Assembly: GCA_005798405.1 (NCBI GenBank) | Contig: SYJQ01000022.1 | Span: 1-41,016 of the forward strand | DNA: 41,016 bases | From: Nitrosopumilaceae archaeon | GTDB taxonomy: Archaea; Thermoproteota; Nitrososphaeria; Nitrososphaerales; Nitrosopumilaceae | Reading direction: 5' to 3' | Shown: in pieces, positions 1 through 41,016 of the stretch | How the letters are laid out: each line of letters opens with the position of its first letter | Numbering within the stretch: position 1 is the stretch's first letter | Notes under the pieces: generated by a model | What the model was told of the DNA's origin: nothing | Seen by the model: the letters and a program-made list of their open reading frames with translations, nothing else | The model's database searches: none | Position numbers and translations under genes: made by a program

Positions 1-14
1 TATAAAATAAAAGA

Positions 15-88
15 TGCCAGCGGGGGGATTTGAACGCCCGACGGCCCGGTCTTCAGCCGAGTGCTCTCCCAGGCTGAGCTACGCTGGC
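15..88 (-). tRNA. tRNA-Phe (anticodon GAA)
   Basis: Minus strand reads GCCAGCG TAGCTCAGCCTGGGAGAGC ACTCGG CTGAAGA CCGGG ... GTTCAAATC ... CGCTGGCA. 7-bp acceptor stem, T-loop GTTCAAATC, 7-nt anticodon loop CTGAAGA. Confidence 0.96.
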
Positions 89-525
89 ACAACAATTTTG
101 CTTTGAGTTGAGGAATTAAAAGTTGTCTTTATCATAACTGTATATCAAAAGTAGATAAGATCAAGAATTTGCATGTTCTGGCAGCAAATAAGACAGCAAT
201 AAATTTGAAATAAAATCAGATATATTCAATAATTGACAAGTTTACTCTGTATTGATTTTTTTCAATCTATTTCTTACAGCATCATTTATTTCCTGTTCTA
301 ATTTTTCTTGCTCTTCAATTAACAGTTTTTTCATTTGTTTTTCCACGTAATTTTTCCCCATCTATATTCACTAAAACGTTCAATTACTAGGAAATAAGAA
401 TTTCGAATAAAAATAACACATACAAACAAGTAGACTGTTTTTAGGTTTTATGAACAAGAAATCACTATAGAGATAATGGTTTAACAAATACTCCATACAT
501 GAATTACATATACTCTACTTAATTT

Positions 526-1116
526 CTATATTTTCCAAAGTGTGTCTTTTTGCCCATTTCTTTTATTTAAAACACGGCATAAAACAAAAAATAAATCAGA
601 CAGGCGATTAATGTATTTGATGCAGTTATCATTGATTTTTTCTTGTTCACTTAATAACGCAATATTTGTTTCAGCTCTTCGTATAATTGTTCTAGCATGA
701 TGAATTTGAGATGCTGTAATAATGCCCCCCGGCAAGATAAAATTAGTTAATGGGGGTAACTCTTTCTCATATTTGTCAATATCTTTTTCTAAGTTATAGA
801 TCATATTCTCGGTGATTCTGTTTTTATCATCTTTCATGTCTGGATTTGAAAGGTCAGCTCCAACTACAAACAATTCGTTTTGTATTTTATTTAACAATAT
901 AGTGATGTCTGCATCTAATTTGTAAGACAAGGCAATTCCAATTACTGCATTTGCCTCATCAATTGTGCCATAAGCAATTATTCTTGGATTTGATTTTGAT
1001 ACTCTAGAGTTTCCCTGTAATCCTGTAGTTCCATCATCGCCTGTTTTTGTATATATTTTCAATATTGTATAAAAAATACCTTGAACTATTATGTTGTTCG
1101 AATTATTTATTACCAT
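526..1116 (-). CDS. PduO-type cob(I)alamin adenosyltransferase
   Basis: KIYTKTGDDGTTGL...R..AYGTIDEANAVIG and R.AE signature. True start may be the internal TTG at 1062 (MKIYTKTGDDG). Confidence 0.92.
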   Translation of the reverse strand: MVINNSNNIIVQGIFYTILKIYTKTGDDGTTGLQGNSRVSKSNPRIIAYGTIDEANAVIGIALSYKLDADITILLNKIQNELFVVGADLSNPDMKDDKNRITENMIYNLEKDIDKYEKELPPLTNFILPGGIITASQIHHARTIIRRAETNIALLSEQEKINDNCIKYINRLSDLFFVLCRVLNKRNGQKDTLWKI

Positions 1117-1254
1117 TTAGATACAGACACAGTTATTGTCCAAAAATATCCTGCATCATCATAATTTAAAATTTGCAAACTTTACTAAAAACATAAACAT
1201 AACTATTCATTCCAAATTGAAATTAAAATTCAATACCTCAAAAATATCACGATC

Positions 1255-1785
1255 TTGATTCTAAGTTTTTTTAATACATCTATAAATCTAAAAAAAATTC
1301 CACGTCAAGGATGGATTGACAAACTATCAATTAATAATCCAGAATCAGTTGCAGACCATACATTTTCTATGGCAATTATGGGTATGATCTTCGCAGATTT
1401 GGAGAATTATGACGTGGAAAAGATCTTAAAAATTATTCTTTTACATGATTTAGCAGAATCCATAACCGGTGATGTTACACCAGAACAAATTCCAAAAGAT
1501 AAGAAAAGGACATTAGAAAATAATGCAATGAAAAAAATTCTAAGTGATTTACCAACATCACTTCAACAACAATACAGTGCTCTTTGGGATGAATACCAGT
1601 TGGGTAATTCGATGGAATCAAAAATAGTCCATCAGTTAGACAGGTTGGAAATGGCGCTGCAAGCAAAAATTTATTCAAAAGAAGGATATTCTCAAGAACA
1701 ATTAGCCTCTTTTTTTAATTCTGCAAGAACTGAAATAACTAATCTAAAATTGTTAGACTTGTTTGAAAAAATAATAGAGAAATAA
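1255..1785 (+). CDS. HD-domain phosphohydrolase (YfbR/HDDC2-like)
   Basis: ESVADHTFSMAIMG ... LLHDLAESITGDVTPEQ HD motifs. Confidence 0.88.
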   Translation: MILSFFNTSINLKKIPRQGWIDKLSINNPESVADHTFSMAIMGMIFADLENYDVEKILKIILLHDLAESITGDVTPEQIPKDKKRTLENNAMKKILSDLPTSLQQQYSALWDEYQLGNSMESKIVHQLDRLEMALQAKIYSKEGYSQEQLASFFNSARTEITNLKLLDLFEKIIEK

Positions 1786-1786
1786 C

Positions 1787-2014
1787 ATGTCTGAAAAAAA
1801 CAAAGAGGAGTTAATTGAAGCACAAAAACAAATCATAGGAATACTTTTTGAAGTCATTAAAAGATTACAGGCAAATAATGACTTGGATGAAGAATATTTC
1901 CAAATAATTTCATCAAATGACAAAACAAAAAATCAAAGACTAGAAAAAATACTAGGTGAAAGAAAGGAAAATGCAAAGATTGTGAGCAGACTCTTGGAAC
2001 AGCTAGAAACTTAG
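1787..2014 (+). CDS. Hypothetical protein, likely cotranscribed with the HD protein
   Basis: ORF starts 2 nt after the preceding stop; plausible charged helical composition. Confidence 0.75.
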   Translation: MSEKNKEELIEAQKQIIGILFEVIKRLQANNDLDEEYFQIISSNDKTKNQRLEKILGERKENAKIVSRLLEQLET

Positions 2015-2031
2015 TTTTTACGATACTGATC

Positions 2032-2313
2032 TTAATCGTCAGAGATGATTTTCAGTCTAGATGTCTGTTCATATTTGTCTTGGATATAATGGGAAAGATT
2101 GATCACTCTAATTCGTGATGACTTGTTTGACCAGCTACCCTCATTTTCAAACCACGATTCAATATCATCCACATCATATCTTTCACCACTTTTGAGGATC
2201 TCTCTAAAGATTGATTTGATCTCATCTATTTCCTGATCTTTTAGTTTACTTTTATCTTCAACAATAGTGGTGATTTCATTTAGTTTTATTATTACATTGT
2301 TTGTCAGTGGCAT
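2032..2313 (-). CDS. Hypothetical protein (93 aa)
   Basis: Start MPLTNNVIIKLNEITTIVEDKSKLKDQEIDEIKS; the longer 2604 start overlaps the + strand ORF and looks artefactual. Confidence 0.65.
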   Translation of the reverse strand: MPLTNNVIIKLNEITTIVEDKSKLKDQEIDEIKSIFREILKSGERYDVDDIESWFENEGSWSNKSSRIRVINLSHYIQDKYEQTSRLKIISDD

Positions 2314-2387
2314 GACTATATTGAAATTGAAAGATATAACAGTCTTTTGAGATACTGTTTTTATAACAATCACATTGTAATTTAGTT

Positions 2388-2735
2388 GTGCAATATTTTC
2401 AGGCCTTAAAAACAGGACAAAAAAGAGTTGCAAGTGCAAGAGAGTATCTAAACACATTGACAAACGGAAAAGCAATGCCTGCACTTGCACTAAGGGATAA
2501 CAAATCCGATGTATGGGAGCCAGTAGGAGAGGAAAATCTTTATGCATTTGTAGATGAATCTGCAGGATTTGTTTTAACTGATAGCAGTGGATACATACTT
2601 GCACTAGTTGATAAAAACGGAATTTCTAAAACAATTGTTCAAGGAGTAACAAAGGCACAAAAAGAAATTCTCGAGTATTCATTTCAAAAAGACAATATTT
2701 TAGAATACAAAGGCAAAGTAATACTTCCGGTATAG
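2388..2735 (+). CDS. Hypothetical conserved-looking protein (GTG start)
   Basis: 115-aa ORF with soluble-protein composition. Confidence 0.7.
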   Translation: MQYFQALKTGQKRVASAREYLNTLTNGKAMPALALRDNKSDVWEPVGEENLYAFVDESAGFVLTDSSGYILALVDKNGISKTIVQGVTKAQKEILEYSFQKDNILEYKGKVILPV

Positions 2736-2815
2736 TAAAACTAACAATTTTTTACCAATAATAGTCAAAAAAAATCAGCGTAAAGCTTTTGTTATGTTCA
2801 TATTTATAATAACAA

Positions 2816-4042
2816 ATGGCAAAGTTTTCTCAAGAAATTGAAGTCAGTGGCCATCTTATTGATTCCTCTATTCTTACAAAGATATTCGATAAAATTATGG
2901 ATCTTCATGGTGAATTCCAAGTAGAAGAAATCAACATTGGAAAAAAAAAGAAGGATCCATCATATGCTCGATTATCAGTTACTGGAAAAAATCAAAAACA
3001 TCTAGATGAAATTTTAGAAACAATTTATCGTGAAGGAGCAGTTTCAAAAATACAAAAAGGAATTTTGCTAAAAAAATCACCAAAAGATATGGTAATGCCG
3101 GATGATTTTTACAGTACTACCAATAACCACACTCAAATTTTCTATAACGAAAAATGGATTCAGGTAGAAAATATGATGATGGACAAATGTATTGTAGTCA
3201 AAGACAACAGAGCATTTTGTGTACCTGTAAGAGATATAAAAAAAGGAGACGAAATAATAGTTGGAGAAGGCGGAATAAAGATCACTCCTCCAGAGCGTCC
3301 AAGAGAGGGAGTAAACGTCTTTGAATTTATGGGAAGCTCTAGCTCAAGTGAGCGACCAACTCAGCACATTGCAAAAAAAGTTGCAGAGGACATTTACAAA
3401 ACAAAAAAATCCGGTGGAAAAATAATAATCGTTGGAGGACCAGCGATAGTCCATACTGGTGCAGCAGATGCTGTTGCAGAGTTGATCAAATTGGGATTCA
3501 TCGACGGGGTTTTAGCTGGAAATGCACTTGCAGTACATGATATAGAATATGCCACGTTGGGAACATCACTTGGAATGAATGTACATGATGCAACTTTAGC
3601 ATACAGAGGACATCGAAATCATATGGAGACAATAAACGCAGTATTTCGTGCAGGTTCAATTTCCAATATGGTTAAAACAAAAAAACTAACCCGGGGCATT
3701 ATGTACCAGTGTGTAAAAAATAAAATTCCATTTGTATTAGCAGGTTCTATTCGTGATGATGGTCCATTACCAGATGTCATCACAGATGTAGCAGAAGCTC
3801 AAAGAGAATATAAAAAAATTCTCAAGGATGCAAACATGGTAATTATGATTTCTACGATGCTTCATTCCATTGCAACTGGAAACATGCTACCTGCAAATGT
3901 CAAAGTTATAGTAGTCGATATCAATCAGCCAACTGTTACCAAGCTTATGGATAGAGGAACATGGCAGGCATTAGGAATAGTGACTGATGTTGGTGCCTTT
4001 TTACCAATGGTTGCACAACAAATCAAAAAACACAAAAAATAG
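2816..4042 (+). CDS. LOR/SDH-type (TIGR00300-like) ornithine cyclodeaminase family protein
   Basis: EIEVSGHLIDSSILTKIFD...MDLHGEFQVEEINIGKKKKDPSYARLSV and C-terminal Rossmann-type GNALAVHDIEYATLGTSLGM. Confidence 0.85.
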   Translation: MAKFSQEIEVSGHLIDSSILTKIFDKIMDLHGEFQVEEINIGKKKKDPSYARLSVTGKNQKHLDEILETIYREGAVSKIQKGILLKKSPKDMVMPDDFYSTTNNHTQIFYNEKWIQVENMMMDKCIVVKDNRAFCVPVRDIKKGDEIIVGEGGIKITPPERPREGVNVFEFMGSSSSSERPTQHIAKKVAEDIYKTKKSGGKIIIVGGPAIVHTGAADAVAELIKLGFIDGVLAGNALAVHDIEYATLGTSLGMNVHDATLAYRGHRNHMETINAVFRAGSISNMVKTKKLTRGIMYQCVKNKIPFVLAGSIRDDGPLPDVITDVAEAQREYKKILKDANMVIMISTMLHSIATGNMLPANVKVIVVDINQPTVTKLMDRGTWQALGIVTDVGAFLPMVAQQIKKHKK

Positions 4043-4091
4043 AATCAATGAGTTAGAAACAGGCAAAGAGGGGATCATAAAACTATGGAAG

Positions 4092-4691
4092 ATGATTCCA
4101 AAATATTCAGGAAATAAGGAAAAGACAGATGAAAACAAATTTCAAACACTGCAAGGAAGAAATTCAATTCTAGTAAAACTAGAGCAGATGATAAAAGAAT
4201 CATCAGAAAACATACTGGTGTTAGGAACTGAAGTAGATTTTAAAAAGTTTTATCATACAGAGTTTACAACGCTCCTTAAAAAAACAAAATCAGAACTAAG
4301 AATTCTTTCAGATTATTCGAGCAAAGGTATGCATATCTTTGAAGATGTCCCAGCTAAAAAAATCAAAAAACTAGATGATAAAAACAGAGAAGACTTTTGC
4401 TTTATAATCAAAGATGATAACGAAGTAATTTTCTTTGTAAGCAGTTCAGAGGTAAAAGACATGATGGCATTATGGACCGATTCTAAAACATTCGTGACTA
4501 CATTAAGATCATTGTTTAGTTTAATATGGAAAAAGGCACATTACATTGATGAAACAAGTGCAGAGTCATTATTAGGATCTGAAATCACATATGAGCACAG
4601 ATTGCGTGAGATAGAACAAGAAAAACTTATTTTGAATTATTTACAAAAAAACTACAAACTAACAGATAATAAATTAGGAGCTAAGAGATGA
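4092..4691 (+). CDS. Hypothetical sensor-like protein (resembles the TrmB/PLD-like effector domain), coupled to a two-component pair
   Basis: ILVKLEQMIKESSENILVLGTEVDF...LRSLFSLIWKKA; stop overlaps the start of the response regulator. The 3987 start overlaps the upstream CDS, so ATG 4092 is preferred. Confidence 0.7.
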   Translation: MIPKYSGNKEKTDENKFQTLQGRNSILVKLEQMIKESSENILVLGTEVDFKKFYHTEFTTLLKKTKSELRILSDYSSKGMHIFEDVPAKKIKKLDDKNREDFCFIIKDDNEVIFFVSSSEVKDMMALWTDSKTFVTTLRSLFSLIWKKAHYIDETSAESLLGSEITYEHRLREIEQEKLILNYLQKNYKLTDNKLGAKR

Positions 4692-5101
4692 GTAAAAACT
4701 CCACAATAAAAGACAGTGATGTAAATTCAACTCATCTCAATATTTTGATAATTGATGATAATGAACAGATAACAAAAATGCTAACAACATTTTTGGAATT
4801 AAAGAATCATAATTGCATAGTTGCAAACGATGGAGAACAAGGATTGAGGTTAATTCAAGAGAACAAACATGATGTGGTTCTACTAGATTTGGCCATGCCA
4901 GAATTTGACGGATATGCAGTAATTAATGCATTGGAAAGCAAAGATCAATTAAAAAACAACAAGATAATTGTGTTTACGGCATCCACTATAACTCAAGAGG
5001 AATTAGACGAATTAGTTAAACGTGGTGTAACATCGTACATCCTAAAACCAATAGATATAGATCTGCTACACTCAAGAATCGTCGAATCAGCCACCTCCTA
5101 A
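4688..5101 (+). CDS. Response regulator receiver protein (CheY-like)
   Basis: ILIIDDNEQ...DVVLLDLAMPEFDGY...KPID receiver motifs. Confidence 0.92.
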   Translation: MSKNSTIKDSDVNSTHLNILIIDDNEQITKMLTTFLELKNHNCIVANDGEQGLRLIQENKHDVVLLDLAMPEFDGYAVINALESKDQLKNNKIIVFTASTITQEELDELVKRGVTSYILKPIDIDLLHSRIVESATS

Positions 5102-5122
5102 ATGTTGGGAGGGTAAACTGAA

Positions 5123-6211
5123 ATGATTCCAATCAAAAATATTTTATTTCTAGTTTCAGGAGTTTCAAGTTTCATCATATTTTACATGGGGTTGGTAAAC
5201 TATCTCACTGCAGTAGAGCAATCCACTGGAATGATACTATTAATTTTTGCAACTGCTGTTGCCGCTGGAACATTGTTAAGCACAGTCTACATTTCCAAAA
5301 GCATCACAAAACCTATTGAAAAGCTTGCACAAAACATGACAGAGTTTTCTAGAACAAACAAGATAACAAATAGAAAACCTATCAACACAAACATAAAAGA
5401 AATTCATGAGCTAAATGATAATTTTCAGAGCATGGGTCAAAAAGTAGAAAAAACAATATCTGTGCAAAAAGAATATGTAGAAAAATTAAAAGAGATCGAC
5501 AGAAAAAAAGTAGAGTTTTCATCAATGGTGTCTCACGAACTAAAAACCCCACTTGTTCCAATCTTAGGATATGTGCAAATGTTACAAAAACAGGAATTAA
5601 TGGGAGAATTAAATAAAAAACAGCAAGACGCAGTAGATGAGATTTACTCATCGGCGTTAAAATTGCAAAGATTAGTGGGGGATATTTTGACTACTCAGAA
5701 ATTAGACCTAGGAAAATTAGAGTTTAATCAAGAAAACATCGATGTTGCAGAATTGTTAAATTCCATAATAAAAGATTTCAAACCGATTGCAAGTCAGAAA
5801 AACATCCACCTGATAAAAGATAGTGCAGAAAAGGGGGTCATATTTAGCGATAAAGATAGAATTAATCAAGTATTTTCAAATCTAATTAAAAATGCAATTG
5901 ATTTTGTCGAACCCGATAAAGGACAAATAACGATTGGTGCAAAAACAGACAAAAATTTCATAGAATTTTTTGTAAAAGATAACGGAGTAGGAATTTCAGA
6001 AACAAATCAAAAAGAAATTTTCAAGAAATTTTATCAGATAGATACTTCTACAAGCAGAAAAAGAAATGGGAGCGGTTTAGGGTTGGCAATTTGTAAAGGA
6101 ATCACAGAGGGTCTTGGAGGCAAGATATGGGTTGAAAGCAAAGAAAATATCGGAACAGTATTTTACTTTGAGATTCCAAAACAGCCAGTCAAAATTAATA
6201 ATAAAAAATAA
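5123..6211 (+). CDS. Membrane sensor histidine kinase
   Basis: Two N-terminal TM segments, HAMP-like region, SHELKTPL H-box, NLIKNAIDF N-box, DNGVGIS and GSGLGLAI. Confidence 0.93.
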   Translation: MIPIKNILFLVSGVSSFIIFYMGLVNYLTAVEQSTGMILLIFATAVAAGTLLSTVYISKSITKPIEKLAQNMTEFSRTNKITNRKPINTNIKEIHELNDNFQSMGQKVEKTISVQKEYVEKLKEIDRKKVEFSSMVSHELKTPLVPILGYVQMLQKQELMGELNKKQQDAVDEIYSSALKLQRLVGDILTTQKLDLGKLEFNQENIDVAELLNSIIKDFKPIASQKNIHLIKDSAEKGVIFSDKDRINQVFSNLIKNAIDFVEPDKGQITIGAKTDKNFIEFFVKDNGVGISETNQKEIFKKFYQIDTSTSRKRNGSGLGLAICKGITEGLGGKIWVESKENIGTVFYFEIPKQPVKINNKK

Positions 6212-6231
6212 CTCCAAATTTCAAAAATACA

Positions 6232-8154
6232 TCACAGTTTTAAAATTTCATTTAATACATGAGGATTTTCAATAGATGATAAATCCCCTAATGGTATTCC
6301 TAACAATTTAGCCTTTAATAGACGTCTCATGATTTTTCCAGTTCTGGTCTTTGGAAGATCAGATATTTGAAATACGATTTTAGGGCGTGCAATCTTTCCT
6401 ATTTTCTCAACAATATAGTCAGATATTTCAGTATCCAATCTAGTTTCAGATTTATTTTCAGTGACATAAAAAACAACAATGGCTTCGCCTGTGATATCAT
6501 CAGGAATTGATACAGATGCTGCATCTGATACTTTTTTGTGTGAAATTACAACATGTTCAATTTCTGCAGTACTCATTCTATGGCCAGAAACATTAATGAC
6601 ATCATCTGTTCTTCCTTTCATGTACCATAAACCATCAACATCAACTAAAACATAATCTCCATGAAACCATATATTTTCAAAACGTGACCAATAAGTTTTG
6701 ATATAACGTTGATCATCATTTAACAGTCCTTTTGTCATTGCAGGCCAAGGAGATTTAATTACAAGATAGCCATTTTTTTGAAGAATCGATTTTCCATGAT
6801 CATCAAAAACATATAGATTCATCCCAGGACATGGAATTCCGACAGTTGATGGTTTTAGTCTCATTCCTGGAAATACAGATAACATTGCACCGCCTATTTC
6901 AGTTCCTCCTGACAAATTTGTGATTGGAATTCTTTTCTTGCCAACTTCTTCAAATAACCACCACCAAGAATCTTCATCTAGTGGCTCTCCGGTAGTGACT
7001 ATGTTTTTTATTTTTTCAAGTGAATGTAATTTTAACGGTTTAACATTATTTTTTTTAAATAATCTTACTGCAGTTGGAGATATTCCAAAAATTGTTGCAC
7101 TATGATCGTATAACATATTCCAAATTCTGTCAAAATTTGGATAGTCCAACGCACCGTCATAAATTACTGCACTAGCACCCTTAATCAAAAGACCATAAAC
7201 GTTCCAAACCAATCCAGTAATCCAGCCAATATCAGCAGGCCATAAAAGAACATCATTTTCATGCAAATCAATTAAAAATGCAGCCTGATATCCTGCAAAA
7301 ACTGAAAATCCCCCATGAGTGTGAATCACCCCTTTTGGTTTTCCAGTGGTTCCAGAGGTATACAAGATAAACAATGGATCCTCGGAATCCATGATTTCAG
7401 TATGACATGTGGAATTTTGTGCAGATACTAATTTTTCATAAAAAACAAACTTTGCTGACTCTTCATACACATCAATTCCTTTGTACGGAATTACAATTAT
7501 TTTTTCTATTTTTGTGTCTTTTATTGCTGAAGTGATAATTTGTTTTTGTGAAACAGGTTTGCCTCTTCTTTGAAATCCATCACATACAAAAAGAATTTTT
7601 GCATTACAATCCTGCAATCTTATTTGCAGAGATTCTGAGCTATATCCTGAAAATATAACAGTTTGAACTGCTCCAATTTTTGCAGATGCTAGAATTGCCA
7701 AAACAGATTCCTCAATCATGGGAAGATATATCGCAACTACGTCTCCTTTTTTTACGCCTAATTGTTTAAGTGTATTTGCAAGTCTGTTTACTTTGGAATC
7801 TAATTCAGAGTAAGTTATTTTAAAAGTTGTTCCATCTTCAGAGACAAAAGTGTATGCTATATCATTTGGTTTTTCACGGGCAAATTTTTCAACAGATGAT
7901 TTGTAGATGTTGGTCTTACCATCAACAAACCATTTTGACCATGGAATTCCTTTTGAGGTGTCTAAAATTTTTGTATAAGGTTTGTCCCAAATTATTCCAA
8001 TCTCTTTGTCTATTTCTTGCCAAAACCATTCTAAATTTTGATTTGCCCTTTGAGAAAGTTCTTGTAAATTTGAGATGTCATGTTTTTTCATAAATTTGTA
8101 AATGTTTGAAGATTGTATTTGTTCTTCAGTTGGAGTGAATACAAAATCAGACAA
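6232..8154 (-). CDS. AMP-forming acetyl-CoA/acyl-CoA synthetase
   Basis: YTSGTTGKPKGVIHTHGG, GGTEIGG, WFHGDYV, GRTDDVINVSGHR, KTRTGKIMRR signatures. Confidence 0.94.
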   Translation of the reverse strand: MSDFVFTPTEEQIQSSNIYKFMKKHDISNLQELSQRANQNLEWFWQEIDKEIGIIWDKPYTKILDTSKGIPWSKWFVDGKTNIYKSSVEKFAREKPNDIAYTFVSEDGTTFKITYSELDSKVNRLANTLKQLGVKKGDVVAIYLPMIEESVLAILASAKIGAVQTVIFSGYSSESLQIRLQDCNAKILFVCDGFQRRGKPVSQKQIITSAIKDTKIEKIIVIPYKGIDVYEESAKFVFYEKLVSAQNSTCHTEIMDSEDPLFILYTSGTTGKPKGVIHTHGGFSVFAGYQAAFLIDLHENDVLLWPADIGWITGLVWNVYGLLIKGASAVIYDGALDYPNFDRIWNMLYDHSATIFGISPTAVRLFKKNNVKPLKLHSLEKIKNIVTTGEPLDEDSWWWLFEEVGKKRIPITNLSGGTEIGGAMLSVFPGMRLKPSTVGIPCPGMNLYVFDDHGKSILQKNGYLVIKSPWPAMTKGLLNDDQRYIKTYWSRFENIWFHGDYVLVDVDGLWYMKGRTDDVINVSGHRMSTAEIEHVVISHKKVSDAASVSIPDDITGEAIVVFYVTENKSETRLDTEISDYIVEKIGKIARPKIVFQISDLPKTRTGKIMRRLLKAKLLGIPLGDLSSIENPHVLNEILKL

Positions 8155-8198
8155 GTTACAGTTTTAAAAAAACCAGAAGTAAAAAGATTTTTTGATAG

Positions 8199-8462
8199 TC
8201 AAGAAATATCTATGCCTAGTCTTCGAGCACACGCAATAGCAGATTTTCCATCATCTTCGGTAATTCCTGCTTTTTCAAATTTTTTTGTCCAGCCTGATTT
8301 GACACTCATTGTATTTTCCTTATAATACTCTCGTAAAATCACGCCTATTTGAGAATCTAATCTATGTCTTGTAGAATCATTCATTCCTTGCTGAAGGATT
8401 GTAGAGTCGGAATTTGCCAGTATTTTGATAAATTCAATGTCTTCCAAAGAAAGTTCAGCCAT
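8199..8462 (-). CDS. Hypothetical protein downstream of gatB
   Basis: 87-aa ORF, same strand, directly after gatB. Confidence 0.75.
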   Translation of the reverse strand: MAELSLEDIEFIKILANSDSTILQQGMNDSTRHRLDSQIGVILREYYKENTMSVKSGWTKKFEKAGITEDDGKSAIACARRLGIDIS

Positions 8463-8466
8463 AACA

Positions 8467-9867
8467 TCAAATCTTATTTTTTAGTAAATCAAGAGTTAAT
8501 TTAGGATCTGCCTTTCCTTTTGTCTTTTGCATTACTTTTCCTACAAGATAGTTTATGGTTTGAGGGTTTGATTTTGCCTGCTCTACGGCTTGTGGTTCTT
8601 CAGAAATTACAGATTCAATAATTTTTGACAATTCAGACTCATCTGAGACATTTCCTAGATCAAGCTCTGATATTATATCTGATAATGACTTGCCTGTTCT
8701 CACAATTTCATATAATGCATTTTTTGCAGAATTTCTTGCAATCTTTCCGGACTGGATTGAATCAGCTATCGCTTTTAGATGTAAGGGGGTTAATTTTGAT
8801 GATTCTCTTTTTTCTCTTGTATCTACTAATCCCATCAAATCAGTGGTGATAATATTTGCAACTTCTTTAGCGTTTTCTTGTGTGTGTGCTTCTTCAAATA
8901 AATCTGAATAAAACTTGTCAGATGAAAGCACTTCAGCTACTTGAGACGGAATATTATATTTTGATACATATCGTTGTTTTTTAGAACTGATGCTTTCAGG
9001 CATTTCAGATTTTAGTTTTTCCTTGACTTCATTTCCCATTCTAACCCATGGAATGTCACCTTCTAGAAAATACCTGTAATCCAGATCTTCTTCTTTTGAT
9101 CTGGACGAGATGGTAATCTTTCTTTTATCATCCCAATGACGGGTTTCTTGAATTATTGGAATGTCTCTTGAATGCAAGCTTTGTTGACGTGTGATTTCAA
9201 AATGAACAGCTTTTTCCAAATCATGAAATGAGCCAATATTTTTTATTTCAACTTTATTTCCACCTTCAATTGATACATTTGCATCTGCCCTCATTGCGCC
9301 CTCCAAGCTAGGATCAGATACTCCAAGATTCTCCAGCAAATCAGATAAAATATTTAGAAACTCTCGCACTTCTTTTGGATTTTCAAAGTCAGGCTCAGTT
9401 ACAATCTCCACCAAAGGCGTGCCTGCGCGATTATAATCTACCAACGTGATTTGATTCTTTTCAGAACTTCCCTCATAGATTAACCTGCCAGGGTCTTCTT
9501 CTAGTTGAATTCTAGTGATTCGGATCTTTTTCTCTCCAACCATGAGAATTCCACTACCACCTACACTGGTATCTCCATAGATGTTTAGTTGTGTGATTTG
9601 GAAATTTTTTGGCAAATCCGGATAAAAATAATTTTTTCTAAAAAATGCAATTTTTTCTGGAGTAGAACAATTTAGGGCCATTGCAATCATTGTTGCTTTT
9701 TCAACTGCCTTTTGATTTAATCTTGGAAGACTGCCTGGCAATCCCATACAAATGGGACATATGTTGGTGTTTGGCTCAAATTCTCTATAGTTTGCCTTAC
9801 AAGAGCAAAACAATTTGCTTTCCAGCTTTGTAAGTTGACTGTGAATCTCCAATCCAATTTTTGTCAA
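8467..9867 (-). CDS. gatB: Asp/Glu-tRNA(Asn/Gln) amidotransferase subunit B
   Basis: IGLEIHSQL..KLFC.C, CPICMGLPGSLP, YPDLPKNFQITQ, DYNRAGTPLVEIV. Confidence 0.96.
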   Translation of the reverse strand: MTKIGLEIHSQLTKLESKLFCSCKANYREFEPNTNICPICMGLPGSLPRLNQKAVEKATMIAMALNCSTPEKIAFFRKNYFYPDLPKNFQITQLNIYGDTSVGGSGILMVGEKKIRITRIQLEEDPGRLIYEGSSEKNQITLVDYNRAGTPLVEIVTEPDFENPKEVREFLNILSDLLENLGVSDPSLEGAMRADANVSIEGGNKVEIKNIGSFHDLEKAVHFEITRQQSLHSRDIPIIQETRHWDDKRKITISSRSKEEDLDYRYFLEGDIPWVRMGNEVKEKLKSEMPESISSKKQRYVSKYNIPSQVAEVLSSDKFYSDLFEEAHTQENAKEVANIITTDLMGLVDTREKRESSKLTPLHLKAIADSIQSGKIARNSAKNALYEIVRTGKSLSDIISELDLGNVSDESELSKIIESVISEEPQAVEQAKSNPQTINYLVGKVMQKTKGKADPKLTLDLLKNKI

Positions 9868-11309
9868 ATTGGAACCTCAGGTAATTTGACAGTTTTTTCT
9901 AACGCATATGCTGCTTGTAACAATAATTTATCATTCATCGAATTTGCAATAAGTTGCATGCCAATTGGCAAACCATTTGATATAGAATATGGTATTGATA
10001 TTGCGGGTTTGCCTGTAAGATTTGCAGTTACAGTGTTAATATCAATAAGAAACAATGCAGCAGGATCGTTTATTTTCTCACCAATCCTAAATGGTAAAAT
10101 TGGAACTGTTGGAGAAATTAGCAGATCAAATTTCTCAAATGCCTCATTTACTTGTCTAGTGAGTTTACTTTTTACCTTTAGTGCTTTAAGAAAATATTTT
10201 CCGGCATGTCCTGCAGAAGGAACAAAGCCTCCAAGGATCATTCTTCTAGTGACTTCAGGGCCAAGTTTTTTTCTTGCTTTCTCAATGTATGAATTAAATT
10301 CGTATCCTTCAACAGAAAAATCATAACCGTATCTTAAATTATCATATCTTGCAAGATTACTACCTGCCTCAGTTGCTGTAATTGTATAATATGCTGCAAC
10401 TGAATATTTTACCATATCCAAGGAAATTTCTTCGCATGTTGCACCCAATCCCTCTAATTTTGATATTGCATCTTTTGTTGCAGACAGTACTGAAGGGTCA
10501 ATTCCCTCCCCAAGCATCTCTTTGATTATGCCTATTTTTTTGCCTTCTATGCCTGAATCAATATCTTTTAGATAGTCCTCATTTTTGTTATCTACCGTAG
10601 TGTTATCATTAGAATCCTGTCCTGAAATCAGATTCAGCATAAATGCTGCATCTTCTACAGTTCTAGTTAACGGTCCAATCTGTTCAATACTGTTTGCATA
10701 CGAAATTAACCCATATCTACTAATCAGTCCATAAGTTGGCTTGTACCCAACAGTTGAGCAAAAACTGGCAGGGTTTCTAACTGAGCCTCCAGTATCAGAG
10801 CCCAATGATGCAACACATTCAAATGCACTGACAGATACTGCACTGCCTCCAGAAGAGCCACCTGGAACATAATCTGTATTCCAGGGGTTTTTGCTTGGAC
10901 CGTATGCACTGAATTCTGTAGAAAGTCCCATTGCAAATTCATCAAGATTTACTTTTCCAACAAAAATTGCATCTTGTTGTTTCAGCTTTGTAATTACAGT
11001 GGCATCATATGGCGCAATGAAATTTTCAAGCATCTTTGATGCACATGTTGTCTTTGTATCTTTGATGCAAATGTTGTCTTTAATTGAAATTGGCATACCA
11101 AAGCATTGTCCGATTTTCCCCCCTGACTTTATTTTCTTGTCAATTTCTCTTGCTTGATCAACTGCATTATCATTTAATGACAGAAACGCATGTAATTTAC
11201 CATCTACTTTTTGTATTTGTTCCATAGTTTTTGCAACAAAATCTTCAGCAGAAAGATTTCCAGATTTTACTTCTTGGATATATTGCAGAGCTGAAATTTT
11301 TATACTCAA
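9864..11309 (-). CDS. gatA: Asp/Glu-tRNA(Asn/Gln) amidotransferase subunit A
   Basis: Amidase signature GGSSGGSAVSVSAFECVASLGSDTGGSVRNPASFC. Confidence 0.96.
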   Translation of the reverse strand: MSIKISALQYIQEVKSGNLSAEDFVAKTMEQIQKVDGKLHAFLSLNDNAVDQAREIDKKIKSGGKIGQCFGMPISIKDNICIKDTKTTCASKMLENFIAPYDATVITKLKQQDAIFVGKVNLDEFAMGLSTEFSAYGPSKNPWNTDYVPGGSSGGSAVSVSAFECVASLGSDTGGSVRNPASFCSTVGYKPTYGLISRYGLISYANSIEQIGPLTRTVEDAAFMLNLISGQDSNDNTTVDNKNEDYLKDIDSGIEGKKIGIIKEMLGEGIDPSVLSATKDAISKLEGLGATCEEISLDMVKYSVAAYYTITATEAGSNLARYDNLRYGYDFSVEGYEFNSYIEKARKKLGPEVTRRMILGGFVPSAGHAGKYFLKALKVKSKLTRQVNEAFEKFDLLISPTVPILPFRIGEKINDPAALFLIDINTVTANLTGKPAISIPYSISNGLPIGMQLIANSMNDKLLLQAAYALEKTVKLPEVPI

Positions 11310-11582
11310 TTAAATCATCTTCGGAGCTCGGACATAGGTTCCTTTATAGTGATTGAGTTTCTCAATTAGTTTTTCATCAAATGGAGTATACTTGTCTTCT
11401 CGCAGATCAGAGATAGGAATTTCTCTTACTGATATATCCTCAGATTCAACACCTGCAGAATCTAAAATATCAAAATATCCTATCATCTTATCAACTATTT
11501 CATAAATTGTAGGATCATCAATTTCAATTCTCATTAATTTTGCAACATGTTCAATTTCTTCTCGAGATACCATTCTAATCAC
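11310..11582 (-). CDS. gatC: Asp/Glu-tRNA(Asn/Gln) amidotransferase subunit C
   Basis: EEIEHVAKLMRIEI...; placed between aspS and gatA. Confidence 0.9.
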   Translation of the reverse strand: MIRMVSREEIEHVAKLMRIEIDDPTIYEIVDKMIGYFDILDSAGVESEDISVREIPISDLREDKYTPFDEKLIEKLNHYKGTYVRAPKMI

Positions 11583-12893
11583 CTACGGGGTTAATCTGTC
11601 AACATCCCTTGGATAAAATGTGACATCTCTGATGTTTTCTGTGCCTGTTAATGCCATGATTAATCGCTCTAAACCAATTCCACATCCAGCATGAGGAGGT
11701 ACACCATAATCAAATGCCCCCAAATGATACTCAAAGGCGTCAGTTTTCATTCCTTTATTTTTCATTCTCTCTTCAAGTTCATGTCTTTTCTCAATTCTAG
11801 TACTGCCTGAAGACAATTCCAAATCCCCAAACATCAAATCAAAGGATTCAGAAATTTTTGGGTTTGTTTTACTATCTTTTACGTAAAATGGTTTTGGACC
11901 CAAAGGCCAATCTTTGATAAAGTAAAATCCTTCAACACCAATTTTTTTAAGATTGGAGGGATATAGATCATCGCCCCATTCAGTTTTGGCGCCAGCTTTT
12001 TGCATTTTTTCTACCAATTCATCATAAGAGTATCGTGGTATGTGTTCAGGCATTGGAGGAATGATAAACTCTACATCTGAATTATTTTTTGCATAATCAC
12101 TAACAGTTATGATTGCGATTTTTATTATTTCCTCAATTCTATTCATTACGTCATTATAATCAACAAATGCTTCTTCCAAATCAATGGATATTGCTTCAGC
12201 CAAATGGCGATTGGTTCTTGATGGTTCTGCTCTAAAAATAGGTGCAATTTCAAAAACTTTTTCAAAACTCATAGTTAGTTGTTCTTTGTACAATTGGGGA
12301 CTCTGAGCTAAAAATGCCTCTTTGTTGTAATAAAATATTGGAAATAATGCAGCGCCACCTTCAGTTGCAGTTGCTATCATTTTTGGAGTGTTGATTTCTG
12401 TAAAATTTTGTTGGTAAAAGTAATCTCTAATTGATTTTAGTACTTGACTTCTTGCGTTGAAAATATGTTGCAATGTTTTACGTCTAAGATCAATTGGTCT
12501 TACTTCTAATCTAGTATCTATGTTTTTCACAGTCTTTGCTAAAGGCTCAAAGGGGGGAATTTTTTCAACATCTGAAAATACACGGAGTTCAGATGGAATT
12601 ATCTCAAATCCAGTAGGTGCTTTTTCTGAAGATTTGATCTTGCCAATAATAGCAATAGAAGAATGTGCTTTTAGTACAGATAATTTTTCACGTAGTTCAT
12701 CTGGACAATCTCCTTTTTTGGCAACAATTGGAATGTCCCCGTTCTTGTCTCGAATTGTGGCAAAACTAATGTTTCCATGACCCCTTATTGTCAAGACCCA
12801 ACCCATCACAGTGACTTCCAAGCCATCCATTGATGGATTCAATTCGTTAGAATAATGAGATCTGCGCAATGTTCCAAGCTCTGTTTTTATCAT
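11583..12893 (-). CDS. aspS: Aspartyl-tRNA synthetase, archaeal type
   Basis: FTEINTPKMIATATEGGAALF, FEIAPIFRAEPSRTNRHLAEA, GCGIGLERLIM class II motifs. Confidence 0.95.
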   Translation of the reverse strand: MIKTELGTLRRSHYSNELNPSMDGLEVTVMGWVLTIRGHGNISFATIRDKNGDIPIVAKKGDCPDELREKLSVLKAHSSIAIIGKIKSSEKAPTGFEIIPSELRVFSDVEKIPPFEPLAKTVKNIDTRLEVRPIDLRRKTLQHIFNARSQVLKSIRDYFYQQNFTEINTPKMIATATEGGAALFPIFYYNKEAFLAQSPQLYKEQLTMSFEKVFEIAPIFRAEPSRTNRHLAEAISIDLEEAFVDYNDVMNRIEEIIKIAIITVSDYAKNNSDVEFIIPPMPEHIPRYSYDELVEKMQKAGAKTEWGDDLYPSNLKKIGVEGFYFIKDWPLGPKPFYVKDSKTNPKISESFDLMFGDLELSSGSTRIEKRHELEERMKNKGMKTDAFEYHLGAFDYGVPPHAGCGIGLERLIMALTGTENIRDVTFYPRDVDRLTP

Positions 12894-13025
12894 AATTTAC
12901 TAAATTGCTATCCTATGGTGTAATTAATTTTTGGGGGAAATCAATACGATTCATACTAGTTCAGATACCCGTATTATATTGGAAAGTAAGTTTGAATGAT
13001 TGTTTTCCTAAATACTAGTAAAAGA

Positions 13026-13175
13026 ATGAAAAGTATGAACTGTCATGGAAAAAGTGAACCTCATGTTTGGAGATTTTCAAAGTACACCAAAATGCGTAGA
13101 TGTGTAAAGTGTAAATCAAAAATTCCAATCACCAAAGAAGAATTTGCCCTTAAATGGGGTTTGAAAAAGTCTTAG
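13026..13175 (+). CDS. Small CxxC protein (49 aa)
   Basis: Manual translation MKSMNCHGKSEPHVWRFSKYTKMRRCVKCKSKIPITKEEFALKWGLKKS; absent from the ORF track. Confidence 0.65.
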   Translation: MKSMNCHGKSEPHVWRFSKYTKMRRCVKCKSKIPITKEEFALKWGLKKS

Positions 13176-13343
13176 TCAGATTCTATTTTTTTCTAAATTA
13201 TACTAATTTGGCCATAATTTTTAATATGTAAATATCATTTATTTGGAAATTTTGTTCTCAATCATCGATTTTTGTAATTCAAAACATAAAAATCAAGAAA
13301 AAAGTAACATTTATCATCAGAAAATATCGGAGTCTAAAATGAG

Positions 13344-13538
13344 TTGGATCTCTTAATAATATTGGTAATTGCCACCTTTATCATTACCGCAGTATTTGTT
13401 GGATATAATGCATCACAAGAATCTCATGAGGAAATTGCAGAGAGTCACGGAGAACCATCAGAATTAAATGCATTTGAGAATCAAGCACACCAAGTAACTT
13501 TATTGCGTATTACAGATCAGAGTAATTCAATATATTAA
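13344..13538 (+). CDS. Small single-TM hypothetical protein (TTG start)
   Basis: DLLIILVIATFIITAVFVGY followed by a hydrophilic tail. Confidence 0.6.
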   Translation: MDLLIILVIATFIITAVFVGYNASQESHEEIAESHGEPSELNAFENQAHQVTLLRITDQSNSIY

Positions 13539-13594
13539 TGTAGAAAACAATAGTTCGGATCTAGATTAAATTAGTAACAAGGAAATAAAAAACA

Positions 13595-13804
13595 ATGACG
13601 CTGACAAACAAAGAAAAAATTATTGCGTTAATATCAAATGGAATTGCAGTATATTCATTATACCAAGAAAGAGGTAGTCTTCCAAAAAACACAAGCATGT
13701 ATGATTTTGTATTAAAGGTAATTCCAGAAAACATCAAGTCAGAATTAAGTGTAGAATTAATTGATGAGGTTTTTCAATACGTCTCATCCACACATAGTTC
13801 ATAA
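13595..13804 (+). CDS. Hypothetical protein (69 aa)
   Basis: ORF between two + strand genes, good composition. Confidence 0.65.
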   Translation: MTLTNKEKIIALISNGIAVYSLYQERGSLPKNTSMYDFVLKVIPENIKSELSVELIDEVFQYVSSTHSS

Positions 13805-13832
13805 AGTACGATAAAGTAGAACATACATCAGA

Positions 13833-14858
13833 TTGACGGCAATAGCAACATTAGGTTCACATTGTGCCCTACAAGTTCTCAAAGGTGCTAAAGATGAAGG
13901 TCTAAAGACAATTCTAGTTTGTGAGAGAAAAAGAGAGAGATTATACCGTAGATTTTCATTTATTGACGAATTAATCTTGGTAGATTCATTTGTAGAAATA
14001 TTAGAGCAAAAACATCAATCAATTTTAGAGCAAAATAATGCAGTGTTAATTCCTCATGGAACTTTGATTGCACAGATGAGCTCTGAACAAATTGAATCAA
14101 TCAAGACTCCAATTTTCGGAAACAAGTGGATCCTAAGATGGGAATCAGACAGAACCATGAAAGAAAAACTCATGCGAGAGGCAAAACTTCCTGTTCCAAA
14201 ACCTGTCTTGCATTCAAAGGACATAGACAAGCTAGTAATTGTAAAAAGGCAAGGGGCTGCAGGTGGCAAAGGATATTTTTTGGCTGCTAATCAAGATGAT
14301 TACAATAAAAAAAGAGAACAGTTGATTTCACAAGGAGTAATTTCTAAAGAAGAGACACTCTATATTCAAGAGTATGCCGCAGGTGTTTTGGCATATCTAC
14401 AATTCTTTTATTCACCTTTAAAAGAAGAGTTGGAATTTTTTGGGGCTGATCAAAGGCATGAATCAGACATTGAAGGGATTGCAAGAATTCCATCAGAGCA
14501 GCAGCTCAAAAATAACAAGGTTCCGTCATTTAATGTGATTGGAAACAGTCCAATTGTTCTAAGAGAATCATTACTAGATGAGGTATATACAATGGGTGAA
14601 AATTTTGTAGAGGCATCAAAAAGAATCGTATCGCCTGGAATGAACGGGCCATTTTGTATTGAAGGGGTTTATGATGAGAATGCAAAATTTACATCGTTTG
14701 AATTTTCAGCTAGAATTGTGGCAGGAACAAACATCTACATGGATGGCTCGCCATACTACTCATTGCTTTTTAATGAGCCTATGAGTATGGGCAAAAGAAT
14801 AGCACGTGAAATAAAAACCGCAAAAGAAACAAATCAGTTAGATAAAATTACAACTTAA
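13833..14858 (+). CDS. purP: Formate-dependent FAICAR synthetase (PurP family)
   Basis: TAIATLGSHCALQVLKGAKDEGLKTILVCE...RRF and ATP-grasp segment KRQGAAGGKGYFLA, SARIVAGTNIYMDGSPY; TTG start. Confidence 0.93.
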   Translation: MTAIATLGSHCALQVLKGAKDEGLKTILVCERKRERLYRRFSFIDELILVDSFVEILEQKHQSILEQNNAVLIPHGTLIAQMSSEQIESIKTPIFGNKWILRWESDRTMKEKLMREAKLPVPKPVLHSKDIDKLVIVKRQGAAGGKGYFLAANQDDYNKKREQLISQGVISKEETLYIQEYAAGVLAYLQFFYSPLKEELEFFGADQRHESDIEGIARIPSEQQLKNNKVPSFNVIGNSPIVLRESLLDEVYTMGENFVEASKRIVSPGMNGPFCIEGVYDENAKFTSFEFSARIVAGTNIYMDGSPYYSLLFNEPMSMGKRIAREIKTAKETNQLDKITT

Positions 14859-15360
14859 AAAAAGATGGTCTCATCTTTGCAAAAAGCATGACAGATGAAA
14901 TCATTACTATAAACCCAAAAACTGCACCAACTGGGAATTCTGGAATCACATGAGTTCCAATAATTTCAACTTCTTCAGATCCTACTGGGACAAAGAACTC
15001 AAATGTGGAGCTCTCAGAATCAGAAGTTATTTGATAATCTACTTCTTCACCATCAACTAAAATTATAAACTGATTATTTTCTGCATTTATCAATTCATGC
15101 TCTAGTCCTATAAAAAATTGAGAGTCATAGGTTTTATCCAGACCAATAAGCAGTGATTTTGATTCCGGATCAATCTCCATTGCAAGGACATTGGCATTTA
15201 CAGTATAAGAAACAGAATAGACATGCTCATCAATTTCTAAAATATATTCTGAAGAATTAGAAAACTCATCAAGTGGAGTTTGTGCAAAAACAGGAATAGT
15301 AAAAATCATAAAAAATAAAACAAAAAAAGCCCAATAATTCATTGCTTTAAAGTTAAACAA
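14848..15360 (-). CDS. Secreted protein with signal peptide and PEFG-CTERM-like C-terminal tail
   Basis: N-terminal hydrophobic signal; C-terminal VIPEFPVGAVFGFIVMISSVMLFAKMRPSF (PEF motif, TM, basic end). Convergent 11-bp overlap with purP. Confidence 0.8.
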   Translation of the reverse strand: MFNFKAMNYWAFFVLFFMIFTIPVFAQTPLDEFSNSSEYILEIDEHVYSVSYTVNANVLAMEIDPESKSLLIGLDKTYDSQFFIGLEHELINAENNQFIILVDGEEVDYQITSDSESSTFEFFVPVGSEEVEIIGTHVIPEFPVGAVFGFIVMISSVMLFAKMRPSFFKL

Positions 15361-15405
15361 GTAATTAAAAAACTAATTGTTATTTTCGGCATATTATGGA
15401 TGATA

Positions 15406-16215
15406 CTAAGTGGTTGTAACTTCAATTCCATGTTGGGATTTTACAATATACTTGTCACGGATTTTGACACTCACCCAATCAATAACCAAGACAACAAACA
15501 ATACAACAAGCATGAATACCACAGCCTTGCCATATTCAAAGAATTTGATGTAGTTTATAATGTAAAACCCAATTCCTCCAGCACCAACAAGACCCAAGAT
15601 ACTTGTTTGCCTTACGTTGTAATCAAACATGTACAGCATTTGACTCAACAGATGAGGTGCTGATTCAGGTAATACAACATATCGGATTAATTGTAATTTT
15701 GACACACCAATTGATCTTACCGCATCCATAGGATCAGAATCAATTGTCTCAATTGATTCGTATTGAAGTTTGGTAACAAAGCCTATAGTATACATGATAA
15801 TTGCCAAGACTCCTGAAAATGGTCCAAGTCCAACCATGATTACAAATAAAATTGCCCAAAGAATTGACGGAAATGTTCTAATCGCTGCAAGAATTGCACG
15901 AATTGGAACATAGACATATTTACTGTTTAGATTTCTTGCTGCAAGCATACTCAGGGGTAAGGAAATTACAATACCAACAATAGTTCCTATAAATGCCATC
16001 TGAATTGTTTCAAACATTGACCAAAACGCAGTTACAAACAAGGACGGTTCAACGGCAGTCATTTCACTTGCAATAATTGCAAGATTTGGTAACCCTTTTA
16101 CAAAATCAACTGGGTTTGCACCTATATTGTAAGATGTCGCAATAAGCAATGCGATGATAACTCCGATTAAAAGATTATTTTTTGGTGTCAGTAGAATACA
16201 TCTCCATAATTTCAT
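15406..16215 (-). CDS. phnE: Phosphonate/phosphate ABC transporter permease (PhnE)
   Basis: Multi-TM permease with GPFSGVLAIIMYTIGFVTKLQYESIETID...GVSKLQLIRYVVLPESAPHLLSQ; start at the internal Met (MKLWRC) reduces overlap with phnC. ORF extends to 16275. Confidence 0.88.
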   Translation of the reverse strand: MKLWRCILLTPKNNLLIGVIIALLIATSYNIGANPVDFVKGLPNLAIIASEMTAVEPSLFVTAFWSMFETIQMAFIGTIVGIVISLPLSMLAARNLNSKYVYVPIRAILAAIRTFPSILWAILFVIMVGLGPFSGVLAIIMYTIGFVTKLQYESIETIDSDPMDAVRSIGVSKLQLIRYVVLPESAPHLLSQMLYMFDYNVRQTSILGLVGAGGIGFYIINYIKFFEYGKAVVFMLVVLFVVLVIDWVSVKIRDKYIVKSQHGIEVTTT

Positions 16216-17044
16216 CAGTGGCAAGATTACCAGTTTGAAAGTCAACAATTTTATCTCCCTCAATACCAATTTCAAGAATCTTTTCTCCCTCTTTTATCAC
16301 TGCAACGCGATTTGCATATTCTAACGCAAGTTGTAGATCATGATGAACCATAATCGCAGTAAGATTCATTGTCTTTTGTGCATCAGCAATCAAATTCATT
16401 ATTTCTCTGGCAGTAACAGAATCTAATTCAGAAACTATCTCATCAGCCAGTAAAAGAGTGGGCTTTTGCATAAATGCACGAGCTATTGCAACTCTTCTTT
16501 TTTCCCCACCACTTAACATGTAGGCTTTTCGGTATTCTTTGCCTTCGAGTCCAACTTGCTTTAGAATTTTTTTTGCTTCCCTGATTTCTTCCTCAGGAAA
16601 TATCTTTAACAATGCATGTATTTTTCCTAATCTAGGCAATGCGCCAATCAAAGTATTTTCAAGGACAGTGATATTTTTTATCAATCCCAAGCTTTGTGGA
16701 ATATAACCGATATTATGCATCAGTGATTTGAATTTTGGATCATTGATGTTTGGTGTTTGATAATCAATTTTGACAGTGCCTTTACTAGGAATCATCATGC
16801 CATTCATCAGTTTAAGAAGAGTTGACTTTCCAGAACCCGATTGCCCTATAATGACATAGATTGTTCCTCTATCAATTGATAGTGTGATTTCTTTGAGAAT
16901 ATGATTTTTTGAATCATATGATGCATGAACATTATTCATCTGAACAATTTTTTTTGTTGAAATTAATGGAAAATCGGAGGAACTAGTTATTTGCAATAGT
17001 TCCATGTGTGTACTACTGTTTTTATTTGCTCTTATTTGCAGCAT
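16175..17044 (-). CDS. phnC: Phosphonate ABC transporter ATP-binding protein (PhnC)
   Basis: Walker A GQSGSGKST, LSGGEKRRVAIARAF signature, Walker B LLLADEIV. Confidence 0.9.
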   Translation of the reverse strand: MLQIRANKNSSTHMELLQITSSSDFPLISTKKIVQMNNVHASYDSKNHILKEITLSIDRGTIYVIIGQSGSGKSTLLKLMNGMMIPSKGTVKIDYQTPNINDPKFKSLMHNIGYIPQSLGLIKNITVLENTLIGALPRLGKIHALLKIFPEEEIREAKKILKQVGLEGKEYRKAYMLSGGEKRRVAIARAFMQKPTLLLADEIVSELDSVTAREIMNLIADAQKTMNLTAIMVHHDLQLALEYANRVAVIKEGEKILEIGIEGDKIVDFQTGNLATDEIMEMYSTDTKK

Positions 17045-18032
17045 CTAGGATTTTTTGATCTAATCCAACCAAGATATCTATGAATTTACCAAAATCACCA
17101 ATATGCATAGTAGTGGTAGTTGGAACAAGTGCGTCTGCACCATAAAGATTATTCAGAATCGAGTTATTTTCATCATAGTTAAGCTCGATTAGAGATGACA
17201 TTAAAGCACTTTTAGTAGAATCAGACATACTTGAGATTACAACGAATACATGAGAGGGTACAGGACCAAGTGTTGCTACTGGACGTATTTTAAGCTGATC
17301 TTCTGGTTCCAAGTATTTTTGAGATGCAATGTCAGAACCAAATGCAACATCAACATTATCATTAATTAATAATTCTAAAGATGCTTTGTAACCACCGGTA
17401 AATGCATAACTTTCAAAGTTTTCTGCAAGTGCTTTTTCTAAACCAACAATACCTTCACCGTCAAGAGACACGTGACCATCTGACACCAATGTTCCCATAG
17501 GTCTAACAAATCCAGATGAACCAGTAATACTAGTAAATGCAACTCTTTTTCCAAGGGAGTCTTCAAGAGAATTAATAGAATCATCATCAGCTCTTACCCA
17601 CATAGTTGCTTGATAATTTACTTTTCCGTCGATAATCTCCGCCATCATCACTTCTGCTCCAGTCCTCTTGTGAGTAATCCATGCAGGACCTGTATCCATA
17701 AAGGCTGCATCTATGTGACCAAACCTCATACCCTCAATAATGGTCTCATAGTTTGTTGGGATTACTAATTCCACATCAATGCCAAGTTTTTTTTCAAGAA
17801 ATTTTTCTAACTCTTCTGCCTTTGGAGTGAGTTCTTCTGCTTTTTCTATTGGAATGAATCCTATTGTGATTTTATCAACATCAAGAGATGGACTTTCAGA
17901 TAATACATCGATTTCTTTCTCAGGCACAATGTTAACATTATTTGTATTTAGAGTTGCACCATATCCTATACCGATTCCCACTGCAAAGATTATTGGAATT
18001 ATCAGATAGAATTTGTTCACAATAAAATTCAT
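17022..18032 (-). CDS. phnD: Phosphonate ABC transporter substrate-binding protein (PhnD)
   Basis: N-terminal signal/TM; KITIGFIPIEKAEELTPKAEELEKFLEKKLGIDVELVIPTNYETIIEGMRFGHIDAAFMDTGPAW. Confidence 0.92.
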   Translation of the reverse strand: MNFIVNKFYLIIPIIFAVGIGIGYGATLNTNNVNIVPEKEIDVLSESPSLDVDKITIGFIPIEKAEELTPKAEELEKFLEKKLGIDVELVIPTNYETIIEGMRFGHIDAAFMDTGPAWITHKRTGAEVMMAEIIDGKVNYQATMWVRADDDSINSLEDSLGKRVAFTSITGSSGFVRPMGTLVSDGHVSLDGEGIVGLEKALAENFESYAFTGGYKASLELLINDNVDVAFGSDIASQKYLEPEDQLKIRPVATLGPVPSHVFVVISSMSDSTKSALMSSLIELNYDENNSILNNLYGADALVPTTTTMHIGDFGKFIDILVGLDQKILDAANKSK

Positions 18033-18231
18033 TTTTTATTGTTATTTAAATTCCACAGAGGTTCTAGAGTTGTAGAATATGAATAAAAAATGAAGATTTT
18101 AATTAATTGTTAGACATTGTCAAATAATTCAATTATTATTACTTTCTTCAACGCCACAATTAATACACATTTTCTTGTCTTGGATAGCAAAATATGAAAA
18201 ACTGTGAATGAATCCGATCTTGCAGTTCATA

Positions 18232-18378
18232 ATGAAATTAAAATTCCACCCAATTAGAGTCCATCTGTCAAAAAATGTATCGATCAAAGGCCATTTGTTT
18301 CAAAAGGGATTCACAAGAGACTTAGATCAAAGGATCATTATCATTGGAGATAAAAAATACAAATATGAGATTATATAG
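18232..18378 (+). CDS. Possible small ORF (48 aa) between phnD and the HTH genes
   Basis: MKLKFHPIRVHLSKNVSIKGHLFQKGFTRDLDQRIIIIGDKKYKYEII; ORF only. Confidence 0.4.
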   Translation: MKLKFHPIRVHLSKNVSIKGHLFQKGFTRDLDQRIIIIGDKKYKYEII

Positions 18379-18393
18379 TAAATTTTTATTAAT

Positions 18394-18759
18394 TCATCTT
18401 TGAATATTTGATTTGGTATAACTGGTGTTTGGATAAAGATTCAAAACAGGTTCTAAATCAGTTAATGTGATTTCAACTTTACCTATACGACTACGATATT
18501 GTTTAATTTTCTTTCCCTCAGCAGAGATTACAAATTTATCCACTTCTGCAAGTGTCAATTCTTCCAAACTGGACAAGGTTTTGTAAACAGTGGATAGTGA
18601 GATTTTTAATTCATCTGCAATTTGGGTTGCATCTTTTGATTCATTTTTAATTGAAAACAATACAGCCCGAGTACATATGCTACTTAGAGATTCGATTATT
18701 TTTTGTGTTACATCAAATTCACTTAGTTGAATTATGTTAGGTTTTGACATTTGTTTCAC
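18394..18759 (-). CDS. Winged-helix transcriptional regulator (paralog 2)
   Basis: DATQIADELKISLSTVYKTLSSLEELTLAEVDKF HTH; homologous to the neighbouring ORF. Confidence 0.85.
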   Translation of the reverse strand: MKQMSKPNIIQLSEFDVTQKIIESLSSICTRAVLFSIKNESKDATQIADELKISLSTVYKTLSSLEELTLAEVDKFVISAEGKKIKQYRSRIGKVEITLTDLEPVLNLYPNTSYTKSNIQR

Positions 18760-19088
18760 TAGTTTGGCACCAAATTAAGAGTAGGATCAGGTTTTCTTAT
18801 AGATATATCGGCTTTGCTTATGCGACTTTTGTACATTTTGAATTTTCTTCCCTTATCAGAAATCATCCATTTTTCTACTTCAATTAAAGTGAGCTCTTCA
18901 AGGTCACTTAGTTTTTTATACACAGAGCTAAGCGGAATTTTTAGTTTTTCAGATAGTTCAGATGCAGTCATTCCTTTTTTTATTATTGAAAATAGTATTG
19001 CGCGGGATTCAGAATCTGCCAATGCTTCAATGACTTTTTGAGTTACATCGTATTTTTTTAATTGAGGTAATGTTAAACGTCGTGTCAA
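18759..19088 (-). CDS. Winged-helix transcriptional regulator (paralog 1)
   Basis: TASELSEKLKIPLSSVYKKLSDLEELTLIEVEKW HTH. Confidence 0.85.
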   Translation of the reverse strand: MTRRLTLPQLKKYDVTQKVIEALADSESRAILFSIIKKGMTASELSEKLKIPLSSVYKKLSDLEELTLIEVEKWMISDKGRKFKMYKSRISKADISIRKPDPTLNLVPN

Positions 19089-19158
19089 TTAAATTAAAAA
19101 AGAAGACAGAGTTATTTAAATTACGTCACATTATTCTCGTTCTAGAGAGTTGGAATGA

Positions 19159-19887
19159 CTAATTAAAAGAAGGTGGGATTTCTTTATGAGGTTTGTAATG
19201 ACTCCACAATGAGCCCAAAATAAGACCAAGTGAAAGCCAGTAAATAGAAACTGTAAACGCAGACATTGTTCTAAAATGATCAACTAGGTCCATAGGAGCA
19301 GTTATGTTATCAGGATTTTCCGGCATTACTGTAAACATTATTCCAATAAATGCAGCATATCCTGCAACAGCGATGAATTTTTTGGTTTTTAGTTTTTTGG
19401 ATAATTTGTAAAACCCTAAAGCACCAAACCCAGAAATTGCAATAAAGGACAGGTAAAGAATTCCACGTAGTACAACAGTTTCAGGATCACCTACAGTTGG
19501 AGGGTTTGCAGGATATTTCAAAAATGGAATAAAATAAACGACTAACCACATTATTCCTGCCAATATCAGGGCTTTTTTTAGATCTGTTTTTCCAGGCAGA
19601 GTATTTCTTGAGAATGTAAAAATTATTCCAAACAACGAACCTATAGAAACGCCAAGAATACCACCCGCAATAACTTGTCCTGTTTTTTGCCAAGTTCGAT
19701 AGTCATCATATTCTACCCAGAATTCAGAATTGTCTTCTGCTTCACCTGTTGCAAAAAGATGTTGATTTTCAATTCCAATGGCCTGATCAAGAGAAGGTTC
19801 AACAAATACAAGATTCATCCCACCATGAATAATTCCAGCGGCAGCGCCAGAAACAATAACGATGACGATAAAAAGAAATGTTTTCAT
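19159..19887 (-). CDS. cbtA: CbtA-like cobalt transporter subunit
   Basis: AAAGIIHGGMNL...; TM profile; LKYPANPPTVGDPETV loop; adjacent CbtB. Confidence 0.85.
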   Translation of the reverse strand: MKTFLFIVIVIVSGAAAGIIHGGMNLVFVEPSLDQAIGIENQHLFATGEAEDNSEFWVEYDDYRTWQKTGQVIAGGILGVSIGSLFGIIFTFSRNTLPGKTDLKKALILAGIMWLVVYFIPFLKYPANPPTVGDPETVVLRGILYLSFIAISGFGALGFYKLSKKLKTKKFIAVAGYAAFIGIMFTVMPENPDNITAPMDLVDHFRTMSAFTVSIYWLSLGLILGSLWSHYKPHKEIPPSFN

Positions 19888-19899
19888 CAGGTTAACCTA

Positions 19900-20115
19900 C
19901 TAATGACAAGGAAAACCAGCAGCATGTCTCATGTCATGAGTAAGTTCGTGGATGTAAAGGTCTTGAAATGCTTCTTCGCCATAAACCAGACTAAAGATAT
20001 GCCCCTGATCAAATCCAACAACAAATAATCCAGCTACAAAAATTATAGCTAATGCCATAATAGCAATGACTGGAACGCCGTTCTTAGATACATTGATTTG
20101 TCTTGATTGAGACAT
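19900..20115 (-). CDS. cbtB: CbtB-like cobalt transporter subunit
   Basis: Single TM plus C-terminal His motif HELTHDMRHAAGFPCH; adjacent to cbtA. Confidence 0.87.
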   Translation of the reverse strand: MSQSRQINVSKNGVPVIAIMALAIIFVAGLFVVGFDQGHIFSLVYGEEAFQDLYIHELTHDMRHAAGFPCH

Positions 20116-20263
20116 GTGATTTCTCTTGATTTAATGTATTTAAATTCTTGGACAATTTATCCAATTAATAAGGAAAAAACATTTCACGCTCAAATCAGAA
20201 ATGTTAGTTTTAGATCTAACATACTGATGCTTTAGTTAGATTTGAGGGTATGAAGATCATAAA

Positions 20264-21058
20264 ATGAGCAATTCCAGATTTGATTTTAACGATAAAAGAT
20301 ATGAAAATCAGATATCACAGATCATCGAGACGTCATTAATAGATCTGTATGGAACAAAGGGATACAAATCAATCATTCAAACAATGATGAAAGAGTGTAG
20401 AAAATCCGAAAAAGAGATCACTGGTAATTATGAGTTATTTGCAAAAATGATACAGATGATTTTTGGCAGAATAGGAGATGCAAAAATTCTTGATCCAATA
20501 AAAATGGAAATTGACAGAATTGGACTAGACCAAATAAACGCATCAGAGCAAATCCCAAGTACACATGCAAAACAAATGAGATTGCTTATTGCAGATGATG
20601 AGCCACACTTGTTGGAATTATATCAAGATTGGCTAAAGTTTGACAACAGACATGTCATAACAGCTGAAAACGGACAAAAGTGTTTAGAAATTTATCAAAA
20701 AGAAAACAATCATGCAAAATCAAATCATCTAGAAGACTATTTTGATGTTGTAATATTAGATCATAACATGCCGGTGTTAAATGGACTACAGACAGCAATT
20801 GAAATTCTAAAGATAAACCCTAATCAAAGAATAATTTTTGCATCAGGTTACATTGAAAAGACATTATCGGATTCATTAACAAATCTCAATAAAGCAATAG
20901 AGATAATTAAAAAACCGTTTTCAATAGAAGCATTAGAGGATATGATCAACAACAAATCATTACTAAATAAATTCAATGAGGTAAATTCAAATCGAAAAGA
21001 CATCACCATAAAATATTCTATTGCAATAACAATTCTAAATAACTACAATCATAGATAG
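20264..21058 (+). CDS. Response regulator with N-terminal helical (NitrOD5-like) domain and C-terminal receiver
   Basis: Receiver LLIADDEPHLLELY...VVILDHNMPVLNGL...KPF at the C-terminus, ~95-aa helical N-terminus. Confidence 0.85.
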   Translation: MSNSRFDFNDKRYENQISQIIETSLIDLYGTKGYKSIIQTMMKECRKSEKEITGNYELFAKMIQMIFGRIGDAKILDPIKMEIDRIGLDQINASEQIPSTHAKQMRLLIADDEPHLLELYQDWLKFDNRHVITAENGQKCLEIYQKENNHAKSNHLEDYFDVVILDHNMPVLNGLQTAIEILKINPNQRIIFASGYIEKTLSDSLTNLNKAIEIIKKPFSIEALEDMINNKSLLNKFNEVNSNRKDITIKYSIAITILNNYNHR

Positions 21059-21097
21059 ATTTATCGAATTTATATATAATCACAGGCAAGAAAAATT

Positions 21098-21727
21098 CTG
21101 CGCAAAAACATTCAATCATTACAAGACATAGTATCAAGAAAGGGCTCCAGCAAAGTTCTGACATTTAGCATCCCTCATGTACTAAAGGCATTACAGATGC
21201 TAACCAGAGAAAGATTTGTTAGCAGAGCAATGTTTGGAAAAGATATTCATCTTGGAGAAGGAGCAGTCAAGACACTAATTTTACATCTAAAAGAGGCAGG
21301 AATAGTGAATTCAACAAGGGCAGGAACTTTTCTTACTGAAAAAGGACACAAGTTAACAAATCAAATACAAAATGCAATTCCAAAAGAATGCATAATTAGA
21401 AAATGCAATATCATTCAAGGCAAACACAATCATGCAATTTTACTCAAAAACTATTCCAGCATAGTCAAAACAGGATTGGAGCAAAGAGACTATGCAATTT
21501 TGTATGGATCTTCAGGATGTACCACTATAATATACAAAAATAAAAAACTGGTTTTCCCAGGTGACGAAAAAGAGTGTTTTATTAAAGATAGAAAAGCCGA
21601 AAAAGAACTTTTAGAAAATCTGTGTCCAGAAGATGGGGACGTGATAATAATATCATCGTCAGATGATCCATTTGTTGCAGAAATATCTGCAAAAAACTCT
21701 GCATTATGGACTTTGGCATCGGTATAA
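21098..21727 (+). CDS. HTH-containing protein of unknown function; probable CTG start
   Basis: The in-frame extension LRKNIQSLQDIVSRKGSSKVLTFSIPHVLKALQM precedes the first ATG (21197). TATA-like tttatatataa at 21070-21080 is ~23 nt upstream of CTG 21098. Confidence 0.75.
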   Translation: MRKNIQSLQDIVSRKGSSKVLTFSIPHVLKALQMLTRERFVSRAMFGKDIHLGEGAVKTLILHLKEAGIVNSTRAGTFLTEKGHKLTNQIQNAIPKECIIRKCNIIQGKHNHAILLKNYSSIVKTGLEQRDYAILYGSSGCTTIIYKNKKLVFPGDEKECFIKDRKAEKELLENLCPEDGDVIIISSSDDPFVAEISAKNSALWTLASV

Positions 21728-21768
21728 GGTAAGGAAACTATTTACTAGAAAAAAAAATCATCAAATCA

Positions 21769-22410
21769 ATGAAAAAAATACTGTTTGCAATTCCTGTTGT
21801 CATTGGAATTTTAGCAGGCATGTTTTTGGCATTTTATCCTCAAACAGATAATGATTCAAAACTCTTTACAGAGTCAAAATTAATTCAAAACGGATCACCA
21901 ATTATTGGAAATCCATTGGCTTCAATTACAATTTTAGAGTGGGGGGATTACCAGTGTACCTATTGTTATAAATTTCATCAAAGCACCTTGAACACAATTA
22001 AGCAAGATTTCATCGAAACAGGAAAAGTAAAACTGGTCTTCAAAGATTTTCCATTAAATGGTGCTGACTCGGTTTTAGCGGCAGAGGCATCACATTGTGC
22101 TCAAGATCAGGGAAAATATTGGCAATATCACGATGAGTTATACAAGAACTGGGCAGGTGAAAGGACTGGGTGGGTGACTAGAGAATCATTGGAGAAATTT
22201 GCTACGACAGTAAATCTAGATTTGGATAAATTCAACAAGTGTCTTGATGATCATAAATATCTAGAAAGTATAAATCAAATGTATGAATTTGGTAAAGAAA
22301 TCGGAATTGATGCAACCCCATCATTTTTAGTTTTTAACAATGAAAAAATAATCAAAATAACAGGTAATCAACCACTAGAAGTCTTTCTAAAGTCTATTGA
22401 TGAGTTATAA
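21769..22410 (+). CDS. Membrane-anchored DsbA/thioredoxin-fold oxidoreductase
   Basis: N-terminal TM, WGDYQCTYCYKFH active site, GIDATPSFLVF cis-Pro loop. Confidence 0.93.
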   Translation: MKKILFAIPVVIGILAGMFLAFYPQTDNDSKLFTESKLIQNGSPIIGNPLASITILEWGDYQCTYCYKFHQSTLNTIKQDFIETGKVKLVFKDFPLNGADSVLAAEASHCAQDQGKYWQYHDELYKNWAGERTGWVTRESLEKFATTVNLDLDKFNKCLDDHKYLESINQMYEFGKEIGIDATPSFLVFNNEKIIKITGNQPLEVFLKSIDEL

Positions 22411-22472
22411 TTTCAGAGATGAAAAATTGAATCGACCAAACTTAATATTCGCATAACAGGAAGAAAATACAA

Positions 22473-23753
22473 ATGGAAAAGATCAACATAGAGAAAATAG
22501 ATTCTGTTAAACTTTATAAAATTAGAAAAATGTTGGAGGAGTTATCACAAAAATCAGGCAGAGGAACTGAATTAATCAGCGTATACATTCCAAAAGGAAA
22601 ACAACTACATGAAATTATTAGCACATTACAACAAGAACAAGGAACAGCAGATAACATAAAATCGGATCTCACGAGATCACATGTTGTAGATTCACTAGGC
22701 AAAGTAGTTCAGAGACTAAAATTACTCAAAAAAACACCGGAAAGAGGATTAGTAATGTTTTGTGGAGCATTGCCACCAGAAGGAGGCGGTCCATTAGGAA
22801 GCGAAGTAGTAAAAGTTTGGGAGATTGATCCTCCAAAAGATTTGAAGCAGTACCTGTATAGATGCGATGATCATTTTCATGTAGATATTCTAAAAGACAT
22901 GCTAAAAGATGACAACTTGATTGGGTTTTTAGCTATTGATGCCAAAGATGCAGGATGGGGATTACTTCATGGTGATAAAATTGAAGTTTTATCACAAACA
23001 GGTTCCGGAGTTGCAGGAAAACACAGACAGGGAGGACAGTCTGCAAAAAGATTCCAAAAATTAAGAGAGATGGAGCTTTCGTATTTTTACAACAGGGTAG
23101 CAGATACAACTCGAGAGTATTTTATCGATATTTATCCTGTAAAAGGATTGATTATTTCAGGACCAGGTCCAACAAAAGAGGATTTTATCAATGGCGGATA
23201 TTTGGAATACAGATTACAAAATATGATAATTAACACGATAGATGCAGGATATTCAGGAGCAGAGGGAGTGAGAGAGGCATTTTCAAAATCAGCAGAACTG
23301 CTATCAGATTTCAGAATGGTTGAAGAAAAAAAACTAATCGAAGATCTGTTCAGAGACATAAACTCCCATTCAGGATTGGGAGTATATGGACTCAGAGATG
23401 TCATTGAACTTTTAAAAAATAATGTAGTAAAAATATTAATAATTACAGATGACACAAATCTGAATAGAGTGGAAGGAAAATGTCGCAGATGCCAGCACAT
23501 TCAAGAAGAGATTGTTGAGCGACGAGATGTTATTCCAAAAAAGACAAAATTTACAAGCAATCCTTGCCCAAGTTGCAACTCAATGGAAGTAGAAGCAAAC
23601 GAGCAAGACATTGTGGATTATCTAGAATTGCTTACAGCAAAAACAGGATCAAGATTAGAAGTAGTGTCAGGAAGTGCAGAACATGGAGTTATGCTATCAA
23701 GTTTGGGCAAAGTGGGAGCAATACTACGATACAATCCAGGTCATGCTAAATAA
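22473..23753 (+). CDS. prf1: Peptide chain release factor aRF1
   Basis: NIKS, YRCDDHF, GKHRQGGQSAKRF (GGQ) and C-terminal CRRC...CPSC zinc site. Confidence 0.97.
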   Translation: MEKINIEKIDSVKLYKIRKMLEELSQKSGRGTELISVYIPKGKQLHEIISTLQQEQGTADNIKSDLTRSHVVDSLGKVVQRLKLLKKTPERGLVMFCGALPPEGGGPLGSEVVKVWEIDPPKDLKQYLYRCDDHFHVDILKDMLKDDNLIGFLAIDAKDAGWGLLHGDKIEVLSQTGSGVAGKHRQGGQSAKRFQKLREMELSYFYNRVADTTREYFIDIYPVKGLIISGPGPTKEDFINGGYLEYRLQNMIINTIDAGYSGAEGVREAFSKSAELLSDFRMVEEKKLIEDLFRDINSHSGLGVYGLRDVIELLKNNVVKILIITDDTNLNRVEGKCRRCQHIQEEIVERRDVIPKKTKFTSNPCPSCNSMEVEANEQDIVDYLELLTAKTGSRLEVVSGSAEHGVMLSSLGKVGAILRYNPGHAK

Positions 23754-24153
23754 GTAGTTCTTTGATTTTTTTTGCCAAAGTGAAAAGTTCTTCGTCATTT
23801 GATATAGAACGTTTTGTCCAGATTGTTCCTTTGTGATTATATCGTGGAATGATATGAACGTGAACATGTGGGATGATTTGTTTTGCTGCTCGGCCATTGT
23901 TTTGTCCAAGACTAAATGCATCTGCACCAGTTGCAGATAAAATTGCGTTTGCAATTTTTGGAACTATAGAAAACAAGTCTCCTACTGCTTTAGAATCCAT
24001 ATCTGTGATTCTTTCATGATGCTGTTTTGGAACAACCAAGCTATGGCCAACATCAATTGGGTATTTGTCCAAAAACGCAACATGTGATGCATCTTCATAT
24101 AGGATATGACCATCCCTCATTCCAGATAAGATATCACAGAAGATACAGCTCAT
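23746..24153 (-). CDS. HIT family hydrolase
   Basis: CIFCDI...HVHVHIIPR histidine triad. Confidence 0.95.
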   Translation of the reverse strand: MSCIFCDILSGMRDGHILYEDASHVAFLDKYPIDVGHSLVVPKQHHERITDMDSKAVGDLFSIVPKIANAILSATGADAFSLGQNNGRAAKQIIPHVHVHIIPRYNHKGTIWTKRSISNDEELFTLAKKIKELLI

Positions 24154-24232
24154 AATAGAACTTGAATTTTTGATTTTATTTATTGTTTCATCGAACAGTT
24201 AATTAGGGTAAATTTTTGAATCAGGTTGACTC

Positions 24233-24832
24233 ATGGGAAGAAAGGAAAGAAAAGAGCGAGAAGAAAAGCGTGATAATTATGCTACAAAACGTTCTTCTGA
24301 AAAAAGACGAAATATGTTAATTACAATTGGGGTATTAGGGGTAATTGCAGTAATTGTTGGATATTCAGGATGGATGTTTATGAACATGTCACAGACTGCC
24401 CCTGGAGGTCCTGAAGGTGCAGGAGCCTTGGGTAGCGAGCACTCTCATGCTGCAATTTTAGTCAAAGTTTTTGGCGATACATTTGACTTTTCATTGCCAG
24501 CATATCAAATCAAAACAAGTTGGATTCATTTTGAAGGTGGTGACGGTACAACAATTCACAAACATGCAACGGGCGTAAAGATGGAATATTTGTTCCAGTC
24601 ACTGAAACTAGGATTGGATGACAAATGCTTTGTATTCCAAGATGGAAGACAGTTTTGTACAAATGAGGATTATGCATTAAAGTTCTTTGTCAACGGAGAA
24701 CAAGTCAGCGACATTAGAAACTACGAGTTTATGGATAAGGATAGAATTCTCATCGTATATGGTGCAGAAACTCCAGAGGAAATACAAGGTCTGTTATTAC
24801 AGTTAGATAACCAAGATATTATCGAGATATAG
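24233..24832 (+). CDS. Membrane-anchored conserved hypothetical protein with His-rich extracytoplasmic domain
   Basis: Basic N-terminus, TM MLITIGVLGVIAVIVGYSGWMF, then EHSHAAILVKVFGDTFDF...WIHFEGGDGTTIHKHATG. Confidence 0.85.
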   Translation: MGRKERKEREEKRDNYATKRSSEKRRNMLITIGVLGVIAVIVGYSGWMFMNMSQTAPGGPEGAGALGSEHSHAAILVKVFGDTFDFSLPAYQIKTSWIHFEGGDGTTIHKHATGVKMEYLFQSLKLGLDDKCFVFQDGRQFCTNEDYALKFFVNGEQVSDIRNYEFMDKDRILIVYGAETPEEIQGLLLQLDNQDIIEI

Positions 24833-24851
24833 TTTTTTTAATTGTTTTTAG

Positions 24852-25067
24852 TTATTCCTCAGATGATGATTCTTTTGTTGTGAATTGTGCCATTTTATCA
24901 AAAAACATGTAATATCCACATCGAGTACACCTTAGAACAGTTAACGGAGTTGTTAGAAATTCCTTGTCTTGGAATTGTCCACCTAGTTTAACATCTTCTC
25001 CTGCAATTTCGGCTTTATTGCTTTGACATACAGGACATGCAAGAGCTTTCTGTTCCAATATTTTCAA
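24852..25067 (-). CDS. Small zinc-ribbon protein
   Basis: CPVCQSNKAE...LRCTRCGYYMFF. Confidence 0.85.
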   Translation of the reverse strand: MKILEQKALACPVCQSNKAEIAGEDVKLGGQFQDKEFLTTPLTVLRCTRCGYYMFFDKMAQFTTKESSSEE

Positions 25068-25166
25068 TAGAAATGTTTAGAATTTAAACGCTTTATGATT
25101 AAAGATATTTTTTAGATTGATAACGTCAATAAAGTCTAAATTATAGCAAACTACATTTGTCGTGTT

Positions 25167-26840
25167 ATGGAAATTTCTAGTAGAAATGTTGTAGAAGGGA
25201 CTGCCAGATCTCCCCATAGAGCAATGTATAAAGCTATGGGGTTAACAGATAATGATTTAGATAAACCATTTGTCGGAGTGTGTCACACTGGAAACGAGGC
25301 AACTCCTTGTAATATTCACCTTCCAAGATTAGCTCTAAAAGCAAAGGAGGGAGTAATTGATGGTGGTGCAACGCCAAGAGAATTTTCAACTATTGCAGTG
25401 AGTGATGGAATTGCAATGGGTCATGAAGGAATGAAATCATCATTAATTTCAAGAGAAGTAATTGCAGATTCTATTGAGTTAATGGTTCGTGCACATCAAT
25501 ATGATGCACTGGTTGGAATTGCTGGATGTGATAAGAGTCTACCAGGAACTATGATGGCAATGGCAAGATTGAACATACCATCGGTCTTTGTTTATGGAGG
25601 AACAATTATGCCAGGAATACTAAACGGTCAAGAATTAACAATAGTTGATGTGTATGAGGCAGTTGGCGCATATGATGCAGGACAGTTATCATTGGAAGGA
25701 TTAAAAAATATAGAAAATACCGCATGTCCAAATGCAGGATCATGTGGTGGAATGTTTACTGCAAATACCATGGCATCAATTTCTGAAGCTATAGGTCTTG
25801 CATTACCAGGAAGTGCCAGTCCTCCAGCAGAAGATGATAGACGAGAGAAAATTGTTTATGATACTGGAAAAGCATGCGTTAGATTACTAGAGCAAAATAT
25901 CAAACCACGTGATATTCTCACATTTGATGCATTTGAAAATGCAATTACAATGCTAAACGCAGTTGGAGGTTCAACAAATGGAATTTTGCACTTGTTGGCA
26001 TTATCAAATGAAGTTGGAATAAAATTAACATATGATGATTTTGAGAGAGTTAGAAAAAAGACACCACATTTAGCAGATATGAAACCGGGTGGAAATTATG
26101 TAATGAATTCCCTAGATAAAATTGGTGGAATTCCATTTGTACTAAAAAAATTAGCAGAAAGAAAACTAATTCATGATGATTGTATGACAGTCACAGGAAA
26201 ATCAATCAGAGAAAACCTTGCGTCAATGAACATACCTGAACCAGTACAACAAATAGTCAAATCAATTGATAACCCAATTCATTCAGTTGGAACTGCGGTA
26301 ATATTGAGAGGAAGTCTGGCACCTGATGGTGCAGTTATTAAAACAGCAGGAGTGGAAATGACAAAATTCACAGGCAAAGCTCGAGTTTACGACAGAGAAG
26401 AATACGCATTTGATGCAGTAGCTAAAGGAGAGATTGAAGAAGGTCAAGTAATAGTAATCAGATATGAGGGTCCAAAAGGGGGACCAGGAATGAGAGAAAT
26501 GTTGGCCACTACTGCTGCACTTGTAGGTCAAGGTCTAGGTAAAAAAGTTGCAATGGTCACAGACGGTAGATTTTCTGGTGGTACACGAGGATTCATGGTA
26601 GGACATGTAGCTCCAGAGGCATATGTTGGCGGTCCAATTGCACTAGTAAAAAACGACGATGAAATTACAATAGATACAGAAACTAACATAATTGATCTTC
26701 ATGTGTCTACCGAAGAACTAGAAAGAAGAAGAAAACAGTGGAGTCCACCAAAACCAAACTATACAACAGGAGCACTTGCAAAATATGCAACATTGGTTGG
26801 CTCTGCAGCGCAAGGGGCAATTACTAGTCCAAATCTATGA
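25167..26840 (+). CDS. ilvD: Dihydroxy-acid dehydratase
   Basis: [58 protein letters not shown]. Confidence 0.97.
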
Positions 26841-27398
26841 TTTTAGTTTTTCAAGTAATCTGCTCCAGTCAATTTTTTCTTGCTCTGCAATGTAGATTTT
26901 CAATAGATTCTCCCATGCTTTGTTCATATCAGTTTTAAATTTTTTAAAACCATTTACACTTGATAATGAAATTGAGTTTTTTGGATTATAATTTACTTCA
27001 TCAAGGGAGATACAATGCACAGTGTCATTTCTAACCTCAAAGAGTCTGGACATGTCTCTAGTATATTCTGGTCCAAAAATGCCCCAATCAAGAAATGTTC
27101 GAATTTTACGATTTATTGGAACTAGGTTAAGCAGATAAAGCAATTCTTTGCTGTCAGTTTGATTTGAATGTTCTACTATTCTCAATCTAATTATCTCGTC
27201 AAAGAGAAATGCCATCTTTGAGAATGCCGATAAAACACTGTCCCTGTTTTTTAAAATATCTAATTTAGAATCAAAGCCATTTTTTAAAATCCCGTCATTT
27301 AGAAAATAATGTTTGTTTTTATCAATGATGTACAGCCGGACTTTGTGTGAAATTTTTTTTTGTTTTTTTGCTGTTACAAGAAAATCAGAAACATTCAT
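26835..27398 (-). CDS. HEPN-like hypothetical protein
   Basis: All-helical ORF with [11 protein letters not shown] (Rx4H, with N after R), typical of HEPN domains. Confidence 0.6.
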
Positions 27399-27563
27399 GC
27401 TACAACAAATAAGTGGTAATCAATTAAGGATTTGGACAATTTTCAGCAAAGATACTGTGATGATCAAATTGTCCACAAGGTTTATAGATCGCCGATCAGT
27501 AATAAAACGCAGAGATAACAGAGAAAGAAAATTACATTATTGTTATTGAATTACTGTTGTCTA

Positions 27564-29255
27564 CTACAGATTTTCTATACCTAAAACATCATAGTACGCA
27601 CGTGGGATCATTTTTTGTGCCTTGAAAAAAACATTGTTTACTGCAGTATCAAGCACATATGTTCTGGCCCAATCATCATCACTTCTAATTGAGCGACCAA
27701 ACCCCTGTAGTAATTTAGTAAGAGTCTGAGAAGTGTACCATAAAGGGAATTTATCCATTTTTGCTTTAGTTCTTTTTTCTTTATAATTTGGATATGGGAC
27801 TTTGGCAATAATTTGAAATCTAGATAAATCGTCTTTAAGGTCTACTCCCTCCCATAATGAAGAAGAAAGTAAAACGCCAGTAGGGTCAGCAGCGTGTTCT
27901 GAAATAATTTCATCTTGTGTTTTTCCATCTTTGTTATAGCTGTGGCAAATTCTGATTCGTCTAGTATTTTTTGGTGAAAGATATCTGAGAATTTTTTGAC
28001 ATCGCGGCACAGATGATGTTAAGATCAACCCCCTTTCTCCAGAATGCTCATCCATTATTCTGTCAATTGTTTTTATTACTTCAAGTTCATCATTTTCGGT
28101 AGAACCATAGCTTAGCCGTTTAATGTTTAGAAGATCAATCTTTCTATGTTCAATCGGAAAAGGAGATTTTGGAGTATCAATAAAAGCAATATCGTCTTGT
28201 TGTAATCCCATATTTTCACAGAAACTGAATTTATCAATAGTTGCAGACATGAATATTTGATATTCCGTGGTGAAAAAAGAATTCGCAAATGTTGAGACAT
28301 CAATAGGTTTTACTGAGATTGTTCTAAAATTCCCATTCAAGTCTGAAACAGGATCATTTACTACAAAATTGTCCTTGTCAGTAAGAATATCAATTTTAGC
28401 CTGTGCAGCCCTATCAAATCTTCTTTCCAGTCTTGTAACAGATTCATAATCAGGATCTTTTTGGTATGAATCGCTTTCTTTGATGTCTTTGATTTTTTTG
28501 GCATAAGAGTATGCAATGTCATCAATTAGTTGTACCATGGAATCTAAATCTGTAAAATTATATTTTGTGGCATTTAAATTGCACTCTTCTACCTGACCAC
28601 TGAATATATCAAATCCTATAAACTGCATTATTTGATCTTCTATTTTATGCGCCTCATCAAATATTGAGACTTTTCTATCAAGATAGTCTTCAAAAAGTTT
28701 TCTGTTGAATTTCATAATTTGAAAAAATGCGTGGTAGTTCCAAAGAGAGTGTTTTGAAACAAGGGCATCGTATTTTTGAAGATAATAATGGCATGATTCA
28801 GCTCCTTGAGTATGATCTTCAACTTGTTTTATTGTTGGTTTGAATTTACAAACTTCAATTATCTCCTTGCCATTTTTATTTATTTTTTCTTGACATTGCC
28901 CCTTGTCACATGTCATTCCCCATCTCATTGCTCTTCTGTCGTTGTCTACTTTTTCAGATTCCATCATTTTCAAACAAGCAAAATTTTGTTTTCCTTTTAC
29001 AGGTTTGAGAAATGGTATATCTTTGATGTATTGATCTTGGAGATGCTTGGATGCAGTTATTGTAAACGAACTGTCAAAATATCTTGAGACAGTAGCTCCT
29101 ACCAATGATTTCCCTACACCAGTTGGTGCACATAAAATGATTTTCTTGTAGCCTGATTTTAGTTTCTCTTCAATTTCAAGTAGGATCTTTTTTTGGATAT
29201 CTCGTGGAGAAAATTGTTCTGGAAATTTTTCTAAAAGAGACAGGATTGATTCTAT
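27564..29255 (-). CDS. XPD/DinG-like superfamily 2 DNA helicase with Fe-S cysteines; start probably non-canonical
   Basis: Walker A CAPTGVGKS lies upstream of the tracked ATG (29105); DEAH box IFDEAHKIED; four spaced Cys (FACL, TCDKGQC, EVCKF, ESCHYY); GFGRSIRS motif VI. The in-frame region extends to TAA at 29262-29264. Confidence 0.9.
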   Translation of the reverse strand: MESILSLLEKFPEQFSPRDIQKKILLEIEEKLKSGYKKIILCAPTGVGKSLVGATVSRYFDSSFTITASKHLQDQYIKDIPFLKPVKGKQNFACLKMMESEKVDNDRRAMRWGMTCDKGQCQEKINKNGKEIIEVCKFKPTIKQVEDHTQGAESCHYYLQKYDALVSKHSLWNYHAFFQIMKFNRKLFEDYLDRKVSIFDEAHKIEDQIMQFIGFDIFSGQVEECNLNATKYNFTDLDSMVQLIDDIAYSYAKKIKDIKESDSYQKDPDYESVTRLERRFDRAAQAKIDILTDKDNFVVNDPVSDLNGNFRTISVKPIDVSTFANSFFTTEYQIFMSATIDKFSFCENMGLQQDDIAFIDTPKSPFPIEHRKIDLLNIKRLSYGSTENDELEVIKTIDRIMDEHSGERGLILTSSVPRCQKILRYLSPKNTRRIRICHSYNKDGKTQDEIISEHAADPTGVLLSSSLWEGVDLKDDLSRFQIIAKVPYPNYKEKRTKAKMDKFPLWYTSQTLTKLLQGFGRSIRSDDDWARTYVLDTAVNNVFFKAQKMIPRAYYDVLGIENL

Positions 29256-29342
29256 TTTTCTTTAATATTAAAAGCATGAAGGTTCTAATATAATCAGAGA
29301 TTTTGTAATGTAGTTTAATATCTAGTAAAATCATAATAGATC

Positions 29343-29660
29343 ATGGAATTATTGGAAGACAAAATGAGAGTGTGGCTAGAAAGCGCCAAATTTGTCAAGG
29401 CAATTCCAGGAGTTTATGTTTTGTATAACAGAAACAAAGAAGTCATATACATAGGAGAGAGCAGTAATTTAGAAGAAACATTCACAAAATATGTAGATAC
29501 AGAATTTGAAGGAAATGAATGCAAACAAAAAACGCAGTCATATCAACGAGAATTCACAAACAATCCAAAAGAACGTCAAATGCAGTTAATTGAAGAGTTC
29601 AAAAAAGAGTCAGGAAAACTCCCATCTTGCAATACAGAGATAGCTCTAGAAACCCATTAA
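29343..29660 (+). CDS. GIY-YIG-like domain protein
   Basis: IPGVYVLYNRNKEVIYIGESSNLEETF. Confidence 0.75.
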   Translation: MELLEDKMRVWLESAKFVKAIPGVYVLYNRNKEVIYIGESSNLEETFTKYVDTEFEGNECKQKTQSYQREFTNNPKERQMQLIEEFKKESGKLPSCNTEIALETH

Positions 29661-29753
29661 TTTTCACACTATACAGTATTCTAATTTCTTGAGATTACTA
29701 ATTAGGCGTGAAGGCAGAGAAACTAATTAATTTGAGATCGACGTAAGTGAGAA

Positions 29754-29885
29754 ATGCATCAGTGTTATTATTGTGAACAAATTTTTGACTCTAAAGAAGC
29801 CCTATATGATCATGTAGAAATCCATTCAGACATTGAGAGAAATCAAGAGATAATGGATAGGAAGAAAAAGGCAAAAAAAGACTAG
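29754..29885 (+). CDS. C2H2 zinc-finger microprotein (43 aa)
   Basis: MHQCYYCEQIFDSKEALYDHVEIHSDIERNQEIMDRKKKAKKD; CX2CX12HX3H; absent from the ORF track. Confidence 0.8.
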   Translation: MHQCYYCEQIFDSKEALYDHVEIHSDIERNQEIMDRKKKAKKD

Positions 29886-29989
29886 CCTCATTTTGTATTT
29901 TTCAAATTTATAGTCACTAAAGAAAATTAGAGCAAAGGTTAGAAAATATACATTCAGGAATAGAAATAACAATTTTGAAATAAATTTTC

Positions 29990-30253
29990 ATGGAGTGGGT
30001 TGAGGCTTTACTAAAAAGGTCATGTGATAAAACACTTACAAAAGGAGAAGTATTGCACAGTCTATTTCACATGATTGAAATAAATGAAAACACACTGAAT
30101 CACATACAAGCAGATAAGCGAGATTTCGGACCAGAGTTAGAGGAATTAAAACAGACAGAAATCAGCGATTTGGATTTTCATCTAAAATATTATCGTAGTC
30201 TTGTTAATTACATCAATTCTATTCCAGAAAATAAAATAATCAAACAAGCCTAA
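29990..30253 (+). CDS. Hypothetical protein (87 aa)
   Basis: ORF with good composition. Confidence 0.7.
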   Translation: MEWVEALLKRSCDKTLTKGEVLHSLFHMIEINENTLNHIQADKRDFGPELEELKQTEISDLDFHLKYYRSLVNYINSIPENKIIKQA

Positions 30254-30316
30254 GTAAAAGTGATGTGTGTGATGAACCACGATAAAATGAATTTTATCAA
30301 TTTTAATTAAATTTTG

Positions 30317-30871
30317 TTAAATGCTTCGTAATGTTTTGAACATATTGTCATATTCTTTTTGTTTTTCTAATGTCTCTCCATAATTGGTTTCTTTATCATA
30401 TTCTTCTTGTTTTTCAGAAACATATTTTTCCCATTTTTCAACTTCTTTTCCAATCATTAATCCTGAATCTTCACGTGCAAATTGTTTTTGTTGTTCTTGA
30501 TTTTGTCCTCTAGTGAGAAATTTTTTTTCATAGAATGCATTTTGAATTTGTTCTTTGATTTTAGATCTGAGTAATTCTGCAAGATCAAAATGTCCTTGTT
30601 CATGTTTTAAAAGTTCTCCAGTAGCTTGAGGCAATCTAACCCAAGAAAGTAAAGGATGGAATTCAGTAATCAAGTCAATATTTTCAATAAAGAATCTAAT
30701 TTGAGTGTCAACAGTATCAGAATTCACAATCCATGTATAACGATATTTGATTACACTGTGAGCGTCTTCAAATACTGCAGGATTAGATTCTGCTTGAAAA
30801 TCAGACCAACTCAAAAAATAATTCTTAGACCAAGAGATAGCATGGGTTGGATTCATAGATTTGTTTGTCAT
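30317..30871 (-). CDS. DUF922-like putative zinc metalloprotease
   Basis: LLKHEQGHFDLAELLRSKI (HExxH). Confidence 0.7.
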   Translation of the reverse strand: MTNKSMNPTHAISWSKNYFLSWSDFQAESNPAVFEDAHSVIKYRYTWIVNSDTVDTQIRFFIENIDLITEFHPLLSWVRLPQATGELLKHEQGHFDLAELLRSKIKEQIQNAFYEKKFLTRGQNQEQQKQFAREDSGLMIGKEVEKWEKYVSEKQEEYDKETNYGETLEKQKEYDNMFKTLRSI

Positions 30872-30925
30872 GTATGGGAGTATTGATGTTTACTGAAAAA
30901 TACATAAAAGAAGTTCATTAAAACA

Positions 30926-31129
30926 TCAGATTCTCTTTCCATCACGCCCACTATAACTTCCAAATGACTGAGGTATATCAAATCCTAACCACATATAGTC
31001 GTCTTTTTCTAATAATTCGTGATGTTTTTGATGTTCAACAAGTTCTTCATCCCCCCAAGTTCCATTATATAGAAAATTACATTTTTCAATATTATTTGAG
31101 TTTCTTGTTCCCTTACAAATTATTATCAA
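30926..31129 (-). CDS. Hypothetical small protein
   Basis: 67-aa ORF, hydrophilic, His/Trp rich. Confidence 0.5.
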   Translation of the reverse strand: MIIICKGTRNSNNIEKCNFLYNGTWGDEELVEHQKHHELLEKDDYMWLGFDIPQSFGSYSGRDGKRI

Positions 31130-31182
31130 GGTTATTTCAATACATGTCAGAATTGAAAAGTTTTTGGTTTTGAATTAAAGAT

Positions 31183-31251
31183 ATGTTTGACGGCCAATGA
31201 ATTCTAGGGCATATGGTCAGGTAAGGCAAACGTAAGAATGCCGTCAAACAT
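31183..31251. repeat. 12-bp perfect inverted repeat (ATGTTTGACGGC / GCCGTCAAACAT), candidate structured RNA
   Basis: Arms at 31183-31194 and 31240-31251, with an inner ATTCT/AGAAT stem. Confidence 0.75.
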
Positions 31252-31327
31252 GATGACTCAATAATGTTGTCTCAAAATAGATTAAAAGAAATAGTATGTT
31301 TAATTTGAAACACATCTCAAAGAATCG

Positions 31328-31371
31328 TGCCTGAGTTAATTCATCAATTATCGGAATTAATGATTCAGGCA
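31328..31371. repeat. Long imperfect hairpin (TGCCTGA-GTTAATTC / GAATTAAT-gat-TCAGGCA)
   Basis: 15 paired positions with a 3-nt bulge and 11-nt loop. Confidence 0.7.
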
Positions 31372-31472
31372 TGAATAGAGTGCGATGGATCATTTTTTCA
31401 AACCATTTTGATCAATTAACAAGACATGTTTTATTTTATGAATTTTTTGCAGATAAAAACATAAGAAATATT

Positions 31473-31560
31473 GGAAGCAAGACTGTTTGCATGGTTGATG
31501 CCTTTAAAATATCCCCCAAAGGGACTGATGCAAGAAAAGACGTCAAACTTGCTTGCTTCC
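31473..31560. ncRNA. Candidate structured RNA with nested stems
   Basis: GGAAGCAAG/CTTGCTTCC, TTTGCAT/ATGCAA and CCTTT/AAAGG are nested in order. Confidence 0.4.
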
Positions 31561-31598
31561 TCTAAAAACTATTAATTTTAGACAATGCAAAATAATGT

Positions 31599-31682
31599 GT
31601 GAATCTAAGATTCATGATTTGTATGGGAATTTCAATAATGGCGTTAGTTGTTGGTTTTATTCTATTATTAGATGTTAAATAA
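31599..31682 (+). CDS. Possible single-TM microprotein (27 aa)
   Basis: GTG start: MNLRFMICMGISIMALVVGFILLLDVK. Confidence 0.35.
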   Translation: MNLRFMICMGISIMALVVGFILLLDVK

Positions 31683-31728
31683 AAATTAGAAACCATCCAA
31701 ATTAGATAACAGTGATTCATAATAATAA

Positions 31729-32628
31729 CTAGTTTTGTACATCAAAATTTGGATGACAGTCCAGAACTTTTAGAATTGAGTCACTTTGTTTAATTAATTT
31801 ATTTTGTTGATCAATCATAGAGTTTATCTTGTCAGCTTCGGAATTTAATTTATCTAATAGCTTTTGTGCCTTTTTAAATTCATCCTGAGGCAAAGTTTTT
31901 CCATCATAATATTCATACTGTTTGTAATATTCATCATATTGAGATTTTGCACGATTAATTTTTTTATCTAATGATTCAATTTGAACTCGAATTTCATCAT
32001 CTTGATCAAGAAGAGACTTTTGTCCAACATAAAGTTCTTCAAATTTTTGAGGTATGACAAGTCCCTGTAAATTAAAATTAACGTCGGGAGATTCATCTGA
32101 GTACATTAGATTGTTTTTATCATAACTATGACCTAATCCAAGGGAATGTCCTATTTCATGCATTATGATGTTTGTAACCATATTTTCATCATTTTGAACA
32201 TAATTACCACTGCAATCCTCATCACCTACAGAAATATCCAATATGCAATGACTCAAGAGTCCAAACAGTGCAGAATTGCAAGTAGCCAGACCAGAATGAG
32301 TTTTTGAGGCATATGTTTGCCAACGAATCTCAATGTTAGGATCATCAGATTCAATAAAATCTAAGTTAGGGTTAAGAGATTTCCATGAGTCTAGTGCTTT
32401 ATGCAGTGCATCCAATGGGATTTGTTTATCAGGTAAATTTGGAATCGCTTGAATTGAGTAATAGATGACTTTGTGTTCGTTTTTAGTTGAAATTTTAGAT
32501 AATTCCGTAACTTTTTCAGATTTGACTAATCCAGCATGGGTGTTTTGAGCATTAAATGGCAGTAAATTTGCATACCAGAGATACCCCAAAACACAGATTA
32601 TCAGAATAACAGACAATAATAATTTCAA
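31729..32628 (-). CDS. Matrixin-like zinc metalloprotease, exported
   Basis: N-terminal TM/signal; HEIGHSLGLGHSYDKNNLMY (HExxHxxGxxH plus Met-turn). Confidence 0.92.
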   Translation of the reverse strand: MKLLLSVILIICVLGYLWYANLLPFNAQNTHAGLVKSEKVTELSKISTKNEHKVIYYSIQAIPNLPDKQIPLDALHKALDSWKSLNPNLDFIESDDPNIEIRWQTYASKTHSGLATCNSALFGLLSHCILDISVGDEDCSGNYVQNDENMVTNIIMHEIGHSLGLGHSYDKNNLMYSDESPDVNFNLQGLVIPQKFEELYVGQKSLLDQDDEIRVQIESLDKKINRAKSQYDEYYKQYEYYDGKTLPQDEFKKAQKLLDKLNSEADKINSMIDQQNKLIKQSDSILKVLDCHPNFDVQN

Positions 32629-32758
32629 TAAAAAAAGTCGTATGTTGCAATAAGTAAAACTTTCTATGTATTTGCAATTACAGTATTACGTAAAACCAAA
32701 AGTCATAAAAATACAGGCATAAAATGAATCAAAAATAAATAGATAAATTTATTCAAAT

Positions 32759-32932
32759 ATGAGTGAAAAAAGGAATTGCATGGTCAAAAAAATTGATGAT
32801 GATAGACATCAAGAATTATTAAAACAAAAAGAAGAACTAGAAAGTAACAGACCACATGATATTGATGCAATGAGGAGATGGAAACATTCCATGGGCAAAA
32901 TACTAGAAGAGTTAGAGTTGTTTAAAAAATAA
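32759..32932 (+). CDS. Small hypothetical protein (57 aa)
   Basis: MSEKRNCMVKKIDDDRHQELLKQKEELESNRPHDIDAMRRWKHSMGKILEELELFKK; absent from the ORF track. Confidence 0.65.
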   Translation: MSEKRNCMVKKIDDDRHQELLKQKEELESNRPHDIDAMRRWKHSMGKILEELELFKK

Positions 32933-33161
32933 TGATAGAGTTTGTTTTTATCTAAAGCATATTAGTTTCAAATAAGGATCTTAGTCAGTACAGAAGGATT
33001 TTGGTAAAATCAAAGTGAGCCTGTAAACAGTTACCAATATTTTTTTAAATTAAAAAACTTTATTTTGATAAAGCAAGTATGAAATTTGATGCAAGTACAT
33101 AATGTGTGGCGTCCTGTATTAATTTCAACCATGAAATTCGTTTTGATACAAGTCACTGTCT

Positions 33162-33404
33162 ATGATATTGGTCAGACTTTCTACTGAGGTGAAAAATGTG
33201 ACTGAATGCCCTACATGTAAACTAGCAATGGAGTCACACTCTACTGCAGAATTAATGGAGTGTTGTATGAAACAAGTGGGAGATGATTTTACTGAAGAAG
33301 ATAACGGAGTGTGTCCTAACTGCAAGCATGCCATCAAAAAACATTCGGACAAAGGACTTGCAGAATGTACATTGGCATTTTTTAAATCACATATCAAAAA
33401 CTAG
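33162..33404 (+). CDS. Tandem-repeat Cys/His protein
   Basis: CPTCKLAMESHSTAELMECCMK and CPNCKHAIKKHSDKGLAECTLA repeats; start may be the internal GTG (MKNVTECPTCK). Confidence 0.8.
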   Translation: MILVRLSTEVKNVTECPTCKLAMESHSTAELMECCMKQVGDDFTEEDNGVCPNCKHAIKKHSDKGLAECTLAFFKSHIKN

Positions 33405-33489
33405 TAATTGAATTCAATTCAAAAAAACACCAAAAACCAAGTCTGTTTTACAAGATAAGCATAAACAGTAGTCTAATCGATTTGAAATA

Positions 33490-34086
33490 TTGGATCAATT
33501 AACCAGAATACTCGTTGAAAAATACTCCCCCATGTGGACAAACAAGCAAGTTTGGGAATACGAGCAAATTCATGAAGAAATAAAATTTGATGTATTGTAT
33601 GTGAAACCAGGAAATAAAGAAGAAATATCATGGAAATCAAAACGGGCGTACCAAGATAACAAGATTAGAGAAATTATAATTGGCACTTTTGAATATCTTA
33701 TAGACGGTTATGAGTTATGGATAAAGAATTCCAAAGGCAATCAAAGTGAACTTGGCAAATTTATTCCATATCTTATGGCAGTAATAGTGGATACAATGAT
33801 TGACGAAGAGATTTGTCTAAAATTTAGAGAAGAAAATAATTGTCTGATAGTATCAATTGATTCTCAGGCAGATATAATAGATTGTAAAGAATTCTTTGCG
33901 GAGTTTTATCATCTTGCCACGGGTTTCAATTATAATGTAAATACAGGAATTCCAGACGACGAAACAGAAGCAGAAATCTATCTAACAAGATTACAAGAAG
34001 AGTTTGATGAAAACATGAAGGCAAAATTAGGAGAAAAGTATCTCCCAGGAAACAAAGATCCAGATTCAATTAATATCGATCAATGA
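33490..34086 (+). CDS. Hypothetical protein (198 aa)
   Basis: Long ORF with consistent composition; no recognised family. Confidence 0.8.
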   Translation: MDQLTRILVEKYSPMWTNKQVWEYEQIHEEIKFDVLYVKPGNKEEISWKSKRAYQDNKIREIIIGTFEYLIDGYELWIKNSKGNQSELGKFIPYLMAVIVDTMIDEEICLKFREENNCLIVSIDSQADIIDCKEFFAEFYHLATGFNYNVNTGIPDDETEAEIYLTRLQEEFDENMKAKLGEKYLPGNKDPDSINIDQ

Positions 34087-34228
34087 TCGGCAAATCATGA
34101 AATATTTTTGATTGAATTTTCATAATTTATGATTCCAAATTGCTTAAAATTGTGTTCCGATCAATATTCATTTTGTCTAATTATTTTATATCAATATAGC
34201 AAATTCAAGTAAAACATAATGGTTAATC

Positions 34229-34279
34229 ATGGCAGCAAAGAAAAAAGCAGCAGCAAAAAAAGCTTCAAAAAAGAAATAA
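34229..34279 (+). CDS. Lysine/alanine-rich microprotein (16 aa), histone-tail-like
   Basis: MAAKKKAAAKKASKKK; TATA-like ttattttatatc at ~34181-34192; T-rich stretch downstream. Confidence 0.5.
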   Translation: MAAKKKAAAKKASKKK

Positions 34280-34416
34280 GTAATTGAAGCAAAATTTTTT
34301 CTTTTAATTTCCAATCTAAAATTTCTCTTGTTTCAATAAATACTAGGCAGATTTACCAAGACAAATTCAATTTAGGTTAATCTTTAAGTGTATAAAAATT
34401 GAAAATAAAATACCGC

Positions 34417-34539
34417 ATGGAACATACTAAAGAGTGTGAATATAGAAATTCTCACGACATGATTCATGCCAACTGCTTTTGTAAATGTCACAAAATTATC
34501 ATGATGGATTCAAGAAAAATGGACTCAAAATCATTCTGA
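34417..34539 (+). CDS. CxCxCH microprotein (40 aa)
   Basis: MEHTKECEYRNSHDMIHANCFCKCHKIIMMDSRKMDSKSF; absent from the ORF track. Confidence 0.65.
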   Translation: MEHTKECEYRNSHDMIHANCFCKCHKIIMMDSRKMDSKSF

Positions 34540-34715
34540 GTACACACGTTGGCTAAAAACTACAATTAAGTTAGAGTCTAAACTCTTTATTGATCAAAAG
34601 TCTCATACTATTTGCTAATTGGCTAGATTGGGAAATAATCAATACCCACAACCTCTTTCAGATTAGAGCAGTGAAGCTCGTCATTCAGGTCTGACACATA
34701 GGTCTTTGATACCAA

Positions 34716-34844
34716 TTAGATTTTCAAATGACAGCTGCATTGGCAACTATCAATAATACATCGGTGTTTTTTACAATCAAGACATCGCTTGCTTCTACCT
34801 GTTTTCATTCTAAGTTCTTCAATTCTTCTTGCCTTTTCACTCAT
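34716..34844 (-). CDS. CxCxCH microprotein (42 aa)
   Basis: MSEKARRIEELRMKTGRSKRCLDCKKHRCIIDSCQCSCHLKI; absent from the ORF track. Confidence 0.75.
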   Translation of the reverse strand: MSEKARRIEELRMKTGRSKRCLDCKKHRCIIDSCQCSCHLKI

Positions 34845-34928
34845 GAAAATTAATACATGATACATTCAAAAAGCCTTTAGGTTTTATTGTTCCAAGTCCT
34901 AAAATAGCAGCAAGTAATAAAAAAAATA

Positions 34929-35279
34929 TTGCCGGAAAACAAAAGACCATTCAGAAGATTTGAAAATAGATCATCAAGACCAAAAACGCAGACGACCGAA
35001 GATAAAATCAGGGATTTTATTATACGTAATTCAAAAAATGGTTACTATACTAAAGTTTCAACACTTTCTTACAAATTTGAAATACCTGAAGACAAAGCAT
35101 GGGAAATTGTAGGTATGCTTTTGACAGATGGAACCTTAGAATCAATACATGATGAGTTCACAGGAGAGATGAAGCTCTGTGAAACAGGAAAAACATATCT
35201 GATCATGAATTTAGAACAACAAAGAAAAAGACAAAAATCACAAGAGTTTAAGAGAAACAGAAAACAAAAATCAAAATAA
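34929..35279 (+). CDS. Small winged-helix-like nucleic-acid-binding protein (TTG start)
   Basis: Basic termini flanking KIRDFIIRNSKNGYYTKVSTLSYKFEIPEDKAWEIVGMLLTDGTLE. Confidence 0.75.
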   Translation: MPENKRPFRRFENRSSRPKTQTTEDKIRDFIIRNSKNGYYTKVSTLSYKFEIPEDKAWEIVGMLLTDGTLESIHDEFTGEMKLCETGKTYLIMNLEQQRKRQKSQEFKRNRKQKSK

Positions 35280-35285
35280 GAAGAT

Positions 35286-35387
35286 ATGATTTTTTGGAAC
35301 AAAAAAGTATGTTCAGATTGCAAAAGAATGAAGTGTCAAAAGGGCTGCATATGTGATTGCCATCAGCTAAGAGATAGAATAGATTAA
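35286..35387 (+). CDS. CxCxCH microprotein (33 aa)
   Basis: MIFWNKKVCSDCKRMKCQKGCICDCHQLRDRID; absent from the ORF track. Confidence 0.75.
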   Translation: MIFWNKKVCSDCKRMKCQKGCICDCHQLRDRID

Positions 35388-35422
35388 CACAACTATTAAT
35401 TTCACTTAATTTAAAATCAACC

Positions 35423-35503
35423 GTGGAAAACGATGAGAATCTTCCTGTACAGTGTCATCCAATAATTAAACCAAAAAAGAAAGTAAAAGTAGGCAGTGAA
35501 TAA
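35423..35503 (+). CDS. Possible microprotein (26 aa, GTG start)
   Basis: MENDENLPVQCHPIIKPKKKVKVGSE; overlaps the start of the next gene. Confidence 0.4.
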   Translation: MENDENLPVQCHPIIKPKKKVKVGSE

Positions 35504-35837
35504 CATGGTTGAACTAACCAATCAAGACAAAATCGAGATCAGTAGAATCCTGGCATCGATTGAAGGAAGATTAGATAAAAGATTAATCAAATTAACCATG
35601 GATTTGATTCTAAAAACAAACTGGACTAAGAGTGTTGCAATGGATTTGTATAAAAATAATCGTGATAACATTCCAGATAAATCATTAAATGCATTCGTAT
35701 TAGGAAGTCATTTTGGACAAATATATCAAATATCCTTAGATTTTTCCAAAAAGTTAGAATTGTCTCTATCCCCTAACCAGAAAAATATTCTAAGGGAGTT
35801 TGTATTTTTCCTAGTTTTACTCCGTGCAGAAAAGTAA
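35496..35837 (+). CDS. Hypothetical protein (113 aa)
   Basis: ORF with helical composition. Confidence 0.8.
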   Translation: MNNMVELTNQDKIEISRILASIEGRLDKRLIKLTMDLILKTNWTKSVAMDLYKNNRDNIPDKSLNAFVLGSHFGQIYQISLDFSKKLELSLSPNQKNILREFVFFLVLLRAEK

Positions 35838-35887
35838 TAAAACAAAATAAGCAATACCCTTAATTTCACACCAACTTACACAAATTT

Positions 35888-36034
35888 GTGATTCAATGCA
35901 AAATATGTGGAACACCTTTAGGAAAAGAACCTACAACACAACAACTAGAAGAACATTGGAAGAAACATCATAGTTGGCATTGGCAAGTCAATCAAGATAA
36001 AACACCTGAAGATGCACTGCTAAAGAAAAGATAG
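35888..36034 (+). CDS. Zinc-finger-like microprotein (48 aa, GTG start)
   Basis: MIQCKICGTPLGKEPTTQQLEEHWKKHHSWHWQVNQDKTPEDALLKKR; CX2CX15HX3H. Confidence 0.7.
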   Translation: MIQCKICGTPLGKEPTTQQLEEHWKKHHSWHWQVNQDKTPEDALLKKR

Positions 36035-36075
36035 GACAAAGAAGCGTCTTTATTTAGATAAACTCTAAAAATTTT

Positions 36076-36408
36076 GTGGAGTTTATCATTACAATATTTC
36101 ATTTTCATAAAGGCAATGATATAGACAATGTAATTTTTGGTAAAAAACTAAATGAAAATAAGATCAACGAGGATATTCGAATGTTTCCATCTGGGGGATT
36201 GACAAAGGATGGAGGCATACAAGAAAAATATTTAAAAGTAAATTTGAAAAACAACAATGATTTTAATTTGGATTTGTTATCAGATTTTCTAGCTCATAGA
36301 TTATCACCAATTGATGATGCAGACAGTCTAAAGATTGGAAATATCAAAGTTGCATTAAAAAAAGAGGAAATAAAAAAAGCACTGAAAACTCATCTGAATG
36401 AAGTTTAG
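36076..36408 (+). CDS. Hypothetical protein (110 aa)
   Basis: ORF, good composition. Confidence 0.75.
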   Translation: MEFIITIFHFHKGNDIDNVIFGKKLNENKINEDIRMFPSGGLTKDGGIQEKYLKVNLKNNNDFNLDLLSDFLAHRLSPIDDADSLKIGNIKVALKKEEIKKALKTHLNEV

Positions 36409-36411
36409 AAC

Positions 36412-36469
36412 TGACGGCTTGGAATAGTGATCGTTTATAGCATGCCTAGACCACTAATCGAAGGCGTCA
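36412..36469. repeat. Inverted repeat/hairpin (TGACGGCTT / AAGGCGTCA) with inner TAGTG/CACTA stem
   Basis: Arms 36412-36420 and 36461-36469 with one mismatch; similar arm core (TGACGGC...CGTCAAA) to 31183-31251. Confidence 0.55.
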
Positions 36470-36696
36470 AATCAATATTCTTTTGGTTGTATAAAACAAA
36501 GTATTGGTAAAGTTCAAACATTTGTTTGATTTAATTTAAAAAATAAAACTAATTTTCAATAATCTTCGTATAATCATAAGATTGTAAAAATAGGATTTAT
36601 CCTAGGCTCTAATTTTTTTAAAAAAACTATTTCCGAGCTAGTTGATATGAAAAAATTTACTCTGGATATGTAATATCAATTTTGAGATTTGCCATC

Positions 36697-36927
36697 ATGT
36701 CAGAAATCGAGGCATATGATGTCAAGGCACACAAAAAAGTAGCCATGAAAAACCCAAAACCATACCTAATGAAAAATGGCTCATGGGCACTTAAAGGAAC
36801 TAGTTCTGTCACAGGGATTACTTTATTCAAAATCGTTGGAAAAAAACCTTCAACAGTCCATTCAAAACTAGACTTTCTTAGAAATATGTTTACCAGCAGA
36901 AAATGTGAATGTGACAGGTTCTGCTAA
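36697..36927 (+). CDS. DUF5679-like protein lacking zinc ligands, with CxCxxxC tail
   Basis: EAYDVKAHKKVAMKNPKPYLMKNGSWALKGTSSVTGITLFKI...RKCECDRFC. ORF extends to 36682. Confidence 0.7.
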   Translation: MSEIEAYDVKAHKKVAMKNPKPYLMKNGSWALKGTSSVTGITLFKIVGKKPSTVHSKLDFLRNMFTSRKCECDRFC

Positions 36928-36979
36928 TATTTTTTGTAGATGAAAATCCTTAATTTTAGTTGCAATATAATAATTCATA

Positions 36980-37249
36980 ATGGATAAAGAACTTGAATCT
37001 GAGATTCAGGCAATAATTTTAGAAACTTTTCAAGATGAAAAACGTGAATGGGTAAGCTATTTCCAACATAAAGCAAAGCAGATGAATTTGGATCAAAAAT
37101 CATTCTTTATCGGTATGATGTATCCAAAAATCATCAGAAATCTGGAGGAAAGTAACATACACATTCGTATAAAATCAGACTCTTGGGGAGATCACGAGAT
37201 TGAAAAAATCAATTCGATGCTTGGAGAATTGTATGAGAAATTCGTATAG
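36980..37249 (+). CDS. Hypothetical protein (89 aa)
   Basis: ORF with good composition. Confidence 0.75.
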   Translation: MDKELESEIQAIILETFQDEKREWVSYFQHKAKQMNLDQKSFFIGMMYPKIIRNLEESNIHIRIKSDSWGDHEIEKINSMLGELYEKFV

Positions 37250-37307
37250 AAAATTCATTTAGGTATAATTCGAAAGTGTTAATTTGATAAATCCTTAGAA
37301 CTACATC

Positions 37308-37781
37308 ATGTCTTTTGAGATAGAATGGCACGGAAATTTTTACGGCATTTCATGGGCATATGAAAAAGATAGATTGGTAGTATCCTTAGTTTTTGAAGAT
37401 AAAAAAGAGGCAATAGAGGTTGCAAAAGAGATAGAATATTGGAGTGACAAATTTACAAGATTAACAATTATTGAAAAAGAAAATGGGGAATATTCCATTT
37501 GCTGCTATCAGGATCCACAAATTTCAAAGAGTGAAAAAAATATTGGACTGTATCGTTCCGGTATGAGACAAAGTGGTGGGTATGAGCAAGTAAAGCCAAT
37601 GATTGAAGAAAAATCACCGTTATTGCAAATTGCATATGCTGCCGATGTCAGAGACATGAATACCTACGAGCAAATATCACGACTAGTACCCATGAGAAAA
37701 TGCAGAATAGTTTCAGATAAAGACTTGAAAAAACAGGAATTTTTCTATGAAAAAGCCGCAGAGAAATCTAATCAAAATTAA
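37308..37781 (+). CDS. Hypothetical protein (157 aa)
   Basis: ORF with good composition; no recognised family. Confidence 0.8.
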   Translation: MSFEIEWHGNFYGISWAYEKDRLVVSLVFEDKKEAIEVAKEIEYWSDKFTRLTIIEKENGEYSICCYQDPQISKSEKNIGLYRSGMRQSGGYEQVKPMIEEKSPLLQIAYAADVRDMNTYEQISRLVPMRKCRIVSDKDLKKQEFFYEKAAEKSNQN

Positions 37782-37831
37782 AAAAATTTCGGACTCTAAA
37801 ACCTTAAGTTCACACCATATTTAGAAAATCA

Positions 37832-38038
37832 TTGAAAATAACTGAACTTAGACGTCCAAGTATTTTGTTGGTCATTTTAGGCATTATCCTAACTATAATT
37901 GGATTTGTAATGTTGTTGAATCCACAAGACAATACTACCAACATGATTTTTCTAAGTATGTTTGGTATAGGATTGTTCATGTCAGGATTGGGTTTTTCAC
38001 TGCTCAATCAAATAAGAAAAGTAAAAAACATACAATAA
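37832..38038 (+). CDS. Small two-TM membrane protein
   Basis: ILLVILGIILTIIGFVMLL and MIFLSMFGIGLFMSGLGFSLL. Confidence 0.75.
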   Translation: MKITELRRPSILLVILGIILTIIGFVMLLNPQDNTTNMIFLSMFGIGLFMSGLGFSLLNQIRKVKNIQ

Positions 38039-38089
38039 ACTAATTTTCAAAAACATAGTATTTTAAGGCCAGAAGAAAGATGAAAACAA

Positions 38090-38440
38090 ATGGTTGAATT
38101 AAAACTGCAAGGTTCAGGAGGTTATATTGTAGCTGACCTAACTGAAGAACAAGCAAAAAAAGCAGATTTAGGAGTAGGAAAATTATTTTTAGCACCAGTA
38201 GGCAAAATTGAAGAACAAAAAATGTCAAAACATTATTGTAAAAATTGTGAATCTGAATTTGACAACCCACCTAAAATAAGACTAGAAGAAAACACCAATG
38301 AGCAAGTTGCAGATAATTTAATTCTTGTAGAAAGAGGCCAGTATACATGCCAGCAGTGTAGTCACATTATTGGAGAATACAGAGTATTCAAAAAACAGGA
38401 CGAATCAAGTGATATAGGCAATGCAAGACCTAGTCAATAA
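38090..38440 (+). CDS. Hypothetical protein with CxxC pairs
   Basis: YCKNCESEFDNPP...YTCQQCSHIIGEYRVF. Confidence 0.8.
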   Translation: MVELKLQGSGGYIVADLTEEQAKKADLGVGKLFLAPVGKIEEQKMSKHYCKNCESEFDNPPKIRLEENTNEQVADNLILVERGQYTCQQCSHIIGEYRVFKKQDESSDIGNARPSQ

Positions 38441-38492
38441 ACAAGTTCTAAAACAATATCTTTAAGTTTAGAAAAAAATTAAAAGTTCAATT

Positions 38493-38636
38493 ATGGAAAG
38501 CGTATTGTTTAAGATAAAATGTGAGAAAGGCCACAATGCAAATGCATTGATTTGGGAAGGTCAAACTATCCAAAATTACATAGAAAGTAAAAAATGTAAT
38601 AGTTGCGGTTCCACACTACATCAAGTATCCAAATAA
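38493..38636 (+). CDS. Small zinc-binding protein (47 aa)
   Basis: MESVLFKIKCEKGHNANALIWEGQTIQNYIESKKCNSCGSTLHQVSK; absent from the ORF track. Confidence 0.7.
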   Translation: MESVLFKIKCEKGHNANALIWEGQTIQNYIESKKCNSCGSTLHQVSK

Positions 38637-38977
38637 AACATTCAAGTACAAAAAATAAATGTACAAAAAAGCACATTCAGACAAGAGCAATGACTAGCAT
38701 TGCTACCACAATAACAATTCCTATGAACACAAATGTCTTTTTCTAGCATATTTAATTGATACTTGTGTCGTAGTACGCCATAGTTAATTTTTCCATTTAA
38801 AGAATATGTGGAAAATTCTCCAGTACCATAACATAACTCAGATTAGCCTGAAATTTTATTTCACTGATAATTCATACGTGAACGTTTTAAACAGATTTTT
38901 CAATTATGAGATATGAACAAGAACATTACAAAACCAATTGGAAAAATAATTTACCGAGATTACATTATTGAGAGAAC

Positions 38978-39067
38978 ATGAAATCAAAAAACATTAATCA
39001 ATGCAGTCCAAATTGTTGGTGTAAAATAGAAAAACAAAGCAAGCAAATAACAAGCATGAATTTTTAA
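38978..39067 (+). CDS. Possible Cys-rich microprotein (29 aa)
   Basis: MKSKNINQCSPNCWCKIEKQSKQITSMNF; CxxxCxC. Confidence 0.45.
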   Translation: MKSKNINQCSPNCWCKIEKQSKQITSMNF

Positions 39068-39186
39068 TCTGTTGTCTTGTTTTCAATACATAGAATGATA
39101 CAAACTAAGACAAAAAAATTAGAGCAAGCTAATTAATACAGCCTAATTTCCACATACTATAAATCAATTGATGAACATCTTACATC

Positions 39187-39360
39187 ATGAGATTTGATTC
39201 GTGCAGAAGATGTGGAAAAGAATTAGAAGTTGATCAAAGATGTAAAATTTGTAATTTACCAACTACATTTCATTGTCATGCGTGTGGAAACATTACTGAA
39301 AAACAATTTCACCCTAAATGTATGTCATTAGAATCAACCCACATTCTAAAGAATAGTTAA
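39187..39360 (+). CDS. Double zinc-ribbon small protein (57 aa)
   Basis: MRFDSCRRCGKELEVDQRCKICNLPTTFHCHACGNITEKQFHPKCMSLESTHILKNS; absent from the ORF track. Confidence 0.8.
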   Translation: MRFDSCRRCGKELEVDQRCKICNLPTTFHCHACGNITEKQFHPKCMSLESTHILKNS

Positions 39361-39418
39361 AAAATTCCAAGACACAAAATACATGCAAGTTAGAATTACT
39401 TAATAAGATAATTCCCTT

Positions 39419-40072
39419 ATGTTAAATGTGGATTCGGTAGAAGGTCATGAAAAAATTTACCCATCAGGGTATGAACCAAAAGAGAGTAACAATGTAGACA
39501 CCAATGTCAGAAATCAACTACTCGATCAAATACTAAAATCATCTCCAACTGAGTTTATCAATACTGATTTGTTTACAGTTATGTCAAAACGACGATCAAC
39601 TAGAAAGTTCACAGACAAAATAGTAGAGACCATAAAAGTCGACAAAATAATAGCTGCTGCAGACACTGCACCAACTGCTGGAAATTTTCAAGGTTTTGAG
39701 ATATTTTATGTAAAAAGTCCTGAGAAAAAACAGCAACTAGTTGAAGCATGTAATAATCAACCCTACGTAAATGCCCCAGTAGTACTTGTTTTTTGTAAAA
39801 ACCCATCCAGAGTGAAACTGGATTTTCCAGAAGAGATACTCAAAAAATTTGCTATACAAGATGCTACATTAGCTGCCGCATATTCTCAACTCGCAGCTCA
39901 GGCTTTGGGATTAAGCTCCATATGGATTGGGATGTTTGATGAGCAAAAAGTAATGAAGGTAATCAACACAGATTTGATTCCATCATCAGTATTGTGTATA
40001 GGATATCCTAAGCAAGATAAATTCCCAAAACCAAGAAGAAACCTAAAAGAATTAGTCCATCCAGTTTGGTAA
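39419..40072 (+). CDS. Nitroreductase family protein
   Basis: SKRRSTRKFTDK...AADTAPTAGNFQGFEIFYV...ALGLSSIWIGMF. Confidence 0.92.
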   Translation: MLNVDSVEGHEKIYPSGYEPKESNNVDTNVRNQLLDQILKSSPTEFINTDLFTVMSKRRSTRKFTDKIVETIKVDKIIAAADTAPTAGNFQGFEIFYVKSPEKKQQLVEACNNQPYVNAPVVLVFCKNPSRVKLDFPEEILKKFAIQDATLAAAYSQLAAQALGLSSIWIGMFDEQKVMKVINTDLIPSSVLCIGYPKQDKFPKPRRNLKELVHPVW

Positions 40073-40142
40073 TAACAAAACAAATACAGTATTCCAACAT
40101 ATGATAAAAAACATTGTAGTTTCAAAGTCAAATTAGAAATAA

Positions 40143-40358
40143 CTATCGTTTATCTTCAAGTCTTTTTTTATCTCTACATATTCCACAGAGATAATTTTTC
40201 TTGAAATTATTAATTTCTGTTTTAAATGAGTCAGAACCAAAATAGTTTTCAGATGCCTTCATCCCTCCTGGTACAGATTTTCCACATTTTGTGCACTTGA
40301 TATCAAGATGAAATTTAATTTTTTTCTCATTCTTGTTTATTTTACCAATAATCATCAC
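40143..40358 (-). CDS. Small zinc-binding protein
   Basis: IKCTKCGKSVPGG...YLCGICRDKKR. Confidence 0.75.
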   Translation of the reverse strand: MMIIGKINKNEKKIKFHLDIKCTKCGKSVPGGMKASENYFGSDSFKTEINNFKKNYLCGICRDKKRLEDKR

Positions 40359-40431
40359 ATCATCAGATCTTAAGATTTCTCACATCATATACAAATCTTA
40401 AGTTTTATGTAAGTAAATTATAGAGAAAGTA

Positions 40432-41016
40432 ATGGAATTTTTCCAAATAGAAGAGCCTGAAATTGAAAAACCAATAATCATTGCTGCAATGCAAGACATG
40501 GGAAATGTAGGTAGTATAGTAGTAAATTTTATCAACAACAGTTTAAAGACAAAAAAATTCAGAATTGCAAAAACACCATATCCAACATATGTTGTAGATG
40601 AGGGAGGTCATATCGACTTGCCAAATGAAAGTTGGGAGTACAAATATTCTAATGGATTAATAGTCTTTGGAGGAGGTACAGGTCAACCACAAGACAGCCA
40701 AGAACTATACTCGCTTTGCCAAGATGTCATAGATGTTTCTAAAAAATACTCAGCCAAATTCATCTATACATTGGGAGGTTTTCACACAAACAAAGTATTA
40801 GATAAAAATCCCAGAACTTTTGTTACTACGACGTCAAGTGAATTAACAAAACAAATGCAAGGATTAGGAGTTTTTACAACGCCACAAAGATCAATAATCA
40901 CAGGATTCAATGGATTGATTTTGGGCTTTGCAAAGCAAAATGGTATTCAGGGTATGGGAATGTATGGAGAGCTAAATCATCCTGAAATTCCACAATACAG
41001 AGCAGCAATTAGCATA
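40432..41016 (+). CDS. PAC2-family (proteasome assembly chaperone-like) protein, truncated by the window edge
   Basis: MEFFQIEEPEIEKPIIIAAMQDMGNVGSIVVNFI...GLIVFGGGTGQPQDSQELYSL...IYTLGGF. Confidence 0.85.
   Translation, partial: MEFFQIEEPEIEKPIIIAAMQDMGNVGSIVVNFINNSLKTKKFRIAKTPYPTYVVDEGGHIDLPNESWEYKYSNGLIVFGGGTGQPQDSQELYSLCQDVIDVSKKYSAKFIYTLGGFHTNKVLDKNPRTFVTTTSSELTKQMQGLGVFTTPQRSIITGFNGLILGFAKQNGIQGMGMYGELNHPEIPQYRAAISI

Follow-up and report, generated by a model that had tools for sequence, protein, structure and literature searches.

Conserved CxCxCH microproteins of Nitrosopumilaceae are candidate one-domain, metal-nucleated adaptor proteins

The window analysed here is a whole stretch of 41,016 nucleotides of DNA from the genome (G000) of an ammonia oxidiser of Nitrosarchaeum/Nitrosopumilus type within the Nitrosopumilaceae, in which archaeal amoA is present. 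Three short ORFs with a CxCxCH motif, to which a sequence-only reading had drawn attention, were found exactly at the coordinates given there. Microprotein A (34417-34539, + strand; 40 aa), with HTKECEYRNSHDMIHANCFCKCHK inside its chain, represents the family HTKECxYRxxHDxxHxNCxCxCH and has its CxCxCH motif at 34474-34491 (+). Microprotein B (34716-34844, - strand; 42 aa) contains GRSKRCLDCKKHRCIIDSCQCSCHLKI, follows the family pattern GRSKxCxDCxxHxCxxxSCxCxCH and carries the motif at 34728-34745 (-); its start was placed at 34844, since in most orthologues no ATG lies farther upstream. Microprotein C (35286-35387, + strand; 33 aa) contains CSDCKRMKCQKGCICDCHQLRDRID, belongs to the family WNKKxCSDCKRxKCxKGCxCDCH and has its motif at 35346-35363 (+); the closest named records for its gene are those of Nitrosopumilus and Nitrosarchaeum.

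The three ORFs are embedded among larger genes. A conserved neighbour of 198 aa without a family (33490-34086, +) lies upstream of A, and an ORF of 113 aa, likewise without a family (35496-35837, +), lies downstream of C. An ORF of 116 aa (34929-35279, +), a candidate operon partner that matches no Pfam family, immediately precedes C and is oriented divergently from B. C begins 6 nt after it, and of 17 other loci examined, 15 also have the 116-aa ORF close to B. Within the host genus, the block formed by the 198-aa gene, A, B and the 116-aa gene is largely constant, while C is not. The region of the cluster is also rich in possible zinc microproteins of differing types: it is flanked by a protein some 68 aa long that has CPTCK...CPNCK (33198-33404, +) and by a C2H2-like ORF of 48 aa with CKICG...HWKKHH (35888-36034, +), and a further, zinc-ribbon-like ORF of 116 aa with CKNC...CQQC lies nearby (38090-38440, +). 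In addition, a short Lys/Ala-rich ORF, MAAKKKAAAKKASKKK, is located upstream of A (34229-34279, +), and spurious CxCxCH matches in the relatives L011 and L012 (SFFCCWFFCCCFCH) lie antisense to a stretch resembling this ORF.

A, B and C are short and, as stated in the sequence-only reading, unannotated, so that they might be chance ORFs, or conserved regulatory DNA or RNA instead of proteins. That reading had itself named loss of the frames in relatives and a dN/dS near 1 as outcomes that would count against it; what we found is that the frames are kept across Nitrosopumilaceae and that pN/pS lies far below 1. Intact frames were recovered from relatives' genomes for B (37 of 201), C (43 of 121) and A (29 of 121), and both A and B were found in 16 out of 17 further genomes of the host genus, the exception being G012, which is 61 % complete. 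In most Nitrosopumilus-type (g12) genomes A is present as a single copy. Purifying selection is evident from pN/pS values of about 0.10-0.15 (full-span pairwise means of 0.15 for 14 sequences of B and 0.10 for 13 sequences of A), and the variable columns pile up at third codon positions (binomial p 0.004 for B and 1.5e-5 for A). For C, pN/pS was about 0.07 in a motif-selected sequence set, a value that is biased low because the motif by which the sequences were chosen fixes many residues. Selection on the amino acids with free third positions, frames intact in dozens of genomes and apparent operons with gaps of 1-9 nt make a chance or regulatory origin extremely improbable. Judged by sequence comparison, A, B and C are real and strongly conserved genes of Nitrosopumilaceae.

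C is nevertheless dispensable: eight sister species do not have it at the window-type locus, and another has a degenerate copy there. Three of the sister species without C at this locus carry it elsewhere, and in five sister species C and the downstream 113-aa gene are both missing at the locus. The degenerate copy, in genome G008 (L009 972-1052), is still open but decayed, several of the seven ligand positions having been lost.

The motif itself is far more frequent than expected. As a DNA pattern, CxCxCH has 4 sites in the 41-kb window, where shuffling predicts 0.06 and none of 100 shuffles gave as many as 4; three of these sites are those of A, B and C, inside 0.9 kb. Across 18 Nitrosopumilaceae genomes we counted a mean of 16.6 sites per genome compared with 3.3 for a reversed-pattern control, whereas 103 genomes from other families of the phylum had a mean of 3.0 compared with 3.3 for the control (Mann-Whitney p 2e-11 for the difference between the two groups). 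Raw counts give too high a number of genes: of the 16 sites found in the host genome, roughly half belong to antisense or very short frames that have no ligands upstream of the motif. A stricter pattern, CxxC-x(4-14)-CxCxCH, was therefore used as well. It gave 70 matches (2 in the control) in the 18 Nitrosopumilaceae and 26 (30 in the control) in the 103 other genomes. The motif is a non-chance, lineage-specific expansion in Nitrosopumilaceae.

Inspection of the matching sites revealed at least four more microprotein families with CxCxCH, namely D (MNKKSMNKCEEPSCICKCHEADYRRRRIRG), E (MICAACESRKHYECIDCVKNHETHLCQCDCHDENTKPHPVDKPH), F (MAEGKGCNTCNSEHDGNFYRFCKCSCHDRIAREIVG) and G (MKKDPTELCSCKCHYGGAVSCPSCKNNHGIVCCHCKD, which has CPSCK), together with C paralogues ending in CNCDCHWEP. 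E is the most widely spread, being found in 82 of 181 genomes, nearly always as a single copy and with every match inside Nitrosopumilaceae. Paralogues may also be clustered: three C-like ORFs lie inside 2.7 kb in G096 (L245), and C-like and B ORFs are arranged in tandem in G014 and G112 (L017, L019). The shared ancestry of B and C that the sequence-only reading had proposed was borne out when their profiles were compared (hhalign probability 95.8 %, E 8e-9), and E scored 88.8 % against C and 81 % against B, although short Cys-rich profiles may score through composition in such comparisons. C and E share the fixed frame CxDC-x8-CxC(D)CH and B has CxDC-x9-CxCxCH; E retains CxDC-x8-CxCDCH with its third Cys replaced by His one position earlier. 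Since the frame is fixed, some sequences (in G096 and G111) are matched by the B as well as the C profile, and tandem copies exist, common ancestry of B, C and E is likely. For A, profile comparison did not establish shared ancestry with B and C (a weak 52 % against B and 17 % against C), and the sequences have little in common beyond CxCxCH; A may be related to B and C or may be convergent.

The conservation of individual residues is informative about what such proteins might do. Across 55 sequences of C, residues C9, D11, C12, R14, C17, C21, C23, D24, C25 and H26 are invariant and W4 and G20 nearly so, and the invariant residues of B include G16, R17, S18, K19, D23, all six Cys and H39. The Cys/His pairs are C9xxC12 and C23xxH26 in C (overall spacing CX2CX4CX3CX1CX1CH), C21xxC24 and C36xxH39 in B, and H3xxxC7 and C22xxH25 in A, which has HxxxC where B, C and E have CxxC. 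One ligand position alternates, being Cys in C and B and His in E, and Cys/His interchange is usual at zinc sites. The earlier proposal of a metal-binding type of microprotein family is supported. Invariant non-ligand residues beside the ligands are as expected for a folded interaction module, and in combination with the Cys/His alternation they suggest a zinc-type site within such a module rather than a metal store, which favours an adaptor function.

The sequence-only reading had named a tiny zinc or Fe-S adaptor as its last alternative and had preferred metallothionein-like proteins that might answer the high copper demand of ammonia oxidisers. Cu(I) buffers or chaperones of this kind would be consistent with the clustering of CxCxC motifs, with as many as six Cys in 33-42 residues and with the presence of amoA in the host, and clustered CxC motifs, being typical of thiolate-cluster proteins too, count against a zinc adaptor. 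However, the Cys content is low (10 % in A, with four Cys, 14 % in B and 18 % in C), and this, the conserved Asp, Arg, Gly and Trp residues and the Cys/His interchange at a ligand position make the metallothionein comparison a poor fit; no metallothionein family of Pfam was matched. The distribution weakens the copper reading as well. In 200-300 genomes drawn across the phylum, the A, B and C profiles gave good matches only in family f1, with a few matches outside it at E 0.003-0.005. Archaeal amoA is also present in six ammonia-oxidiser genomes that belong to two further families, f2 and f8, yet a profile search of these six yielded no match to family C, and no CxxC..CxCxCH ORF resembling A-C was recognisable in f2 and f8, where the few pattern matches look compositional. 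Finally, no copper genes were recognised among the neighbours inspected. A role as Cu(I) buffers or chaperones is thus rather unlikely, and the proposed tie to copper demand was not upheld.

Searches of wider collections returned no relatives. A, B and C had no Pfam match up to E 1 and D-G none, and searches of NCBIfam and PDB were empty or insignificant. Nor did we find a description of a CxCxCH family in literature searches on thaumarchaeal metallothioneins, archaeal CxCxC motifs and Nitrosopumilus small proteins, which covered subscription journals only to a small extent. Viral origin or carriage was considered and rejected, as scans of IMG/VR with the A, B and C profiles found no relative and PHROGs gave nothing significant.

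The neighbourhoods of C and its relatives outside the window provide a further line of evidence. At the Nitrosopumilus-type loci, C begins 0-1 nt after the stop of a gene for a 72-73-aa membrane peptide (about 29 loci), and in nearly all of these the membrane-peptide gene begins 4-9 nt after a CBS-domain gene. At L127 (4296-5093) and about 28 similar loci, the CBS-domain gene, the gene of a 73-aa membrane peptide and C form a tight operon that is often divergent from a universal stress protein (USP) gene. Pfam assigned the CBS and Usp neighbours at E-values of 5.6e-30 and 5.6e-28, respectively. Of 77 C loci, 35 have a USP gene within 1.5 kb of C, and in three loci that partly share the gene order of the window the USP gene directly precedes C. 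Because the loci are syntenic, these CBS and USP neighbours amount to two or three independent associations. The gene of family E, of which most Nitrosopumilaceae have a single copy, is located between a 219-aa gene of no known family and an SNF2-type helicase gene (L219, L226; G015; G000 contig 16). Family D adjoins two genes, one with an Lrp/AsnC domain and one whose RMMBL match is weak and below threshold. The helicase beside E and the Lrp/AsnC gene beside D are in keeping with regulatory or nucleic-acid settings.

Stress-type USP and CBS genes beside C in many genomes, and the six invariant Cys of both C and B, could also be accommodated by Fe-S cluster or redox-active thiol microproteins acting as electron carrier, cluster scaffold or stress thiol switch. 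But A contains no more than four Cys, Cys and His alternate at one ligand position, and ferredoxin and rubredoxin models were not matched in Pfam, NCBIfam or PDB; we regard this alternative as distinctly unlikely. Another option, a narrower form of the adaptor reading, is that the proteins are nucleic-acid-binding mini-fingers that serve directly as transcription factors, Brz-like or analogous to Zn2Cys6 proteins. The stretches between the ligands in CxxCKRMKC and in CxxCKKHRC have a strongly basic character, the N-terminal segment of B is also basic, and B and the 116-aa gene are divergently oriented. The CX2CX4C spacing nevertheless differs from the CX2CX6C of Zn2Cys6, for which a Pfam match is absent, and this narrower version seems unlikely as well.

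We therefore favour, as somewhat the more probable explanation, that A, B and C are one-domain, finger-like adaptor microproteins nucleated by a metal. Through their Cys and His residues, the short chains would wrap around a single transition-metal ion or possibly two, with Zn(II) as the likeliest metal. The ligand set would comprise CxxC, a third Cys and CxCxCH in C, the same with one additional residue in B, and His/Cys versions of it in A. Between the ligands (CxDCK/R-R..GC.CDCH), conserved residues of basic and acidic character would offer a surface for a partner protein or a nucleic acid, so that the microproteins could act as small regulatory adaptors of their companion genes. For C, the presumed companions are the CBS-domain and membrane-peptide unit and the universal stress proteins, which may point to a link with stress or energy sensing. 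AlphaFold2 models of C and B had low confidence (pLDDT 60.5 and 69.0, respectively), and AlphaFold2 is unable to separate metal-binding from metal-free fingers (PMC11241148). Zinc cannot be assumed, because only part of the Haloferax fingers contain it: among 14 predicted zinc fingers, 9 bind zinc and 5 are zinc-free, three of these having another metal (PMC11241148). More speculatively, and with appreciably less confidence than in the adaptor function as such, A-F might constitute a Nitrosopumilaceae superfamily with several paralogues in each genome and a new CxCxCH ligand architecture, made up of trans-acting regulatory or sensor modules, in which C would be the third subunit of a CBS/membrane-peptide stress sensor.

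Much of global nitrification is driven by marine and freshwater ammonia-oxidising archaea, whose regulatory proteins are poorly known. A-C deserve attention as conserved and apparently undescribed genes that lend themselves to direct testing: as multi-member families with a fixed Cys/His signature, they provide small targets that can be synthesized and examined directly for their metal and partner. They illustrate that small-ORF annotation in Nitrosopumilaceae can miss strongly selected genes, and their distribution gives no basis for a copper role of Cys-rich proteins in ammonia oxidisers. Judging from their sequences, A-C are more reminiscent of one-domain zinc-finger proteins, in a new archaeal variety, than of copper stores.

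How do these microproteins compare with known systems? Metallothioneins (animal, plant, and the cyanobacterial SmtA and bacterial BmtA) are short proteins with CxC motifs, some of them with His, and their hallmark is a very high Cys content with little else conserved and no aromatic residues. A-C resemble them in length and in the CxC motifs; they differ in a lower Cys content (10-18 %), fixed spacing, conserved non-ligand residues including a Trp (W4, D11, R14, G20 and D24 are invariant or nearly so in C) and the lack of a Pfam match. Fungal Zn2Cys6 domains of the Gal4 type, CX2CX6CX5-12CX2CX6-8C, likewise combine six Cys within a short chain with basic residues that follow the first CxxC, but the spacing of C (CX2CX4CX3CX1CX1CH) is another one, and A-C have an extra His and a CxCxC end, are prokaryotic and gave no Pfam match to this domain. 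Ferredoxins and rubredoxins likewise had no significant match in Pfam, NCBIfam or PDB. Some archaeal CBS-domain proteins are fused to a zinc-ribbon-like domain, and the C unit would similarly pair a CBS module with a small module of putative metal-binding type; unlike in the fusions, this module is a microprotein of its own, whose gene follows that of a membrane peptide.

The closest kind is the CPxCG class of archaeal zinc-finger proteins, which includes Brz and the Haloferax volcanii C(P)XCG proteins HVO_2753 and HVO_0758 (PMC2253796, PMC6562870, PMC10716476, PMC11241148). CPxCG-related small zinc-finger proteins have been defined as having fewer than 100 residues and two Cys/His pairs, with two or three residues between partners and the pairs 7-40 apart (PMC2253796). 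A, B and C agree with this definition in size (40, 42 and 33 aa) and in their paired Cys/His residues, whereas their CLDCK, CSDCK and HTKEC sequences depart from the CPxCG-like pattern, which only the separate family G (CPSCK) shows. Both groups are archaeal, shorter than 70 aa and one-domain with two correctly separated Cys/His pairs, have many paralogues per genome, are often missed in annotation and include members that adjoin other genes, in the CPxCG class genes that they regulate. In contrast to that class, A-C have no CPxCG, CPxCx or CxxCG but the signature CxDC..CxCxCH (HxxxC..CxCxCH in A), have no relatives in the family libraries searched and were found here only in Nitrosopumilaceae. 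Haloarchaeal one-domain zinc-finger micro-proteins gave phenotypes in 12 of 16 deletion mutants (PMC6562870), and Brz of Halobacterium salinarum controls the neighbouring bop gene (PMC2253796). A, B and C may work like proteins of the CPxCG class without belonging to the set as defined.
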